A stretch of 64,000 bases of DNA. Origin: Actinoplanes sichuanensis. Its GTDB lineage: Bacteria > Actinomycetota > Actinomycetes > Mycobacteriales > Micromonosporaceae. Location: the NCBI RefSeq assembly GCF_033097365.1, contig NZ_AP028461.1:3162001-3226000 (forward strand), in the 5' to 3' direction. The notes under the pieces are model-generated. The model was given only the letters and a program-made list of their open reading frames with translations, did no database searches and was not told the origin of the DNA. Positions 1-64,000 of this stretch are shown in pieces; position 1 is the stretch's first letter, and each line of letters begins with the position of its first letter. The translations under genes were made by a program, and so were the position numbers.

Positions 1-703
1 ACACCACCTTGCCGTCCCCGGTCGGTTGACTGCCCCAGTGCGCCGACATCTCATCCACCAGCAGCAACCCGCGCGGCGCCGCCGGATCGGTGAACGCCGG
101 ACCGGGCAGCAGCGGCACCTCGGCCGAACCGTCCCGAACCGCCAGCAACAGGTAGCGGCGACTCAGCGTCAGCCGCAGACTCAGCATCGTCCGCGCGTGC
201 ACCACCGCATTGGTCACCAGCTCACCGGCGATCACCGAGGCCGGATCGATCAGATGCGGCAGCGCCCACCGCAGGCAGGCCCCGGCCACCACCTCCCGCG
301 ACCGGCGGGGCGCACCGGCGACCGGCAGCATCATGTCGCTGATCACCGGCAGGCTCGGACCCGGCTCGGCCGACATCGCCGCGTCGACCGTGTCGAAGAC
401 CGCCAACCGCCCGTGACCACCGCCGCCGAGCAACCGGGACAACGCCGGAGCGGGCGCCGCCAGCAGCAACGGCGTGCCCGGCCACACCGCGGCCTGCCGG
501 GACACACCCAGGAACACCGACACGGCGGCCGACTCGGCCAGACCCATCCCGGCCAGATCCAGCACCACCGCATCGGGCTGCTCGACCAGGCACTTCATCA
601 GGGCCAGGCGGACCTGCGGCGCCGACGACACGGACAGCTCACCGGTGACCCGCACCAGCAGCCGCGTGCCGATCGACTCGACGTCGCATCGGATGGCCGT
701 CAT
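1..703 (-). CDS. STAS-ATPase anti-sigma regulator (partial, 3' end cut)
   Basis: Reading the minus strand from ATG at 703 gives 234 residues that run off the left edge without a stop. Residues about 1-110 look like a STAS domain, with a degenerate phospho-site region (DLAGMGLAESAAV). After a linker comes a HATPase_c domain of the anti-sigma type: the N-box is ELVTNAVVHA and a late glycine motif is PRGLLLVDEMSAHWG. Such proteins bind or phosphorylate anti-sigma antagonists in partner-switching control of sigma factors, in the cytoplasm. It lies 26 bases downstream of another STAS gene on the same strand and probably shares its transcript. The STAS-plus-ATPase order matches the gene at 62761-63525 near the other end of the window. 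Confidence 0.8.
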   Translation of the reverse strand, partial: MTAIRCDVESIGTRLLVRVTGELSVSSAPQVRLALMKCLVEQPDAVVLDLAGMGLAESAAVSVFLGVSRQAAVWPGTPLLLAAPAPALSRLLGGGGHGRLAVFDTVDAAMSAEPGPSLPVISDMMLPVAGAPRRSREVVAGACLRWALPHLIDPASVIAGELVTNAVVHARTMLSLRLTLSRRYLLLAVRDGSAEVPLLPGPAFTDPAAPRGLLLVDEMSAHWGSQPTGDGKVV

Positions 704-729
704 CCACCCATTGTCACTCGCCGAACCTA

Positions 730-1104
730 TCAGTCAGCCCTTTTGACCTCCGCGAGTGGCGCCGCGGACACCGCCAGGTAGTCGAGCAGCTCGGTCACCT
801 TGAGCACCTGATGGACGATCGGGCTCACCTGGCTCACCGACATGCCCGCCCCGGCCTTTTCGACCAGATCACGGCACTCCAGCAACGCCCGGATCCCGGC
901 CGAGTCGAGGAAGGTCAGCTCAGTGGCGTCGAGCGTGACGTGTCGGGGGGCGAAGCGGTCGACCGCGTCGGACACCGCGACACGAAGACGGTCGGCCTCG
1001 TCGTGGTCGAGCTCGCCGATCAGCGAGACCCGGAGACGACCGTCATCCTCGAGCGGGCCCACCGACACGGTGAGCCGAATGGTGGAATGGCCGAAATTCA
1101 TCAA
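730..1104 (-). CDS. STAS-domain anti-sigma factor antagonist
   Basis: This 124-residue protein is a single STAS domain of usual length. It carries the conserved phosphorylatable serine in LTFLDSAGIRALLE. The family (SpoIIAA/RsbV-like) releases a sigma factor by binding the cognate anti-sigma ATPase when dephosphorylated. The ATG at 1104 has an AGGGG ribosome site five bases upstream. The STAS-ATPase gene follows 26 bases downstream, a natural partner within one operon. The sigma factor it controls is not visible here. Confidence 0.88.
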   Translation of the reverse strand: MMNFGHSTIRLTVSVGPLEDDGRLRVSLIGELDHDEADRLRVAVSDAVDRFAPRHVTLDATELTFLDSAGIRALLECRDLVEKAGAGMSVSQVSPIVHQVLKVTELLDYLAVSAAPLAEVKRAD

Positions 1105-1174
1105 GACCCCTGTCAGGCACGCGGCGGTGGCCCCTCACTGCTGAAGGTGTCGGTGCAACACTACGCCTGAACCA

Positions 1175-1651
1175 TCAGTCGAAGTCGTAGACCGTCACCG
1201 GGATGTCGCGCTCACACAGCGCGGCCACGATCAGCGGCTCGATCCGCTCCCACTTTCCACCGGACAACCCGCATCCGATCCGCGGCAGGTGCACCGACGC
1301 CCCCAGCTCGACGGCATGATCGCCGACCGTGTGCAGGCAGCGGCCGATCGCCTCGTACCGCACCGGCGGCCCGCCACTGCCCGGCTTGATCCCGCGCTGC
1401 CCGACCATGTTGGCCACCCACACGTCCGGCTGCACCTGCACCAGCTGGGTCGCCCCGAGTCCGAAATCGTTACCGGCCCGCTCCCGATGCCATTGCCGGA
1501 ACGCACGTTCCGGCTCCTTCCAGCGCCGGGAGATCGCCACCACGAACCCCTTGCCCCATCCGCCGATGTCGTTCGACACATGCGCGATGATCTTCGGCCC
1601 CTTGGCCTGCGGACTGGTGGCGTCACCCTTGACGAACCTCAATGCCGACAT
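1175..1651 (-). CDS. Macro-domain ADP-ribose-binding protein
   Basis: This 158-residue protein consists of one macro domain. The beginning (FVKGDATSP), the early Asn motif (IIAHVSNDIGGWGKGF) and the glycine loop IGCGLSGGKWERI match the OARD1-like branch, which binds ADP-ribose and removes it from proteins or hydrolyses related esters. The start ATG lies 29 bases inside the 3' end of the upstream CPBP protease gene, so the two are probably co-transcribed and translationally coupled. Family assignment is good; the exact substrate is unknown. Confidence 0.85.
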   Translation of the reverse strand: MSALRFVKGDATSPQAKGPKIIAHVSNDIGGWGKGFVVAISRRWKEPERAFRQWHRERAGNDFGLGATQLVQVQPDVWVANMVGQRGIKPGSGGPPVRYEAIGRCLHTVGDHAVELGASVHLPRIGCGLSGGKWERIEPLIVAALCERDIPVTVYDFD

Positions 1652-2510
1652 CGGATGATCTTTGCGTACGGACGGCGAGCACCGCGATCGGAATACTCAT
1701 GATCAGCAACCCCTGCCAGCCGCTGAGCCCGGTCGACCACCCGTCGATCCGGTCCTCGGCCGCCTTGTCGGCCACCACCACCTGCACGAAATAGAACACC
1801 ACCGTGTTGTTGACCGCGTGCCCGACGACGGCCGGCCAGATCGACCCGGACGCCAGCCGCAGCCACCCGAGCAGCACCCCGAAGAACACCGTGAACACGG
1901 TGAACGGCAGCAGCGGCCACAGCCCGTCCGCGCCCACCGGGACGAAGCCCGGCATGTGCCACACCCCGCAGATCACCCCGATCACGATCATCGCCGGCCA
2001 CGTACCCAGCGGCTCCCGCAGCCGGTTCAACAGATAGCCGCGCCAACCCCACTCCTCGTAGAACGCCAGCGGCAGGATCAGCACGAACTGCCCCAGGTTG
2101 GCCAGCAGCGCCTGCCCGATCAGGTCCCACGGGACGCCGGTCTGCCCGAGAGTCTCCGGCGCATAGGCGTCCCGCAGCGCGGAGAACCCGTCCAGGTCGG
2201 CCGGGTAGACGCCGGTCACCGCGTTCAGCGCGACCGCGGCCGCCGACATCGCCAGGAACAGCACGAACGAGAACCCGCACCAGGCCAGGGTGCGCCGCCA
2301 CGGCCGTACCGGAAGGATCGAAGTGGCCCGGGCGACGCCCTCGGCGGGCCGCCAGAAATACCGCGCGGCCACCCACGTCGCGACCGCCACCGACACCATG
2401 ATCGCCCAGAACAGGAACCGCGTCCCGGTGACCACCTCCAACCCCCGCAACAGCCAAGGCAGGGCGAACACGATCCCGAGAAACACCCAGACATCTCCCC
2501 GTGACCTCAT
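1623..2510 (-). CDS. CPBP-family intramembrane metalloprotease
   Basis: Multi-pass membrane protein of about 295 residues with the Abi/CPBP signature. The EEWGWRGYLLNRL motif carries the Glu-Glu and Arg, followed by HMPG and VGHAVNN, the expected metal and catalytic positions. About eight hydrophobic segments are visible. The ATG at 2510 was chosen over the upstream in-frame start at 2543 because a GATACT box sits six bases before it, the leaderless arrangement seen elsewhere in this window. It overlaps the macro-domain gene by 29 bases. Bacterial members are linked to protein maturation, bacteriocin self-immunity or membrane proteolysis; its role here is unknown. Confidence 0.85.
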   Translation of the reverse strand: MRSRGDVWVFLGIVFALPWLLRGLEVVTGTRFLFWAIMVSVAVATWVAARYFWRPAEGVARATSILPVRPWRRTLAWCGFSFVLFLAMSAAAVALNAVTGVYPADLDGFSALRDAYAPETLGQTGVPWDLIGQALLANLGQFVLILPLAFYEEWGWRGYLLNRLREPLGTWPAMIVIGVICGVWHMPGFVPVGADGLWPLLPFTVFTVFFGVLLGWLRLASGSIWPAVVGHAVNNTVVFYFVQVVVADKAAEDRIDGWSTGLSGWQGLLIMSIPIAVLAVRTQRSSDVGIEVRQG

Positions 2511-2516
2511 CCGGCC

Positions 2517-2522
2517 AGTATC
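2517..2522 (-). promoter_or_regulatory. Candidate -10 box of leaderless CPBP gene
   Basis: On the minus strand GATACT is followed by six bases and ATG at 2510. This spacing places the transcription start at or next to the start codon. No Shine-Dalgarno sequence precedes that ATG. Confidence 0.4.
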
Positions 2523-2590
2523 CGACTGGCCCCGCGGTGACACAGTGGATGGTCAGTGCATCGGACTCGACCCCGTCAGAGGTGATCGGT

Positions 2591-3070
2591 GTGACAGACA
2601 ATCCACAGTCCACGGCTCCGTGGCTGCCGCCGCGCTGGGTGATCCGGACCGCCTGGGCGGTGCACCGGGGCATCTACCGTGTCACCGGCGGCCGGTTCGC
2701 CCTGCAGCGGGCCAAACCGCAGAAGTGGGGAACGATGCGGGTCACCGTGACCGGCCGGAAGAGCGGCCGGGAACGTCCCGTCATCCTCGCCTACATCGAG
2801 GACGGCCCCAACCTGTCCACCCTGGCCATGAACGGCTGGGGCGAGGGCGACCCGGCGTGGTGGCTGAACCTCAAGGCCAATCCGGACGCCCACGTCGTCT
2901 GGCCGGGCGGCGAACGCCTGGTCCGAGCCCGGGTCGCCGAGGGCGCCGAACGCGAACGCCTCTGGGCCCTGTGGCGCACCACCAACAAGGACCTCGACGC
3001 GTTCGCGTCCAACCGGACCACCCCGACCGAGGTCGTGATCCTGGAACCGCGGGCGATCAGCGCCGCTTGA
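2591..3070 (+). CDS. Nitroreductase/quinone reductase family (deazaflavin-type) protein
   Basis: The product of about 159 residues resembles the DUF385/deazaflavin-dependent nitroreductase family: a split beta-barrel with TVTGRKSGRERPVILAYIE, then NLKANPDAHV. These actinobacterial enzymes use F420H2 to reduce nitro compounds or quinones. The GTG at 2591 is preferred because AGAGGTGA lies about six bases upstream. An in-frame start at 2501 would overlap the divergent CPBP gene. The 3' end overlaps the convergent methyltransferase gene by 14 bases. The cofactor is inferred from the family. Confidence 0.8.
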   Translation: MTDNPQSTAPWLPPRWVIRTAWAVHRGIYRVTGGRFALQRAKPQKWGTMRVTVTGRKSGRERPVILAYIEDGPNLSTLAMNGWGEGDPAWWLNLKANPDAHVVWPGGERLVRARVAEGAERERLWALWRTTNKDLDAFASNRTTPTEVVILEPRAISAA

Positions 3071-3803
3071 GGACGAACACCCCCCAGCCCAGATGACGCC
3101 GCTGGTAACGGACATAGTTCACCGGCGCCGCGTCCAGCTCGGCCCGAAAGGACACCGCCGACTCATCGTCCGGGTTCTCGTCCAGCCAAGCCCGGACGGT
3201 GAACCACTGAGCGGCCACATACCGGTCCCAGCTGTCCTCGTCGGCCAGCACCATCTCCACCAGATCCCAACCCAGCCGGCCGAACGACTCGACCAGACCC
3301 GGCAGGTCCTCGAAATCGTCCCGAGACCCGGCACCACTGCCCACCACCGCCTCCTGATCCGGTGGGTCGAGCCGCCAGAACGGCTCACCGATCAGGATCA
3401 GGCCACCCGGCCGCAGACTGCGCTCCAGCAGGTTGATCGTGCCCTCGACACCATCGCCGATCCAGGTGGCGCCGACGCACGCGGCGACGTCGACGGGCTC
3501 CGCGGCGACATGGCCGGAGGCGTCACCGTGGGTGAAGGTCACCCGGTCGGCCACCGTCAACTCCGCGGCCCGGGACCGCGCCGCGGCCAGGAAGACGGTG
3601 CTGATGTCGACACCGGTGCCGATGATCCCGTGATCCCGGCTCCACCGGCACAGCATCTCGCCACTACCGCACGCCAGGTCCAGCACCGACATGCCCGGCC
3701 GCAGCCGGATGGCGTCACCGAGCGTGTCCAGCTTCTCAGGCGTGAACGGATCGTGGATGCGGTGGTCACGCTCACGAACGACAAAACTACGTGGTAGATC
3801 CAC
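3057..3803 (-). CDS. Class I SAM-dependent methyltransferase
   Basis: 248 residues. The N-terminal Rossmann half carries SAM motif I (VLDLACGSGEMLCRW) and an acidic motif II (GTGVDIST), followed by the post-motif loop GDASGHV. The C-terminal half is rich in Trp and acidic residues and probably forms the substrate pocket. The substrate cannot be read from the sequence; nearest architectural relatives are UbiE-like small-molecule methyltransferases. It stands alone on its strand, with a 141-base gap to the divergent DUF1877 gene. Confidence 0.85.
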   Translation of the reverse strand: MDLPRSFVVRERDHRIHDPFTPEKLDTLGDAIRLRPGMSVLDLACGSGEMLCRWSRDHGIIGTGVDISTVFLAAARSRAAELTVADRVTFTHGDASGHVAAEPVDVAACVGATWIGDGVEGTINLLERSLRPGGLILIGEPFWRLDPPDQEAVVGSGAGSRDDFEDLPGLVESFGRLGWDLVEMVLADEDSWDRYVAAQWFTVRAWLDENPDDESAVSFRAELDAAPVNYVRYQRRHLGWGVFVLKRR

Positions 3804-3931
3804 TTCTGATGTTCCTCACGTCGGACGAACGGATGGTCAGCACAGAACCGACGAGGACACGCATAGTAGCCACCCCTTTGGTAGATCGTTCGACCGTCAA
3901 TGTAGCCGGTCTTTTTGTCGGTGGGTCGCCC

Positions 3932-3937
3932 TATGAT
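3932..3937 (+). promoter_or_regulatory. Candidate -10 box of leaderless DUF1877 gene
   Basis: TATGAT is followed by exactly seven bases and ATG at 3945, with no ribosome site between. This supports both a leaderless mRNA and the choice of start codon. Confidence 0.5.
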
Positions 3938-3944
3938 CGGCGCC

Positions 3945-4424
3945 ATGTTGGGAGTGCATTTCGCGATCACCGCGGAGCAGGAGAAGCTGCTGCTCGACGC
4001 CGATGGTGACGACGACGCGGTCAGCGAGATCATCGGCGCCCTCGAGGAGGACTGGGCGGACGACGCGCTCAAGGTCGACACCGACAAGGCGTGGGACGCG
4101 ATCCACCGCTGCCTCACCGACGGCACGCTCGACCCCGACGGCGGCACCGGGCCGCTCGCCCTGGCCGTCGTCGGTGGCCGCCACCTGCACGACGAGATGT
4201 ATGTGGTGTATGTGGCGCCCGACGAGGTCCGTGCCGTGGCCGAGGCCCTGGCCGACATCGACGAGCCATGGCTGCGGGCACGCTTCGGCGACTTCGACGA
4301 CGACTATGACGGTGCCGCCGACGACGACGATTTCCACTACACGTGGGACGGCCTGGTCTGTCTCCAGGGCTTCTACCAGCGGGCCGCCGCCGCGGGCCGC
4401 GCCGTCATCTTCACCGCGATGTGA
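3945..4424 (+). CDS. DUF1877 (YfbM-like) family protein
   Basis: 159 residues, very acidic. It begins LGVHFAITAEQEK and contains TDKAWDAIHRCLTDG and the His motif GGRHLHDEMYVVYV. These are typical of DUF1877/YfbM proteins, which have no established biochemical function. The start at 3945 is preferred over 3915 and 3933 because family members begin here and a TATGAT box lies seven bases upstream. A GTG-started hydrolase follows 10 bases after its stop, probably in the same transcript. Confidence 0.8.
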   Translation: MLGVHFAITAEQEKLLLDADGDDDAVSEIIGALEEDWADDALKVDTDKAWDAIHRCLTDGTLDPDGGTGPLALAVVGGRHLHDEMYVVYVAPDEVRAVAEALADIDEPWLRARFGDFDDDYDGAADDDDFHYTWDGLVCLQGFYQRAAAAGRAVIFTAM

Positions 4425-4434
4425 GCGAGGCACC

Positions 4435-5616
4435 GTGACCAGCTGGCAGATGACCGTGGTGGCCGCCTTCACCAGGCTCGCCTACCAGCGAAAATTCACC
4501 ACGGCGGAGGCGGGCCTGCGCACGCTCGCCCGACCCAAGGGCCCCTCCAAGCCGCCTTCGGCGATCCTCAAGAGGTACGCCGTAAGCACCACCCGCGACC
4601 ACGGCTTCGACCTGCACCGGATCCGCCCGTCCGGCCCCGACACCGGTGTGACGGTCATCTACCTGCACGGTGGCGCCTACACGAGCGAGATCGTCAGCCA
4701 GCACTGGTCGCTGATCGCCCACATCGCCGCCCGGACCGGTCACGAGGTGGCCGTCCCCATCTACGGCCTGGCCCCCACCCACAACGGCCTGCAGGCGCTG
4801 ACCTTCGTGACGGCCGTGATAGCCGCCGAGACGGCCCGAGGTCGCCGCTGCTACCTGGCCGGCGACTCGGCCGGCGGAGGCTTGGCCCTGCTGGCCGCCC
4901 AGGCCATGGCCGCCGACCCCACCCCACCACCCGGCCCGCCCGGTTCCGAGGGCCGTTTCGCCCTTGGCGCCGGTTCCGCACCGGACCGTCCCACCCCTGC
5001 GGCCGGCGAGACTGGTTCCGTGGCGGGCGGCTTCGTCACTGCGGCCGGCGAGAGTGGTGCCGTGGCGGGCGGGTTCGGTTCTGCGGCCGGTGAGGCTGGT
5101 TCCGTGGCGGGCGGCTTCGTTTCTGCGGCCGGTGAGGCTGGTGCCGTGGTCGGTGGTCTGGCCGCGGCGGCCGGTTCGATCGGGGGAGTGGTGGGTGTGA
5201 CCGCGATAGCGCCCTGGCTCGATCTGTCGATCAGCAACCCCGAGGTGGACGAGGTCGAGCCGCACGACCCTTGGCTGCGCCGCCCCGGCCTACGCCCCTT
5301 GGCCACCGCCTGGGCCGGTGAGATCCCACTTCAGGACCCGAGGTTGAGCCCTCTCTTCGGCGACCTGACCCGCCTGCCACCCTTGCAGATCCTGGTCGGC
5401 ACCCGCGACATCACCCTGCCCGACTGCCGCCTGCTGCGTGACCGCCTACCGTCGACGGTGCCGCTGACCTACCACGAGGAGCCGGGCGCCGTGCACGTCT
5501 ACCCATTACTTCCCGTGCCCGAAGCCCGCCCCGGCCGCCAGGCCATCATCGACCACATCATGGCGACCACCGGAGCTGCCCGGCCGAGCGACGGATCAGC
5601 GAACGTGGCGCCCTGA
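4435..5616 (+). CDS. Alpha/beta hydrolase (HSL-like) with repeat insertion
   Basis: 393 residues. It has the hormone-sensitive-lipase family oxyanion motif YLHGGAYTSE and the nucleophile elbow GDSAGGGLALL. The distal half has VGTRDITLPD (Asp) and GAVHVYPLL (His), so the triad is complete: an esterase or lipase of unknown substrate. Between the nucleophile and the Asp, roughly residues 163-252, lies a low-complexity insertion containing four to five 14-residue repeats (AAGETGSVAGGFVT and variants). The GTG at 4435, four bases after GCGAGG, starts right after the DUF1877 stop; the open frame further upstream is only that gene's shadow. Confidence 0.85.
   Translation: MTSWQMTVVAAFTRLAYQRKFTTAEAGLRTLARPKGPSKPPSAILKRYAVSTTRDHGFDLHRIRPSGPDTGVTVIYLHGGAYTSEIVSQHWSLIAHIAARTGHEVAVPIYGLAPTHNGLQALTFVTAVIAAETARGRRCYLAGDSAGGGLALLAAQAMAADPTPPPGPPGSEGRFALGAGSAPDRPTPAAGETGSVAGGFVTAAGESGAVAGGFGSAAGEAGSVAGGFVSAAGEAGAVVGGLAAAAGSIGGVVGVTAIAPWLDLSISNPEVDEVEPHDPWLRRPGLRPLATAWAGEIPLQDPRLSPLFGDLTRLPPLQILVGTRDITLPDCRLLRDRLPSTVPLTYHEEPGAVHVYPLLPVPEARPGRQAIIDHIMATTGAARPSDGSANVAP
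4999..5190 (+). repeat. 42-bp in-frame tandem repeat in hydrolase
   Basis: About 4.5 copies of a 42-bp unit encode a 14-residue module rich in Ala, Gly and Val. The copies differ at scattered positions, and the last (GSIGGVVGVTAI) merges into conserved hydrolase sequence. Confidence 0.85.
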
Positions 5617-5648
5617 CCCTCGGGGGAGCCGACGCATCCATAACGGAG

Positions 5649-5814
5649 TGCTCCCTACCGGATACGGCCGATCCTCGGGCCTGCTCCCTACCGGATACGG
5701 CCGATCCTCGGGCCTGCTCCCTACCGGATACGGCCGATCCTCGGGCCTGCTCCCTACCGGATACGGCCGATCCCCGGGCCTGCTTCCCACCCGATACGGC
5801 CGATCCCCGGGCCG
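5649..5814. repeat. 33-bp tandem repeat, about five copies
   Basis: Five near-identical copies of a 33-bp unit containing CTCCCTACCGGATACGGCCG are arranged head to tail. The first three or four are virtually identical. The last has changed to CTTCCCACCCGATACGG. On the minus strand the unit reads as an 11-residue peptide (RGSAVSGREQA). Confidence 0.9.
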
Positions 5815-6110
5815 CGCTGAGGCCGACCAAGCGGTCGGCGAAGCGGTTTTCGTCGATGCCGAAGGGGGGCCGGAAAGTGGCGGGCGCGTCGGTCTGGAGC
5901 GGTGGCACTGAACGGCCCAGGTCGATCGTCCTGCTGCAACTCGCCCTCGACGGTCCTCACCAGGGTCTCGGAATCGCGCAGGAGATCGGCGTTGAGGGTG
6001 CCGGTCCGCGCGGGCGCCGGGCCGCGCGGGGCCGGCGGCCAGGTTGCCGACGGCCAATTTGCCCCAGTCTCTCGGGTCGTCGCGCCGGGCTTGTCCTGGT
6101 GGCGTCGTTT
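5815..6110 (-). pseudogene. Possible degraded coding fragment
   Basis: Protein-like segments appear on the minus strand in three successive frames: RDWGKLAVGNLAAGPA near 6070-6025, TGTLNADLLRDSETLVRTVE near 6005-5945, and TFRPPFGIDENRFADRLVGL near 5885-5825. No single frame holds them all. The pattern suggests a gene broken by two small indels in C/G runs and flanked by repeat arrays, but each segment is short and the family was not recognised. It could be chance. Confidence 0.25.
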
Positions 6111-6134
6111 GGAGGTCGACGAGCCGATCGGCTG

Positions 6135-6620
6135 CCAGTCAGGAGCCGAGCCGGTCGGCCGTTGGTCAGGAGCCGAGCCGGTCGGCCGTTGGTCAGGAGC
6201 CGAGCCGGTCGGCCGTTGGTCAGGAGCCGAGCCGGTCGGCCGTTGGTCAGGAGCCGAGCCGGTCGGCCGTTGGTCAGGAGCCGAGCCGGTCGGCCGTTGG
6301 TCAGGAGCCGAGCCGGTCGGCCGTTGGTCAGGTGTCGAGCCGGTCGGCCGTTGGTCAGGTGTCGAGCCGGTCGGCCGTTGGTCAGGAGCCGAGCCGGTCG
6401 GCCGTTGGTCAGGAGCCGAGCCGGTCGGCCGTTGGTCAGGAGCCGAGCCGGTCGGCCGTTGGTCAGGAGCCGAGCCGGTCGGCCGTTGGTCAGGAGCCGA
6501 GCCGGTCGGCCGTTGGTCAGGAGCCGAGCCGGTCGGCCGTTGGTCAGGAGCCGAGCCGGTCGGCCGTTGGTCAGGTGTCGAGCCGGTCGGCTGCCGGTCG
6601 GGAACCGAGCCGGTCGGCGA
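6135..6620. repeat. 27-bp tandem repeat, about 18 copies
   Basis: A head-to-tail array of about 18 copies of a 27-bp unit (core GAGCCGGTCGGCCGTTGGTC). Most copies are identical. Two adjacent central copies and one near the end carry GTGTCG instead of GAGCCG, and the final copies decay. All three plus-strand frames stay open. It ends right next to the DUF4190 gene. Confidence 0.95.
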
Positions 6621-6623
6621 CCG

Positions 6624-7130
6624 TCAACTACCGGCGCCGGTGAGGGAGCCGACGACGGTCAGGAAGAACAGGGCCGCGCCGGGGATCACGGCGAGGTAGC
6701 CGAGTATCAGGCCGGCCACCGCAAGGCCCCGTCCGCCTCGGGTGCCGGTGTTCGTCTCCGCCAGACCGATGTGACCGGTGATGATCGCGGCCAGCGAGGG
6801 GATGCCGGCCAGGCACCAGCCGGTCAGGATGCCGACGATGCCGAGGACCAGTGCCGCGGTCGCCCACCCGGACGTCGGAAGAAGCATCGGCTGCTGGTAG
6901 CCGTAGGCCGCATGCGGCCGGTAGTGCCCGTGAAAGCCCGGGTACTGCCCGTAATGGGGCGGTGGTGCCTGATAAGTCGGAGGCGGTGGCGGGAACGACT
7001 GCGCCGGATACGGTGACGGGGTCTGCGGCGGATAAGGCGGGGCGACCCCCGGCGAGTACGGCTCCGGCGGGAACTGCGGTTGGGGCTGCCGATAGGGGTC
7101 GTGGTTCGGCTCGTACGGGTTGTAGCTCAT
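6624..7130 (-). CDS. DUF4190-type membrane protein with Pro/Tyr-rich N-terminus
   Basis: 168 residues. The first ~85 are Pro/Tyr/Gln-rich (PYEPNHDPY, PPPPPTYQAPPPH), predicted disordered and cytoplasmic. Two hydrophobic helices follow (WATAALVLGIVGILTGWCLA and GLAVAGLILGYLAVIPGAAL) around a short GHIGLAET loop, the DUF4190 signature. Function is unknown; Streptomyces and Actinoplanes carry many such proteins near kinases or septation genes. The ATG at 7130 has GAGGGGG upstream; the open frame to 7457 has no coding character. The stop is immediately beside the 27-bp repeat array. Confidence 0.8.
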   Translation of the reverse strand: MSYNPYEPNHDPYRQPQPQFPPEPYSPGVAPPYPPQTPSPYPAQSFPPPPPTYQAPPPHYGQYPGFHGHYRPHAAYGYQQPMLLPTSGWATAALVLGIVGILTGWCLAGIPSLAAIITGHIGLAETNTGTRGGRGLAVAGLILGYLAVIPGAALFFLTVVGSLTGAGS

Positions 7131-7518
7131 CCGGGCCCCCTCGATCAGTCCTGGTGAGCGGCCCTGCCACATCGCCCACGACGCACACCGCCCTGCCGGT
7201 GTGATCGCCGCCGATGGTAGCCCGCCCGGCCCAGCTCGCGCCGCACCCGGCCGAGCCCACCGACCCGGCCGAGCCCACCGACCCGGCCGAGCCCACCGAC
7301 CCGGCCGAGCCCACCGACCCGGCCGAGCCCGAAGGCTCGGCCGGGCCCCCTCGATCTGACCGGGCCCCCCTCGGTCTGACCGATCTCCCTCAGTTCGGCC
7401 GTGTCCCGTTGCCGGACCGGCCGAGCTTCGACCGGGCACACCGGCCCGGCCGCGCATCTGCTGTCGACGAACGCCGTCGGCGCGGTCGAATTTCCCTGTC
7501 TCGGGTGGTGCTCTGGTC
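7131..7518. other. Gap with 18-bp repeats, no gene seen
   Basis: 388 bases between two minus-strand genes. Apart from the 18-bp repeat array at about 7246-7332 and the upstream region of the DUF4190 gene, nothing recognisable was found. Open frames on both strands are Pro/Glu/Arg-rich compositional artefacts. Confidence 0.6.
7246..7332. repeat. 18-bp tandem repeat, about five copies
   Basis: Nearly perfect head-to-tail copies of GAGCCCACCGACCCGGCC. The unit is again a multiple of three and reads PAEPTD on the plus strand. Confidence 0.9.
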
Positions 7519-7764
7519 TCAGGCGATCGGGGCCATTCCGCCGTCCGCGTGGGCCAGGGCCTTTCGTTTGTTGAACGCCGCCGTCACCGCTGTTCCGGCG
7601 GTAGCGGTGACGGCGGCCTCGACGAGTTTCACGACGTCCTCGTGGGAGAGGTCGCCGAGTTCGTCGGCGAATTCCGAGACCAGGTCCAGGACTCGATCGG
7701 ACACGTCTGCGGTCACTCCGATCAGTCCTATCAGGATCTTGTCCATCAGGTCAGCGTCGATCAC
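7519..7764 (-). CDS. Small hypothetical protein (81 aa)
   Basis: An 81-residue acidic, helical protein (ADLMDKILIGLIGVTADVSD, DLVSEFADELGDLSHEDVVK) with an Ala/Thr-rich hydrophobic stretch near the end. The GTG at 7764 follows AAGGAGC at good spacing, which together with codon character supports a real gene. No family was recognised. It is isolated between two gene-poor gaps. Confidence 0.6.
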   Translation of the reverse strand: MIDADLMDKILIGLIGVTADVSDRVLDLVSEFADELGDLSHEDVVKLVEAAVTATAGTAVTAAFNKRKALAHADGGMAPIA

Positions 7765-8164
7765 TTCTGCTCCTTGGGAACGGTGAACGTGATACCGGGA
7801 CTCGCACGCGATGCCCGGTGAAATTGTTCGGTCTGGTCGTCCGGTCGGAAATATCCTGAGCAGGGTCCGGCCGTGTTCTCGACGATCGGCGGCCGGCCGG
7901 GTGTGCCCAGGACGCGGTCGGGCTGGGCCCGCCTGGTCGGTCAGCCGCCGAACCAGCCGCTGACCTGCGAACCAGCCACGAATCAGGGGCGGCGGGCGAA
8001 CTGGCCCGGCCGCCTGGAAGAAGTCACGGGTGAGGCCTCGGCGATCCGCGTGCGGACATCAACGCGAACACCGGCACACTGCCTACGTTGATTCCACTCT
8101 GGATCACCGATGTGATGATCCAGTTCGCCTTCTCAACCGGTGTCATGTACAGAAGGAGGGGCCA
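7765..8164. other. Gap upstream of TPR-CHAT gene
   Basis: 400 bases without a gene. The last 70 contain the probable control region of the CHAT gene: an 8-bp inverted repeat at 8099-8123 and a strong ribosome site at 8153-8159. The rest shows nothing recognisable. Confidence 0.6.
8099..8123. promoter_or_regulatory. Inverted repeat upstream of TPR-CHAT gene
   Basis: Perfect 8-base arms CTGGATCA and TGATCCAG are separated by nine bases, about 42 bases before the GTG start. It could be an operator or a 5'-UTR hairpin. Confidence 0.45.
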
Positions 8165-11100
8165 GTGTCCACCCTGATACATCCAGGGGGCGGTGACTTC
8201 ATGGCCGATCCCACCCCGCCGGCCGGCCCGACACCGCCGGTCGACCGAATCCCGCTGCCCGGCGGCGCCCCACCGGACGGCGACCCGTCCCCGCCCACCG
8301 GCGATCCCGAACCGGCCGACGGCCTCGAATCGTTCGATCGGGTCCTGACCCCAGACGGCCTGCCGGTGATGGAACCGACACCGGCCGCAGACGGCCTGCC
8401 GGTGATGGAACCGACACCGGCCGCAGACGGCCTGCCGGTGATGGAACCGACACCGGCCGGAGACGGCCTGCCGGTGGTCGATCGGGTTCTCGCGGCGGAT
8501 GATCTCCGGGCGGTTGCCGGGCCGGTGGCGGTGGACGCCCAGGCGCTGGTGGACCAGGCGCTGTCCGGCGACGGCGGGCGGGCGGGCGAGAACGGGGCCC
8601 CGGCCGGGCGGTTGCCGGAGGTCGATCCGGTGGCGGGATCCGCGGACGGGTCGGCGCTCCTCGAGATCGCGGCCGAGGCGATGCGGCTCGTGCACATCGA
8701 TCCGCGAGTGGCCAAGGGACAGGCCCTGCGGCTGCGGGCCACGGCACGGCGAGCGGGGGACGCCGGGGCCGAGTCGGCGGCCGAACGGGTGCTCGGACTG
8801 GCGGCCCGGGAGAGCAACCGGATGCGTTCGGCGGCGCTTCATCTGCGGCGGGCGGTCGCGGTCGCCGACCAGGCGGGGCTTCCGGTGCCGGCGGCACGGG
8901 CCCGGATGACACTGGCACTCGTTCGGGCCGACCAGGGAGACATTTCGGGAGCCGTACGGCTGGGGGAGGCCGCTGCCGTACACCTCGAAGGCCTGGAAGC
9001 GGCCCGCCTGCGTCATCAACTCGCCGTCGTCGCGCAGCGGCGCGGCCTTCTCGAAGAGGCCCTGAAGGAGTACGGCGGGGCGCTCGCCGTGTTCCGACGC
9101 GAGGGCGACCTGCTGTGGCAGGCGAAGGTGCTCAACAACCGGGGCGTGCTCCAGGCGTATCGCGGACGGTCCGGCCCGGCGGAGGCGGATCTGCTGCGGG
9201 CCGAGGAGCTGTACGGCAAGCTCGGCCAGGACCTGGCGGTCGCCGACGTGCGATGGAACCGTGGATTCGCGGCCGGGCGGGCCGGGCAGGTCGTGGCCGC
9301 GCTGACGCATCTGGCCGCGGCCGAGGAACACTACGTCGGCAACCACCTGTCAGCGGCGCTGATCATGATGGACCGGTGTGACGTCCTGCTGTCGGCCGGG
9401 CTGCACGAGGAGGCCCGGGAGGTGGCCGCCGCGGCCGTCCGGGAGCTGGCCCGCCGCCGGATGGCCGCCGACCTCGCCGAGGCCCGGCTGCTGCTGGCTG
9501 CGGCGGCGCTGGCCTGCGGCGCGACCGACGAGGCCCGCAAGGCGGCGCGGTTGGCCGGGCGGGCCTTCGACCAGCAGGGCCGGCCGGGCTGGGCGGCGGT
9601 CGCCCGGTACATGCTGATCCGCACCGACTGGGCCGCCGGCCGGCACGGGCCGGACCTGCTGCGGGCGGCCGTCGCCGGCAGCGAGGAACTGCGGGCCGGC
9701 GGCTGGGCCGTGGCCGCGGCCGATGCGGCGCTGATCGCCGCCCGGTGCGCTCTGGCCGCCGGGCGCACCGAGGAGGCCACCGAGCTGCTGCGGCACACCG
9801 GCCGGGCCCGGGGCGCGGGAAGTCCGGCGGCACAGCGGGTCAGCGCCTGGCACGCCGAGGCGCTGCTGCGGATCGCCGGCGGGGACCGGCGTGGCGCGCA
9901 CGCCGCGCTACGGGCCGGGCTGCGCGCCCTCGACGAGCACCGGCTCACCCTGGGCGCCACCGAGCTGCGGGTCCGGGCCGCCGAGCACGGACTGGAGCTG
10001 GTGCGTACCGCGATGGACGCGGCGGTGGCCGACGGGTCGGCGCTGGCGCTGCTCACCTGGGCCGAGCGTGGACGGGCGGCCGCCCAGCAGGCCCGGCCCG
10101 CGCTTCCGCCGGCTGACGACGGGTTCGCGGCCGAGATCGCCGAACTGCGGGCGGTGGCCGCCGACCGGGAACAGGCCCTGGCCGAGGGCCGCGACGCCCG
10201 CCGCCACAGCCATCGCCAAGCCCAGCTGGAACGCTCGATCCGGGAACGGACCCGCCGCTCCGGGCCGAGCCGGGCGGCCGCCGACTCGGGCCGGGCCGCC
10301 GGGTGGGATGTCCCGGCGCTGATCTCGTGCCTCGGCGACCGGGCGCTCGTCGAGTTGATCACCGTCGGCGACATGATGTACGCGGTGGTGCTGGCCGGCG
10401 GCCGCCTGACCCGGCACGACCTGGGTCCGGTCACCGCGGTCGACGCCGAGGTGCGCGGGCTGCGGTTCGCGCTGCACCGGATGTCGCTGCGGCCCGGCGG
10501 GGGCGGCGCCGGCGGGGAACGGCTCGACGCGATCCTGCTCGGCCCGCTACGGGACCGGATCGGGGACGCCGACCTGGTCATCGTGCCGTCCGGGCGCCTG
10601 CACGGCGTACCGTGGCGGCTTCTTCCGGCTTGCCGGGATCGGACCCTGTCGGTGGCGCCGAGCGCCGCCGCCTGGCTGCGGGCCGTCACCGCCGAGCCGT
10701 CCGGGGACGCGACGGTGCTGGTGGCGGGCCCGGGACTGCCCGGCGCGGCGGACGAGATCAGCGCTCTTTCCGGGCGGTACGGCGCGACGTCCGCGCTGTC
10801 CGGCGCCGACGCGCGGGTCTCGGCGGTCCTGCAGGCCATGGACGGCGCCGGTCGTACGCACATCGCCGCGCACGGCACGTTCCGAGCGGACAATCCGCAG
10901 TTCTCGGCGCTGCGGCTGGGTGACGGGCCGTTGACCGTCTACGACCTGGAGGGCCTGCGCAAGCCCCCGGGCCTGGTGGTGCTGTCGGCGTGTGACTCGG
11001 GCATGTCCACCGTGCACCGCGGCGACGAGATCATGGGATTCGCCGCCGCGCTGCTGGCGATGGGCACCCGTTCGGTGATCGCCACCGTCGCCCCCGTGCG

Positions 11101-11245
11101 CGACGGTGCCGCCCGCGACGTGATGCTCCGCTTGCACGAGCACCTACGGTCCGGGAAGTCGCCGGCCACCGCGCTGGCCGAAGCTCAGCGTGAATCCGGC
11201 GACGACCCGGCCGCAGCCGCGTACGTCTGTTACGGGGCCGGGTGA
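8165..11245 (+). CDS. TPR-CHAT caspase-like protease
   Basis: 1026 residues. After a Pro-rich leader with three to four copies of a 12-residue repeat (DGLPVMEPTPAA), residues about 170-640 are Ala/Leu-rich helical TPR-like repeats. The C-terminal ~300 residues form a CHAT domain, a clan CD cysteine peptidase related to caspases and separase. The His is in HIAAHGTF (H903) and the Cys in VVLSACDSG (C943), so both catalytic residues are present. The GTG at 8165 is five bases after AAGGAGG; the open frame from 8030 lacks a ribosome site. No signal peptide, so probably cytoplasmic. It converges on a sigma/unknown/subtilase operon, suggesting a regulated proteolytic pathway. Confidence 0.9.
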   Translation: MSTLIHPGGGDFMADPTPPAGPTPPVDRIPLPGGAPPDGDPSPPTGDPEPADGLESFDRVLTPDGLPVMEPTPAADGLPVMEPTPAADGLPVMEPTPAGDGLPVVDRVLAADDLRAVAGPVAVDAQALVDQALSGDGGRAGENGAPAGRLPEVDPVAGSADGSALLEIAAEAMRLVHIDPRVAKGQALRLRATARRAGDAGAESAAERVLGLAARESNRMRSAALHLRRAVAVADQAGLPVPAARARMTLALVRADQGDISGAVRLGEAAAVHLEGLEAARLRHQLAVVAQRRGLLEEALKEYGGALAVFRREGDLLWQAKVLNNRGVLQAYRGRSGPAEADLLRAEELYGKLGQDLAVADVRWNRGFAAGRAGQVVAALTHLAAAEEHYVGNHLSAALIMMDRCDVLLSAGLHEEAREVAAAAVRELARRRMAADLAEARLLLAAAALACGATDEARKAARLAGRAFDQQGRPGWAAVARYMLIRTDWAAGRHGPDLLRAAVAGSEELRAGGWAVAAADAALIAARCALAAGRTEEATELLRHTGRARGAGSPAAQRVSAWHAEALLRIAGGDRRGAHAALRAGLRALDEHRLTLGATELRVRAAEHGLELVRTAMDAAVADGSALALLTWAERGRAAAQQARPALPPADDGFAAEIAELRAVAADREQALAEGRDARRHSHRQAQLERSIRERTRRSGPSRAAADSGRAAGWDVPALISCLGDRALVELITVGDMMYAVVLAGGRLTRHDLGPVTAVDAEVRGLRFALHRMSLRPGGGGAGGERLDAILLGPLRDRIGDADLVIVPSGRLHGVPWRLLPACRDRTLSVAPSAAAWLRAVTAEPSGDATVLVAGPGLPGAADEISALSGRYGATSALSGADARVSAVLQAMDGAGRTHIAAHGTFRADNPQFSALRLGDGPLTVYDLEGLRKPPGLVVLSACDSGMSTVHRGDEIMGFAAALLAMGTRSVIATVAPVRDGAARDVMLRLHEHLRSGKSPATALAEAQRESGDDPAAAAYVCYGAG
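8356..8470 (+). repeat. 36-bp in-frame tandem repeat in CHAT gene
   Basis: Three nearly identical 36-bp units encode DGLPVMEPTPAA. The last copy changes to PAGDGLPVV. They lie in the disordered leader before the TPR region. Confidence 0.9.
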
Positions 11246-11307
11246 CCGACCGGGCAGGGACCGGCCACCCGGCGCGCCGCCGCCCGGTTACCCGGCCGTT
11301 GGAGTCG

Positions 11308-11342
11308 GGTGACCGGACATCGGAGCATGATGGCCGGTCACC
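11308..11342. terminator. Hairpin between convergent CHAT and subtilase genes
   Basis: Perfect 9-base arms GGTGACCGG and CCGGTCACC with a 17-base loop lie between the two convergent stops. No T-run follows, as is common in high-GC actinobacteria. It could act in both directions. Confidence 0.45.
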
Positions 11343-11358
11343 TGACCGCGTGAAGTGA

Positions 11359-12567
11359 TCACTGGAGGATGAACCCGGGCGGCGCCGCGACGTACCGCCC
11401 GTAGCCGGGGAACGACCGCGTCAGCCCGCCGAACAGCCGGTCGGCGGCCTCCGCGCACGTCTCCTTCAACGTGGTGTTGGCCGCGATCTGTGCCGCCACG
11501 AACGGAGTCGCGAACGAGGTGCCGCTCCACGCGACCGCGCCGGTGAAGTCGATCGGGTTGGCCCCGTAGTTCCAGGTGCCGAACACGTACGGCGCGTGCA
11601 CCCGCACACCCGGAGCGCAGGCGGTGATCCAGTCGCCGGTGTTGCTGAACGGGGCGGGCACCTCGGTCCCGGCCGGGTCGGTGGTGTCGATCGCGGCCAC
11701 CGACACCACTCCGGGCCGGCTGGCCGGGTAGAAGTTCGGCGTGGCCGCGTCCACGTTTCCGGCCGCCGCCACCACGACCGTCCCGGCGGGCAGGTCGTCG
11801 AGGACCGCCTTGAGCGCGAGCGGCTCCTCGTCACCGACGTAGGTGCCGCCGAGCGACATGCTGATGATCTCCGCACCGGCGTCGCGGGCCCGCAGGATGC
11901 CGGCGGCCAGCGTCCACTCGTCGCAGATCCCGTGGACGTTGAGGACCTGGATCGACGTCAGGTGGGCGCGCCGGGCGTACCGTGCGATGATCCCGGCCGC
12001 CGCCGTGCCGTGACCGCCCATCAGGCCGATCCGCCGGACCGCCGGGTTTTCGTAGACCGCGTCCGGCTCGTGCCGGCCGTGCCGCTGGTGCTGGTAGAAG
12101 ACCGGCAGGGTGAGCGCCGCCGGGTCCAGGCCGGTGTCGATGACCGCGACCCGCACCACGCGACTGTCGGTGGCCACGCCGCCGATCTCCGGCTGCGGTG
12201 CCGGAACCGGGTCGGTCGCGGTGCCGCCGTGCAGTTTCGGCTGCCCGCTGATCGGGATGGCGTTGGCCGCGAACACGTGGTTGAGCCCGACCCGCGGGCT
12301 GTTGCCCTGGGCTCGCAGCTGACCCACCACCTGCGGCACGACCGGCGGGTCGTCACCGGTGTCGGGCAGGACGTACCGGTGAACGTATTCGTCGATCCCG
12401 TCCGGGGCCTCGCTCCGCTGCGCGCCCAGGCCCCGCATGGCGCCGCGGACCATTCCGGCGTCGTCGGCGGCCACCAGGATCTCATTGGCCATGTAGTAGG
12501 TGTTGCCAGTACGCCGGACTCGCGGGTCAAGTGCCCACGGGTTCGGGAAACTGGTCTCTCCGGGCAT
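11359..12567 (-). CDS. S8 family (subtilisin-like) serine peptidase
   Basis: 402 residues. The peptidase domain (about 135-400) has a full triad: D144 in VIDTGLD, H186 in GGHGTAAAG and S351 in SGTSFATP, plus the oxyanion Asn in AAAGN (N271). No signal peptide or transmembrane segment is present. The ~130-residue N-terminal region (ANEILVAADDAG onward, with GLNHVF) is not a standard inhibitor-I9 propeptide and may be regulatory. A cytoplasmic subtilase directly downstream of an ECF-like sigma gene and convergent with a CHAT protease points to intracellular proteolytic signalling. The start ATG is followed upstream by the unknown gene ending 22 bases away, so these are one operon. Confidence 0.92.
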   Translation of the reverse strand: MPGETSFPNPWALDPRVRRTGNTYYMANEILVAADDAGMVRGAMRGLGAQRSEAPDGIDEYVHRYVLPDTGDDPPVVPQVVGQLRAQGNSPRVGLNHVFAANAIPISGQPKLHGGTATDPVPAPQPEIGGVATDSRVVRVAVIDTGLDPAALTLPVFYQHQRHGRHEPDAVYENPAVRRIGLMGGHGTAAAGIIARYARRAHLTSIQVLNVHGICDEWTLAAGILRARDAGAEIISMSLGGTYVGDEEPLALKAVLDDLPAGTVVVAAAGNVDAATPNFYPASRPGVVSVAAIDTTDPAGTEVPAPFSNTGDWITACAPGVRVHAPYVFGTWNYGANPIDFTGAVAWSGTSFATPFVAAQIAANTTLKETCAEAADRLFGGLTRSFPGYGRYVAAPPGFILQ

Positions 12568-12588
12568 CGTCGTCTCGCTTTCTCGCGG

Positions 12589-13083
12589 TCAGCCGAGGGC
12601 CACCCAGCCGGTGACGATCGGCGCGGATTCGCTGCCCCGCAGCCGCAGCCGGATCGATCGGACCACGGGCAGATCGCTGAAGAACCTGCCTCCGGTGTCG
12701 ATCGGCCGGCGGACGGCACCCCCGTCGTGCAGCAACTCCGCCTCGGTGTGGCCGGCCGGCTCGATGAAACCGTCCACCTCGAACCCCGACGCGGTACGCG
12801 CGAGGCCGAGGTGCACACGGACACCGTCGGGGCCGGCCGGGCCGAACACCAGCATCCGGACATCGTCCGGGCCGCGGGTGAGGACCTCGGCGTCAGTCAG
12901 CGAATCCCATTCAAGATCGGCGAAGTCCTCACCGTCGGAGCGGAACGCGAACGCGGCGACCGCATAGCGGGCCACCTCGGGTGGCATCGGATCCACCCGG
13001 GCGATCAGTGCGCTCAGCGCCGCGTCCACGTTCATGGTTTCGGTTTCTCCCTCGGACGGCGGCAGGTCTTCGTCACCAGTCAT
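12589..13083 (-). CDS. Unknown protein coupled to sigma factor
   Basis: 164 residues, acidic, with a helical start (MNVDAALSALIARVDPMPPE) and a beta-rich remainder (VRMLVFGPAGPDGVRVHLGL, SIRLRLRGS). No family was recognised. Its ATG overlaps the sigma-factor stop by 11 bases, so translation is almost certainly coupled. The subtilase follows 22 bases downstream. In the sigma/X/peptidase order, X could be an anti-sigma-like regulator, an adaptor or a substrate; no transmembrane helix or zinc motif supports a classical anti-sigma factor. Confidence 0.75.
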   Translation of the reverse strand: MTGDEDLPPSEGETETMNVDAALSALIARVDPMPPEVARYAVAAFAFRSDGEDFADLEWDSLTDAEVLTRGPDDVRMLVFGPAGPDGVRVHLGLARTASGFEVDGFIEPAGHTEAELLHDGGAVRRPIDTGGRFFSDLPVVRSIRLRLRGSESAPIVTGWVALG

Positions 13084-13666
13084 GACCCTGCTCCGCCGGC
13101 TCAGATACATCCGCGAGTTTGCGAAGTTTCTCCAGGCACCTGCGGCGGGTGGGGCCGAGATACCCGATCGGGACGCCCAGGGCGGCGGCCGCGTCGGCGT
13201 ACGAGGGCGGCGGCTGGCCCATCAGGATCCGCAGTAACCGCTGGCAGTTGTCGCCGAGCTGGTTGAGCGCCTGCCACAGCCGGCCGGCCAGCGCGTCTCG
13301 TCTGACCTCCTCGTCGGCGGCGACGGCCATCTCCTCGGGGGACTGGTCCTCCCGGGCCGGACCGATCCACGCGAGATCACCTGTCGGCACCATGCGGTTG
13401 CGGGCGGCGAGCACGCGCAGCGACTCGCGGCGTGCGGTCGTGGACAACCAGGCACCGGCGTGGCCCGGGTCGGTCAGCTTGTCCAGGGAACGGGCGAACC
13501 GCTCCCAGGTGGTCTGGCTGACGTCCTCGGCGTCGGCCCGCCCCAGCCGGTAGGCTCGGGCCACGGACCAGACGAGACCCGCGTAGGCCCGGACGAGTTC
13601 CTCCCAGGCCGACGCGTCACCGGCAGCCGCTCGGCGTACCAGTGCTGCCGTCTCCACCGGCTCCAT
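13073..13666 (-). CDS. ECF-type sigma factor
   Basis: 197 residues. Sigma region 2 is visible (ELVRAYAGLVWSVARAYRLG then DAEDVSQTTWERFARSLDKL), followed by a linker and a region-4 helix-turn-helix (PPSYADAAAALGVPIGYLGP, then RRRCLEKLRKL). Length fits group 4 (ECF) factors that direct RNA polymerase to a small regulon. GAAGGAGGG precedes the ATG. It heads an operon with the coupled 164-residue protein and the subtilase. An inverted repeat lies 39 bases upstream. Confidence 0.88.
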   Translation of the reverse strand: MEPVETAALVRRAAAGDASAWEELVRAYAGLVWSVARAYRLGRADAEDVSQTTWERFARSLDKLTDPGHAGAWLSTTARRESLRVLAARNRMVPTGDLAWIGPAREDQSPEEMAVAADEEVRRDALAGRLWQALNQLGDNCQRLLRILMGQPPPSYADAAAALGVPIGYLGPTRRRCLEKLRKLADVSEPAEQGHDW

Positions 13667-13704
13667 CGAGCCCTCCTTCGTCGTCCCACATGCCCCGCCC
13701 CGCC

Positions 13705-13717
13705 CTGAAACGATTTC
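13705..13717. promoter_or_regulatory. Inverted repeat upstream of sigma operon
   Basis: TGAAA-3-TTTCA with perfect arms, 39 bases upstream of the sigma start, in an otherwise GC-rich leader. It could be part of an autoregulated promoter or an operator. Confidence 0.35.
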
Positions 13718-13762
13718 ACGACTCGCGCGGCAGGTCGATCAGTATGACGTGGACGCCGGAGG

Positions 13763-14195
13763 TCAGTTGCTCCAGTGGCCCTCCGCGGCGGGCATGGCCG
13801 CATAGAGGGCGTCCAATGTAGTGCTCGACTGAGCGCTGACCCACACCCACACCCCGCCCTCGCCGTGGGCGCGCAGCAACTGGCCGGGCGCCGAGAACCA
13901 CCGGACCGGCGACTCCTCGACGTCGATCCACATCGGGAGATCCGGCAGCGGCACCCGGTCGAACGGGGCCAGCGCCGGTTCGACCACGTCGGCCGGCAGC
14001 TCGGCGGCGTTGCAGAGCTCGAAATCATGCTCCTGCACGACGGTGGTCAGGGCGATGTCGACACAGGCCAGAGACACCCGATCGACGTACGCCTGCGCCG
14101 GTCAGGCCCCACGCGGCGGTGAACAGGCGCAGGAACTCCCACACCCCGGCCCGGTCTCCGATGCGCGGCCGGAGCTCGGCCGTGGTGTCGAACAT
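13763..14195 (-). pseudogene. Frameshifted small gene, unknown function
   Basis: A minus-strand ATG at 14195 opens a protein-like start (MFDTTAELRPRIGDRAGVWE then FLRLFTAAWGLT) that soon leaves coding character. In the next frame the same protein seems to continue as PAQAYVDRVSLACVDIALTT and runs to a stop at 13763. Adding one C in the run near 14103-14107 joins them smoothly through GLTPAQAYVD, giving about 143 residues. This is a recent frameshift, a sequencing error, or less likely two genes. No family was recognised. It lies between the sigma operon and a divergent phospholipase D-like gene. Confidence 0.55.
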
Positions 14196-14207
14196 GAGAC
14201 CGAATCC

Positions 14208-14213
14208 TACGAT
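14208..14213 (+). promoter_or_regulatory. Candidate -10 box for PLD-like gene
   Basis: TACGAT lies in the divergent gap between the frameshifted gene and the PLD-like gene, 16 bases before ATG 14230. Confidence 0.3.
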
Positions 14214-14229
14214 CAGACAATCCGATCAA

Positions 14230-15375
14230 ATGAGGTACGCGCCGGGGATTACCGCCGACACTGAGGTCATGGGCCTGGACCTGGGAAGTGTCGAGTTCTA
14301 CACCGGACCACCCGTGCTCGGCGCACCCGATGATCTCGACGCGGTGATCCGTGAGTTCATCGGCGGGGCGACCGAGACCCTGCTGATCGCCGTGCAGGAG
14401 CTGGACTCGCGGCCGATCGCCGAGGCGGTACTGGCCGCCAAACTGCGTAAAGTGCGTATTCAGGTCATTCTGGAGGGTGATTACCTCCGAGAGGATCCGC
14501 CGCGGGCCGATCCGTGGGCGGTGGACGGGGAGAACGAGACCAACCGGGTCATCCACGCCGCTCTACTGCGGGCCGGGGTGGACCTGATCACCGATCTGAA
14601 CCCGAAGATCTTCCACCAGAAGTTCATCGTCCGTGATCCGGGGCGCGACACCGCCGCCGTGCTGACCGGGTCGACGAACTTCACCCGTACCGACACCGGC
14701 ATCAACCCACCGGACAACCCGGAGCAGCCCGGCAACAACCTCAACCACCTGGTGATCCTGCGCGGGCAGACCGCCGCGAGCCTGTATCTGGCCGAGTTCA
14801 GCCGGATGCGGTCCGGCACGTTCGGCGCGCTGCAGGAGCGGGTCACCCCGCGTCCGGCCGAGTTCCGGCTCGGCCGGATCCGGGTCAAGCCGATCTTCGC
14901 GCCCCATCACGGGCCGGAGATGGAGATCATGAAGCAGATGCTCAAGGCGGCCGAACGGGTGGACTTCGCGATGTTCACGTTCGCCCAGTCCTCCGGCATC
15001 GACGACACCATGGAGTGGCTGCTGCGGGCCGGCATCCCGATCCGCGGGGTCCTCGACCGGGGTCAGGGCGCACAGGAGTGGTCCGCCACCAAGCGCCTGC
15101 AGGCGGCCGGCGCCGACCTCTACGAGAACGCCTTCGGCAACGGGGTCCGCAAGGTCCACCACAAACTCATGATCATCGACCGTCGGCTGGTGGTCGCCGG
15201 GAGCTTCAACTTCACCGCGCCGGCCAACACCCTCAACGACGAGAACCTGGTCGTCCTGGGCGACCTGGAGGAGACCGACCCGGCGGCCGAGACGGCCCAG
15301 CGCCGGCTCGCCGCCTACGCTCTGGCCGAGATCGACCGGATCGTCACCGACCTGTCCCGCCCGGTTCCGGCCTAG
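14230..15375 (+). CDS. Phospholipase D-like protein with two HKD motifs
   Basis: About 381 residues with two PLD half-domains. The first motif is HQKFIVRD followed by GSTNF; the second is HHKLMIID followed by GSFNF. Both have the full HxKxxxxD pattern, so the active site should be complete. The superfamily includes phospholipases, nucleases and transferases acting through a phospho-His intermediate. No signal peptide is seen, which favours a cytoplasmic nuclease or lipase. The start is uncertain: ATG 14230 lacks a ribosome site, and ATG 14269 is only two bases after GAGG. It borders the sigma/subtilase/CHAT island, where it might act as an effector. Confidence 0.85.
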   Translation: MRYAPGITADTEVMGLDLGSVEFYTGPPVLGAPDDLDAVIREFIGGATETLLIAVQELDSRPIAEAVLAAKLRKVRIQVILEGDYLREDPPRADPWAVDGENETNRVIHAALLRAGVDLITDLNPKIFHQKFIVRDPGRDTAAVLTGSTNFTRTDTGINPPDNPEQPGNNLNHLVILRGQTAASLYLAEFSRMRSGTFGALQERVTPRPAEFRLGRIRVKPIFAPHHGPEMEIMKQMLKAAERVDFAMFTFAQSSGIDDTMEWLLRAGIPIRGVLDRGQGAQEWSATKRLQAAGADLYENAFGNGVRKVHHKLMIIDRRLVVAGSFNFTAPANTLNDENLVVLGDLEETDPAAETAQRRLAAYALAEIDRIVTDLSRPVPA

Positions 15376-15419
15376 ACGACGGCGGGGGTGTCGTACCCCC
15401 TGTGTAGGGTCTCGCAACT

Positions 15420-16064
15420 GTGAAGACCATGCATGTTCCGGCGGGGCTCGGGCTCGCCGTACTCCTTGTCGTCGGTGGCTGTTCGTCGGCGAAGCCGGCC
15501 GAGGCGCCGGTGGCGCCGCCCGCGAGCAGCGCACCAGCCGCCCCCGCCGCCGTGCCCGCGGCGGCTGCGGGTGCCGCGATCGGAGCCAAGGGCAGTGCCT
15601 GTGAGCTGCCGATCTCGTTCTCCACGGCCGCCGATTGGAAGGCCAAGCCGATCGATGTGAAGAAACTCGGTGAGCTGGCCGCGCTGGCCAAGGTCGGCGA
15701 CTTCACCGTGGTGTGCGAGATCGACGCCAAACCGGCCGGCAGCATCGGGTTCATCCGGGTGCACGTGGCCGACGGGCTCAGCGGTGCGCCGGCCGAGCAC
15801 CTGCAGGAGTTCGTCAAGGTCTCGATCGGTAAGAAGGAGGCGTCCAACACCGATTTCACCGACGTGCAGATCGGTGGGGCGCAGGCCGCCGAGGCGACCT
15901 GGGAGACGGTCGACAAGGAGTACGACATCCGCAGTAGGTACGCCGCGTTCGCCCTCAACACCAAGCGGGGCATGGTCGTGGTGCAGCTGAGCCCGTTGGA
16001 CACCGGCGAGTTCACCTCGATGCAGCCCGCCTACGAGCTGGCCAAGACGTCCGTCAAGATCTAG
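15420..16064 (+). CDS. Secreted lipoprotein, unknown function
   Basis: 214 residues with a type II signal peptide: short positive start, LGLAVLLVV core and lipobox VVGGC at about residue 21. An Ala/Pro-rich linker follows, then a compact mixed domain with SACELPISF and VVCEIDAKP, whose two Cys could form a disulfide. It should be anchored on the outer face of the membrane. No partner genes are adjacent. The GTG at 15420 was used; the in-frame ATG at 15429 is equally possible. A TAGGGT box lies nine bases upstream. Confidence 0.8.
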   Translation: MKTMHVPAGLGLAVLLVVGGCSSAKPAEAPVAPPASSAPAAPAAVPAAAAGAAIGAKGSACELPISFSTAADWKAKPIDVKKLGELAALAKVGDFTVVCEIDAKPAGSIGFIRVHVADGLSGAPAEHLQEFVKVSIGKKEASNTDFTDVQIGGAQAAEATWETVDKEYDIRSRYAAFALNTKRGMVVVQLSPLDTGEFTSMQPAYELAKTSVKI

Positions 16065-16065
16065 A

Positions 16066-16107
16066 CCGATCGGCCCGGGGCGGTCACCCCGCCCCGGGAC
16101 GGATCGG
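16066..16107. terminator. Strong bidirectional terminator hairpin
   Basis: Ten-base arms CCCGGGGCGG and CCGCCCCGGG flank a five-base loop, with an outer CCGATC/GATCGG pair extending the stem. It lies between the convergent lipoprotein and monooxygenase stops. Confidence 0.75.
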
Positions 16108-16108
16108 G

Positions 16109-17905
16109 TCAATGCAGGACGGTGGCGATGCTGTCGGCCCGCCACTCGCGCAACAGCTCGTGGAAGGCGACCGGCCCCGGCCCGTAGGAGAACATCACCG
16201 GCCGCGGCTGGCCCTCGCCGTTGTAGTAGCCGGGCGTGCACTCGGACTGGAACTTGAACGTCTTCGGCGCGGTCTGGAAGATCACGCCCGCCCACGCCTC
16301 CTCGTCCTCGGCGGTCGGCTCGATCCAGCGGGCGCCCCGCTTCGCGGCCTCGGCGACCACCGCGCCGATGTGAGTGGCCTGTTCCTGCAGCACGTGCACG
16401 AAGTTGACGGCGGCCGCGTTCTGCAGCGAACCCAGGTGGAACAGGTTCGGGAAGCCGTGGCTGTAGAAGCCGTGCAGCGTCCGGGGCCCGTTGCGCCAGT
16501 GCCCGAGCAGCGGCAGCCCGCCCCGGCCGGTGACCGGCAGCGTTCCGGACAACACACCGGAGATGCCGACCTCGAAACCGGTGGCGAAGATGACGACGTC
16601 GACCTCGTACTCGGTGTCGCCGACGACCACACCGGTCGCGGTCATCCGGGTGATGCCACCGTGGTCGGCGGTGTCGACCAGGGTCACGTTCGGCCGGTTG
16701 AACGTCTGCAGGTAGAAGTCGCTGAACGTGGGCCGCTTGCACATGTACCGGTACCAGGGCTTGAGCGCCTCGGCGACGGCCGGGTCGGTGACGATCGAGT
16801 CGATGCGCTCACGGATCTCGTCCATCTTGCGGAAGTCGGCCATCTCGTCGAGGTACTCGCGTTCCTCCTCGGAGATGTTGCCGTCGACGCTGCCGGTGAG
16901 CATCTGCCGCTGCAGTTTCGCCGTCGACGTCCACCCGTCGTCGATCAGGTCCTCGTCCGCCCAGCCGCCGGTGACGTTGAGCAGGAAGTTCTCCATCCGC
17001 TCGCGCTGCCAGCCGGGTCGTACGCCGTCCAGGACGGCCTGGTCGGTGGGCCGGTTGTCGCGGACGTCCACGGTCGACGGGGTGCGCTGGAAGACGTACA
17101 GCCTCTCGGCCGACTCGGCCAGGTGCGGGATCACCTGGATGCCGGTGGCGCCGGTACCGACCACGGCGACCCGCTTGCCGGCCAGCCCGGTCAGGCCGCC
17201 GGACTGGTCACCGCCGGTGTAGTCGTAGTCCCAGCGACTGGTGTGGAAGGTGTGTCCCTTGAACTCCTCGATGCCCGGGATGCCGGGCAGTTTCGGACTC
17301 GTCAGGGTGCCCGAGGAGATCACCACGTAACGGGCCCGGAAGTCGTCGCCGCGGTCGGTGGTCACCTGCCACTCGGCGTTCTCCTCGTCCCAGGTCAGGC
17401 CGGTGACGCGGGTGTGGAACAGGGTGTCGGCGTACAGGTCGAAGCGCTTCGCGATGTTGATGCAGTGCTGCCGGATCTCCTCGCCCGGCGCGTACCGCCA
17501 CTTCGGCACATAACCGACCTCCTCCAGCAGCGGCATGTAGACGGTCGCCTCGATGTCGCAGTGGATCCCCGGATAGCGGTTCCAGTACCACGTACCGCCG
17601 AAGTCGCCGCCTTCGTCGATCGTGCGGATCTGCTGCACGCCCGCCTGCCGCAGCTTGGCGCCGGTCAGGAGCCCGCCGAATCCCGCGCCGATCACCACCG
17701 CCTCGACCCGATCGGTCTTCGGATCCCGCTCGGTCCGCTCGGTGTAGGGATCCGTCGCGTAATAGCCGAACTCGCCGGCGGCCCGCCGGTACTGCGTGGT
17801 GCCGTCCGGCCGGATGCGCCGGTCCCGCTCCAGCCGGTAACGCTCGCGCAACGCTGCGAGGTCCTCGGGCTTGAGGCGGTGGGGGATGGGGGGTGAGGGG
17901 GACAT
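16109..17905 (-). CDS. Baeyer-Villiger flavin monooxygenase
   Basis: 598 residues. The FAD-binding Rossmann motif is GAGFGG, then the type I BVMO fingerprint FKGHTFHTSRWD, and the NADPH-binding motif VVGTGATGIQ. The conserved DEGGDFGGTWYWNRYPG segment is also present. Such enzymes insert one oxygen next to a ketone (cyclic ketones, steroids, long-chain ketones) using NADPH and O2. The ATG at 17905 follows GAAAGGG; the longer frame to 17959 lacks support. A TetR gene lies upstream on the same strand, with a palindrome between them, suggesting local repression and substrate induction. Confidence 0.92.
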   Translation of the reverse strand: MSPSPPIPHRLKPEDLAALRERYRLERDRRIRPDGTTQYRRAAGEFGYYATDPYTERTERDPKTDRVEAVVIGAGFGGLLTGAKLRQAGVQQIRTIDEGGDFGGTWYWNRYPGIHCDIEATVYMPLLEEVGYVPKWRYAPGEEIRQHCINIAKRFDLYADTLFHTRVTGLTWDEENAEWQVTTDRGDDFRARYVVISSGTLTSPKLPGIPGIEEFKGHTFHTSRWDYDYTGGDQSGGLTGLAGKRVAVVGTGATGIQVIPHLAESAERLYVFQRTPSTVDVRDNRPTDQAVLDGVRPGWQRERMENFLLNVTGGWADEDLIDDGWTSTAKLQRQMLTGSVDGNISEEEREYLDEMADFRKMDEIRERIDSIVTDPAVAEALKPWYRYMCKRPTFSDFYLQTFNRPNVTLVDTADHGGITRMTATGVVVGDTEYEVDVVIFATGFEVGISGVLSGTLPVTGRGGLPLLGHWRNGPRTLHGFYSHGFPNLFHLGSLQNAAAVNFVHVLQEQATHIGAVVAEAAKRGARWIEPTAEDEEAWAGVIFQTAPKTFKFQSECTPGYYNGEGQPRPVMFSYGPGPVAFHELLREWRADSIATVLH

Positions 17906-17991
17906 GCGGGCCCTTTCGCGGGGTTGATCCGGTGGTGCGACCAAACTCAGAGGGCACAATTTAAAGCACTTGTCTTACCAAAAGCGTGCTC

Positions 17992-18006
17992 GACATCATG
18001 GATGTC
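17992..18006. promoter_or_regulatory. Palindrome, candidate TetR operator for BVMO
   Basis: GACATC-ATG-GATGTC, perfect six-base arms, lies 87 bases upstream of the monooxygenase start in an unusually AT-rich stretch (about 17955-18060). Confidence 0.45.
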
Positions 18007-18095
18007 CGAAAATTCAACTTCAATAAAGGCAAGACCCCTTTAAAAAGCCTCATATCGTACGATCGGACGCCTGCCGTGGAGGGAAAGAGGCGTCC

Positions 18096-18722
18096 TCAGG
18101 TCACCGGTGCTGTGAACAGGCCCACGATCGCGTCGATCAGCCCGACCGCCGTCGCATCCCACACCGGCGCCGCCTCCCGTTCGCGTTGCGCACAGAAGTG
18201 CACCAGCAGGGTGTGCGCCATGTGGGTGCGCTCGTGCCGTACCTCCTCGGAGAGATCCGGCAGGCAGCGCTGAAGCCCGTCGATGACCGCATGCAGCCCG
18301 GACGCGTCCCGGAACTCCTCGGCCGCCACCTCCAACAGCGCCGGCTCGGTCATCAGCTGTGCCGAGAACCGTGCGTACCAGCTCGGATGCCCCAGCTCGG
18401 CGAGATGGTCGGTGATCGGCCGGACCACACACGTCACCCAGACGCGCAGATCGTCGCTGCCCGAGTGCACGGCCAGCAGCCGGCGCCGGATCCGCTCGGT
18501 CGGCTCCGCATGGCGGCGGATGATCGCCCGTACCAGATCGGTCTTCGTCCCGAAGTGATAGGCGACCGCCGCGTTGTTGCCCTGCCCGGCCGCCTCGCCG
18601 ATCTGCCGGTTCGAGACCGCGTGCACGCCCTGCTCGGCGAACAGCCGCTCGGCCGTCGCCAGGATCAGCGCCCGGGTCTGCTCCGCCTGTCCGGTCCGCG
18701 CGCGCCGCCCGCCCGTGCTCAT
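18096..18722 (-). CDS. TetR family transcriptional regulator
   Basis: 208 residues. The N-terminal helix-turn-helix reads ILATAERLFAEQGVHAVSNR, then IGEAAGQGNNAAVAYHFGTK, the classic TetR signature. The C-terminal ligand-binding half is Leu/Ala/His-rich. It lies 190 bases upstream of the Baeyer-Villiger monooxygenase on the same strand. A TATCCT box lies about 30 bases before its start. It probably represses the monooxygenase and perhaps itself; the ligand is unknown. Confidence 0.88.
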   Translation of the reverse strand: MSTGGRRARTGQAEQTRALILATAERLFAEQGVHAVSNRQIGEAAGQGNNAAVAYHFGTKTDLVRAIIRRHAEPTERIRRRLLAVHSGSDDLRVWVTCVVRPITDHLAELGHPSWYARFSAQLMTEPALLEVAAEEFRDASGLHAVIDGLQRCLPDLSEEVRHERTHMAHTLLVHFCAQREREAAPVWDATAVGLIDAIVGLFTAPVT

Positions 18723-18833
18723 CGTCGAACTCCGTGCCGTGGGGGAAAGCGCAAGGATAGGGCCTGTCTCGGCCCGGGTGGGTCACCGGAGTCGCCCGTT
18801 CACCCCTCGGAGCCGCTATATGCTGCCACAGTT

Positions 18834-20015
18834 GTGCAAAACGGACCCTTCCGCGTGTTGGGAACCGGACCGCGAGCCGCGGCCCGGCAGGCGGCCGTAC
18901 TCTTCACCGTCGCCGGACTGCTCGCCCTCATCGGCATCCTCAACGACCCCGTGCACACCGGCCGACTGCTCATCGTGGCCGCCTGCGATCTCCTCCTGGC
19001 CCTGATCGGCCTGCTCGTCCCCTGGCGGCGTGTCGCCCGGCACGCCCCGGCACTGCTCGGGCTGGCCGGATTCGCCGTCCTCGGCCTGTCCACCTGGTCG
19101 TTCGGCGGGGTCGCGGCCGGGACCGGCCCATTCCTGGTGCTGCTCTACGCCTGGGCGGCGCTGCACTTCCCGCGCTGGATCCTCGGCCTGTACGCGCTGC
19201 CGGCCACCCTCGCCTACCTGGTCCCGCTGATCCTCACCGACCAGCCGCCCCTCGTGCTCGGTAGCGCGGCCGTGCTGATGCCGATCGCACTCGCCGTCGC
19301 CTTCCTGATCGAGGCGCAGGCCCGCCGACTCCGCGACGACCGGGACCGGCTGTCCCGGATCGAGCAGTGGCGCGCCGCCATGATCAACACGCTGGCGCAC
19401 GACGTCCGGGCGCCGCTCAGTACCGTACGACTGGTGCTCGAAGAAATCGCCGAGGACGCCGACCAGGCGCAGGTCGCGATGGTCGGGGCCGCCCTGCGGC
19501 AGACGTCGCGCATCGCGCGACTCGCCGACGGCCTACTGGACGTCCAGCGCATCGACAGCACCGGGCACCTCAAACTCGACCGGGCGCCACACCCGGCACA
19601 TCTGCTGGTCAAGGACACGCTGTCCTACGTCCGGGAGGACGCCGACGTGCGAGCCGAGGTCGACGAGGCCCTGACCGTGTACGTCGACAAGCAGCGGTTC
19701 GAGCAGATCCTGATGAACCTCGTCACCAACGCTCTGCGCTACGGCAAGGCGCCGGTGATCGTCACCTTCGCCCGCGACGCCACCGGCGACCGGCTCGAAG
19801 TCCGTGACCACGGCCCGGGCATCCCGGACGACCTGCGGCCGCGGCTGTTCGGGCAGTTCGCAGTCGGCGGCGAGCAGGGCGTCGGGCTCGGGCTGTGGAT
19901 CGTCCGGCAACTGGCCGTGGCCCACGGCGGCCAGGCGACCGCCGAGGCACGCGAACCGGGGGTGGCGATGGTCGTGACCTTCCCACCCCCGCCGGTGCCG
20001 GCTCCTCAGCAGTAG
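18834..20015 (+). CDS. Membrane sensor histidine kinase
   Basis: 393 residues. The N-terminal ~150 form five or six hydrophobic helices (e.g. AALLFTVAGLLALIG-like and AAVLMPIALAVAFLIEA). A linker precedes the H-box INTLAHDVRAPLSTV, the N-box LMNLVTNALRYGK, G1 DHGPGIPDD and G2 GVGLGLWIVRQL. All catalytic motifs are intact. No response regulator is adjacent, so it is an orphan kinase. The GTG at 18834 follows a TATATG stretch by about a dozen bases with no ribosome site; coding character does not extend upstream. The 3' end overlaps the convergent gene by 10 bases. Confidence 0.85.
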   Translation: MQNGPFRVLGTGPRAAARQAAVLFTVAGLLALIGILNDPVHTGRLLIVAACDLLLALIGLLVPWRRVARHAPALLGLAGFAVLGLSTWSFGGVAAGTGPFLVLLYAWAALHFPRWILGLYALPATLAYLVPLILTDQPPLVLGSAAVLMPIALAVAFLIEAQARRLRDDRDRLSRIEQWRAAMINTLAHDVRAPLSTVRLVLEEIAEDADQAQVAMVGAALRQTSRIARLADGLLDVQRIDSTGHLKLDRAPHPAHLLVKDTLSYVREDADVRAEVDEALTVYVDKQRFEQILMNLVTNALRYGKAPVIVTFARDATGDRLEVRDHGPGIPDDLRPRLFGQFAVGGEQGVGLGLWIVRQLAVAHGGQATAEAREPGVAMVVTFPPPPVPAPQQ

Positions 20016-20533
20016 CCCGACGGGCACTCACCACTGGCCAGCAACTCGTACTGGCGGCATTTCGGGCACCGGGGCGGCTCCGGACGTGGTGCCGGCTTGG
20101 CCGCGGCCCGGGACTTCGTCGCGGTGCTCCGCTCCGCCTTGGGCGCGGCGGCCGCCCGAACCCGCTTGACCGGCGCCGGCTTGCCCGCGGACCGCAGCTC
20201 GACGGCCTCGACCGACGCGTCCAGCAGGGCTTCGTAGTTGTCGTCGATGTAGTCCGCCTGCACCGACACCCAGCAGTCCGGGTCGTCCGGGTCGATCACG
20301 AACGACCCGGGCATGCTCAGCGCCACGTCGTTGGCCCGCTCCGGGTCCACGGCGAAGTCCACCCCGCCCGGGTGAATCCGCACCGCCACGCCCGTCTTGC
20401 CCTGTGGGCGCACCTGTAACGACTTACCCAGCGTCTTCACGTCGACGGTGGCCCGGCTGCGCAACTCCAGCAGCAGGCGTGCCACCGAAGGAGCCGCTCC
20501 GACCCCGGCGGAATCCGTACCGTACTCGTCCAT
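20006..20533 (-). CDS. Hypothetical protein with C-terminal zinc ribbon
   Basis: 175 residues. The first ~110 form an ordered domain (ARLLLELRSRATVDVKTLG, GVDFAVDPERANDVALSMPG). An Ala/Lys/Pro/Arg-rich linker follows, like the basic tails of nucleic-acid-binding proteins. The end is CPKC-x10-CPSGYC, a likely four-Cys zinc ribbon. Function is unknown; DNA or RNA binding is inferred. The ATG at 20533 has GGAGG five bases upstream, preferred to the frame start at 20581. Confidence 0.75.
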   Translation of the reverse strand: MDEYGTDSAGVGAAPSVARLLLELRSRATVDVKTLGKSLQVRPQGKTGVAVRIHPGGVDFAVDPERANDVALSMPGSFVIDPDDPDCWVSVQADYIDDNYEALLDASVEAVELRSAGKPAPVKRVRAAAAPKAERSTATKSRAAAKPAPRPEPPRCPKCRQYELLASGECPSGYC

Positions 20534-20720
20534 CCGACCTCCGCTCCGATGCGACCACGCGATCCTCTTGCGTATCGACACGTCAGTGCCGCACGTGAGA
20601 GCCGTTGCTCACCCTACGTCGGCTTTACCCAGCCACCTCTCACCGGGCGGCAACCTTGTGGCAACCATTTGCGGCTAGCGTGGCGGTTCGACACGGACGT
20701 CGATCTCTGGGGCTGAGCCG

Positions 20721-21368
20721 ATGACATCGCCGCCGAAACTAGCGCCGGCCGACGACTTCTACCTGGCCGCACACGACGGGATAGGCGGCCGGGCGCTGCT
20801 GCCCGAGCGGGTGCTCGGCGTCGGTCTCGCCGCGTCCCTGATCGGCGAGCTGATGTTCTGGCGGCGCCTCCTGGTCGACGGCGACCTCCTGCATGTGGTC
20901 GACGCCACGCCCACCACCGACCCGGCCACCGCTGCCGTTCTCCAGCGGATGACGGGCCGGGGGCCGTACAGCATCGGGCAGTGGATCGGATATTTCGCCA
21001 CCGGCGCCGAAGAACACGTCCAGCGGCGGCTCGTCGTCGCCGAGGTGCTGCGGCCGGAGACCAAACGACGGCTCCTCGGCGCCGGCACCACCACCCTGGT
21101 GTTCACCGACCCGAAGAGCCCCGGCGAACCCGCCGGCCGGATCCGCACCCACCTGTCCTACAACGAAGACCTCGACACCGCCGACCTCATGCTGGCCGGG
21201 CTGATCCTGGCCACCGGGCTCGACGCGTTCGTCCTGGACACCTGCAATCCCCGCGACCGGGCGCGGCTCTCCGACCAGTTCCGCCGCCGGATGCCGCCGC
21301 CGCTGGCCCAGCTGGTCGCACACACCCGAGCCACCGCCGCCGACGCGGTACCGGCAGCCGCCGGCTGA
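20721..21368 (+). CDS. GPP34 (GOLPH3-like) family protein
   Basis: 215 residues with the GPP34 pattern: [14 protein letters not shown] at the start, [20 protein letters not shown], and a C-terminal [11 protein letters not shown] helix. Eukaryotic relatives bind phosphatidylinositol-4-phosphate; the many actinobacterial paralogues have no settled function, though membrane association is likely. A TAGCGT box lies about 40 bases upstream. The next gene starts 32 bases after its stop but seems to have its own promoter. Confidence 0.85.
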
Positions 21369-21387
21369 CCGATTCGGCGGCCACGGA

Positions 21388-21393
21388 TAGGGT
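21388..21393 (+). promoter_or_regulatory. Candidate -10 box of leaderless ynfA-like gene
   Basis: TAGGGT followed by exactly seven bases and ATG 21401. No ribosome site lies between. Confidence 0.5.
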
Positions 21394-21400
21394 GCCCGGC

Positions 21401-21739
21401 ATGATCACCTTGCGGTCGTTGCTGTTGTTCGTGCTGGCCGCGGTCGCCGAGATCGGTGGGGCCTGGCTGATCTGGCAGGGCTGGCGGGAACACCGCGGGC
21501 TGTGGTGGATCGCGGCGGGGGTGATCGCGCTCGGCGCCTACGGGTTCGTCGCCACCCTCCAGCCCGACCCCGACTTCGGGCGGATCCTCGCCGCCTACGG
21601 TGGCGTCTTCGTGGCCGGGTCGCTGCTCTGGGGCGTGATCGTCGACGGGTTCCGCCCGGACCGGTGGGACCTGATCGGGGCCGCTCTGTGCCTCGCGGGC
21701 GTCGCCGTGATCATGTACGCCCCACGGGCAGTCGACTGA
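21401..21739 (+). CDS. YnfA family small membrane protein
   Basis: 112 residues with four hydrophobic helices and the family pattern [20 protein letters not shown], then [20 protein letters not shown] and [11 protein letters not shown]. YnfA proteins resemble small multidrug-resistance transporters, and their transport role is only partly supported. An upstream open frame is a shadow of the GPP34 gene; the ATG at 21401 is supported by a TAGGGT box seven bases before it. Confidence 0.9.
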
Positions 21740-21910
21740 TCGTTCTCGCGCGCGGATCCGCGTTCTGATCAGTTACCGACCCTGATCGCCGAAGGGCCGC
21801 ACCCGTCGTGAGAAGGCTGCGGCCTTGTTGATCACCGAAGCCACCGGGAAGACTCACCTCCGATACACCCACGCCGATCTGGACGCCCTCCGAGCCGGCC
21901 CCGCCCTTCC

Positions 21911-22010
21911 GAGCAGGTCCCGTCCTTCCGAGCCGCACCACGCCGGCACCTCGCCCCTCCGAGCAGGTCCCGTCCTTCCGAGCCGCACCACGCCCGCACC
22001 TCGCCCCTCC
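21911..22010. repeat. 50-bp tandem duplication
   Basis: Two adjacent 50-bp copies differ at one position (CGCCGGCACC versus CGCCCGCACC). This is the only repeat in the window whose unit is not a multiple of three. Confidence 0.95.
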
Positions 22011-22071
22011 GAGCCGGGTGGCGAGATCGGGCCCGCGCCTGCCGGTGCAGCCTGGCCGGGGTGCGGGCGTG

Positions 22072-22190
22072 GTGCGGCTGGCCGATGTGGTCTGGTGGGG
22101 ACGTGGTCCTGTGGTGCGGCTGGCCGGTGTGGTCTGGTGGGAATGTGGTCGTGTGGTGCGGCCTGGTCGGGGTGCGGGCGTGTGGTGCGG
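22072..22190. repeat. 42-bp tandem repeat, 2-3 imperfect copies
   Basis: Two 42-bp units begin GTGCGGCTGGCC at 22072 and 22114, and a diverged third follows. They are strongly G/T-skewed on the plus strand. Confidence 0.8.
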
Positions 22191-22308
22191 CTTCTCTCTC
22201 GACCCGGCGACTCGTCGGCGCCGGTTTTCAAAGACCGATCCCGGCCGCCGCGCATCGACCAGACCCTGAATCCGGCAGTGCCCCGGCTCTGCCGGCCCGA
22301 TCCGGTGG

Positions 22309-23076
22309 TCAGTCCCACCACATGCGCCAGACCGGGGCGTTCAGCAGGCCGCCGGCCAGGGCGGTCAGGGTTTCGGCACGGTACAGGTCGTATTCGCCGT
22401 CGTTGTAATGGCGGTACTCCCAGGCCAGCGCCAGAGCCTCCGGCCTGGTGGACGGTGGTCGGGCGACGGCGTAATCCATGGTGGTGCCGGTCCACACGAC
22501 CGGCTCGGCACCGTAGCGGTCCAGCCAGTGCCGCATGATCGCGGCGTGTTCGGCGGGGGACGGGTATTTGTTCCACCCGCCGTAGTGCAGGGTCACCGGG
22601 ACCAGCCATGGCTCGGCGGCGGGGACCAGGGCGACCGTGATCGCCTCCGGACGGCCGCCCCGATCGTGGCGCAGACCGAAACCGGGCTGCTCGGGCTCCT
22701 CGGGCCACGTCCCCTGACCGGCCAGCTCGGCCCGGAGCTCGGCCGCATACTCCGGGGAGCACTCGGCCAGCCACCGTCGGCCGGTGTCGGCCAGCAGGGC
22801 GGCCCCGTCCAGGGTGTGGGCCTCGGCCAGCGACTCCTCGACGGTGGCGGAGGTGTACGGATCCTCCAGATACTCGCCGGCGTCGGAGTCCATCAGCAAC
22901 GGCCACCGGCCGCTCGTTGGATAGACCTCCCGCAACCGTCGCCACCAGGTCAGGGCCGTGTCGCTGTCGGCCTGGAACCCGACGATCTCCACCCCGGACG
23001 GGGTCACCACGACCCGTTCGACAGGTGGCAGGCCCGGCAGACGGGCCGCGAGCACACCGGGCTCAGGCGAGGTCAC
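22309..23076 (-). CDS. DUF4253 domain protein
   Basis: 255 residues. The C-terminal half has the DUF4253 pattern: WLVPVTLHYGGWNKYPSPAE, an acidic LDRYGAEPVVWTG and ALAWEYRHYNDGEYD. Function is unknown; the domain is often found with SUKH/immunity-like or accessory genes. The GTG start overlaps the DUF4132 stop as GTGA, so the two are translationally coupled. The third gene upstream makes an operon of three. Confidence 0.8.
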   Translation of the reverse strand: MTSPEPGVLAARLPGLPPVERVVVTPSGVEIVGFQADSDTALTWWRRLREVYPTSGRWPLLMDSDAGEYLEDPYTSATVEESLAEAHTLDGAALLADTGRRWLAECSPEYAAELRAELAGQGTWPEEPEQPGFGLRHDRGGRPEAITVALVPAAEPWLVPVTLHYGGWNKYPSPAEHAAIMRHWLDRYGAEPVVWTGTTMDYAVARPPSTRPEALALAWEYRHYNDGEYDLYRAETLTALAGGLLNAPVWRMWWD

Positions 23077-25523
23077 GTCAGTGCCTTCAGCTGTTGGAGG
23101 ATCGACGGGTCGGTGATGCGGTCGTCCTCGGACAGCAGGAGGACCTTGGAGAGGATCACGCTCGTCATCCGGTCGTCGTCGGCGAACGGCAGGAACAACC
23201 TGGGGTGTGCGGCGGCCCCGAAATCGGCCGGGACGACACACAGGTAGCCGGCCGGTTCGACGTGGATGCTGCCGCTGGTCAGGTGCACCCGGTAGGTGGC
23301 CCGGGTACCGCGGACCACCGCGGCCGTGCCGTCGACGGTGACCCCGGTCAGGCCCAGGTCGTCGATCAGGGCGGTCAGCACCCGGGCCCGGCTCTCCGCC
23401 TGCGCGGGCGACCCCCAACGCTCCGGCGCCGTCCCGGCGACCGAGACGGCCAGGTCCAGGTCGCGCATCACCTCGGAGAACACCACCGGTGACACGTCGG
23501 CCAGCGGGATCGACCGGTCGTCGCGCAGGAACCGCAGACCGCCGATCACCACGTCACCCATGCCCCAGTAACCGTGCAGGTCGGCGCTCAACGCGGCCAC
23601 GACACCGTCGCCGGCCGGGCGGGTGGCCTGATGATCCCCATACTCGTGGCCGGTGCTCCAGCCCCGCCCGGCGAGTAGCTGGGCGGCGACCCGGCCGGTG
23701 ACCGTCTGCCCGGCGAACCGCTGCGACACGCCGACCGCGGCCCGCTCGGCGGGAGTCAGCACATACAGCTCGCGGAACGCCTGTTTCACCGGCTGCCGCA
23801 GCCGCCGCCGCACGACCTCCTCCTGCCAGTGGGCCAGCGTGCCCGCGGTGAGCAGGTCGAACGGATGCACGGCGGTGACCGGGCCGGTGACGTCGACGTC
23901 GTCGAGCAGGCCGATGACGCCGCCCCGGTCACGCCAGATCAGGCCGGGCAGCATCGCCTCACCGGCCGGTAGCGACCGCAGCCGGGCCAACTCGTCGGGG
24001 GTGAGCGTGGCCGTGGTGGCGACCAGCCGCTCGACCAGGCCGGTCCGCATCCGCCGGGCCTGCTCGCGCAGCCGCTCCTGGTGCTCGCGCAACTCGCGGT
24101 AGGAGGCGTGCGACCGGACCGCGGCCGGAACCGACTTCAGTGGCTTGCCGGCCCGGCTCACCGCGAGCACCGGATCGGCACCGTCGAAGCGAAGCTCGAC
24201 CCGGTAGTCGCCGGCGTCAGCCGTGGTGGGTGCCTCGGCGGCGATCTGCGCCTCACAGTCCCACTCCAGGAAGCCGGCCCCGGAGACCTGGGACAGATGG
24301 TCGAGGGCGACGTCGACCGCCGCGGCGTGCGAGATGCGCCGGTTGGGGCCGAGGGCCGGGCCTCTCTTGGCGATCTCACGTATCGCCAGGTAGCGGTCGA
24401 GGACCGTCTCGTCCGGAGCGAGCGGCAGCATCCCGAACGCGGCGATGCCCTGCAGCGCGTTGTTCTTCACCCGCTTGAGCACGGCGGCCCGGTTGTCGCC
24501 GAGGACCGCCGACACCAGCTCGTGCGGTTGCCGTTTCAGCAGCCGCCGGGCGGACTCCACACCGACCGCCTCGACGGTGGCGAGCACCGCGGCCCGATCC
24601 TGCCGGAACGGCTCGTGACCGTCGGGCATCGCCCGGATCAGGCGCAGCAGCGGCGCGGCCGCCTCCAGGTCGAACGCCGGCAGCAGTGTGTCGGCGTCAC
24701 CGGCGGCCACCCGCCAGCGCCAGACCCGCTGCTGCTCCGCCTCGGGCCGGTCGCGCAGGAACGTCACCAGCTCGGCCTGCTCGGTGGTGGTCAGCTCGGC
24801 CGAGCCCAGGTGGTCGGCGATCTGCCGATCGCCGGGCCAGGCGAGGGCGGCCCGGAGGAAACGCAGCCCGCGTGGAACGGGCCCGTCCGGGAACTCCATC
24901 CACGGTGGCGGCTCGGGCGCGGTCACCAGCCGCCACACGAAGGCATCCAGATGGTCGCGCACCGACTCGGCGCAGGTCAGCCCCAACCGGCCGCCGATGC
25001 CGTCCCACAGGTGGCGGTCGGCGGTGAAGGCCCGCTCGACGGCCGCCGCGTCCAGAGCGCCGGCCACGTGCAGGGCCTGCAGCAGCCGGGCCCGGGAATG
25101 CCGGGCCAGGTAACCCAGCGGCGTGTGGATCAGAACCAGCATCAGACGCACGTCGCCTGCGGCGATGGCCTGCTCGGTGGTCTCGTCGAGCATCACGAGC
25201 CGGCCACTCTCGACGCGCAGCGCCCGGGACAGCAGGGCACGACGTGACGCGGTCGGCCACGGGATGTCCAGAATGTGGCGCAGGTCGCCCGGGTCGCCGA
25301 CCGGGAACGCCGCGTCGAAGATCTCGTCGAGCTGCCCGGTCAGGTGGCCGATGCGGGCTTTGAGATGGCCGCCGGCCAGCCCGTTGCCCCGCTCGATCCG
25401 GCGGGTGATCTCGTCGGCCAGGACGGCCAGAGTGGCCTGGTCGGCGGCCCGGGCCGTCTCGACCAGCTCGGCCAGGGCGGCCTGCTCGGTGTGGATCACG
25501 TCGGCGTATCCGTCGGGGAGCAT
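23073..25523 (-). CDS. Large DUF4132 (MolR-like) protein
   Basis: 816 residues, mostly alpha-helical repeats in the first two-thirds. DUF4132-like features are DNRAAVLKRVKNNALQGIAA, then VPAAVRSHASYRELREHQER and LTPAERAAVGVSQRFAGQTV. A mixed alpha/beta C-terminal part contains GYWGMGDVVIGGLRFLRDDR. Relatives (MolR/YehI type) often sit with WGR or MoxR ATPase proteins and lack a settled biochemical role. It begins three bases after the stop of the 139-residue gene and overlaps DUF4253 downstream, so the operon is tight. Confidence 0.8.
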   Translation of the reverse strand: MLPDGYADVIHTEQAALAELVETARAADQATLAVLADEITRRIERGNGLAGGHLKARIGHLTGQLDEIFDAAFPVGDPGDLRHILDIPWPTASRRALLSRALRVESGRLVMLDETTEQAIAAGDVRLMLVLIHTPLGYLARHSRARLLQALHVAGALDAAAVERAFTADRHLWDGIGGRLGLTCAESVRDHLDAFVWRLVTAPEPPPWMEFPDGPVPRGLRFLRAALAWPGDRQIADHLGSAELTTTEQAELVTFLRDRPEAEQQRVWRWRVAAGDADTLLPAFDLEAAAPLLRLIRAMPDGHEPFRQDRAAVLATVEAVGVESARRLLKRQPHELVSAVLGDNRAAVLKRVKNNALQGIAAFGMLPLAPDETVLDRYLAIREIAKRGPALGPNRRISHAAAVDVALDHLSQVSGAGFLEWDCEAQIAAEAPTTADAGDYRVELRFDGADPVLAVSRAGKPLKSVPAAVRSHASYRELREHQERLREQARRMRTGLVERLVATTATLTPDELARLRSLPAGEAMLPGLIWRDRGGVIGLLDDVDVTGPVTAVHPFDLLTAGTLAHWQEEVVRRRLRQPVKQAFRELYVLTPAERAAVGVSQRFAGQTVTGRVAAQLLAGRGWSTGHEYGDHQATRPAGDGVVAALSADLHGYWGMGDVVIGGLRFLRDDRSIPLADVSPVVFSEVMRDLDLAVSVAGTAPERWGSPAQAESRARVLTALIDDLGLTGVTVDGTAAVVRGTRATYRVHLTSGSIHVEPAGYLCVVPADFGAAAHPRLFLPFADDDRMTSVILSKVLLLSEDDRITDPSILQQLKALT

Positions 25524-25525
25524 GA

Positions 25526-25945
25526 TCAGCCACCCACCAGGGCGACCAGCCGCAGGAACACCACGGGCTGCCCGAGCCGGACGGTGACCGGCTCATCGAG
25601 GTCGTGCACCTGACGGCCCCCGTTGAACATCACGAACGTGCCCCGGCTGAACGCCAGGTGCGCCCGCGCGACCTCGGCCTCGGCATCCGGCAGGGTCACC
25701 GGCCGGGACGGCATGCGGATCGCACCCGTGGCGGCCTGAGCACGCAGGTCGTCATCGGACAGGAACTGCCTGTCCAGGGCCTGGCGGCAGCGGACCGCGT
25801 CGGCCCCGGCCAGCCGGATCTGCTCCTCGACCGCGCCACGGATCAGCTCCCGCGCGGTCGTGCTCTCGCCGGCCAGCCGCACCAGCACCGGCGGCAGGCC
25901 CGCGGCTGTGCCGGTGACCCGGCTGCGCACCTCGACATCGACCAT
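25526..25945 (-). CDS. Unknown first gene of DUF4132 operon
   Basis: 139 residues, alpha/beta, with VRLAGESTTARELIRGAVEE, an Arg-rich RCRQALDRQFLSDDDLRAQ segment and a final hydrophobic strand VVFLRLVALVGG. No family was recognised with confidence. The stop is two bases from the DUF4132 start, so the products probably act together. It is divergent from the acetyltransferase gene. Confidence 0.75.
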   Translation of the reverse strand: MVDVEVRSRVTGTAAGLPPVLVRLAGESTTARELIRGAVEEQIRLAGADAVRCRQALDRQFLSDDDLRAQAATGAIRMPSRPVTLPDAEAEVARAHLAFSRGTFVMFNGGRQVHDLDEPVTVRLGQPVVFLRLVALVGG

Positions 25946-25998
25946 GCCGGCACCCTAGAACAGGGGTCCGACATTCTGTCCGTCGGTGATCGCCACGC

Positions 25999-26004
25999 TA
26001 GGAT
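25999..26004 (+). promoter_or_regulatory. Candidate -10 box of leaderless acetyltransferase gene
   Basis: TAGGAT followed by six bases and GTG 26011, with no ribosome site. Confidence 0.5.
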
Positions 26005-26010
26005 TCGTCG

Positions 26011-26562
26011 GTGTTCGATGCGGTGGTTCTGCCGTCCGGTGTGGTGCTGCGTTCGCTGCGGGAGCAGGACGCCGCGGCGATGCTCGACGTGCATGTGCGT
26101 AACCGGGAGCACCTGGCGCCGTACGAGTTTCCGCGACCGGAGTCGTTCTTCACCCTCGACGGCCAGCGCGACCGGATGCGGTCGATCGTGGCCGAGGAGC
26201 AGGCCGGTGAGGTGATCACCCGGGTGATGGTCCGCGGTGCGCAGGTCGTCGGGTTCTCCTGCCTGACCCGGATCACGCCGGCCCCGCTGTGCGGCGCCGA
26301 TCTGGGCTACTGGACGGACGCCGCCGAGCAGGGCCGGGGATTGGCCGGTGCCGCCGTCGCGCACCTGTTGGCGGTGGCCGAGGCGCGGGGCCTGCACCGG
26401 ATCGAGGCGGCGACCGCGCCGGGCAACGTGCCGTCGCAGAAGGTGCTGGTCAAGAACGGGTTCAGCCATTACGGCACGGCGCACGGCCACCTGTTCCTCA
26501 ACGGCGCGTGGCAGGACAGCCACCTCTACGAGCGGGTCCTCAACGACGTGCCGCCGAGGTGA
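26011..26562 (+). CDS. GNAT acetyltransferase (RimJ/RimL-like)
   Basis: 183 residues with the N-acetyltransferase fold. The acetyl-CoA loop is in DAAEQGRGLAGAAVAHLL, with the later NVPSQKVLVKNGFSHYG motif typical of Rim-type N-terminal acetyltransferases. It transfers acetyl from acetyl-CoA to an amine, possibly a ribosomal protein N-terminus or a small amine. The GTG start with a TAGGAT box six bases upstream implies a leaderless mRNA. Confidence 0.88.
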   Translation: MFDAVVLPSGVVLRSLREQDAAAMLDVHVRNREHLAPYEFPRPESFFTLDGQRDRMRSIVAEEQAGEVITRVMVRGAQVVGFSCLTRITPAPLCGADLGYWTDAAEQGRGLAGAAVAHLLAVAEARGLHRIEAATAPGNVPSQKVLVKNGFSHYGTAHGHLFLNGAWQDSHLYERVLNDVPPR

Positions 26563-26681
26563 AGCGGCGGGCGGAGAGCCGCGGGGCTATACCTGGAAGT
26601 GTGTGAGAAGGAAGCCCCACGATGGCCGCCCGCCGTCGCCGTCGATGATAGGAACCGGCGGGCTCCCGGCACATCCCTTTT

Positions 26682-27806
26682 TCACGGGACGACGAGGGTG
26701 ACGGCCGGATCACCGTCGGCCCAGTCGGCGGGAAGCACGGCCAGGCTGCCGGCGGCGGCCGCCGCGTGCAGTCCGACCGGGCCCGCCGCGGCGAGATCAC
26801 CGTCCGGGCCGACCGGGACGATGCGGACACCGCCCGGCATCAGCTTGACCGGGCCGGTCACCGTCGCCGTCGGCAGCGACGCGGGCGGGCGTCCGGCGAG
26901 TGCGGCCACCAGCGGTTCCAGCAGGGTCAGGGCGGCGACCAGGCCGGCGTACGGGTTACCGGGCAGACTGACCACGAAACGCCCGTCCGGCAGCACCGCC
27001 AGCGCCTGCGGGTGCCCGGGACGGCACGCCACCCCACGGACCAGCCAGGTCGCCGTCGCCTCGCCGAGCAGCCGGTGCAGATGATCCGCGGCTCCGGCCG
27101 ACGACGATCCACTCACCACGATCACGTCGGTGACCGCCGCCGCCAGGGCCGCGGTGAGTGCCGCCGGATCGTCGGGCAGCCGCTGCGAGGTGACGAGCCG
27201 CCCACCCGCGCGGTCGGTGATCGCCGTGACCAGCCCGGTGAACGTGTCCCGCACCTGGCCCGGCCCCGGAGAGCCGGCGGTGATCACCTCGTCGCCGGTC
27301 ACCAGCATCGTCACCGTGGGTGGCCGCTGGGCGAGGACCTGCTCGGCCCCGGCCTGCAGTGCGGCCGCCGCGATGGTGGCCGTGACGACCCGCCCGGCCG
27401 GCGCGATCAGGGTGCCCGGGCACAGCGCGTCACCCGCCCGCCGGATGTGCCGCCGTGCCCCGATGACGCCGATGACCAGGTCGTCCTCGACCCGGCAGTC
27501 CTCGTAGGGCAGCACCGCCTCGGCGCCGTCGGGCAGCAGCGCACCGGTGGCGATCTCCACCGCGGTGCCCGGAGCCAGTCCGCCGTCGACCGCTGAGCCG
27601 GCCAGCACCCGGCCCCGCACCGCCCACGGACCGTCACCGGCGACCGCGTAGCCGTCCATCGCCGCGTTGTCGAACGCCGGCACCGGCCGCTCACAGCGGA
27701 CCGCCGTCGCCAACACCCGCCCGGTCGCCGCGACCACCGGCGACAGCTCGGCGGCCAGCGGTTTCGCGGCGTCCCGCGCGGTGGCATAGGCGTCCGACCA
27801 CGACAT
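26682..27806 (-). CDS. moeA: Molybdopterin molybdotransferase MoeA
   Basis: 374 residues. MoeA features appear in order: AFDNAAMDGYAV (substrate-binding Asp), IATGALLPDGAEAVLPYED, the MoCF core VTMLVTGDEVITAGSPGPGQ, and SLPGNPYAGLVAAL. MoeA inserts molybdate into adenylylated molybdopterin to make the molybdenum cofactor in the cytoplasm. No other mo genes are nearby, so it may be a stand-alone paralogue. The ATG at 27806 is preferred over the frame start at 27887 because the family begins here. Confidence 0.9.
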   Translation of the reverse strand: MSWSDAYATARDAAKPLAAELSPVVAATGRVLATAVRCERPVPAFDNAAMDGYAVAGDGPWAVRGRVLAGSAVDGGLAPGTAVEIATGALLPDGAEAVLPYEDCRVEDDLVIGVIGARRHIRRAGDALCPGTLIAPAGRVVTATIAAAALQAGAEQVLAQRPPTVTMLVTGDEVITAGSPGPGQVRDTFTGLVTAITDRAGGRLVTSQRLPDDPAALTAALAAAVTDVIVVSGSSSAGAADHLHRLLGEATATWLVRGVACRPGHPQALAVLPDGRFVVSLPGNPYAGLVAALTLLEPLVAALAGRPPASLPTATVTGPVKLMPGGVRIVPVGPDGDLAAAGPVGLHAAAAAGSLAVLPADWADGDPAVTLVVP

Positions 27807-27961
27807 GTGCACCGCCCGAGTAGATCCGCCCGCTGTGTCGGCGGTGTGCCCACCCGGCTGCCGGCGTGCGACCAAAACCTCACCCACTGTCCACTCCCGT
27901 TGTGATCGCGCTCGACTCGATCCTGCCCGCCGACCGCCCCGGGCGGACAGGGCCGTCCGGC

Positions 27962-28774
27962 CTACCCGGCCGGGTCCCAGACCCCACGGGCCGTGGCCTC
28001 GGCGGCGTAGTCGGCGAAGTCGCGGCCGGGGCGGCCCAGGATCGCCTCGACCGTGCCCGTCGGTTCGGTGTCGCCCCGGGCCCGCAGGCGGGTGTAACCC
28101 TCGATCAGGGACTCGACGATCTCGTCGGGCAGCCCGTCGGACCGCATCGCCGCACGGAAGGCGTCGGGGGAGCCGTCGAACTCGACCGGGCGGCCGGTGG
28201 CGGCGGCGATCGTGGCGGCCGCCGCGCCGAACGACAGGGCCCGCGGGCCGGTCACCTCGACCAGCCGGCCGAGCAGGTCGTCGCCGGTCAGGGCGGCCAC
28301 CTCGACCGCGGCGATGTCGTCGGCGTCGATGAAGCCCTGCGCGGCGTCACCGACCGGCACGCTCAGCCGGCCGTCGATCACCGGCTGCCGGAAGAACGTC
28401 TCGAAGTCCTGGTGGAACCAGTCGGGGCGGACGATGCTCCATTCGGGGGCGGAGTCGCGTACCTGATCCTCGGCCTTCTGCAGGTGACCGAGACCCATCA
28501 CCTCCAGGCCCCGATCGGAATGCAGGACCACCCGGCGCACCCCGGCGCGCAGCGCCTCCGGAAGAAATGCCTCCGGCATTTCGGTCTGATCGGGCAGAAG
28601 CACGAACATCGTCGGTACGCCGTGGAGCACGCTCGACCAGGTGCCGGGGTCGGTCCAGTCGAACCGTGGCTCGGTATGTCGCGATGCCACGCGCACGTCG
28701 TGTCCGGCCTTACGCAGCCGTGCGGTCACCCGGCCGCCCACCGTTCCGGTCCCGCCGATCACCAGAATGCTCAT
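27962..28774 (-). CDS. NmrA-like NAD(P)-binding protein
   Basis: 270 residues. The start SILVIGGTGTVGGRVTARL is a Rossmann GxxGxxG motif, and the NmrA/atypical-SDR pattern continues (VVLHSDRG, WSIVRPDWFHQDF, IDADDIAAVEVAALT). These proteins bind NADP(H) and act as reductases (e.g. quinone) or redox sensors; no catalytic Tyr-Lys pair is evident. The ATG at 28774 has TAGCGT six bases upstream, suggesting a leaderless mRNA. It is divergent from the Ser/Thr kinase gene. Confidence 0.85.
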   Translation of the reverse strand: MSILVIGGTGTVGGRVTARLRKAGHDVRVASRHTEPRFDWTDPGTWSSVLHGVPTMFVLLPDQTEMPEAFLPEALRAGVRRVVLHSDRGLEVMGLGHLQKAEDQVRDSAPEWSIVRPDWFHQDFETFFRQPVIDGRLSVPVGDAAQGFIDADDIAAVEVAALTGDDLLGRLVEVTGPRALSFGAAAATIAAATGRPVEFDGSPDAFRAAMRSDGLPDEIVESLIEGYTRLRARGDTEPTGTVEAILGRPGRDFADYAAEATARGVWDPAG

Positions 28775-28780
28775 CACCCC

Positions 28781-28786
28781 ACGCTA
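28781..28786 (-). promoter_or_regulatory. Candidate -10 box of leaderless NmrA-like gene
   Basis: On the minus strand TAGCGT is followed by six bases and ATG 28774. Confidence 0.4.
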
Positions 28787-28855
28787 ACCCGACGACTACG
28801 CCCGTGCGGGGGACAGATGGGGCGGATGCGGGGCGTTCTGTGCCAGGGTTGCTCG

Positions 28856-30052
28856 ATGGGGCGGCGCGTATTGAGTGATCGGTACGAATTGCTGGAGCCG
28901 CTCGGGCGCGGTGGGATGGCCGAGGTCTGGCGGGGATTCGATCTTCGTCTGGGCCGGGATGTGGCGGTCAAGGTGCTGCGCCGCGGCGGACCGGACCGCT
29001 TCGATCGGGAGGCCCGGACCATCGCCGGGCTGACCCATCCGAACATCGTCGCCGTGCACGACGTGGGGGCCGACGACGGGGTCCGCTACCTGGTGATGGA
29101 GCTGGTCCACGGGCGGAGTCTGGCCGACCGGCTGCACGGCGGACCCCTTGAGGTGACCGAGGCGATCCGGATCGCGATCGGCGTGTGCGCCGCCCTCGAG
29201 GCGGCCGCCGGGGCCGGGATCGTGCACCGCGACGTGAAGCCGGCCAACATCCTGTTCGATCGCGCCGGGCGGGTGAAGGTCTGCGACTTCGGCATCGCCG
29301 GACTCGCCGGGGCCGACTCGGCACCGATGGTCGGCACCAGCGCCTACATGGCACCCGAACAGGTGACCGGCAGCGTCGTCGACGCCCGCACCGACCTGTA
29401 CGGGCTCGGCTGCGTGCTCTACGACATGCTCGCCGGGCGGCCGCCCTACGTGGACGGCGACACCGAGCAGGTCGCCTGGCAACATGTCGAACGTACCCCG
29501 CAGGCGATCTGCGCGCTGCGACCGGACGTCCCGCCGGCCCTCGACAGGCTGACGCGGACGCTGCTCGCGAAGTACCCCGCGGACCGCCCGGACAGCCCGG
29601 CCCTGGTTCGTGTCGCGCTGGAGCGGCTGAGCACCCCACACCGCGCGACCGGGCGGCGATGGCACCGGCCGGTGATCATCACCGTCGCGGCGGCGGTAGC
29701 CCTGGTCGGTGTCGTGTCATCATCGCCCGAGCCGCCCGGCACCACGCCACGGGCCGTGCCGCCGGTGGCACCGAGCCGACCGGCTCCGGTGACGTCGCCG
29801 GCGCCGGCGCCTCGCCCCACCTCGCAAGCCCACCCACCGCCGCGGCCGGACCCGCTCGGGGTGATCGACTCGCTGCCCGCGAAACAGGCCCGCCAACTGC
29901 GGCGCAAGCTGGCCGACCTCGACTCGGGGCGCGGCGGTGCGAACCGGCTCGCGGTCAAGACCGCCGCACTCCGCGCCGACCTGGCGGAGCTGCACCGCGA
30001 CGGGCTGCTCACCGACGCCGGATACGCCACGCTGCTGCAACGGCTGGTCTAA
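28856..30052 (+). CDS. Membrane Ser/Thr protein kinase (PknB-type)
   Basis: 398 residues. The kinase domain spans about 10-260: glycine loop LGRGGMAEVW, catalytic Lys in VAVKVLRR, HRDVKPANILF, DFGIAGLAG and APE in SAYMAPEQV. A basic patch and one transmembrane helix (PVIITVAAAVALVGVV) follow. The outside part is a Pro-rich linker and a short helical hairpin (KQARQLRRKLADLD ... LHRDGLLTDAGYATLLQRLV), with no PASTA repeats. It probably transduces an envelope signal. The ATG at 28856 was chosen because the kinase fold starts seven residues later. It overlaps the convergent ligase stop by four bases. Confidence 0.92.
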   Translation: MGRRVLSDRYELLEPLGRGGMAEVWRGFDLRLGRDVAVKVLRRGGPDRFDREARTIAGLTHPNIVAVHDVGADDGVRYLVMELVHGRSLADRLHGGPLEVTEAIRIAIGVCAALEAAAGAGIVHRDVKPANILFDRAGRVKVCDFGIAGLAGADSAPMVGTSAYMAPEQVTGSVVDARTDLYGLGCVLYDMLAGRPPYVDGDTEQVAWQHVERTPQAICALRPDVPPALDRLTRTLLAKYPADRPDSPALVRVALERLSTPHRATGRRWHRPVIITVAAAVALVGVVSSSPEPPGTTPRAVPPVAPSRPAPVTSPAPAPRPTSQAHPPPRPDPLGVIDSLPAKQARQLRRKLADLDSGRGGANRLAVKTAALRADLAELHRDGLLTDAGYATLLQRLV

Positions 30053-31404
30053 CGCCTGGTGTACCGGTGCTTCACGCCCTTCGGGAAGAACTCCGGGTCG
30101 TCGGCGGGCCGCAACTCGACCCGGGGGGTCTGGTAGCCGGAGGGCACGTAGTTGGCGAACTCGCTGTTCAGGCGGAGCAGTTCGGTCCGGATCGCGTCGG
30201 CCGCCAGCCGCGCGCGCTCCGGGGTCGCCTCGGCGTTCGGCGCCAACTCGACCACCACCGACAGATGGCGGTCGTGATCGTCGTCGGCCACGGTGCTCAG
30301 CACGAAACGACCCGTCGACCAGGCGCTGATGTCCGGGCGTTCCAGACCGACCGTGACGTTCTCCGGGTAGACGTTCGCGCCGAAGAACGAGACGGTGAAC
30401 AGGGAGCGGCCGAAGACGTACACGAACGGCAGGTCGGGGCCGTCGCCCGGGTCGAAACCGTGGTCACGGCACAGGGCGAGCAGGTCGGGTTTCCGGATCA
30501 GGCCGCCGTCGTCGGCGATGTGGTAGCGCACCAGCGGCACCGTGCCGTCGGCACTGAACGCCAGCGTGCCGTCCGGGGCCGGCTCGAACAGGCGGGTGGC
30601 CGGGTCGTACTGCACCAGCGTCGGCAGGCGGGACTCGCCGAACAGCTTCGCGGCCACCTCCGGCCGGGTGGACAGGAAACGCCTGATCCGTACGCTCAAC
30701 GGGGTCTCGTTGCCCAGCACCCCCGCATCGGCCGTGCCGTACAGCGACGCGATGTCCGTCTCGGGATCGCCGATCCCGGCCCGGGCCGCCACCAGGTCAC
30801 GCCACTGCTCGCTGAACACCTCACCGGCCAGCACCAGCTTGACCCGCAGCGACGGCCAGTCGACACCCCGGGCCACACCGGCGTCGATCACGTTCTTCAC
30901 GAACGGCGGATAGCCCAGCAGAACCGTCTGATCGAAGTGGCCGCCCAACTCGCCGACCACCCGCAGGATCTCGCCGATGTCGTTGCCGGGCGCGGCCACC
31001 GTCACCGGCAACCGACGGCAGGCGGCGACCGTATACATCCCGCCGACCCAGTTGCCCAGCGCGAAACACACCACGGCCAGGCTGCGGCGCTCACCCGCCC
31101 GGAAGCCGTCCAGGAACACCTGCGCGAACCGGGCCGCCACCGGGTCCTCGTCGGCGACCGTTCGCGGCCAGACCGTGGGCCGGCCGGACGATCCCGACGA
31201 CACCGCCACCGTCGCGGCCGCGTCCAGACGGCCGTCCCGGCAGCGCTGTGGCAGGTCGAACCGCTGGTGGTAATCCTGTTTGGTCATCAACGGGATCTGG
31301 GCGGGGTCGGTCACCTCATCCGGGTCGACGCCCTGCTCCCGCAGGAACACGGAGTAGGCGGGCACGTGCGCGACTGTGTTCCGGAACAACTCCAGCACCT
31401 GCAT
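30049..31404 (-). CDS. CapK-like AMP-forming ligase (phenylacetate-CoA ligase family)
   Basis: 451 residues resembling the CapK/PaaK branch of adenylating enzymes. The phosphate loop is AVSSGSSGRPTVWPRT; later come SLYGTADAG, VRYHIADDGGLI and the hinge region FVYVFGRSLFTVSFFGANVY. The likely reaction activates a carboxylate with ATP, then transfers it to CoA or a carrier. No thiolation or biosynthetic genes are adjacent, so the substrate is unknown. The ATG at 31404 has TAATCT seven bases upstream, a leaderless arrangement; the frame upstream of it belongs to the divergent gene. Confidence 0.82.
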   Translation of the reverse strand: MQVLELFRNTVAHVPAYSVFLREQGVDPDEVTDPAQIPLMTKQDYHQRFDLPQRCRDGRLDAAATVAVSSGSSGRPTVWPRTVADEDPVAARFAQVFLDGFRAGERRSLAVVCFALGNWVGGMYTVAACRRLPVTVAAPGNDIGEILRVVGELGGHFDQTVLLGYPPFVKNVIDAGVARGVDWPSLRVKLVLAGEVFSEQWRDLVAARAGIGDPETDIASLYGTADAGVLGNETPLSVRIRRFLSTRPEVAAKLFGESRLPTLVQYDPATRLFEPAPDGTLAFSADGTVPLVRYHIADDGGLIRKPDLLALCRDHGFDPGDGPDLPFVYVFGRSLFTVSFFGANVYPENVTVGLERPDISAWSTGRFVLSTVADDDHDRHLSVVVELAPNAEATPERARLAADAIRTELLRLNSEFANYVPSGYQTPRVELRPADDPEFFPKGVKHRYTRR

Positions 31405-31411
31405 GGAAATC

Positions 31412-31417
31412 AGATTA
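31412..31417 (-). promoter_or_regulatory. Candidate -10 box of leaderless CapK-like gene
   Basis: On the minus strand TAATCT is followed by exactly seven bases and ATG 31404. Confidence 0.5.
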
Positions 31418-31441
31418 AACCCGGTCTGGCAGCATGATCGG

Positions 31442-32524
31442 ATGCCTGACTCACCCGCCCTCGCCCAAGCCCGGCAGCACGCCGAGACACTCGCCGCCGC
31501 CGGGAACCTGCAGGGTGCCCAGGCGCTGCTCGAACGTGCCATCGAGATCGGGCGGGCACAGCTCGCCCAGGCAGACACCGAGTTGCTGTCCACCATGCGA
31601 CAGCTCGCCGGGATCCACATGCGCGCGGACGACCCGATGTCCGCCCGGCGGGTCCTGGAGGAGGCTCTCGAGATCGGGCATCGACTCGAGGACGCGGATC
31701 CGCTCGGGCTGCTGCTGGCCCATGATCTCGCGGTCGTCGCCGAGGAACTGGCCAACCGCCATGTGGCTCGGACCAACCACGCGAGGGTCGCGGCCTTCGG
31801 CCCGGCGGCTCTCGGCCCGGAGCATCCGGCAGTGGTCCGGGCACTCGCCTACCTGGGCTCGGACCAGCCCGCGCCGGCCGCGCCGGCCCCTTCGCCCGCG
31901 TCGATCGCCTCGCCCGCGGTGTTCCCCGGGATCCCGGCGGAGCCCGCTGCGACGTCGCGGAAGTCCTGGGCGCTCGCCGCTGCGGCGGTCGGCGTGATCG
32001 CCATCGCCGTGACCACGATCCTCGTCCTGCCGGACGACGAATCCGAGCCCGCGTCGGCCGCCACGGTCCAGGCCACGCCGTCGACAGCCCCATCCCGTAC
32101 GGTCGAAGCCCCCGCCTCCAGCGCCGCCGTGAAGACCGGGATCGTCTCGCCGGCGGACCACAGCACCGTTCCGTGGCCGTTCGACGCCGAGTTCGCCGTC
32201 TCGGCCGCCGACGCCACCGCCACCGCCACGGTCGTCGCCCTGTCGATCTGCGTGGCCGGGCGCTGCTACCTCGACGGCAAGGTCGACCTCTACGACGGTG
32301 TCGCCGCCCCGTACACGGTGTATCTGGGTTCGACGAAACCGGAGGGCACCGGCGTCGAGTGGCAGCTGCGCCTGGACCGCCTGACCACCGCCACCTTCAC
32401 CACCCTGATCGCCGAACGGGACGCCGCCATCACCGCCGGGACCTGGGGCGACACCGGCACCCGGGCGAACGCGCTGAACCCCACCCCGGTCAGCACCCTG
32501 ACCGTGACCAAGGGGAGCCGATAA
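31442..32524 (+). CDS. TPR-like membrane protein with extracytoplasmic domain
   Basis: 360 residues. The first ~130 form TPR-like helices (ARQHAETLAAAGNLQGAQAL, ARRVLEEALEIGHRLEDADP). After an Ala/Pro linker there is one transmembrane helix (SWALAAAAVGVIAIAVTTIL). The outside part has VSPADHSTVPWPFDAEFAVS and a Cys pair (ICVAGRCYLDG), probably a beta-sandwich. Function is unknown. The start at 31442 fits the beginning of helical coding sequence; upstream frame is shared with the divergent ligase region. Confidence 0.8.
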   Translation: MPDSPALAQARQHAETLAAAGNLQGAQALLERAIEIGRAQLAQADTELLSTMRQLAGIHMRADDPMSARRVLEEALEIGHRLEDADPLGLLLAHDLAVVAEELANRHVARTNHARVAAFGPAALGPEHPAVVRALAYLGSDQPAPAAPAPSPASIASPAVFPGIPAEPAATSRKSWALAAAAVGVIAIAVTTILVLPDDESEPASAATVQATPSTAPSRTVEAPASSAAVKTGIVSPADHSTVPWPFDAEFAVSAADATATATVVALSICVAGRCYLDGKVDLYDGVAAPYTVYLGSTKPEGTGVEWQLRLDRLTTATFTTLIAERDAAITAGTWGDTGTRANALNPTPVSTLTVTKGSR

Positions 32525-32613
32525 GCCCTATCACTACGGGCGTTCACGTGGTGACATTGAGTCCGGAGACATCGGCGGACGTTGCCGGTGTCCCGGGCCT
32601 CGTCGGAGGTGAT

Positions 32614-32913
32614 GTGACCATGGCCGCCGTGCTGATGCTGTTCGCCGTGATCCTGCTGATGAAAGTCGTGGGCCTGATCGCCCTGTCCCTGGTCGACCGC
32701 CCACCCACCCCGCTACCGCCACACCCCGACCCATGCCTGGCCCCGCTGCTCGACCTGCCACTGCCACCGGCCCCGGACCCGGAGAAGGCCCTGCTGAAGA
32801 AGTTGCGCGCCGGCCGGATCTCCCGCGACGACTACCGGGCCGCGATGGCCGACCTCGCCGCCGAGGAGGCTCGGGCCCACCCCCTGCGGGCTCCCGCGAC
32901 ACCGGACTCCTGA
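32614..32913 (+). CDS. Small membrane protein with SHOCT-like tail
   Basis: 99 residues. One transmembrane helix near the N-terminus (VLMLFAVILLMKVVGLIALS) is followed by a Pro-rich linker and a SHOCT-like helical tail (KALLKKLRAGRISRDDYRAA). SHOCT tails mediate oligomerisation or protein contacts in actinobacterial membrane proteins. The GTG at 32614 follows GGAGG by four bases. Function is unknown. Confidence 0.7.
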   Translation: MTMAAVLMLFAVILLMKVVGLIALSLVDRPPTPLPPHPDPCLAPLLDLPLPPAPDPEKALLKKLRAGRISRDDYRAAMADLAAEEARAHPLRAPATPDS

Positions 32914-33018
32914 CCGAATCTAGTCGGGGGACCGGCCGGACAGCCGGGCCTCGGCGAAACCCGAAGTTGCTCCGCCCCGAGGGGAATGATCGAACAGGGG
33001 CGACTTTGGGGGTGACTC

Positions 33019-36000
33019 ATGGCAGCGGGTGGGACCTCGGCCGTCGAAGCCGACGTCGAGGTGCTGTACGAGAGCGACCGGACGCGGGTCGCTCGGGTGC
33101 GCTCGGCGGACGGCACCGAGGTGGTGATCCGTAAGGACGTCTTCGGTGCCGACGCCGCCGGCCGGCGCCGTCACGAGCGGGCGATCCTGGAACGTCTGGC
33201 CGGCGTCGTGGGCGTACCCGACCTGGTGTGCCGCGACGGTGACGAGGCGATCGTGTGCGCCGACGTGGCAGGTGCCGGCCTCGACACGGCTCTCGCCGCC
33301 GGGCCACTCGATCCGGTGGACGCCGTGGAGGTCGCGGTGGTCCTGGCCGGCATCCTCGCCGAGGTGCACCGCCGTGGTGTCGTGCACCGGGACATCAGTC
33401 CGTCGAACGTGCTGCTCTGCGGAGCGCGACGGCGTCCCGCGCTGATCGACTTCGACCTGGCGACCACGTTCGCCGAGGAACGGCCGGCCTTCACCCACGA
33501 GAACCGGATCGTGGGCACACTGGCCTACCTGGCGCCGGAGCAGACCGGGCGCACCGCCCGCCCGGTGGACCGACGCGCCGACCTGTACGGATTCGGCGCG
33601 ACGTTGTACGAGATGCTGACCGGCGGTCCACCCTTCGGGTTCGGCGACCCGTTGCGGCTCACGCACGATCATCTGGCCCGTACCCCGGTCCCGCCGGCCG
33701 AGGTGAATCCGCTGGTACCACCTCTGCTGTCGGACATCGTCGGGCGGCTGCTGGAGAAGGAACCGGACCGGCGCTATCAGAGCGCCGACGGTCTGGCCCA
33801 CGACCTGTCGCGGTTGCTCGACGGCCTGCGCGGTGCCGGGTCGACGGTGTTCCCGCTCGGGGAGCGGGACTTCCCGGTACGGCTGGTGCCGCCGTCGCGG
33901 CTGGTCGGCCGGGACACCGAGATCACCCGGTTGCGGGCCGCCTTCGACGAGATGATGGCCGGCCGGGGGCGTGGCGTGCTGGTCAGCGGCGGTCCCGGCG
34001 TCGGAAAGTCCAGCCTGATCGACGAGTTACGGCCGTACGTGACCGGACGTGGCGGCTGGCTGGTGTCGGGCAAATGCGACCAGTACCGCCGGAATCCGGA
34101 CTCCGACGCGGTACGGCAGGCCATGCGCGCGCTGTGCCGCCTGCTGCTGGCGGAACCGGAGGAGGCCGTGGCGGCGCTGGTCCGGCGGCTGCATGCCACG
34201 CTGGACACCAACGTCGGCCTGGCCGCGGCGGCGGTGCCCGAACTCGCGCCGCTGATGGACGTGGCCCCGGACCAGACGGCCCCCGACCCGAGGACCGTCG
34301 AACGGCGGCTGGTGCGGGTCGGCCTCGACGTGCTGCGCGTCGTCGCCTCACCGGAACGGCCGGTGGTGCTGGTCCTCGACGATCTGCAGTGGGCCGGGGC
34401 CGCACAGGTCGGTTTCATCGACGCGGTGCTCACCGATCCCGAGATTCGAGGGCTCCTGCTGGTCGGCGCCTACCGGGATGCCGAGATCGACAATTCCCAC
34501 CCGCTGGCGGCGGCGTCGTCGCAGTGGGCGGGCCGCGAGCCGGCACCGGAGCGGATCCGGCTGGCGAACCTGCCGCCGACCGACCTGGGCGTGCTGCTCG
34601 CTCAGATGCTGCGCCTGGGTCCGGACGATGCGGCAGGTCTGGCCGAGGCGCTCGTCGCTCGTACCGGTGGCAATCCCTACGACAGCGTCGAAGTGGTCAA
34701 CGCGCTGCGTCGGGAGGGGGTGCTCGTACCCGGCCCGGACGGATGGCGGTGGGACGCGGACGCGGTGCGCCGCCATGTCGGCCGGGGCGACGTGCTGGAA
34801 CTCGTGATGGCCCGCATCGACCGGTTGCCGCCGGCCACCCGGGATCTGCTGACGATGACGGCTCTGCTGGGCGGCGAGGTCACCCTCGACCTGCTGGCGG
34901 CCGCGGCCGGTCTCGGCATCCACGTCGTCGAGGAGAGCCTACGGCCGGCACTCGAGGACGGCCTGCTGCTGATGGAGCGCGAGGCCACCTCTGCGGTGCG
35001 GTTCCGGCACGACCGGGTTCAGGAGGCCGCGTTCGCCCTCCTCGCACCGGTGGCCCGGCAGGAGCTGAGTCTGAAGCTGGCCCGGCGGCTGGCGCCGATC
35101 CCGCAGTTCGCGGCAGCCGCGGCGGAACAGTATCTGCCGGGGGCCGCCGAGCTGGTCGACCGAGGTGAACGACTGTCGGTGGCCGGGCTGTTCCAGACCC
35201 ACGCGGCGGCGCTGCGGGTGGTCGACCCGGTGACCGCGGAACGCCTGCTGGCCGCGGCGCTGGCCCTGGCCGACGGCGAGCCGCTGCTGGTAGTGCTGGA
35301 GATCGACCGGCACGCCGCACTGTTCGCCCTGGGCCGGACGGCGGAGGCGGACGAGGTCTACCGGTCGATCGAGCGCCGCGATCCCGGCCCGGAAGCGCTC
35401 GCCGCCGCCGCGAACGCCCAGATCCCCAGTCTGGTCAACCGAGGCCGGGTACGCGAGGCGATGGTGCTGGGCCTGGACCTGCTCGGCCGGCTCGGGGTGG
35501 TGGTGCCCGCGGCCGAGGCGGCGGGTGCCGGGTTCGAGGACCGGATGGCCGCCGTCGACAGCTGGGTGGCGGCCGGCGGCCCGGCCGCCGACCTGGACCG
35601 GCCCGAGGTGACCGATCCGTCGGCGCTGGCCGTCGCCGGGCTGTTGACGCGGTTGATGCCCATCGCTCATGTCGGCGATCCGGCCGTCTACGGACGGCTG
35701 GTCTTCGAGGGCTGGCGTCTTTGGGTCGAGCACGGCCCCTGCGCCGAACTGATCGTGCCGTTGAGCTGTGTGGCCTTCGTCGAGCAGACGGTGCGGCAGG
35801 AACTCCGGTCCGGCTACACGGTGGCGCGGCACGCGGTCGCGGTCGCCCAGGCGCGTGGGTACGGCACCGCCCCGACCGCACTGCTGGTGTTCAACACCGG
35901 AGCGGCGCACTGGTTCGAGCGGCTCGAGGGCACCGTCGCCGCCCTGCGGCGGGCACACGACGGCCTGCTGCGGGCCGGAGATCCGTATACGGCGGCCTAC

Positions 36001-38073
36001 TGCCGGGTCGCGCTCGGTATCGCCCTGGTCGACAGCGCGCCGACGCTCACCGACCTGGTCACCGAGGTGGAGGCGTCGATCGCCCGCACCCCCGCGACCT
36101 GCGACCCGAACGTCGTCGACTCGCTGACGCCGATCCGCCAGCTGGCCCGCGCGCTGCGCGGCGAGACCGCGGCGCCCGCCTCCTTCGACGACGATTCGTT
36201 CGACGAGTCGGCGTTCGTGGCCCGGCTGGCCGCGAATCCCATCGTGGCGTTGACGTTCCACACCATGCACGGGATCGCCGAAGTGCTCTGCGGCAGCATG
36301 TCCGGCCTTGCCGCCTACACGGCGGTGATGACCACCCTACTGCCGGACAATACGGGCGAATACTGTACGGCGATCGCCCGGCTGTTGTGCGGGATCGCCC
36401 TCGCCGAGCGGGTCCGGACCTCGGCGGCCGACGAGCGGGTCACCGCCGACCTGGCCGCCTGCGGCCGCTGGTTCGCCGCCCGGGCCGCGGACGCGCCCGA
36501 CAACTTCGCCCACCTCGCCGATCTGATCGAGGCCGAGCAGGCCTGGGCGCTCGGCGACGCCCCGGCTGCGGCATCCGCGTTCGACGCGGCGATCCGCGCG
36601 GCCGCGGCGACCGAACGGCCCTGGCATCGTGCACTGATCCTCGAACGTGCCGCTCGGTTCCATACCGCGCAGGGACTCGAACACACCGGCCGGACCCTGC
36701 TGGCCGAGGCCCGTGCCGGGTACGAGGCATGGGGTGCCACCGCGAAGGTCCGCCAGATCGACGGCGCCCATCCGGAGCCGGCCGGCTCGCCCGCCACCGG
36801 CCGCGGCAACAGCGACCTCTCCACCGATGCCATCGACCTGCTCGCCGTGCTCAACGCCTCCCAGGCGCTCAGCTCGGAGACCAACCTGGACCGGATCCGA
36901 GCCCGGGTCAGCGGGGTGTTGAGTGCCATGACCGGAGCCACCGCCGTCCAGGTCCTGCTGCGCGACGATCAGGACGGCGGCTGGCGTCTACCCGGCCCGC
37001 CCGGCGAACCCGGCGCGACGGTCGCGGTCGAGGAGGGCGCCGCGCGAGGGCTGGTACCGATGTCGGTGGTCCGCTACGCCGAACGCACCCGCGAGCCGCT
37101 GCTGGTCGACGACGCGGTACACGACGACCGGTTCGCCCGAGATCCCTATCTGACCGGTCTGACCTGCTGCTCCCTGCTGGTGCTGCCGATCTTCGCGCAG
37201 GGCGTGCCGCGGGCCATCCTGCTGCTGGAGAACCGGCTCGCCCGCGGTGCGTTCACCACCGACCGCCTCGACGCCGTCCGCCTCATCGCCGGGCAGTTGG
37301 CCGTGTCCATCGACAACGCGCTGCTCTACGCCTCCCTGGAAGCCAAAGTCGCCGAGCGTACCGCGACCAGTGCGGCCCTGGTCGCCGAGCTGCAATGGCG
37401 CAACCGCGAGCTGGAGGCGTTCTCCGGTTCGGTCTCGCACGACCTGCGCGGCCCGCTCCAGGTGATCGGCAGCTACACCGAGCAGGTACTCGAGGACGAG
37501 GAGGGCCGGATCGGCCCGGAGAGCCTCCGCCGGCTGGGCCGCGTCCAGACCGCCGCCGGCCGGATGACCGATCTGGTCGAGTCGCTGCTGGTCCTGGCCC
37601 GGGCCAGCCGCGGCCAGTTGCGTCGGGCGCCGTTCGACCTCACCGTGACGGCCCGGCAGGTGATCGACGACGTCGAGTCCCGTCACCCGGCGTCGAAGGT
37701 CGACTTCACCGTGCACGAAGCCATGACCGCCGACGCCGACGAGGGCCTGATCCGGGTGGTGCTGGAGAACCTGATCAACAACGCGGTGAAGTTCACCCGT
37801 GACGCCGAACGGCCGGCCGTCGAGATCGGCCGCACCGACCGGGGGTTCTTCGTCCGCGACAACGGCGTCGGCTTCCCCGCCGGGAAGGCCGCGGAGCTGT
37901 TCCAGCCGTTCGCCCGACTGCACAGCGCCGACGAGTTCCCCGGCACCGGAATCGGGCTGACCACCGTGCACCGGGTGGTGGAACGGCACGGCGGGCAGAC
38001 CTGGGCCGAGGGAGCGGCCGGCCGCGGGGCGACCTTCTGGTTCACGCTTCCACCCGGGCTCCGACGGTCGTGA
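33019..38073 (+). CDS. Ser/Thr kinase-AAA-GAF-histidine kinase fusion
   Basis: 1684 residues. A Ser/Thr kinase-like domain (about 10-265) has the HRDISPSN loop (about 122-129) and a DFD instead of DFG at about 144; its glycine loop is weak. An AAA_16 ATPase has Walker A GGPGVGKSS (about 324-332) and Walker B VVLVLDDLQW (about 450). A long helical repeat region follows to about 1270, then a GAF domain (about 1272-1435). The histidine kinase has H-box SVSHDLRGPLQ (about 1474), N-box NLINNAVKF, G1 DNGVGFP and G2 GTGIGL. This is a cytoplasmic multi-input sensor. A GGGGGTGA site precedes ATG 33019. A broken CHAT protease gene follows on the same strand. Confidence 0.93.
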   Translation: MAAGGTSAVEADVEVLYESDRTRVARVRSADGTEVVIRKDVFGADAAGRRRHERAILERLAGVVGVPDLVCRDGDEAIVCADVAGAGLDTALAAGPLDPVDAVEVAVVLAGILAEVHRRGVVHRDISPSNVLLCGARRRPALIDFDLATTFAEERPAFTHENRIVGTLAYLAPEQTGRTARPVDRRADLYGFGATLYEMLTGGPPFGFGDPLRLTHDHLARTPVPPAEVNPLVPPLLSDIVGRLLEKEPDRRYQSADGLAHDLSRLLDGLRGAGSTVFPLGERDFPVRLVPPSRLVGRDTEITRLRAAFDEMMAGRGRGVLVSGGPGVGKSSLIDELRPYVTGRGGWLVSGKCDQYRRNPDSDAVRQAMRALCRLLLAEPEEAVAALVRRLHATLDTNVGLAAAAVPELAPLMDVAPDQTAPDPRTVERRLVRVGLDVLRVVASPERPVVLVLDDLQWAGAAQVGFIDAVLTDPEIRGLLLVGAYRDAEIDNSHPLAAASSQWAGREPAPERIRLANLPPTDLGVLLAQMLRLGPDDAAGLAEALVARTGGNPYDSVEVVNALRREGVLVPGPDGWRWDADAVRRHVGRGDVLELVMARIDRLPPATRDLLTMTALLGGEVTLDLLAAAAGLGIHVVEESLRPALEDGLLLMEREATSAVRFRHDRVQEAAFALLAPVARQELSLKLARRLAPIPQFAAAAAEQYLPGAAELVDRGERLSVAGLFQTHAAALRVVDPVTAERLLAAALALADGEPLLVVLEIDRHAALFALGRTAEADEVYRSIERRDPGPEALAAAANAQIPSLVNRGRVREAMVLGLDLLGRLGVVVPAAEAAGAGFEDRMAAVDSWVAAGGPAADLDRPEVTDPSALAVAGLLTRLMPIAHVGDPAVYGRLVFEGWRLWVEHGPCAELIVPLSCVAFVEQTVRQELRSGYTVARHAVAVAQARGYGTAPTALLVFNTGAAHWFERLEGTVAALRRAHDGLLRAGDPYTAAYCRVALGIALVDSAPTLTDLVTEVEASIARTPATCDPNVVDSLTPIRQLARALRGETAAPASFDDDSFDESAFVARLAANPIVALTFHTMHGIAEVLCGSMSGLAAYTAVMTTLLPDNTGEYCTAIARLLCGIALAERVRTSAADERVTADLAACGRWFAARAADAPDNFAHLADLIEAEQAWALGDAPAAASAFDAAIRAAAATERPWHRALILERAARFHTAQGLEHTGRTLLAEARAGYEAWGATAKVRQIDGAHPEPAGSPATGRGNSDLSTDAIDLLAVLNASQALSSETNLDRIRARVSGVLSAMTGATAVQVLLRDDQDGGWRLPGPPGEPGATVAVEEGAARGLVPMSVVRYAERTREPLLVDDAVHDDRFARDPYLTGLTCCSLLVLPIFAQGVPRAILLLENRLARGAFTTDRLDAVRLIAGQLAVSIDNALLYASLEAKVAERTATSAALVAELQWRNRELEAFSGSVSHDLRGPLQVIGSYTEQVLEDEEGRIGPESLRRLGRVQTAAGRMTDLVESLLVLARASRGQLRRAPFDLTVTARQVIDDVESRHPASKVDFTVHEAMTADADEGLIRVVLENLINNAVKFTRDAERPAVEIGRTDRGFFVRDNGVGFPAGKAAELFQPFARLHSADEFPGTGIGLTTVHRVVERHGGQTWAEGAAGRGATFWFTLPPGLRRS

Positions 38074-38211
38074 TCAGGTGTCTGTTCTCCCGTGCCGCTG
38101 GAGACCTTCGCCGAGTTGCGCAACGCCTCCACCAACCGGTGACAGTCCGGAGCGGTACGAGACCACCTGCGGCCCGCCTGTGACATAGTGGCCGTTGTCT
38201 GGAGGTCCAGG

Positions 38212-39675
38212 ATGGACATCGCCGACAAGGTGCTCATTCGGAAATTCATCACCGTCGTCGCCGGGGCCGGGGGTATCGCCGACGCGCAAGGGCTGCTCGC
38301 GTTGGTCGACGACAATCACGAAGTCCTGGACCTCGGTGCGGCAGCCGTCGCCCGTGCCATCCAGCGCGGCGAAATGCACCTCGGTGAGGCGCTCGCCCTG
38401 CTGGACTGTGTGAAGGGGATGTCGACCCGCCATCTGATGTTCGAGTCACAGACGAGCAACATCGGCTACGCGCCCCAGGTCCGCATCGCCGTGACCCACC
38501 GCTCGGCATTCGAGCACTACCTCAACGAACGTCCCGACCCGACCGCCGTCATCTCGTTCCACCTGATCTCCGACACCCAGCTGCTGCTGATCTCGGCGAC
38601 CAACTATCCGATGCGTGGCCAGTCGGGCGACGGCCGGGTCGAGTACCGCTGCGCCGTGATCAACCGCATCGACCAGGGGCTGCTGGCGTCCGTGGCCGCC
38701 TTCGCCGAATCCGTCGACGGCGGCCGGCCGATCTCGCCCGGCTGAGCGAACCCTTCGGCAGTCTCGGGCGCGCGATCGGGGTGCTGATCGGCGGGCGGCC
38801 GGTGCACGAGGTGATCTTCGTACCGCACAAGGCCCTGCACGCGTTGCCGCTGCACGCCCTGGTCCTCGATGCGGAGACCGATCTGTACCTGCACGACGTC
38901 GTCAACTCCGTCCGGTTCTGCTCGTCGCTGTTCGACGCGTCGACCTCCGGCACCTGGGTGCCACCGCCCGGATACCGGCAGCCCACGCCGCGGCTGGTGT
39001 CGGTGATGGAGCGAGACTCGCCACTGCCGGGAGTGGGCCTCTACCGCAGGATGCTCGACGTTCTCCGCCTCCAACTCGGCGAGCAGATGCGGATCGACGA
39101 TCTGTACGGCCTCGGCGACCTGCCCGGCGGCTTCGAACTCGGCGACATCCGGGTCAACTGGCACGGGCATGGGCGTTCCAGCTCGAACGCGTGGGGGGCC
39201 AGCTACCTGACGCTCGGCGACGGCGTCGTGTTCGGACGGACGATCGCCACCACCTGGCGTCTCCCGGGCCGGCCGCACGTCGTGCTCGCTTCCTGCCAGA
39301 GCGCGGTGGACGCGGCATTGACGTCGGTCGTCGACGAGTACTGCGGGCTCGACGTCGCGTTCCGGATCGCCGGGGCGCGGTCGGTGGCCGCGTCGATGTG
39401 GGATCTGGGCGATCCGGTGGCGGCCTTCACCGCCGTACGCCTGACCTCGTCCTTTCTTCAGACCGGCAAGCCGCCGGCGCATGCGTTGACCGCGTTGCAG
39501 CGGGCGTTCCGCAACGGTACGTGGAAGGCCGCGCTGCTCCGCCCGGAGCAGGCGGCGGCGCTTCCCACCGAGCAGGCCGAGCTGCTGCGCGAGTTCCAGG
39601 CGCCCCTTCGAACGGCTGCCCGACGACGCCTTCGCCGACCCCCGCCGCTGGGCCACCATGCGGGTACACGGATGA
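38212..39675 (+). pseudogene. CHAT caspase-like protease, split by two frameshifts
   Basis: The N-terminal part runs from ATG 38212 (GGAGG site upstream) to a stop at 38745, with CHAT-type strands (AVISFHLISDTQLLLISA). The catalytic CHAT part continues in the next frame from 38742 (LSEPFGSLGRAIGVLIGGRP, VPHKALHALPLHALV), with His in VNWHGHGRSS and Cys in VVLASCQSAVD. Near 39600 it returns to the first frame and ends PFERLPDDAFADPRRW...VHG at 39675. Adding one C near 38742 and removing one C from the CCCC at 39603-39606 restores one 487-residue CHAT protein. If taken literally, the genome encodes a 177-residue piece and a CHAT piece lacking its own clear start (first GTG 38781). Confidence 0.75.
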
Positions 39676-40169
39676 CCCTCAGGCAGGAGCAGGTGATGGA
39701 GCCGGACGCCGACGACTGGTTCGAGATCGACCGGAGACCACCGTGGCCCGACTACCTTCCGCCCGCCGTCGAGATCGGGAAGTGGACCTCGGGAGTCCTC
39801 GCCTCGGGCGTGCTGGGTAACGCGTCGTACGACGGCCTGAAAGCCCTGACACGCTGGCTGCGTCGCCGCAACGAGCCCGGGCCGATCGACTGTTCGGAGG
39901 TCGACATGCAGGCGGCCCTGGAGGCGCTGGCGAAGGTGAGCGCCCGTCAGCGGGCCGTGCAACTCGGCTTCGCCGCTCCGCTCACGGCTCTGCGGGTGAC
40001 GTCCATCGCCGGTGGTCCCGGGGCGACCACGGCGACCGTCACCGGGCCGGCCTTCCGGGCGGAGGTGCGGCTGCCCCACGACGACCTCACCGCGGAGTCG
40101 ATCGAGGTCACCGTCCGCGGGATCGCCCCACCCACGCCGGAACGGGACAGCCGCAGCAACGGCGCGTGA
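39672..40169 (+). CDS. Unknown protein coupled to CHAT gene
   Basis: 165 residues. The start ATG overlaps the restored CHAT stop as ATGA, implying translational coupling; in the literal sequence this frame is continuous with the CHAT middle segment. It has an acidic Trp-rich beginning (DADDWFEIDRRPPWPDYLPP), a small hydrophobic stretch (GVLASGVLGNASYDGLKALT) and a beta-rich remainder. No family was recognised. As the last gene of the kinase/CHAT set it may be a substrate, inhibitor or membrane adaptor of the protease. Confidence 0.65.
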   Translation: MTLRQEQVMEPDADDWFEIDRRPPWPDYLPPAVEIGKWTSGVLASGVLGNASYDGLKALTRWLRRRNEPGPIDCSEVDMQAALEALAKVSARQRAVQLGFAAPLTALRVTSIAGGPGATTATVTGPAFRAEVRLPHDDLTAESIEVTVRGIAPPTPERDSRSNGA

Positions 40170-40180
40170 CGCCCGACCGC

Positions 40181-42184
40181 TCACCGCCTGATGTCGAGTG
40201 TCACCGCCGAGAGCGGGCAGCTCACACAGGCCAGTACGGTGCCGTCCGGCTCGGTGCGGGTGACGTCGCCGCCGGTCAGCTGGACGGTGCAGGAGCCGCA
40301 GCCACCGACCGTACAGGAGTACGGCAGTGCCAACCCGGCGTCGAGCCCCGCCTCCAGCAGCGTCTGCCCGGGCGCCACCACCGCCGTACCGATGACACGC
40401 CCGTTCTCGGTCACGGTCATCTCCTGAGGCTCGGTCGTCACGGCCTCCGGCCCGCTGTGGAAACGCTCGCTGTGCACCAGCCGGTCGGGGACGCCCAGGC
40501 CGGTCAGGGTGCTCCGGACGGTGTCGGTGAGCGCCTCGGGCCCGCAGACGAAGTAGTGGGCCTCCGGCCCCGGAACCAGCCCGGTCACCCAACCGCGGAT
40601 GCCCGCGGCGTCGAGGCGGCCGTTCCGGCGCGTCGACACGTGCCTGATCGACAGCCGGTCCGGGTGCGCTCCGGCGAGCCGGTCCAGCTCGGCCCTGAAG
40701 ATGATCTCCGTGTCGTCGCGGCTGCTGTAGAGCAGAGCGATCCGGCCGCGATCCGGGCCGGCGAGCCGGCTGCGGATCATGCTCATCATCGGGGTGATCC
40801 CACTACCACCCGCGACCAGCACGATCTCGGCCGGAGACCGCGGATGGAAGGTGCCGGACGGGCCGCGCAGCGCCAGCCGGTCCCCGACCCGCAGCCTACG
40901 GTGTACGTACGTGGAGAACAGCCCGCCGTCGACGAGTTTGACGGTCACCTCCAACCGGTCGGCGCCGGCCGCCGACGAGGCGGAGTAGGCACGGCGCACC
41001 GGACGGCCGTCCACCTCGGTCACGACGGTGAAGAATTGGCCGGGCCGGAAGTCGAACGGCCGGCCGTCCGCCAGCACCACGGTGACCACACTCGGTGTCT
41101 CCCGGCGGACCTCGGCGACCCGGACCTCCCGCAGGACGCCGTCGGCGTACCCCTCCTTGCGTAGTCCGGAACGGTAGGCGCGGTTCATCACCCGCCGCAG
41201 CAGCCGGCCCAGTCCCGGGACGGCCCGGACGGCGGTGAGCACGAACCGGGGTGCGGTGTTGGCCGCGAGATGCTCGCCGGCCAGCATCATCAGATCCGGT
41301 GCGGCACCCGGCCGGACGTGCGCCCCGGGTGACCACAGCCGAGCGCCGACCACCGCGCCGCCGGTGCTCAGTTCGGCGTGCTCGACGTCGATGAGCAGCG
41401 CGGCATGCGGTGGCGAGCCGCGCAACGCCAGAGACCGTAGCCGCTCCGGGTCGGTGGTGACGGCTCCCCGGCCGCGCAGGTGCAGCACGTCGGTGCGGCC
41501 CGGGACCAGCGCGGCCAGCGAGAGCCGGTCGTCGCTCATCAGGTTGTGCAGCGCGTCGGCGCGTTTGTTGCCCCTGCGGTCGGCGATCAGCAGGGTACAG
41601 CCGTCGACGACCCGGGCCACCGAGCCCTGATCGCCGCGTGGGCTGGTGTCGCTGCCGCCCGCGCCGTCCCAGGTGGAGAGGGCCAGGAACGGTGCGGCGG
41701 CGAGGAAGGACGCCACCCCGGGGCGGCTCAGCGGACCGTCGGCCGGCACCGCGGAGTCCGGGCCCACCGGGGGCGGCGGCGACCAGAGCCGGGACCGTAG
41801 GACGGCTTGCGCGCAGTGCACGAACGCCTCCTCGACACCGAGGACGTCGCCGGTGACCGTGCCGTTGACGCGCAGGACCTCACCGACCCCGGGGAGCAGG
41901 AAGAACAGGGAGGCCGGCCCCCGCGCACCCGGTGGGACGGCGAAGGTGATCCGGGTCGGCGACAGCAGCCGCGCGAACCCGGGCCGGCCGCCGACGAACG
42001 CGGTGGTGCTCGTCCCGTCGACGTCGCGGTAGCCGAACGCCGCGATCGGGCTGTGCGCCAGCACCGCTCGGCAGCCCTCGTCGAGTGCGTCGATCTGTTT
42101 GCGCAGCACCGGTGCCGGCGCCCGGCCGATCAACGCCTCGACCTCGTCGACGGTGGTCAGTTGACTTTCATTTCCCCAGCTCAC
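40181..42184 (-). CDS. PNPOx-like/ferredoxin reductase/2Fe-2S fusion
   Basis: 667 residues in three parts. The first ~310 resemble a pyridoxamine-phosphate-oxidase-like split barrel (FGYRDVDGTSTTAFVGGRPG, then FLALSTWDGAGGSDTSPRGD). Residues about 345-570 are a ferredoxin-NADP reductase module with RAYSAS (flavin) and VLVAGGSGITPMMSMI (NAD(P)). The end is a plant-type ferredoxin: CTVGGCGSCTV with a distal Cys in LACVSCP. Electrons should flow NAD(P)H to FAD to 2Fe-2S; the barrel may bind FMN or heme-like ligand. Divergent from a TetR gene with a palindrome between them. Start GTG at 42184. Confidence 0.88.
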   Translation of the reverse strand: MSWGNESQLTTVDEVEALIGRAPAPVLRKQIDALDEGCRAVLAHSPIAAFGYRDVDGTSTTAFVGGRPGFARLLSPTRITFAVPPGARGPASLFFLLPGVGEVLRVNGTVTGDVLGVEEAFVHCAQAVLRSRLWSPPPPVGPDSAVPADGPLSRPGVASFLAAAPFLALSTWDGAGGSDTSPRGDQGSVARVVDGCTLLIADRRGNKRADALHNLMSDDRLSLAALVPGRTDVLHLRGRGAVTTDPERLRSLALRGSPPHAALLIDVEHAELSTGGAVVGARLWSPGAHVRPGAAPDLMMLAGEHLAANTAPRFVLTAVRAVPGLGRLLRRVMNRAYRSGLRKEGYADGVLREVRVAEVRRETPSVVTVVLADGRPFDFRPGQFFTVVTEVDGRPVRRAYSASSAAGADRLEVTVKLVDGGLFSTYVHRRLRVGDRLALRGPSGTFHPRSPAEIVLVAGGSGITPMMSMIRSRLAGPDRGRIALLYSSRDDTEIIFRAELDRLAGAHPDRLSIRHVSTRRNGRLDAAGIRGWVTGLVPGPEAHYFVCGPEALTDTVRSTLTGLGVPDRLVHSERFHSGPEAVTTEPQEMTVTENGRVIGTAVVAPGQTLLEAGLDAGLALPYSCTVGGCGSCTVQLTGGDVTRTEPDGTVLACVSCPLSAVTLDIRR

Positions 42185-42199
42185 GACACTATTGTGAGT

Positions 42200-42214
42200 A
42201 ATAGCTCAGCTATT
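42200..42214. promoter_or_regulatory. Perfect palindrome between oxidoreductase and TetR genes
   Basis: AATAGCT-C-AGCTATT, seven-base arms around one base, lies in the 66-base divergent gap, in AT-rich sequence. It is the expected kind of TetR operator and could repress both directions. Confidence 0.7.
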
Positions 42215-42250
42215 CTCTACTCGCTTTTCGTCGTCAGGGGAGCCATTCCG

Positions 42251-42868
42251 ATGCCGTCGGCCGACCGCCGCCTTCAACCACGTCGCGAGCCCCGTCAGGT
42301 CCGCGCGGAGCTCACCAGAGAGCGCATCCTGACCGCGGCTGCTCACGTTTTCGCCGAGCACGGGTACGCCGCCGGCACCACCAACCGCATCGCCGAGCGG
42401 GCCCGGATCTCGATCGGCTCGCTGTACCAGTACTTCCCGAACAAGGACGCGATCCTCGCCCAGTTGCTGATCCGCCACATCGACCGCGGGAGCTGGACCG
42501 GGGCCGACCGGCTCGACCTGGCCCCGGGCACCCTCCGGGAAACGGTCCGGGCCCTGGTCCGCGACGCGATCGACAGCCACAGCGAGGACCCGCAGCTGTT
42601 GCGCATCATGATCGAGGAGGCGCCGCTGTCCCAGGACCTCCTCGACGCCATCGACAGGCACGGCCGGGTCCGTACCGCCCAGATCCGTGACCTGCTCACC
42701 CGGCACCCGGACGTCCACGTCGGCGACGTCGGCACGGCGGCCGACCTGATCCTGTTCACCATCGAGATGAACACCCACAAGCTGATGGCCGCACCCGGTT
42801 CGGTGCCGGTCGAGACGTTCGCCACCGAACTGGTCGACATGGTGACCCGCTACCTGCGCGGCGACTGA
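42251..42868 (+). CDS. TetR family transcriptional regulator
   Basis: 205 residues. The DNA-binding domain is ILTAAAHVFAEHGYAAGTTN then RIAERARISIGSLYQYFPNK, a textbook TetR helix-turn-helix. The C-terminal half has IMIEEAPLSQDLLDAIDRHG, as in TetR_C subgroup members. GGGGAG lies eight bases before the ATG. It is divergent from the fused oxidoreductase and probably controls it and itself through the palindrome at 42200-42214. Confidence 0.92.
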   Translation: MPSADRRLQPRREPRQVRAELTRERILTAAAHVFAEHGYAAGTTNRIAERARISIGSLYQYFPNKDAILAQLLIRHIDRGSWTGADRLDLAPGTLRETVRALVRDAIDSHSEDPQLLRIMIEEAPLSQDLLDAIDRHGRVRTAQIRDLLTRHPDVHVGDVGTAADLILFTIEMNTHKLMAAPGSVPVETFATELVDMVTRYLRGD

Positions 42869-42960
42869 CCCGACCCGGCCGTTGGTCCCGGGCAGGCGGG
42901 TCGTTGTGGCCTGCCGGGTGGACCGGTTCGCGCCTAGCGTCGGTGCCGGAGGGATGGAAG

Positions 42961-43647
42961 ATGAGGATCTGGCATGTCAGTGACGTGATGACCAGCGATG
43001 TCGTCACGGTCGGCCCGGCGACGCCCTACCGGGAGGTGGTCGCTCTGCTGGCGGCCTACCGGATCAACGCGGTCCCGGTGGTCGACGCCGATCGGCGCGT
43101 CCTCGGGGTGGTGTCCGAGTCGGACCTGCTCCGCAAGATCGAATATGCGGGGTCGGACCGCCCGCAGTGGTTCGAGATCCGTGGACGGGCCGCACGCCGC
43201 AAGGCCGGCGCCCTGACCGCGGGTGAGTTGATGACCGCGCCCGCCGAGGTGGTCCTGGCCACGACCGGCATTCGGACCGCCGCCCGCCGGATGGACGAGG
43301 CACACGTCAAGCAGCTGCCGGTGGAGGACCTGCTGGGCCGCCTGGTCGGCATCGTGAGTCGCAGCGACCTGCTCAAGGAACATCTGCGCCACGACGACGA
43401 CATCCTGGTCGACGTGCGGGCCGCGGTGCACGAGGCCACCCTCACCGAACGCGACGGCAAGGTCGACGCGGTGGTCGAACGCGGCCAGGTCACCCTGACC
43501 GGCCGGGTCGAGCGCTGGTCCACCGCGATCCTCGCCGAGCGCCTGGTCCGCCTGGTCGCCGGGGTGGTCTTCGTGGACTCCCGGGTCGCCTTCGACGTCG
43601 ACGACCACGACCTGGCCGATCCGGCCCCCGCCTACTTCGTGGCGTGA
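42961..43647 (+). CDS. CBS-pair and BON domain protein
   Basis: 228 residues. Two CBS motifs (VSDVMTSDVVTVGPATPYRE with INAVPVVDADRRVLGVVSES; GELMTAPAEVVLATTGIRTA with KQLPVEDLLGRLVGIVSRSD) form a Bateman module that binds adenine nucleotides. A BON domain follows (DAVVERGQVTLTGRVERWST). GGAGGG precedes the ATG. Such proteins are common in actinobacterial dormancy or hypoxia sets, often with universal stress proteins, and one lies directly convergent here. Confidence 0.9.
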   Translation: MRIWHVSDVMTSDVVTVGPATPYREVVALLAAYRINAVPVVDADRRVLGVVSESDLLRKIEYAGSDRPQWFEIRGRAARRKAGALTAGELMTAPAEVVLATTGIRTAARRMDEAHVKQLPVEDLLGRLVGIVSRSDLLKEHLRHDDDILVDVRAAVHEATLTERDGKVDAVVERGQVTLTGRVERWSTAILAERLVRLVAGVVFVDSRVAFDVDDHDLADPAPAYFVA

Positions 43648-43663
43648 GACCGCCGCGCGGGTG

Positions 43664-43690
43664 TTCGGGCCTCCGAACCGGAGGCCCGAA
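43664..43690. terminator. Bidirectional terminator hairpin
   Basis: Perfect 12-base arms TTCGGGCCTCCG and CGGAGGCCCGAA flank a three-base loop, between the convergent CBS-BON and universal stress genes. Confidence 0.85.
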
Positions 43691-43700
43691 CCGGGGAGGG

Positions 43701-44522
43701 TCAGGCCAATCCCGCGAGCTCCGCGACCCGCCGGATCGGCGCGGTCCGCGGGGCGCGGACCACGACCACCGGGCCGCGGGCATGATGCAGCAGCGTCTGG
43801 GTCACCGAGCCGAGCAGTCCGTGGTACGGCGACTCGCCCCGCGCACCCACCACGACCAGCGACGCGTCCCGTGCACGGCGACGAAGCACCGCGGCCGGGT
43901 CGCCGGGCGTCACGTCGAGCCGCGCGACGACCCCGAAGGCGAACGCCCGCGACATGATCACGTCCTCGAGCACCCGCATCCGGTGGGTCACCTCACCCAC
44001 GTGGACGACGTGCAGGTCCACACCCCGGGCGGCGGCTGCCTCGAACGCCCGCTCCAGCACCGGCGCCGACGTGACCGTCCCGCTGACTCCGGCCAGCACC
44101 GGTCCGAGCGGCCCGGCCGCACCCCGGACCACCTGGACGGTGCCGTGGGCGCGGGCCGCCACCTGCACGGCCGTCGCCTCGCGGGGCAGGCAGACGTGCT
44201 CGTCGAGGTTCCCGTCGCCGATCACGGTCAGCGCCGCCCGGTGGGACAACCGCAGGAGCCCGGTGACCGGGTCGCCCTCGATCAGTTCGATCGTCGTCCA
44301 CAGTCCCGGCGTGGTGGCGAGCGCGATGTCGCGGGCCTGTCGCAGCAGGTCACCGGCCGAACGCGCCTGGTCGATCACCCCGTGCCGATAGCGCAGCGCG
44401 TGCACCAGCCGCAGCGGAAGCCCCCGCGTGCCGGCTTCCCGGGCGGCCGTCTCGACCGCGCGCAGGCCGGCCGCGGATCCACTGACGCCGACGACGACCG
44501 GTGTCACTGTCGGGGAACTCAT
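43701..44522 (-). CDS. Tandem universal stress protein (UspA)
   Basis: 273 residues with two Usp domains. The first begins PVVVGVSGSAAGLRAVETAA. The second ends with the ATP-binding loop GARGESPYHGLLGSVTQTLL then PVVVVR (Gly-2-Gly-9-Gly-Ser/Thr pattern). Tandem Usp proteins bind ATP and are induced in stress or hypoxia. The ATG at 44522 has GGAGG upstream; the longer frame to 44555 lacks a site. It faces the CBS-BON gene across a strong terminator. Confidence 0.9.
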   Translation of the reverse strand: MSSPTVTPVVVGVSGSAAGLRAVETAAREAGTRGLPLRLVHALRYRHGVIDQARSAGDLLRQARDIALATTPGLWTTIELIEGDPVTGLLRLSHRAALTVIGDGNLDEHVCLPREATAVQVAARAHGTVQVVRGAAGPLGPVLAGVSGTVTSAPVLERAFEAAAARGVDLHVVHVGEVTHRMRVLEDVIMSRAFAFGVVARLDVTPGDPAAVLRRRARDASLVVVGARGESPYHGLLGSVTQTLLHHARGPVVVVRAPRTAPIRRVAELAGLA

Positions 44523-44602
44523 CGCCGTACCTCCGAGGTTGTCCGGTTTGTCCAACCGTCAGGTTATGCCCGCGCTTCTGACCGGAACAGGGCCGAAGGG
44601 CC

Positions 44603-45076
44603 TCACCGCAGGCGGGTCAGGGTCTGGTTCCGGGCGTGCCGGAAGATCGTCGAGGTACGGAAGCTGATCACCTCACGACGCCGGCTCAACTTGTCGACCA
44701 GGAAGAAGTGCAGGTCCTCGATGCTGCCGGCACCCACGTGCAGCAGGAAGTCGTCGCCGCCGGCCAGCACGTAGACGGCCATCACCTCGGGCATGGCCAG
44801 CGCCTCCCGCTCGAACGTGTCGATCACGTCGGCGCTGAGCGGGCGCACCTGCGCCGACACCAGCGCCTGCACCCGCCGACCGAGCGCGGACAGGCTGACC
44901 TCGGCCCGGAACCCGGTGATGACACCACGCTGCTCCAGCCGCCGGATCCGTTCCGAACACGTCGACGGCGCGGCGCCGACGATCTGGGCCAGGTCCCGCA
45001 ACGGGATCCGGGCGTCCCGCTGGAGTTCGTCCACGATCTGCTCGTCGAGTCGATCCATGTTCGCTGTTTCCGTCAT
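44603..45076 (-). CDS. Lrp/AsnC family transcriptional regulator
   Basis: 157 residues. The helix-turn-helix is MDRLDEQIVDELQRDARIPL then LAQIVGAAPSTCSERIRRLE. The RAM ligand-binding domain follows (VYVLAGGDDFLLHVGAGSIE). It should bind an amino acid. It is divergent from an amino-acid dehydrogenase starting at 45137, so it most likely controls that gene. ATG 45076 was used; ATG 45058 is an equally good start. Confidence 0.9.
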   Translation of the reverse strand: MTETANMDRLDEQIVDELQRDARIPLRDLAQIVGAAPSTCSERIRRLEQRGVITGFRAEVSLSALGRRVQALVSAQVRPLSADVIDTFEREALAMPEVMAVYVLAGGDDFLLHVGAGSIEDLHFFLVDKLSRRREVISFRTSTIFRHARNQTLTRLR

Positions 45077-45136
45077 CCACCGAACATATTCCGGCATCGG
45101 TTGTCGCGACTCGTGCATACGTCCAGTCTCGTGGTC

Positions 45137-46213
45137 ATGGACCGAACACAGCTGACTCATGAGGAAGTCCGGATCGCCCGCGGCACACGCACCGGGGTGG
45201 CCGTCGCGGTTGCGGTGCACTCCACCGCACGGGGCCCGGCGATCGGCGGGGTGCGGATCAAGCCGTACCCGTCCTGGCGCGACGGCGTCGACGACGTGCT
45301 GCGCCTGTCCGAGGCGATGACGATGAAATGCGCGCTGGCCGAGCTGGATCACGGCGGCGGCAAGACGGTGGCGGTGCTGCCGCCGGGTGGCTGGGATCCA
45401 CGACGGCGTACCGACCTGATCACCGACATCGCCGAGGCGATCGACGGGTTCGACGGGCGCTACCGGTGCGGGCCGGACATCGGCTCGACCCCGGACGACA
45501 TGTCGCTGATCCACCGGCTGGCCCGCGGCTACGCGTTCTGCCGGCCGGAATCCGAGGGCGGCAGCGGAAACTCGTCGGCGGCCACCGCCCGGGGAGTGGT
45601 CGCCGCGCTGCGGGCCGGGCTACGTCACCGGCACGGCGACGACCGCGTCACCGGCCGTCGGATCGGACTGATCGGATTCGGCCACGTCGGACGGCTCGTG
45701 GCCGGCGACCTCGTCGCCTCCGGTGCCACCGTCCTGGTCACCGACGTGGACACCGGGCTGGCCGGGCCGGTCGAGCGCTCCGGCGCCCGGTGGTCCACCG
45801 CCGATCTGCTCACCGAGGAACTGGACGTGCTCGTCCCGGCGGCGACCGGCGGCCTGCTGACCGACCGGGTCGCGCGGGACTGCCGGGCCGCCCTGATCGT
45901 CGGCCCGGCCAACAACCAGCTCGCCGACGACACCGTGGACCGGGTGCTGCACGAGCGCGGCATCACCTGGGTGCCGGACGTGCTGGCCTCGATCGGCGGC
46001 ATCGTCCACGCCGTCTCCCGCGAGGAGGCCGGGCTGGACGACACCGCCACTGACGCCCGCGTCGACCGGATCGGTGAGCGGACCGCGGCCCTGCTCACCT
46101 ACGCCACCGACCACCGGATCACCCCGCTGGCCGCCGCACGGCGGATGGCCGGTTCTACTCCGGTTCCCAGGCCACCAGCTGATCGAGGACCCGACGGTCA
46201 CCGTCGAGCTTGA
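45137..46213 (+). CDS. Glu/Leu/Phe/Val dehydrogenase family protein
   Basis: 358 residues. The dimerisation/catalytic half has ARGPAIGGVRIKPYPS, MTMKCALAELDHGGGKTVAV (both substrate and catalytic Lys) and GPDIGSTPDDM. The NAD-binding half has ATARGVVAALRAG and IGLIGFGHVGRLVAGDLVAS. The reaction is oxidative deamination of a branched-chain or aromatic amino acid with NAD. Divergent AsnC-type gene suggests amino-acid control. The last ~20 residues are Pro/Arg-rich and overlap the convergent gene by 59 bases, so the natural C-terminus may have been extended by loss of a stop. Confidence 0.9.
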   Translation: MDRTQLTHEEVRIARGTRTGVAVAVAVHSTARGPAIGGVRIKPYPSWRDGVDDVLRLSEAMTMKCALAELDHGGGKTVAVLPPGGWDPRRRTDLITDIAEAIDGFDGRYRCGPDIGSTPDDMSLIHRLARGYAFCRPESEGGSGNSSAATARGVVAALRAGLRHRHGDDRVTGRRIGLIGFGHVGRLVAGDLVASGATVLVTDVDTGLAGPVERSGARWSTADLLTEELDVLVPAATGGLLTDRVARDCRAALIVGPANNQLADDTVDRVLHERGITWVPDVLASIGGIVHAVSREEAGLDDTATDARVDRIGERTAALLTYATDHRITPLAAARRMAGSTPVPRPPADRGPDGHRRA

Positions 46214-46913
46214 GGGCGTCGACCGGCTTGCGGCCGTAGAACGTCAACACCAGGTCACTGGCCGAGGTCTCGGCCGTCACGTCGGCGGCGGCCGGCAGCC
46301 GGTCGGCGCGGGCGCCGTCGGCCGTCAGGCGCAGACACCACGACGGACCCTCGGTGGTGCGGTACTCGACCACGGCCGGGTCGTGCGGCCACGGGCTCGA
46401 CACCGCGACGCAGGTGCTCAGGAACTCGTCGACACCGTCGAGAGCGACCACCTCCGGCAGCGGCTGCGGGTCACCCACGGCAAGCTGTGCGTCGTACGTG
46501 TGCACCGCGAGTTCCTGCAGCTGGTGCCGGGCGACGGCGCCGCTGGTCGACGGTGACTGCGAGTCGCCCCACCAGGTCCAGCAGACGCGGTCCGGGCCGG
46601 CCTCGCGCAGCACCCCGGTCAGCCGCTCGGTCGCCTCGGTCAGCCAGGCGGACAGCTCCGCGCCGTCCCGCGGGGCGTCCGAGGTGTTCCACTCGGACTT
46701 CTCCGGGCGGGAGTCGGCGGGACCGGCGGCCACGGTCGCGGCCCAACGGTGCCGCCCTTCACCGAGGTGCTGGGCCAGATCGGCCAGCGTCCAGTCCGGG
46801 CAGGACGGCACCCGCACGTCCAGGCTAGGCGCGGCGGCGATGACGGCGGTGAACGCGGCCGACCGCTCGTCGATCAGGCGGAGCAGTTCGGGAAGATCAA
46901 GTTTCGTCGACAC
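46155..46913 (-). CDS. Maleylpyruvate isomerase family mycothiol-dependent protein
   Basis: 252 residues with the DinB_2/MDMPI pattern: PSCPDWTLADLAQHLGEGRH near the start, and HQLQELAVHTYDAQLAVGDP; the His residues should bind a divalent metal. Family members act as mycothiol-dependent isomerases or transferases. The C-terminal part resembles the MDMPI C-terminal domain (VLTFYGRKPVDALKLDGD). The start at 46913 is GTG. The substrate is unknown. It overlaps the dehydrogenase 3' end. Confidence 0.88.
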   Translation of the reverse strand: MSTKLDLPELLRLIDERSAAFTAVIAAAPSLDVRVPSCPDWTLADLAQHLGEGRHRWAATVAAGPADSRPEKSEWNTSDAPRDGAELSAWLTEATERLTGVLREAGPDRVCWTWWGDSQSPSTSGAVARHQLQELAVHTYDAQLAVGDPQPLPEVVALDGVDEFLSTCVAVSSPWPHDPAVVEYRTTEGPSWCLRLTADGARADRLPAAADVTAETSASDLVLTFYGRKPVDALKLDGDRRVLDQLVAWEPE

Positions 46914-46999
46914 CGGGGATGTCTACCACCGAGTACGGATATCGGACAGCGAATTAACCGGGAAGTCGCGCGTAGAGTCGCCGGAGACAGTGGACGGCG

Positions 47000-49513
47000 G
47001 TGGCTGGCGTGACGGTCGTGGTCGGGGTGGACGGCTCCGGGCGTACCCATCGGCTGCGCATGCTCGCCGCGACCGCGAGCGGGCCGGTCACCTGGTTCAC
47101 CGCACCGCCGGTCCCGGACGATCGTCTGGTCCTGGTCGACGACGCGCACCGGCTCGACCCGTCGGCCCTGAAGATCCTCGCCGCCGCCGCCCGTGCGGGC
47201 ACGCCGGTGGCGATCGCCCGCCGCCCCACGATCACCGGCCCCGAGTTGGCCGAACTCGACGAGGCCGCCTCCGCCGACGGCGTCGAACTCCTGGCCCCGC
47301 TGGATCGTGACGGGGTCGCGCGCCTGGTCGCCACCGTGACCGGCCGCCCGGTGTCACCCGAGGTCGCCACGGCGGTGTTCGAGGCCTCGGGCGGCCTTCC
47401 CGCGCTCGCCGTCGCGCTGGCGACCACACCCGCGGGCGTTCCGCCGGTGTTGCTGGCCCGGGTCCAGCGCCGATTCGCCCTCCTGGAGCCGGCGGCCGCC
47501 TCCGCCGCCCGGATCCTGGCGCTGCGCCTCGACCTGACCGACCACCTGATCGCCACCGCCTGCGGCATCGAGCCGCCGGAGCTGGCCGAGATCATCCGAA
47601 CGCTCCGCGACGAGGGCCTGCTGGCCGCCACCCCCGCGCCGTCGGGTGCCCCCGCGCCGTCGGGCGGCTCGGCGTCGTCGGGTGGTGCGGCTTCGCCGGA
47701 CGGCTCGGCTTCGCCGGGTGGGGAGCGGCTGATTCCGGTGGTCGCCGAGGCGATCATGGCGGAGTTGTCTGGTGCGGAACGTCGACGGGTCCATGACGTG
47801 GTGGCCGGTGCGATGATCGCCGTCGGTGCCGATCCGGTTGTCGCGGCGGGCCAGCTCCGGGCGGCCCGCGCGATGACACCGACCGCGGCCGCCGTCTACC
47901 GGGACGCGGCGGAGCGGTTGCGCTTCACCGATCCCACGATCGCCCTCGGCTGGTACGAGGACGCGGCCGACGCCGGAGCCGACCCGGCCGGTGTGCTCCC
48001 GGGACGAGCCGAGGCCGCCCTGCTCCTGGGCCTGCCGGTGGATCTCGACGACCTGACCCCGGCCGATTCGTTCCCGCCCGCCGCCACCGCCCGATTGTCC
48101 CTGGTGGCCGGGGTCGTGGCAGCCCACGACGGCCGCGCCGCCCGGGCCGCCGACCTCCTACTCGCCGCTCCGGCTCCCGGCCCGACCCTGGCGATCCCAT
48201 TCCTGATCGGAGTCGGTCGCGCCGCCGAAGCTTCCGGACCGCGAGGGGGAGCGACGACGGGACTCGTCCGGTTCGCTGAGCAGGCGGCGACCGGCGTTGC
48301 GCGAACGGCCGAGGGGACGCCGGGCGGACTTGCGCGGTTCGCTGAGCAGGCGCCGGCAAGCGTCGCCCGATGGGGTGAGGGGACGCCGGCGGGACTCGTG
48401 CGGTTCGCTGAGGGGGTGGTCGCCGCGGGGGAGCCCGAGGTCGCGCTGCCGCTGATCATCGAGGCGGCGGAGGCGGTCGAGCGCAGTTCGGTGCAGGTCG
48501 TGCTGCCGGACACGCCGCATGCGATCGGGGCGATCCTGGCGGTCGCCGCCGGGGACGTCGGGTCGGCCGAACATCTGCTGGAGCGGGCCCGGGCGGCCGG
48601 CGTCGGCGGGCCGGTCGCCGAGGTGCGGCACCGGCTTCTGCTGGCCTGGGCGCGGATGCGGGCCGGTCGGTACGAGACCGCGCTGGACGAGCTGCGCCGG
48701 TCCGGTGGGGAGACGGCCGGGCGGGACCGGCTGCTGCGGGCCGCCCTCGCCGCCGGGATCGCCCGGCGGCGTGGCGACATCGCCGGGCTGCGCGACGCCT
48801 GGACCGGTGTGGAACCGCTGCTCGCGCGTCGGGCCGTCGATCTCTGGCAGGTGGAGGCGATCGAGGAGCTCGCGGTCGCGGCGGCCCGGCTGCGGCGCCT
48901 TCATCGGGTCACCCCGATCCTCGAACTGCTCGATCAGGTGGTCGCCGGGCTCGGCCGCCCACCCACCTGGCAGATCGCCCTCGACTGGATCCACCTGCAG
49001 ACCGCCGTCGCCGCCGACGACCCGGCCGCCGCCGCCGAGGTCGCCGCCCGACTGGCCGCGGTCGACGCCACCGTCGACGCGCCGGCCCGGGCTCGGGCGC
49101 TGGCCGTCTCCGCTCAGCGGTGGGCCGAGGTCCTGGCCGGCGTGGTGGACCTCGCGGCGGTACTGGCCGCCACCGAGGACCTGCAGGCGGCGGAACTGCC
49201 CTGGGAGGCGTCCCGGCTGGCCGGGCAGGCGGCCATCCGTACCACTGATGGGCTTGCCGCCCGCCGCCTGCTGGAACGTGCCCGCGAACTGTCCGAACCG
49301 GAGCCCGAAGGGCCCGGCGGTGGGGGCCTGTCCGAGCGTGAGGTGACCGTGGCCCGGCTGGTGCTCGCCGGGAGCACGCACCGGGAGATCGGCGCTCAGC
49401 TCTACATCTCGCCGAAGACCGTCGAGCACCATGTGGCCCGGATCCGGGCGAAGGTCGGCGCCAACTCCCGGGCCGAACTGCTGGCCGTTCTGCGGGAGCT
49501 GCTGGACGCCTGA
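47000..49513 (+). CDS. IniR-like LuxR family regulator
   Basis: 837 residues. The N-terminal ATPase-like domain has VVGVDGSGRTHRLRML, where Arg replaces the Walker A Lys, and RLVLVDDAHRL (Walker B). A winged-helix/TPR-like middle contains two low-complexity insertions: about 212-242 (PAPSGAPAPSGGSAS) and 415-470 (repeats of LVRFAEQ). The C-terminal LuxR helix-turn-helix is LSEREVTVARLVLAGSTHRE then ISPKTVEHHVARIRAKV. This architecture and the downstream IniB/IniA/IniC-like genes match mycobacterial IniR, an activator of iniBAC. GTG 47000 was used; GTG 47009 is possible. Confidence 0.85.
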   Translation: MAGVTVVVGVDGSGRTHRLRMLAATASGPVTWFTAPPVPDDRLVLVDDAHRLDPSALKILAAAARAGTPVAIARRPTITGPELAELDEAASADGVELLAPLDRDGVARLVATVTGRPVSPEVATAVFEASGGLPALAVALATTPAGVPPVLLARVQRRFALLEPAAASAARILALRLDLTDHLIATACGIEPPELAEIIRTLRDEGLLAATPAPSGAPAPSGGSASSGGAASPDGSASPGGERLIPVVAEAIMAELSGAERRRVHDVVAGAMIAVGADPVVAAGQLRAARAMTPTAAAVYRDAAERLRFTDPTIALGWYEDAADAGADPAGVLPGRAEAALLLGLPVDLDDLTPADSFPPAATARLSLVAGVVAAHDGRAARAADLLLAAPAPGPTLAIPFLIGVGRAAEASGPRGGATTGLVRFAEQAATGVARTAEGTPGGLARFAEQAPASVARWGEGTPAGLVRFAEGVVAAGEPEVALPLIIEAAEAVERSSVQVVLPDTPHAIGAILAVAAGDVGSAEHLLERARAAGVGGPVAEVRHRLLLAWARMRAGRYETALDELRRSGGETAGRDRLLRAALAAGIARRRGDIAGLRDAWTGVEPLLARRAVDLWQVEAIEELAVAAARLRRLHRVTPILELLDQVVAGLGRPPTWQIALDWIHLQTAVAADDPAAAAEVAARLAAVDATVDAPARARALAVSAQRWAEVLAGVVDLAAVLAATEDLQAAELPWEASRLAGQAAIRTTDGLAARRLLERARELSEPEPEGPGGGGLSEREVTVARLVLAGSTHREIGAQLYISPKTVEHHVARIRAKVGANSRAELLAVLRELLDA
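47636..47725 (+). repeat. Low-complexity in-frame repeat in iniR-like gene
   Basis: Degenerate short repeats (GCGCCGTCGGGTGCC-like units) encode a Pro/Ala/Ser/Gly linker. Confidence 0.7.
48256..48420 (+). repeat. 66-bp in-frame repeat in iniR-like gene
   Basis: About 2.5 copies of a 22-residue unit: GLVRFAEQAATGVARTAEGT, GLARFAEQAPASVARWGEGT, then GLVRFAEGV. The unit is a multiple of three, so the frame is kept. Confidence 0.85.
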
Positions 49514-49552
49514 CCGGCCCCCGAAGAACGCCGTTCGGCTGGTCTGTGAGTT

Positions 49553-49580
49553 GGATCTCGGACACGAGACTGTGAGATCC
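49553..49580. promoter_or_regulatory. Inverted repeat, candidate IniR-type operator
   Basis: Perfect seven-base arms GGATCTC and GAGATCC separated by 14 bases, so the half-sites are 21 bases apart (two helical turns). The proximal half overlaps the expected -35 position of the iniB-like promoter. Confidence 0.6.
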
Positions 49581-49594
49581 CCTAGCGAACCCCC

Positions 49595-49600
49595 TATACC
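49595..49600 (+). promoter_or_regulatory. Candidate -10 box of iniB-like operon
   Basis: TATACC within CCCCCTATACCACGGGGG, 17 bases after GTGAGA. There is no recognisable -35 consensus, as expected for an activator-dependent promoter. The 5' leader would be about 90 bases. Confidence 0.45.
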
Positions 49601-49699
49601 ACGGGGGACACCCCGATGCCCGGACCGGGTTGCGGGTCGCACGCTGGTGCCGTGCCCGGGTGAAGGAACGGGACGCCACACCGAGCGAGGAGAAGAGAA

Positions 49700-50830
49700 A
49701 TGACCGCCAGTGCCACCGAAATGCTGAGGGAATTCGTCGTCAACCTGATGTCCGACCGGGACTTCGCCGCCCGGTACGCGGAGGACCCCAACGGCACCCT
49801 GACCGCCGAGGGTGTCACCGATGTCGACCTGTCCGGCGTGGACGTCTCCGCCGTCGTCGGTGCGGCCGCCGGCTCGCCCGAGGTGCCCGCCGAGGCCCGG
49901 TCGGCCCTGCAGAACTACACCGGCTCGTCGGCTCCGCCCGCGCACTCCGGTGGGTCGCCATCCGTCGAGCACGTCGTGCAGCACCTCAACTACGTCACCT
50001 ACGCCACCTACGAGGGTGACGAGACGATCACCCAGAACCTGGACCTGGACGTCACCAACGTCACCGACAACAGCTTCGACCTGGACGTGGACGGCAACGT
50101 CTTCGGCGACATCGACGCCTCCAACGTCAGCGCCTCCGGGGACGGCGCGGTCGCCGGCGGGGACGACGTGAACGCGGCCACCGGTGACGGCGCCGTGGCG
50201 AACAGCGGCGACGGCGACGTCAACGCGGCCACCGGCGACGGCTCCACGGTGATCGACGGGGACGTCAACTCGGCCTCCGGCGACGGCGCGCAGGTCATCG
50301 ACGGCGACAACTTCGGTCAGGCCAACACCGGTGACGGTGCCGTGCAGGCCGGCGACGACATCTCGGGAGCGGTCAACACCGGCGTCAACACCGGGATCGT
50401 GGCCGACGAGCTGGACGACGCGGTGGTCGGTGACGGCAACCAGACCGCGCAGGTCGACGGGGACGTCGACGAGTCGGTGTTCAACTTCGGGGACGGCGAC
50501 GTGGCCAACCTGCCGGACGCCGAGATCGACGACAGCGCGGTGACCTTCGGCGACGGCGACGCCACCAACGTCTCCGGCAACACCGTGGACGACGGCTCGG
50601 CCATCTCGGCCGGCGACGGCGACGCCAGCGGGTCCCAGGACAACGACAGCTTCCAGGACAACGACACGACCGTCACCACCACGGTGTCCGACGACGACAC
50701 CACGATCAACGACAACGACACGACGGTCAGTGACAACGACACCACCGTCACCGACATCGACACCACCAACACGAACACCGACATCGACGACAGCATCGTC
50801 AGCGGCGACGACACCGTCATCGGCGCCTGA
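49700..50830 (+). CDS. iniB: IniB N-terminal-domain protein with Asp/Gly/Thr-rich repeats
   Basis: 376 residues. Residues 1-60 match the IniB N-terminal domain (MLREFVVNLMSDRDFAARYA, DPNGTLTAEGVTDVD). The remainder, from about 105, is extremely acidic and repetitive: GDG/DGD units (ASGDGAVAGGDDVNAATGDG), then VNTGVNTG, and a final TTV..DND array (NDNDTTVSDNDTTVTDIDTT). Short periodic hydrophobics suggest a beta-roll or a disordered acidic polymer, possibly Ca-binding; no HlyA-type consensus was seen. GCGAGGAGAAGAG precedes the ATG. It heads an operon with two dynamins, under the IniR-like regulator. Confidence 0.82.
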   Translation: MTASATEMLREFVVNLMSDRDFAARYAEDPNGTLTAEGVTDVDLSGVDVSAVVGAAAGSPEVPAEARSALQNYTGSSAPPAHSGGSPSVEHVVQHLNYVTYATYEGDETITQNLDLDVTNVTDNSFDLDVDGNVFGDIDASNVSASGDGAVAGGDDVNAATGDGAVANSGDGDVNAATGDGSTVIDGDVNSASGDGAQVIDGDNFGQANTGDGAVQAGDDISGAVNTGVNTGIVADELDDAVVGDGNQTAQVDGDVDESVFNFGDGDVANLPDAEIDDSAVTFGDGDATNVSGNTVDDGSAISAGDGDASGSQDNDSFQDNDTTVTTTVSDDDTTINDNDTTVSDNDTTVTDIDTTNTNTDIDDSIVSGDDTVIGA

Positions 50831-50850
50831 ACCCCGACCAGGAGGAACCC

Positions 50851-52620
50851 GTGGCCGACGTCGCGAAGGCGGTCAACGTCATCGAGCTGGCACTGCGAGC
50901 CTGTACGGCGTACGACCGCCCCGACACGGCCGCCCGGCTGACCGCCGCCAAGGAGTCCCTCGCCGACCCGGTCCTGCACGTGGTCGTCGCCGGCGAGTTC
51001 AAACAGGGCAAGAGTTCCCTGGTCAACGCCCTGGTCGGCGCGACCGTCTGCGCGGTCGACGACGATGTGGCCACGGCGGTCCCGACCTACGTGCGGCACG
51101 GTGCGAAACCCGAGGCGGCCCTGCTGTACGAGCCGGGCCGCCGAGAGCCGATCCCGGTGGCCGACGTCCGCAGGCACGTGCTGGAGAACAGCGACACCGA
51201 CCGGGTGTCGGGTGTCGAGATCCGCATCCCCCGCAAGATCCTCGCCGGCGGCCTGGTCCTGGTCGACACCCCGGGTGTCGGCGGACTGGGCTCGCCGCAC
51301 GCCGCGGCCAGCCTGGCCGCCGTGTCGATGGCCGACGCGGTCCTGTTCGTCACCGGCGCCGCCCAGGAGCTGACCCGCAGCGAGGTCGACTTCCTGCAAC
51401 GCGCCCGGGCGCTGTGCCCGGTGGTGGCGTGCGTCGTCACCAAGACCGACTTCTACCCGGCGTGGCGGCGCATCCGGGACCTCAACGAGCAACACCTGGC
51501 CGCGCACTGCCCGATGCCGCTGATGCCGGTGTCGTCGGCGCTGCGGTCGCGGGCGGTGAAGGCGAACGACACCGCGCTGAACACCGAGTCCGGCTTCACC
51601 GGGCTGGTCAAGTTCCTCACCGACCGGATCGGCGCGTCGGCCGCCGACCGCCTGGTCAAGGACGCCGCCGCCGAGGTGCTCGCGCTCTGCGACCAGCTCG
51701 ACGGCCGGTTCCAGGCCGAACGCGCCGCGCTCGCCGACCCGGAGGCCGCGGCCCGGGTGGTCCGCGAACTGACCGGCGTCAAGGACCGGGTCGAGTCCCT
51801 GAAGAGCGCCGCCGCCAAATGGAACCAGACGCTCAGCGACGGCATCACCGACCTCACCTCCGACATCGACCACGACCTGCGGGCCCGCGTCCGCGTGGTG
51901 ATCGCCGAGGCGGACACCGCGATCGAGGCGGGCGACCCGGCCGACACCTGGCCGGAGATGGAGGCGTGGATGCAGTCCCGAATGGCCAACGAGCTGCTCG
52001 CCAACTACGAGCTGCTGCGTATCCGGGCCAGTGAGCTCGGGCTGCGGGTCGGCGACCACTTCCACGAGGCGTCCACCATGATCATGCGCCGGCCGTCGGT
52101 GACCGACCCGACGCCGATGGCCAGCGTCGCCGACTTCCAGCACAAGATCGACCTGGAGCGGATGCGGATCACCAAGCAGGCCATGGTCGCGTTGAAGAGC
52201 GCGTACGGCGGCGCGCTGATGTTCATCATCCTGGGCAGCATGATCGGCGTCTCGCTCGGCCCGATCGGCATCGGCATCGGGCTGGTGATGGGCCACCGCG
52301 GCCTGCGCGACGAGAAGAAACGCCAGATCCAGAAACGCCGCGGCGAGGCCCGCAACGCGATCCGCCGCTACTGCGACGAGGTCAGCTTCGTGGCGAACAA
52401 GGACTCCCGCGACACCCTGCGCCGGGTGCAACGCCAACTGCGCGACCACTATAGCGGCCTCGCCGAGGAACTCAACCGGGCCAACGCCCAGGCTTTGACC
52501 AGCGCCGCCGACGCCGCCAAACGCACCCAGGCCGACCGGGACAAGCGCCTCAAGGACGTGGACGCCGAACTCGCCCGCATCCAGCAGCTGCGGCAGCGCG
52601 CCGAAGCGGTGGCCAAGTGA
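50851..52620 (+). CDS. iniA: IniA-like bacterial dynamin GTPase
   Basis: 589 residues. The GTPase domain has G1 GEFKQGKS (48-55), G3 DTPGVGG (139-145) and G4 TKTD (197-200). A long helical stalk follows with a hydrophobic paddle (GGALMFIILGSMIGVSLGPI onward) that should insert in the membrane, then a basic coiled segment (DEKKRQIQKRRGEARNAIRR). Dynamin-like IniA in mycobacteria remodels membrane and is induced by cell-wall antibiotics. AGGAGGAA precedes the GTG at 50851. The following iniC-like gene starts inside its stop (GTGA overlap). Confidence 0.88.
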   Translation: MADVAKAVNVIELALRACTAYDRPDTAARLTAAKESLADPVLHVVVAGEFKQGKSSLVNALVGATVCAVDDDVATAVPTYVRHGAKPEAALLYEPGRREPIPVADVRRHVLENSDTDRVSGVEIRIPRKILAGGLVLVDTPGVGGLGSPHAAASLAAVSMADAVLFVTGAAQELTRSEVDFLQRARALCPVVACVVTKTDFYPAWRRIRDLNEQHLAAHCPMPLMPVSSALRSRAVKANDTALNTESGFTGLVKFLTDRIGASAADRLVKDAAAEVLALCDQLDGRFQAERAALADPEAAARVVRELTGVKDRVESLKSAAAKWNQTLSDGITDLTSDIDHDLRARVRVVIAEADTAIEAGDPADTWPEMEAWMQSRMANELLANYELLRIRASELGLRVGDHFHEASTMIMRRPSVTDPTPMASVADFQHKIDLERMRITKQAMVALKSAYGGALMFIILGSMIGVSLGPIGIGIGLVMGHRGLRDEKKRQIQKRRGEARNAIRRYCDEVSFVANKDSRDTLRRVQRQLRDHYSGLAEELNRANAQALTSAADAAKRTQADRDKRLKDVDAELARIQQLRQRAEAVAK

Positions 52621-54086
52621 ACCTCACCGACCGCACCCGCGAAGTCCTCGGCCAGGCCATCACCGTCTACCGGGGTACCGCCGACGCCGCCCGCCTCACC
52701 GCCGTCCGCGACCGGCTCGACGCCCCGCTGCGCGTCGCCGTCGCCGGGCGCGTCAAAGCCGGCAAGTCCACCCTGCTCAACGCCCTGGTGGGGGAGCGGC
52801 TCGCACCCACCGACGCGGGCGAGTGCACCCGCATCGTCACCTGGTACCGCGACGGCCACGCCTACCAGGTCCAAGCCCTGATCCGCAACGGTCAGACACG
52901 CACCCTGCGGTTCACCCGCGACGACGGGCCGGTCACCGTCGACCTGGACGGCCTCGACGCCGCCGCGATCGACCAGCTCACCGTCACCTGGCCGGCCCGA
53001 GCGCTGCGCACCCTGACCCTGATCGACACGCCCGGCATCGGGTCGCTCTCCGACCAGAACTCGCGGCACACCTGGGACCTGCTCGTCCCCGACGACGAGG
53101 AGACCCCCGCCGACGCCGTCGTCTACCTGCTGCGGCACCTGCATCCGGGCGACATCGAGTTCCTGCGCGCCTTCCACGACACCGAGGTCTCCCGGCCCAG
53201 CCCGGTCAACGCCATCGGCGTGCTGTCGCGCGCCGACGAGATCGGCGCCGGCCGACCCGACTCGATGGCCTCGGCCCGGCGCATCGCCGCCCGGCTCGGC
53301 ACCGATGCCAACGTGCGACGACTCGTCCAATCGGTGGTCCCGGTGGCCGGGCTGCTCGCCGAGACCGCGGTGACGCTCACCGAGATCGAGGTCGCCCAGC
53401 TACGCCGGGTCGCCGCGCTGCCGGTCAAGCAGGCCGAGGAACTGCTGCTCTCCGCCGACCGCTTCGCGTCGGCCATGCCCGAGCTCGGCCTCACCGATCT
53501 GGAACGCGTCGCGTTGCTGACCCGTTTCGGACTCTTCGGCGTACGGCTGACGAGCACCCTGCTTCGACGTGAGGTCGCCACGACCGCTTCGGCGCTGTCC
53601 AAGGAGCTGGCCGACCGCAGTGGCCTGACCCAGCTCCGCGACATCATCGGCAGCCTGTTCCTGGAGCGCCGGGACATCCTCAAGTCACGCTCGGCGCTGC
53701 TCGCACTGGCCGAGATCACCCGCGCCCGCCCACGCCCCGGTGGCGAGGCGGTGTCGGCGGCGGTCGAGGAGATCATGGCGTCCGCCCACCCGTTCAACGA
53801 ACTGCGGGTGCTGTCCAGCCTGCGCGCCGGGTGGATCACCGGCAAACCCGACGTGATCGAGGACCTGGAACGCCTGATCGGCGGCTCCGGCAACGCCACC
53901 AGCGAACGCCTGCACCTGCCGCCGGACGCCCCGGCCGCCGAGCAGTCGGCGACCTGTCTGAACGCGCTGGCCCGCTGGCAGCGCCGCGCCGAGAACCCGC
54001 TCACCTCCTACGAGATGACCGTGGCGGCCCGGATCGCGATCCGCTCCTGTGAGGGCATGCTCGCCCGGCTGGACCAGCGGCGATGA
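52617..54086 (+). CDS. iniC: IniC-like bacterial dynamin GTPase
   Basis: 489 residues. G1 is GRVKAGKS (44-51), G3 DTPGIG (137-142), and G4 is probably SRADE. The helical remainder lacks a long hydrophobic paddle, as in IniC versus IniA. The GTG start overlaps the upstream stop by four bases, so the two dynamins are made together and probably form a hetero-oligomer. It ends 11 bases before the convergent acidic-protein gene. Confidence 0.88.
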   Translation: MNLTDRTREVLGQAITVYRGTADAARLTAVRDRLDAPLRVAVAGRVKAGKSTLLNALVGERLAPTDAGECTRIVTWYRDGHAYQVQALIRNGQTRTLRFTRDDGPVTVDLDGLDAAAIDQLTVTWPARALRTLTLIDTPGIGSLSDQNSRHTWDLLVPDDEETPADAVVYLLRHLHPGDIEFLRAFHDTEVSRPSPVNAIGVLSRADEIGAGRPDSMASARRIAARLGTDANVRRLVQSVVPVAGLLAETAVTLTEIEVAQLRRVAALPVKQAEELLLSADRFASAMPELGLTDLERVALLTRFGLFGVRLTSTLLRREVATTASALSKELADRSGLTQLRDIIGSLFLERRDILKSRSALLALAEITRARPRPGGEAVSAAVEEIMASAHPFNELRVLSSLRAGWITGKPDVIEDLERLIGGSGNATSERLHLPPDAPAAEQSATCLNALARWQRRAENPLTSYEMTVAARIAIRSCEGMLARLDQRR

Positions 54087-54097
54087 GCCACCCGGCC

Positions 54098-54577
54098 TCA
54101 GCCCGGCAGATCGGCGTCGTCGTCCGGCTCCCCGTCGGCGTCGTCGTCGGCCCCGAAATCCACCCAGGCCTCGGCGGTGTCGTCCCCGCCCGGACCGTCG
54201 AGTCCGTGCTCGACGGCGGATGTGGGCTCGTCGTCGACCCCGAGGTCGATCCCGTCATCGTGGACGTCGAACAACCTCATGTCGTCCACTGCCTCCGCGG
54301 AGCCCGTACCGAATCCGAGGTCTTGATCCTCGAGGCCGGCGGCCTCCTCCGGAACCGGCGCGGACGCCAGCAGATCCAGCCACGTCCCGCCCGCGTCGCC
54401 GGTGTCGAAATGCGCCCCGACGAACGGCGCCAGATGCTCGGCGACCTCCAGCGGCGCGGTCTCGGCGAAGCCGGCCACCGCCTCGGCGACCAGCTCGGCC
54501 GGCAGCTCCCGCAGGAAGTCGCCCGGGTCACCGCCGGTTCCGGCGAGCCCGGCGAACACGTCGCGGAGGGGTTCCAT
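54098..54577 (-). CDS. Acidic hypothetical protein in ini island
   Basis: 159 residues. The first ~70 are helical (MEPLRDVFAGLAGTGGDPGD, LVAEAVAGFAETAPLEVAEH), and the rest is highly acidic and low-complexity (VDDMRLFDVHDDGIDLGVDD, FGADDDADGEPDDDADLPG). The acidic tail recalls the IniB-like protein. GGTGGAGG precedes the ATG. It lies between the iniC-like and Hsp70 genes on the opposite strand. Function unknown. Confidence 0.7.
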   Translation of the reverse strand: MEPLRDVFAGLAGTGGDPGDFLRELPAELVAEAVAGFAETAPLEVAEHLAPFVGAHFDTGDAGGTWLDLLASAPVPEEAAGLEDQDLGFGTGSAEAVDDMRLFDVHDDGIDLGVDDEPTSAVEHGLDGPGGDDTAEAWVDFGADDDADGEPDDDADLPG

Positions 54578-54664
54578 GCCTCCACCTTATGAGCTCACCC
54601 GACCCGACAGCCTCGGGGAAACCCCCGCGGCAACCCCCAACCCGACGATGTGGAGCAAGCGGCG

Positions 54665-56674
54665 ATGTACGCACTAGGCATAGACCTCGGCACCACCTAC
54701 ACCGCAGCCGCCACCTGGCGTGACGGGCACGCCGAGATCGTCCCGCTCGGCAGCCGCAGCGCCGCCATCCCGTCGGTGGTGCTGCTGCGCGAGGACGAGA
54801 CGTTCCTGACCGGTGAGGCGGCCAGCCGGCGCGGGCTCACCGAACCGCACCGCGTCGCCCGCGAATTCAAACGCCGGATGGGCGACACCACCCCGATCCT
54901 GCTCGGTGGCGTACCGCAGTCGGCCGAGGCGCTCGCCGCCCGCCTGCTGCGCGCCGTCGCCGACCAGGTCACCGCCCGTGAGGGCGGCAAACCGTCGTCG
55001 ACCTGCATCTCCTACCCGGCGAACTGGGGTCCCTACAAGACCGACCTGATGCGCCAGGCGGTGCGGATGGCCGACCTGGACGGGCCGATCCTCTACACCA
55101 CCGAACCCGAGGCGGCCGCGGTCAGCTACGCCCAGCAGCAGCGCATCGACCCGGGCGCGATCGTCGCCGTCTACGACCTCGGCGGCGGCACCTTCGACGC
55201 CGCGGTGCTGCGCAAGACCGGTCTCGGGTTCGACATCCTGGGCCGCCCGGAGGGCATCGAACGCCTCGGCGGCATCGACTTCGACGCCGCCGTGTTCAGC
55301 CACGTCCAGGCCGCTCTCGGCGGCAAGCTGGCCGAACTCGACGAGGACGATTCGACGGCCGTCGCCGCCGTCGCCCGGCTGCGGGAGGAGTGCGTCAACG
55401 CCAAGGAGGCCCTCTCCGCCGACACCGACACCACGATTCCGGTGCTGCTGCCCAACTTCGCCACCGAGGTACGGCTGACCCGCGCCGAATTCGAGGCCAT
55501 GGTCCGGCCCGCCCTCTACGGGTCGGTCGAAGCCCTGAAACGGGCCCTGCGGTCGGCCGACTGCACACCCGAGCAGCTGCACTCGATCCTGCTGGTCGGC
55601 GGCTCGTCCCGGATGCCGATCGTCGCCCAGCTGGTGGCAACCGAGTTCAACCGGCCGGTGGCGGTCGACGCGCACCCGAAACACGCCGTCGCCCTCGGCG
55701 CGTCGTGGCTGGCCAGCGGGACTCCGGCGCAGAGCCGTGGCCCGGCCGCCGGTCGTGCCGCCGCCCCTCCGCAGCGCTCCACGCCGGTCACCCCGCCGCC
55801 GACTCGGTCCGCCCCGGTCACCCCGCCGCCGCGTTCCGCTCCGGTCACGCCGCCGCGGCCCGTGCCGGTCACCCCGACCCCGGTGGCGCCGGTGCCACCG
55901 GTCGCCTCCCGGCCGGTCAGCGTTCCGCCCGCCCCGATCTCGCCGCCGGCGCCTCCGGTCAACACGGCCGCCACCAGCTACCTGCCGCCCAATCCCGCCG
56001 TCCCGCCCGCCCCGGTGGCGGGACGTGCCTCCGCCCGGCCCACGGCGCGACCTCCGGTCGTACCGTCGCGTGGTCCGGAGAACAAACCACCGGCCCGCAG
56101 CCGCGGCAACCGCCGCCGGGCCTTCGCGGTGGCCGGCGCCGCCCTCGCCGCCGTCCTGACCGCCGCCGGCATCGCCTACGCCCAGTACGGCTTCGACGAC
56201 GACCCGGGCGGCCAACTCACCGCCCAGAACAGCAGCCCGTCGCCCAGCGTCGTCACCTCGTCCGCACCACCCGCCGACGAACAGTGCACCGACGAGATCA
56301 AAGCCAACCAGCGCTGGGTCTGCCTGACCTCGGCGGTGGTCGAGGACGGCAAACTCACCATCGACTACGACGTCGACTGGGCCGGTTCCACCCCGGACGT
56401 CAGCGGCGGCTACCACCTGCACGTCTACGGCGGTGACGGCACCTATCCGGCCGATCACGACATGGGCGCGCACGCCCCGAAGGCCGACCAGGGCGAGTGG
56501 TACGTCGAGGACCGCAACCCGTCGGTCCTGGACACCGGCGACAAGCGCTACACCCGCGCGATCGCCGACAACCCGAAGGTCTGCGCCCGGATCGCCCTCG
56601 CCGGGCACGGCCTGGTCGCCGACGGTGACGAGACCTACAAGACCGGGAACTGTGTGCCCATCACCCGGAAATAG
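54665..56674 (+). CDS. Membrane-anchored Hsp70-type ATPase
   Basis: 669 residues. The Hsp70 ATPase domain (1-355) has phosphate 1 GIDLGTTYTA, phosphate 2 DLGGGTFD (171-178) and adenosine loop LVGGSSRMP (310-318). The substrate-binding domain is absent. Instead a Pro/Ala/Val-rich linker (about 356-480, with repeated RSAPVTPPP) leads to a basic patch and a transmembrane helix (486-506). The extracytoplasmic C-terminal domain (511-669) has two Cys pairs and CTDEIKANQRWVCLTS. The ATG at 54665 follows GGAGC. It probably couples cytoplasmic ATP hydrolysis to an envelope event, in line with the dynamins upstream. Confidence 0.9.
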   Translation: MYALGIDLGTTYTAAATWRDGHAEIVPLGSRSAAIPSVVLLREDETFLTGEAASRRGLTEPHRVAREFKRRMGDTTPILLGGVPQSAEALAARLLRAVADQVTAREGGKPSSTCISYPANWGPYKTDLMRQAVRMADLDGPILYTTEPEAAAVSYAQQQRIDPGAIVAVYDLGGGTFDAAVLRKTGLGFDILGRPEGIERLGGIDFDAAVFSHVQAALGGKLAELDEDDSTAVAAVARLREECVNAKEALSADTDTTIPVLLPNFATEVRLTRAEFEAMVRPALYGSVEALKRALRSADCTPEQLHSILLVGGSSRMPIVAQLVATEFNRPVAVDAHPKHAVALGASWLASGTPAQSRGPAAGRAAAPPQRSTPVTPPPTRSAPVTPPPRSAPVTPPRPVPVTPTPVAPVPPVASRPVSVPPAPISPPAPPVNTAATSYLPPNPAVPPAPVAGRASARPTARPPVVPSRGPENKPPARSRGNRRRAFAVAGAALAAVLTAAGIAYAQYGFDDDPGGQLTAQNSSPSPSVVTSSAPPADEQCTDEIKANQRWVCLTSAVVEDGKLTIDYDVDWAGSTPDVSGGYHLHVYGGDGTYPADHDMGAHAPKADQGEWYVEDRNPSVLDTGDKRYTRAIADNPKVCARIALAGHGLVADGDETYKTGNCVPITRK

Positions 56675-56772
56675 GACCCCGGAAACAGGCCGAAGGTCCC
56701 GTAATCCCACCCGCCGACCCGCCGATGGTCCAGGCATCCCAAAGGGGTGTTGTGGCCAAAGGAGGCGACATC

Positions 56773-57033
56773 ATGACGACGACGAATCGGCAGGTCGACG
56801 GTCGGTCCGACGAGCGCTGGGGAGTGCTGTCCCCGGCCGATCGGTTCCGGGTCACGCCGATCACGTACCCGACCCTGTGGCAATCGATGGTCTCCAGCTT
56901 CGTGATCCTCGGACGGACCCTGCTGATCACACTGATCGGGTTCGCCCTCCTGATCGGCGTGACGATGGTGATCGCCATCGCACTGACCAGCGCACTCGGC
57001 ATGGTGGGTTTCGACCCGTCGACCTCGTACTGA
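56773..57033 (+). CDS. Small membrane protein after Hsp70
   Basis: 86 residues. A soluble start (SDERWGVLSPADRFRVTPIT) is followed by a long hydrophobic stretch (VILGRTLLITLIGFALLIGV, then MVIAIALTSALGMVG) that may be one or two helices. GGAGG lies seven bases before ATG 56773. It follows the Hsp70-type gene by 98 bases and may belong to that transcript. Function unknown. Confidence 0.7.
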   Translation: MTTTNRQVDGRSDERWGVLSPADRFRVTPITYPTLWQSMVSSFVILGRTLLITLIGFALLIGVTMVIAIALTSALGMVGFDPSTSY

Positions 57034-57040
57034 CCGACCT

Positions 57041-57985
57041 CTACGGCACCATGGCGGCGACCCGGGACGCGTCACCCCAGGACAGGGTGAAACCGGCGCC
57101 GCCGTGGCCGTAGCAGGCGAACACCGGCCGGTCGTGGCCGCCGACCGCCGCCAGCCGCACCCCGGACCGGCCCGGCCGCAGCCCGACCGCCCGGGACAGC
57201 ACCGGCTGCCCGGCCAGCTCCGGCACCAGCTCGGTGACCCGCCGCAGGATCGCCGCCTCCACGTCCGGGTCGGGGCGCTCGTCCCACGATCCGACGTCCC
57301 CGGTGCCGCCACAGACCACGTCGTCGCGCCGGGGCACCACGTAGGTGAGCCCGCCCGGGTTGTCGTCGTCGGTGATCCAGTCGGTCAGCCCCGGGTTGGC
57401 CAGCCGCACCACCTGACCGCGGATCGGGAAACTGACGTCGTCGTCGCCGAGCAGCGCCGCCGACCGCAGCCCGGCCGCCACCACCAGCACGTCCGCGTCG
57501 TCCTGCCGCAGCACGTCACCGATCGACGCGAACTCGGCCGTCCGCAAGCCCACCCCGAGCCCGGCCACCGTGGCCCGCAGCCAGCGCAGGTAGGTGTTCG
57601 TCTCCACCAGCGGAACCGTGCACCTGATCCCGGACGCCCCGGCCGGCAGCCCGTGCGGCCCGGCCGGTTCGGTGTGCGGGACCGCCCGTGTCCACGAGGT
57701 GTCCGCGCCGGGCCGCCGCGACAGCACCGTCCCGCTGCGCAGATGCACGCCGGTCCGCGGATCCCCGGCCAGTTCGGCCAGCCGCCGGTAGGTGACCGCC
57801 GCCGAATCCAGCACCGCCGCCGAATGGTCCACGTCGTGCGGGAACCAGATGGCCGCCGCCACCCCCGACACACTGTCCACCGCGTCGCGGGCCGCCACGA
57901 CCCCCACCTCGTGCCCGGCCCGGGCCAGCTCATGAGCGACGCTCAACCCGACGACCCCGGCACCCACCACCGTCACCCTGCTCAC
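57041..57985 (-). CDS. FAD-dependent D-amino-acid oxidase-like protein
   Basis: 314 residues. It starts VTVVGAGVVGLSVAHELARA (FAD Rossmann) and has the DAAO pattern: AAAIWFPHDVDHS, IRGQVVRLANPG, TYVVPRRDDVVCGGT, and the end YGHGGAGFTLSWG. The likely reaction is oxidative deamination of a D-amino acid with O2, giving peroxide. The start is GTG. TATCGT lies eight bases upstream, between this gene and the preceding unknown gene on the same strand, so it may have its own start as well as read-through. Confidence 0.88.
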   Translation of the reverse strand: MSRVTVVGAGVVGLSVAHELARAGHEVGVVAARDAVDSVSGVAAAIWFPHDVDHSAAVLDSAAVTYRRLAELAGDPRTGVHLRSGTVLSRRPGADTSWTRAVPHTEPAGPHGLPAGASGIRCTVPLVETNTYLRWLRATVAGLGVGLRTAEFASIGDVLRQDDADVLVVAAGLRSAALLGDDDVSFPIRGQVVRLANPGLTDWITDDDNPGGLTYVVPRRDDVVCGGTGDVGSWDERPDPDVEAAILRRVTELVPELAGQPVLSRAVGLRPGRSGVRLAAVGGHDRPVFACYGHGGAGFTLSWGDASRVAAMVP

Positions 57986-57989
57986 GGGA

Positions 57990-58835
57990 TCACACGATAG
58001 GCGTAGCGGCCGGTGGGATGGTCCACCGCAGCGTGGCGCGACCCTCGACGTTCTCCAAGGTCACCGGGTACGCCTGCCCGAACGCCCGCCCCGGGGTGAA
58101 CCGGCGCAGCTCACTCGGCGACCAACCGGCCCAGACGATCCCACAGCCGGCCACCTCGATCACCCCGGTGCCGAGCGGATCCAGCCGTCCCGCCCGCATC
58201 GCCAGATGGTGATGGCTGTGCGGTTCCACGTACGCCAGGTGCGCGGCGTGCCCGTGAGCGACCGCCCATTCGTTGATCTCGGCCGCCCGTTCGAACGCCA
58301 CCGCGACCGGCAGATCCAGCCAGCCGTGCAACCGCCGGTCCCGGACCGCGGGCAGTGGCCGGGCGCCGTAGCGCAGCCAGGCCTCCTCCTCGCCGCGGCC
58401 GCTGATCCGCAGGTCGGCCAACCCGTCGACGCTGCGGGCGGCGGGCAGGAAACCCACCCACGAGTCCAGCGCCACCGCGTCCCCGATGACCATCCCGCAC
58501 GGATCCACCGGCAGGTCGCCCAACGCCACCGGCGCCGAGCCGGCCGACACTACCGGCCAGGGCAGATCCAGGTCCACGTCGATCGACGCGATGGTCTCGG
58601 CCGCCTCGAAGGCGCCCGGCCTGGTCTGCGCGGTCACGGTCAACTTCCCGGGCCCGGCCGGTACGGCCACCGCCTCGGCCAGCCACGCCCGCAGGTGTGC
58701 GCCGCCCGCCTGTGCCGCCCGCAGCGACCGGACGGACAGCGGCTCGCCCAGTGCCCGCCACTGATCCAGGAACCCGCCGCAGGCCAGCACGATCGCCCGC
58801 GACGGAACCAGGAGGTGAGCCAGGGTCGCCGTCAT
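57990..58835 (-). CDS. Unknown protein (281 aa)
   Basis: 281 residues, alpha/beta, acidic. It contains CGGFLDQWRALGEPLSVRSL, VIGDAVALDSWVGFLPAARS, a His-rich VEPHSHHHLAMRAG segment and GCGIVWAGWSPSELRRFTPG. The clustered His might bind metal, but no family was recognised. Its stop is four bases before the D-amino-acid oxidase start, so the two form an operon. Confidence 0.75.
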   Translation of the reverse strand: MTATLAHLLVPSRAIVLACGGFLDQWRALGEPLSVRSLRAAQAGGAHLRAWLAEAVAVPAGPGKLTVTAQTRPGAFEAAETIASIDVDLDLPWPVVSAGSAPVALGDLPVDPCGMVIGDAVALDSWVGFLPAARSVDGLADLRISGRGEEEAWLRYGARPLPAVRDRRLHGWLDLPVAVAFERAAEINEWAVAHGHAAHLAYVEPHSHHHLAMRAGRLDPLGTGVIEVAGCGIVWAGWSPSELRRFTPGRAFGQAYPVTLENVEGRATLRWTIPPAATPIV

Positions 58836-58915
58836 CGTCGTCGATCATCACACCTTCACGCGCTCAGCGGAGCCGACCTGTCGGACATGCTCACGAACGG
58901 CGTACACCGCGGCCC

Positions 58916-58921
58916 TAGGAT
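58916..58921 (+). promoter_or_regulatory. Candidate -10 box of leaderless VOC gene
   Basis: TAGGAT followed by exactly seven bases and ATG 58929. Confidence 0.5.
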
Positions 58922-58928
58922 CGGGGCC

Positions 58929-59654
58929 ATGGTGGTGCGGCTCGCGATGGTCAACGGCAAGGCCCGCGACACCTCGGCGCTCGGCCGGTTCTGGGCCCGG
59001 GCACTCGGCTGGACCGTCTTCAGCGACCGGCCCGGAGCGACCGCCGCCGGGCCGCCGGGGTTCACCTGGCCGGCACCCGGCGCGCTCTGTCTCGACTTCA
59101 TCGGCGTGCCCGACCCGGCCGCCGGGCGGGGCCGGCTGCATCTCGATCTGGCGACCACCTCGGCCGCGCATCAGACCGAGCTGGTCGCCGACCTGCTGAG
59201 ACACGGCGCCACCCGGGCCGACGTGGGTCAGGGGGAGGTCCCGTGGGCGGTGCTGGCCGACCCGGAGGGCAACGTGTTCTGCGTGCTGGAGCCACGCGAC
59301 GTCTACCGGGACACCGGGCCGATCGCCGCGATCGTCGTCGACTGCGCCGACCCGCGGGCCCTGGGCCGGTTCTGGAGTCAGGCCCTGGGATGGGCGGTCC
59401 ACGAGTCGTCCGCCGATCTCACCCGGCTGCGCTCCGCCGACGGCACCGGACCCTACCTCGAATTCCTTCGATCATCGGGTACGCGCTCCGCCTTCCACCT
59501 GGACCTGCTGCCGTACCCCCGGGAGGGTCGGAAGGTGGAGCTGAGCCGCCTGCACGCCCTCGGGGCGACCGCCGCCGACGTCGGCCAGGGCGATGTCGCG
59601 TGGACCGTCCTGGCCGACCCCGAGGGCAACGTGTTCTGCGTCCTCGCCGACTAG
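58929..59654 (+). CDS. Tandem glyoxalase-fold (VOC) protein
   Basis: 241 residues made of two VOC modules of ~120, each ending with the same pattern (ATRADVGQG then WAVLADPEGNVFCVLE; ATAADVGQG then WTVLADPEGNVFCVL). Both have GRFWARALGWTV-like openings. VOC enzymes bind a metal and act in lyase, dioxygenase or drug-binding roles; the glyoxalase-like-domain subset is poorly characterised. The ATG at 58929 is supported by TAGGAT seven bases upstream; the long upstream frame is a shadow. Confidence 0.88.
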   Translation: MVVRLAMVNGKARDTSALGRFWARALGWTVFSDRPGATAAGPPGFTWPAPGALCLDFIGVPDPAAGRGRLHLDLATTSAAHQTELVADLLRHGATRADVGQGEVPWAVLADPEGNVFCVLEPRDVYRDTGPIAAIVVDCADPRALGRFWSQALGWAVHESSADLTRLRSADGTGPYLEFLRSSGTRSAFHLDLLPYPREGRKVELSRLHALGATAADVGQGDVAWTVLADPEGNVFCVLAD

Positions 59655-59656
59655 TC

Positions 59657-59812
59657 TCAGGAGACCGTGCCGGTGATGGTGTCCCACGAGTAACCGAGCA
59701 GGGCGAACGCCGCCGCCAGCAGGCCCAGGCTGATCCGGCCGGTGTTGATCGGCAGCGCCGCCACGACCAGCAGAATGATCGCGATGATATAGAAGAGTCC
59801 CTGGATGGACAT
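59657..59812 (-). CDS. Small membrane protein (51 aa)
   Basis: A 51-residue protein read on the minus strand. It begins MSIQGLFYIIAIILLVVAAL, then has a short polar turn (PINTGRISLG) and a second helix (LLAAAFALLGYSW), ending TITGTVS. AGGAG is five bases before the ATG. Two helices and the ribosome site support a real gene of unknown function. It sits between the VOC and isochorismatase genes. Confidence 0.65.
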   Translation of the reverse strand: MSIQGLFYIIAIILLVVAALPINTGRISLGLLAAAFALLGYSWDTITGTVS

Positions 59813-59880
59813 GTCCGCTCCTAGTGGTGGGGGAGGTCGAGCGGCGACGCAGTACCCCCACGGCGCGCGGCGTTAAACCA

Positions 59881-59886
59881 TAGGCT
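59881..59886 (+). promoter_or_regulatory. Candidate -10 box of leaderless isochorismatase-like gene
   Basis: TAGGCT followed by exactly seven bases and ATG 59894. Confidence 0.45.
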
Positions 59887-59893
59887 GCCGTCC

Positions 59894-60418
59894 ATGACAT
59901 TCGTCGCCGCCCGGACGGCTCTGATCGCCGTGGACCTGATGCCCCGCCTCGTCGACCAGGACATGGGCCCGCACCGCGGCGCCGACGTGGTCGCCCGGAC
60001 CGCCGAGCTGGCCACCGCCCTGCGCGCCGCCGGCGGCACGGTCGTCCTGGTCCGGGTCGAGCGCCCGAACGTCACCGAACAGCCACCCGGCAGCGGATTC
60101 GTGCCCGAGCTGCAGCCCCTTCCCGGCGACGTCGTGGTGGTCAAACGCACTATCGGCGCCTTCTACGGCACCGGCCTGGCCGACGAACTGCGCGCACACG
60201 GCGTCGACACGGTGATCATGGCGGGCCTGGCCACCACGATGGGCGTCGAGTCGACCGCCCGGGCCGCCGCCGACCACGGCTTCGAGGTGATCTTCGCCGC
60301 CGACGCGATGAGCGGCACCACGGCCGCCGAACACGACCACGCCCGGACCGTGATCCTGCCCCGCTTCGGAGCCGTCCACGACACGAAACACCTGCTCAGC
60401 ATGCTGTCAGCTGGGTGA
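59894..60418 (+). CDS. Isochorismatase-fold protein lacking catalytic Cys
   Basis: 174 residues with the cysteine-hydrolase fold: ALIAVDLMPRLVD (catalytic Asp), VVVKRTIGAFYGT (Lys) and VIMAGLATTMGVESTARAAA. In active amidases the third motif reads N/V-C-V-E; here Gly (in MGVE) takes the Cys place, as in YecD-like members. It therefore probably lacks cysteine hydrolase activity or uses another chemistry. The 3' end overlaps the convergent B12-sensor gene by 12 bases. Confidence 0.85.
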   Translation: MTFVAARTALIAVDLMPRLVDQDMGPHRGADVVARTAELATALRAAGGTVVLVRVERPNVTEQPPGSGFVPELQPLPGDVVVVKRTIGAFYGTGLADELRAHGVDTVIMAGLATTMGVESTARAAADHGFEVIFAADAMSGTTAAEHDHARTVILPRFGAVHDTKHLLSMLSAG

Positions 60419-61438
60419 GTGGGCCTGCAGGGCGGTGCGGCCGGCGGTCAGGATCCGGGCGGTGCGGGGACGGCCGTCCAAGGTCTTCTGCAGGTGTTCC
60501 AGGACCAGGTCGACGCCGGCCGCCGGGACCTTGCGGGCCGCCAGGATGCCGGCCAGCCAGGACACGAAGTCGGCGAACAGGGATTCGTCGTCCACGTAGA
60601 CGGCGGCGGCCAGGAACGCCGCGATGTGGTTCAGGTCGTCGGCCGTGGCCTCCCGCTGTCGGCCGGTGTAGCCGCGCATCGGCGGGAACCAGCGCTCCAG
60701 GACCGACAGTGCGGTCAGCACCAGGCCGGGGGTCTCGGTGACCAGTCGGGCGTACTCCTCGTCGGCGAGGTTGCCGAGTGCGGAGCCGCCGTCCGGGGCC
60801 GCGGGCGGGGGCCAGGTCTCCAGGATCGCGGCGGCCGAGACGGCGTCGGCGGCCCACGCGTCGGCCCCGAGGCGGTGTGCCCACCGGTCGGTCCGGCCGA
60901 AGCCGCGGCCGCCGACCAGCACCGGCACCCCGGCGTGCCGGGCGGCCAGCACCGAACGGCGGGCCGACGGCAGCCGGACCGGCAGCGAGACACTGACGAG
61001 CACCGCGGCCGGTTCGTGTTTCTGCAGGTAAGAGGTCAGGTGCGCGGCCGGGACACTGGCACCCAGGAAGGTCACCGGGTAGCCGCGTAGCCGCAGGTAC
61101 TCGGCGAGCAGCCGGGACGGCAGGGTGTGCCACTCACCGTCCGCGCAGGCGATCACCAGGCGTTCGGAACGTTCGGCCGGGCGTTGCGTCCCGGCGCAGG
61201 ACAGCACGATCCGTTCGGAGATGTAGCTGGCCACGTGCTCGTCGGCGGCGGACAGGGAGTCGTCCGCCCAGAGCTCGCCGATCCGGGCCTGGACCGGCGC
61301 GATCAGGCGCAGCAGCACGTCCTCCGGGGTGGCGCCGGAGGCCAGGAGACGCCCGGTCAGCCGGAGTGCGGCCGGCTCGTCCGCGGCCAGCAGGAGATCC
61401 AGCAGGACCGGGCATTCGGGGTGAGCGGTCGAAGTCAT
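60407..61438 (-). CDS. B12-binding sensor protein
   Basis: 343 residues. An N-terminal helical cap has W57 and E67-H68, the Wx9EH signature of cobalamin caps. The Rossmann part has ACADGEWHTLPSRL, i.e. E102-x-H104 with Pro where Gly is usual, followed by GYPVTFLGASVPAAHL and VLVGGRGFG. The last ~130 residues are helical with no recognised domain. B12 proteins of this kind serve as light or methylation sensors. The ATGA overlap with the SpoIIE phosphatase shows coupling, so the sensor probably controls partner switching. No DNA-binding domain is present. Confidence 0.85.
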   Translation of the reverse strand: MTSTAHPECPVLLDLLLAADEPAALRLTGRLLASGATPEDVLLRLIAPVQARIGELWADDSLSAADEHVASYISERIVLSCAGTQRPAERSERLVIACADGEWHTLPSRLLAEYLRLRGYPVTFLGASVPAAHLTSYLQKHEPAAVLVSVSLPVRLPSARRSVLAARHAGVPVLVGGRGFGRTDRWAHRLGADAWAADAVSAAAILETWPPPAAPDGGSALGNLADEEYARLVTETPGLVLTALSVLERWFPPMRGYTGRQREATADDLNHIAAFLAAAVYVDDESLFADFVSWLAGILAARKVPAAGVDLVLEHLQKTLDGRPRTARILTAGRTALQAHSPS

Positions 61439-62745
61439 GCCGGTCCTCCGGACGCTTCCGGTACGGGGGCCGGCCGGGCCCGTAGCACGAGCACCGCGAT
61501 GTCGTCGTGATCGGGTTCGGCCAGCCAGTCGACCACCGACTGCTCGATCCGTTCGGCCACCACGGCGGCCGGCGCGGCGGCGTACCCGGAGAGCAGTGCG
61601 ATCAGCCGGTCCTGGCCGAACATCGCCCCGGCCGGGCCGCGGGCCTCGGTCACCCCGTCGGTGTAGACGACGCAGGTCTCGCCGGGCTGGAGCCAGATCA
61701 CCGCTTCGGCGAACCGAGCGGCTCGGTCGGCGCCGAGCATCATCCCGCCGATGCGCACCGCCTCCACCTCACCGGACCGGCGGACGACCAGCGGCGGAAG
61801 GTGCCCGCCGGCCGCCAGGCGCAGCAGCACCGAGCCGTCCCGGGTGACCCGCGCCGAGCCGACGACGATGGTGCTGAACTGGGTGGACGCCTCACCGCCG
61901 AGGTCGATGGCGGCGTCGTTGAGGACGGTCAGGATCTCCAGCGGTTCCTCGGTGACCCGGCGCAGGATCCGCAGCGACTGCCGCAGCCGGCCGCCGGCCA
62001 CCGCCGCGTCGATGCCCTTGCCGCACACGTCGCCGACGACGCACAGGGCACCGTCGTCGGCGAGTAGCTCGACGTGCATGATGTCGCCGCTCATCTGCAT
62101 CGCCTCGAGGGACGGCCGGTATGCGGTGGCCAGGTCGAGCCCGGCCACCTCGGGCATCGGCGTCGGTCTCAGCGCCGTGCGCAGGGCGTCGGCGACCCGG
62201 ACCTGGTCCCGGTAGAGCAGCGCGGCCGTGACGGCCCGGCCGACGGCTTGACCGTACCGGGCCGCCAGTGACAGGTCGGCGTCGGTGAAGGGCGGGCGGT
62301 CCTGGTCACGGAACAGCACCAGCACGCCCGGCCGGAAATGGTCGCAGGGCAGCCGTACCACCGCGCCGTGTCCGTGATTCTTGCCGCCGTCCGGTAGCGC
62401 CCACCCGTCCAGGCTCAGCGACCGCACCCAGGGCCCGTCGGTGTCGGCGAGGACGACCCGGATCCAGTCCGGAAGGTCGTCCGGCGCGGTGTCGCCCGAC
62501 CGGACCGGCATCCGTTCCGGTCCGTCGACCGCGGTGTGCGAGTCCCGGATCCACCAGCGCAGCCGCCTCGGCCCGAGGGTGACGATCAGCGCGGCGACGC
62601 CGGCCAGTGCGGGCACCGGCAAGCCGGCCGCGGCTCGTGCGTTGCGTTGCAGGTTGAGCGACTGCCCGAGGACACGGTAGGCAGCCATGAGGAAGTCCGT
62701 CCCGGCCACGTCGACCTCCGGGACCCGGTCCGGTACGCCCGCCAC
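61435..62745 (-). CDS. PP2C/SpoIIE-type phosphatase
   Basis: 436 residues. The N-terminal ~200 form a GAF-like sensing domain (VRLPCDHFRPGVLVLFRDQD). The SpoIIE phosphatase domain follows with metal motifs SGDIMHVEL, GDVCGKGIDAA, YTDGVTEARG and DHDDIAVLVL. It should dephosphorylate STAS antagonists, such as the STAS-ATPase protein encoded just upstream. Stop and next start overlap (ATGA). The start is GTG 62745, 15 bases after the STAS-ATPase stop. Confidence 0.92.
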   Translation of the reverse strand: MAGVPDRVPEVDVAGTDFLMAAYRVLGQSLNLQRNARAAAGLPVPALAGVAALIVTLGPRRLRWWIRDSHTAVDGPERMPVRSGDTAPDDLPDWIRVVLADTDGPWVRSLSLDGWALPDGGKNHGHGAVVRLPCDHFRPGVLVLFRDQDRPPFTDADLSLAARYGQAVGRAVTAALLYRDQVRVADALRTALRPTPMPEVAGLDLATAYRPSLEAMQMSGDIMHVELLADDGALCVVGDVCGKGIDAAVAGGRLRQSLRILRRVTEEPLEILTVLNDAAIDLGGEASTQFSTIVVGSARVTRDGSVLLRLAAGGHLPPLVVRRSGEVEAVRIGGMMLGADRAARFAEAVIWLQPGETCVVYTDGVTEARGPAGAMFGQDRLIALLSGYAAAPAAVVAERIEQSVVDWLAEPDHDDIAVLVLRARPAPVPEASGGPA

Positions 62746-62760
62746 GCCGCCGCGACCGCT

Positions 62761-63525
62761 CTACTCGTCGTGCGGGGACAGCGCGTAGGTGAGCAGCACC
62801 GTGGTGCCGCCGGGCCCGGTCCTGATGTCGACCCGTTCGCACACCTTGCGGGCCAGCCACAGGCCGGACGAGCCGATCCGCCCGGGACGCGGGCGGTGCC
62901 GGACCATCCGGCGGCGGCGGGGGATGCCGGGACCCTGGTCGGTGACCCGGATGCGCAGCCGGTCGGCGAGGCGTTCGACGTCGATGGTGCCGTGGCCACC
63001 GCCGTGCATCACCACGTTCGCCATGATCTCGGTCGCGGCGAGCATCAGCTTGTAGTGATCGAATCCGGACAGGCCACAGCTCGTCGCGTAGCTGGAGAGG
63101 CGCTCCCGGATCGCCTTGACGCCCTGGACGTCGAACGGTGCGGAGAAGACCGTCACGACGGCGGTGTCCGGGGCGGGCGGTCCGGTTCCGGGGTCGTCGG
63201 CTGCGGCGGTCGTCGGTAGGCCCAGCAGGGCGTTCACGCCGACCAGGTTGAGGTGCTGAAGGATCTCCGGGCGGGCACCGCGGACCCGGAACTCGGTGCG
63301 GGCGCGGACCGTCAGGCGCCGGAGCAGGATGAGCAGGGCCACACCCGACGAGTCGAGCGCGCTGACCTCGGTCAGATCGACGTCCACCCCGGTGATGTCG
63401 TCGGCTTTCAGAGCCCGCTCCACCTGCGGCAGCACGTCGGCCGGGCGGGCCAGCAGCACCGAGCCGGTGAGCGCGACGAGCACCCGGCCACCTTCGACTG
63501 TCTCGACCCGGACCGCACCGTCCAC
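62761..63525 (-). CDS. STAS-ATPase fusion (anti-sigma antagonist and kinase)
   Basis: 254 residues. The STAS half has DLTEVSALDSSGVALLILLR, with the phospho-acceptor Ser. The HATPase half has N-box MLAATEIMANVVMHGGG, G1 VTDQGPGIPRRRR and a later SSGLWLARKVCERV. Fusion of antagonist and kinase in one chain is the same as at 1-703. The GTG at 63525 has GGAGG eight bases upstream; the open frame to 63609 lacks support. It heads the operon with SpoIIE phosphatase and B12 sensor. Confidence 0.85.
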   Translation of the reverse strand: MDGAVRVETVEGGRVLVALTGSVLLARPADVLPQVERALKADDITGVDVDLTEVSALDSSGVALLILLRRLTVRARTEFRVRGARPEILQHLNLVGVNALLGLPTTAAADDPGTGPPAPDTAVVTVFSAPFDVQGVKAIRERLSSYATSCGLSGFDHYKLMLAATEIMANVVMHGGGHGTIDVERLADRLRIRVTDQGPGIPRRRRMVRHRPRPGRIGSSGLWLARKVCERVDIRTGPGGTTVLLTYALSPHDE

Positions 63526-63683
63526 GCCGCTCACCTCCCTCCAGGAACCCCGAGTCACCACCGTGGCCCGGACAGGACACCGATCACGGACAACCGGTGC
63601 GACATTCATCCGTCAGGTGAGGTGATATCTCTAGTTTTGGGGGATTTCGAGCGTACGGCAGGCCGGTTCGTCGGTGATCTCGG

Positions 63684-64000
63684 TCAGGAACCGGACCGCA
63701 GGAGGCCGGCCACGATCGCGCCGATCGGACCGCCGTCGGCCACGACCACCCGGTAGCCCAGGTCGCGGGCCTGATCGGCGACCGCCCGGGCGAAGACCGC
63801 GTCCCGGCGCATCCACCTGGCGAACGCCTCCTCCGGGTGGTCCAGCCCGGCCAGCAGCCGGTGCGCCCAGGCCCGCCCACGGTAGTGCCGGACCTGGAAC
63901 TCCTCGGTCGGCACGATCCACACGGCCCGCTCAGCCGGCACGCCGATGCCGGCGAGCAACTCGGGCAGCAGGGCGGCGCCTTCGACGACCGTGCCCGCTC
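63684..64000 (-). CDS. C-terminal part of unidentified protein (partial)
   Basis: A minus-strand frame enters from the right edge and ends at 63684, covering about 105 residues. It has TVVEGAALLPELLAGIGVP, RAVWIVPTEEFQVRHYRGRA, HPEEAFARWMRRDAVFARAV and GYRVVVADGG. The pattern of a 'VEG' strand, then reply to a phosphate-handling helix, recalls P-loop kinases of the cytidylate/shikimate type, but the P-loop itself would be outside the window. Assignment is tentative. Confidence 0.55.
   Translation of the reverse strand, partial: AGTVVEGAALLPELLAGIGVPAERAVWIVPTEEFQVRHYRGRAWAHRLLAGLDHPEEAFARWMRRDAVFARAVADQARDLGYRVVVADGGPIGAIVAGLLRSGS

What the first reader, a model, noticed from the sequence alone, without database searches (positions are those of the whole stretch)
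8099..13717. CHAT protease convergent with a sigma/unknown/subtilase operon
Sequence shows a TPR-CHAT cysteine peptidase with His and Cys intact, facing an operon of ECF-type sigma factor, a coupled 164-residue unknown protein and an S8 peptidase with complete triad but no signal peptide. Family knowledge: CHAT proteases are caspase/separase relatives that act in bacterial signalling and defence (e.g. the Craspase peptidase) by limited proteolysis. Inference: one peptidase may activate the other or cleave the 164-residue protein to free the sigma factor, making a proteolytic switch. A PLD-like protein and a broken small gene beside it could be effector and relic. This is the best candidate in the window for an undescribed system.
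Basis: partly seen in the sequence, partly recalled or inferred. Interest (0 to 1): 0.75.

Follow-up and report, generated by a model that had tools for sequence, protein, structure and literature searches.

The report
Two-protease sigma-factor switch module
Four neighbouring genes (a caspase-like protease, a subtilisin-like protease, a transcription sigma factor and its probable inhibitor) form a conserved cassette in many Actinobacteria and a few other bacteria, and they probably work as a switch in which cutting a protein turns genes on.

Summary
TPR-CHAT, S8, X (164 aa) and ECF-sigma genes travel together. Of 80 named loci found through S8, 62 hold all four within about 20 kb; of 60 loci that I chose through X, 50 do. 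In 110 complete loci there are ten gene arrangements, but sigma and X stay adjacent and co-directional in each. Both proteases keep their catalytic residues. X is a family of hypothetical proteins with a transthyretin-like beta-sandwich. In distant syntenic copies its N-terminus matches anti-sigma models weakly, so X is most likely an anti-sigma factor, though the window's X shows no such domain itself. S8 is modelled as a pro-subtilisin with no export signal seen. The closest solved CHAT relatives are DdvA (anti-sigma fused to CHAT) and Csx29, which cuts an anti-sigma protein. Many relatives share an ECF-like promoter element; the window's operon does not. Best reading: a soluble, CRISPR-free sigma/anti-sigma switch fired by one or both proteases. 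Cleavage, trigger and role are not shown. PLD and the broken small gene are not part of it. Ten searches of an open-licence library found no description.

The parts
8165..11245 (+). TPR-CHAT cysteine protease (open frame from 8030; likely start GTG 8165), with a proline-rich N-terminal stretch of about 157 residues before the part shared with the family
   Evidence: Pfam CHAT 136.8 bits and TPR_12 34 bits; His948/Cys988 numbered from 8030; family match begins at 8636
11359..12567 (-). S8 subtilase with pro-subtilisin-like N-terminal domain, no export signal seen
12589..13083 (-). X, 164 aa: probable anti-sigma factor (two helices plus transthyretin-like beta-sandwich)
   Evidence: Model pLDDT 85.5; family match PF13620 in 22 of 52 members at E <= 0.1; anti-sigma model hits only in distant homologues; sigma directly upstream in 125 of 126 copies
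13073..13666 (-). ECF-type sigma factor, overlapping X by 11 nt
   Evidence: TIGR02937 63.3 bits, cut-off 42.9; Sigma70_r2 46.7 bits

Best explanation
The four genes are one module: an ECF sigma factor held off by a soluble anti-sigma factor (X), with two intracellular proteases as the release mechanism. Shown here: conserved co-occurrence, intact catalytic residues, the fixed sigma-X pair, a pro-subtilisin-like S8 model, and a recurrent ECF-like promoter element before the operon in many relatives. Inferred: the TPR part of the CHAT protein senses a cytosolic signal; the activated CHAT protease either cuts X directly or matures the S8 zymogen, which destroys X; the freed sigma transcribes its own operon, giving positive feedback and later a reset as X is remade, plus lineage-specific targets such as a STAND/LuxR-type regulator in Streptomyces. 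Estimated odds (judgement): module real 0.97; X is an anti-sigma factor 0.8; X is inactivated by at least one of the two proteases 0.65; specifically CHAT to S8 to X 0.3.
For: Co-occurrence: 62 of 80, 50 of 60, 15 of 20; tblastn with the window proteins alone, CHAT and sigma both in 65 of 80. Sigma directly upstream of X in 125 of 126 copies. CHAT His 114/115 and Cys 115/115; S8 Asp 120/120, His 120/120, Ser 119/120. Distant X: NCBIfam 'anti-sigma factor' in 4 of 7 at E 9.7e-5 to 0.015, all far under the 100-bit cut-off; profile to DdvA E 0.0042; HxxxCxxC in L088. Closest solved CHAT domains listed: 8rot_B (E 1.3e-12), then Csx29 (1.3e-9). Promoter element in 42 of 142 operon-first regions, permuted-word mean 0.26.
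Against: The window's X has no recognisable anti-sigma domain. Its family profile finds no anti-sigma structure (only PafC, E 0.26), and its homology to distant X begins after most of the anti-sigma-like segment. The N-terminal profile alone reaches DdvA only at E 0.24. The promoter element is absent before the window's operon and in 100 of 142 regions. Sigma-X pairs occur alone in 4 of 60 loci and S8-sigma-X without CHAT in 5 of 60. No complex was modelled and no cleavage tested.
Confidence: 0.6

Rival explanations
1. Craspase-like logic with an effector protease: CHAT cuts X directly, as Csx29 cuts Csx30, and the freed sigma induces the S8 pro-protease, which is the effector (arrest or death of the cell) rather than part of the release step.
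For: S8 leads the sigma-X operon in 77 of 110 complete loci (58+19), so it is likely sigma-induced; the promoter element lies before S8 in 41 of 113 S8-first regions; Csx29 acts on the anti-sigma Csx30 (PMC10028731, passages).
Against: In 5 of 60 X-anchored loci S8-sigma-X lack a CHAT gene within 16 kb, though CHAT may lie elsewhere. A soluble intracellular subtilase as effector is not known to me.
Confidence: 0.25
2. X is not a sigma inhibitor but a substrate, inhibitor or chaperone of S8 or CHAT that merely sits beside sigma.
For: No anti-sigma domain in the window's X; CHAT and S8 occur as a pair without sigma-X beside them in 8 of 80 loci.
Against: Sigma is directly upstream of X in 125 of 126 copies; sigma-X pairs also stand alone; distant X proteins hit anti-sigma models.
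Confidence: 0.1
3. Chance neighbourhood of common gene families.
For: Sigma and S8 genes are common in this genome: 100 sigma places above cut-off, 32 S8 matches.
Against: in the own genome 10 of 11 CHAT matches have neither neighbour within 6 kb.
Confidence: 0.01

Closest known systems
DdvS-DdvA of Myxococcus xanthus (ECF sigma and anti-sigma; PDB 8rlz, 8rot)
   Same: DdvA carries an N-terminal anti-sigma domain and, as 8rot_B (991 aa, 'CHAT domain-containing protein'), a CHAT domain that is the best solved match of the module's CHAT profile. DdvS becomes active when DdvA is inactivated (PMC4374960, passages).
   Different: There anti-sigma and CHAT are one protein. Here X and CHAT are separate and an S8 protease is added. 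That 8rot_B and 8rlz_A are one protein is my inference from identical aligned letters.
Craspase / CASP: Csx29 (TPR-CHAT), Csx30, CASP-sigma
   Same: TPR-CHAT protease, sigma inhibitor and ECF sigma factor; proteolysis relieves inhibition (PMC10028731, passages).
   Different: The window CHAT scores 21.3 bits against the Csx29 cut-off of 300, and there is an added S8 protease. Cas7-11 or CRISPR in the window was not specifically searched for.
CalpL-CalpT-CalpS (type III CRISPR; recalled, PMC11417357 seen only as a search listing)
   Same: A soluble protease frees a sigma factor (recalled).
   Different: Lon-type protease switched by cyclic nucleotides (recalled); no CHAT or S8.
EACC2/caspase neighbourhoods with ECF sigma and a TPR protein (PMC8195603, passages)
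   Same: Caspase-like protease next to an ECF sigma factor in predicted bacterial conflict systems.
   Different: No S8 or X-like protein in the passages seen; 'subtilase' does not occur in that text.
Membrane anti-sigma proteolysis (RseA, RsiW; as mentioned in PMC10028731)
   Same: ECF sigma freed by proteolysis of the anti-sigma factor.
   Different: Those inhibitors span the membrane (recalled). X has no strongly hydrophobic stretch in 115 of 119 cases.

Membership tests
CHAT (PF12770) protease | Curated score and catalytic His/Cys | tested here: met
   136.8 bits, cut-off 24; His 114/115 and Cys 115/115 in the module family
S8 subtilase (PF00082) | Curated score and Asp/His/Ser triad | tested here: met
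   83.4 bits, cut-off 21.8; Asp144, His186, Ser351
Pro-subtilisin | Propeptide domain folded on the catalytic domain | tested here: met
ECF sigma factor | Score over the sigma70-ECF model cut-off | tested here: met
   TIGR02937 63.3 bits, cut-off 42.9
Anti-sigma factor (X) | Recognisable anti-sigma domain in the window's X | tested here: not met
   No match in Pfam or NCBIfam; profile versus solved structures only PafC E 0.26
Anti-sigma factor (X) | Anti-sigma domain in homologues at the same gene position | tested here: inconclusive
   Sub-cut-off hits: NF052375 in 4 of 7, zf-HC2 in 4 of 10 and in L037; DdvA E 0.0042
Anti-sigma factor (X) | Binds and inhibits the sigma factor | not testable with these tools
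   No complex prediction or experiment available
Craspase/CASP | Csx29 equivalog score | tested here: not met
   NF041237 21.3 bits, cut-off 300
Craspase/CASP | Cas7-11 and CRISPR array in the locus | not tested
   No specific search made
Craspase/CASP | Csx30 homologue as substrate | not tested
   X was not compared with Csx30 directly
Known anti-phage system (PADLOC) | Convincing match of its components | tested here: inconclusive
   CHAT to BovA 38.6 bits and S8 to 'subtilase' 42.4 bits over parts of the proteins; sigma and X none

The most novel reading that the evidence does not exclude
A CRISPR-free relative, possibly an ancestor, of the Craspase logic: a soluble two-step protease cascade in which a caspase-like TPR-CHAT sensor matures a cytosolic pro-subtilisin that destroys an anti-sigma factor and fires a self-amplifying sigma factor. 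It would be a widespread bacterial counterpart of caspase zymogen cascades, used for immunity or programmed arrest.
Probability: 0.3. Interest if true: 0.88.

Novelty: new variant of a known kind. Interest (0 to 1): 0.72.

Why it matters
Proteases that free sigma factors are known from envelope stress and from CRISPR-linked systems. Here the same logic appears as a stand-alone, apparently soluble four-gene cassette. The X family alone is in 151 of 250 sampled genomes of the window's family and 53 of 396 of its phylum. If right, it gives a function to a family of 'hypothetical proteins', a partner and testable substrate for one class of TPR-CHAT proteases, and a lead on how DdvA is switched off; its signal was described as unknown in a 2015 paper (PMC4374960, passages).

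Tried and rejected
PLD gene and broken small gene as module members: rejected. No match in the 80 named loci; among 90 other loci PLD is in L097, L098 (the window itself), L099 and L169 (the last two one genome), the small gene in L097 and L098. An intact relative of the small gene exists in L097.

P81 (7519-7764, -) as a conserved effector: found only in L169 (30 of the 90 loci have only 1.5-kb flanks and could not show it). Its NNH7 match is E 0.047.

A conserved fifth gene: clustering 1,225 neighbour ORFs in 141 loci gave, among the clusters I looked at, common families or lineage-bound genes. The largest (23 loci) looks like assorted ABC ATPases from the printed C-termini; one member was confirmed by Pfam. 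In 11 sigma-X-only loci no shared neighbour stood out on reading the ORF list; no family search was made there.

Promoter element as evidence in the window: rejected. The single site (8156-8181, -) overlaps the CHAT start and points away from it; 22 of 100 shuffles give at least one match; the own genome has 4 sites against 3 in the control. In one search one permuted control word reached 21 of 142, probably the same motif shifted by one base, which I did not examine.

Distance-matrix correlations between the families (r 0.74-0.85, 119 loci, permuted maximum 0.12) are not controlled for species phylogeny and are used only as consistent.

Selection: the 60 X-anchored loci and 20 phylum-level loci were picked by me from listed matches, not at random. 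The profiles were trained on fetched loci; one search is the untrained count.
Full report
WHAT IS THERE. The window lies in a 12.1-Mb genome held as one contig; close protein hits that bear a name are Actinoplanes. On the minus strand sigma (13073-13666), X (12589-13083) and S8 (11359-12567) form a tight operon; sigma and X overlap by 11 nt. A TPR-CHAT gene (frame 8030-11245, likely start 8165) converges on it from the plus strand. CHAT, S8 and sigma pass curated family cut-offs. X matches no family in Pfam, NCBIfam or PADLOC.

THE FOUR GENES TRAVEL TOGETHER. A genome-collection search with the S8 family kept the best 80 of 328 relatives. With the window proteins alone (tblastn, E <= 1e-5), 71 of 80 loci have CHAT, 69 of 80 sigma and 65 of 80 both; X is too divergent to be found that way (6 of 80). 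With profiles grown from the loci, 62 of 80 hold all four, 8 CHAT+S8, 4 CHAT+S8+sigma, 3 S8 only, 2 S8+sigma+X and 1 S8+sigma. These count any profile hit within the locus of up to 21 kb, some of them partial, and several loci are cut by contig ends. Anchored on X, 60 places that I chose from the family-level matches give 50 with all four, 5 S8+sigma+X, 4 sigma+X and 1 CHAT+S8+X. Twenty that I chose from the phylum-level matches give 15 with all four; two of the other five are cut by contig ends. In the own genome 10 of 11 CHAT matches have neither neighbour within 6 kb.

THE ORDER VARIES, THE SIGMA-X PAIR DOES NOT. In 110 complete loci there are ten arrangements. The commonest is CHAT diverging from an S8-sigma-X operon (58), then S8-sigma-X-CHAT in a row (19); the window's layout occurs 3 times. 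In each arrangement sigma and X are adjacent and co-directional. Of 126 X copies 125 have sigma directly upstream, median gap 28 nt between profile matches. I checked the genomes of ten incomplete loci (7 of the 8 CHAT+S8 loci and the 3 S8-only ones): 8 of 10 carry an X elsewhere. In three Jiangella genomes and a Nocardioidaceae MAG the CHAT-S8 pair stands alone and a sigma-X pair lies elsewhere; two other genomes have a complete module elsewhere, one has S8-sigma-X and one sigma-X. One of the contigs read there is cut about 0.7 kb beyond the pair (L246).

BREADTH. The narrow X profile is found in 28 of 67 genomes of the genus; the broad one in 151 of 250 of the family (30 of 44 genera) and 53 of 396 of the phylum (33 of 237 genera). 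Complete named loci include Streptomyces, Micromonospora, Salinispora, Lentzea, Kribbella, Nocardioides, Cellulomonas and Acidimicrobiia MAGs. Outside the phylum, two Zixiibacteriota MAGs (L037, L065) have all four by profile on one strand. One Phycisphaerae MAG (L092) and one unclassified MAG (L088) have sigma, CHAT and S8 with an ORF at the X place, read by position.

WHAT X IS. X is modelled with two N-terminal helices and a beta-sandwich (pLDDT 85.5). By sequence the sandwich is carboxypeptidase-regulatory/transthyretin-like: 22 of 52 members match PF13620 at E <= 0.1, best 3.5e-7. In distant module copies X has a longer N-terminus. Of 10 from an unnamed family of the phylum, 4 touch zf-HC2 at E 0.023-0.36; L037 does at 0.084. 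Of 7 distant X scanned with NCBIfam, 4 hit 'anti-sigma factor' NF052375 (E 9.7e-5, 6e-4, 0.011, 0.015), all far under its 100-bit cut-off. A 12-protein profile finds the solved anti-sigma DdvA at E 0.0042; the N-terminus alone gives only E 0.24 for DdvA and 0.08 for 8rot_B. L088 has HxxxCxxC (its meaning as a zinc anti-sigma motif is recalled). Window-type and distant X are homologous by profile (hhalign 97.6%, E 3.5e-12), but the alignment begins after most of the anti-sigma-like segment, and the window-type profile finds no anti-sigma structure. The assignment of the window's X thus rests on homology, gene position and relatives, not on a domain seen in it.

THE CLOSEST SOLVED CHAT RELATIVES. 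A profile of 14 module CHAT proteins matches, among CHAT-named chains in the 60 best of 296 hits (many are unrelated TPR proteins), 8rot_B (E 1.3e-12) and then Csx29 (E 1.3e-9). 8rot_B, 991 aa, shows the same aligned letters at its N-terminus as 'Antisigma factor DdvA' 8rlz_A. The single window sequence gave Csx29 at E 0.14 and did not list 8rot_B. DdvS needs DdvA inactivation, and the signal was unknown (PMC4374960, passages). Csx29 cuts Csx30, which inhibits CASP-sigma (PMC10028731, passages).

A SHARED PROMOTER-LIKE ELEMENT. K-mer enrichment upstream of module genes gave TGTATCA followed 16-17 nt later by CTC (44 cases at each spacing, at most 12 at any other). GTATCA-N16-18-CTC is in 42 of 142 distinct operon-first regions (41 of 113 S8-first, 5 of 36 sigma-first before removing duplicates); 179 permuted words average 0.26, maximum 21. 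In 8 of 11 Streptomyces loci a second copy lies 34 nt before a possible leaderless start of a 575-641-aa protein; the other three are cut by contig ends on that side. The one scanned, in L063, has a LuxR-type HTH and a weak AAA match. It is a candidate target, not a shown one. The element is missing before 100 of 142 operons, the window's among them.

MECHANISM. Best-supported reading: a soluble sigma/anti-sigma switch released by proteolysis. Whether CHAT matures S8, which destroys X (0.3), or CHAT cuts X and S8 is the induced effector (0.25), is open. Trigger and role are unknown; defence is plausible by analogy with Craspase, but no call here shows it.

LITERATURE. Ten full-text searches of an open-licence library listed no paper that I could identify as describing this module, judged from titles, abstract starts and the passages named. 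'CHAT domain' with 'ECF sigma' returned only the Craspase paper. PMC8195603 (passages) describes other caspase neighbourhoods with ECF sigma. PMC7159879 had no occurrence of 'CHAT' or 'sigma factor' (one passage seen). Subscription papers and preprints were not searchable, so prior description cannot be excluded.

Noticed in passing
window 8024-8181 (-): A copy of the module's promoter-like element (8156-8181) overlaps the CHAT start and is followed by a possible leaderless 40-aa ORF, with a diverged copy in L169. Not above chance in the window.
   Followed up: partly
L060, L063, L070, L072, L082, L089, L091, L093: Streptomyces STAND/LuxR-type genes (575-641 aa) carry the module promoter-like element 34 nt before a possible leaderless start (Pfam on L063 only).
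   Followed up: partly
window 39165-39518 (+): A second, partial CHAT match (53.4 bits, 593-aa open frame) lies in the same window.
   Followed up: no
window 6120-6618, 5649-5813, 8352-8476: Tandem repeats: 27 nt x 18.5, 33 nt x 5.0, and 36 nt x 3.5 inside the CHAT N-terminal extension.
   Followed up: no
upstream of sigma in L100-L103; upstream of S8 in L158, L163, L165, L173: A TGTCG-N6-CGACA-like palindrome recurs before module operons, read by eye; no statistics made.
   Followed up: no
window 13763-14077 (-): Remnant of a small gene; an intact 214-aa relative stands at the same place in L097.
   Followed up: partly
window 14119-15375 (+): PLD-like protein with two PLDc_2 stretches and weak DrmC matches; lineage-specific neighbour.
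   Followed up: partly
L207: The only one of 126 X copies without a sigma gene directly upstream; CHAT and S8 are present.
   Followed up: no
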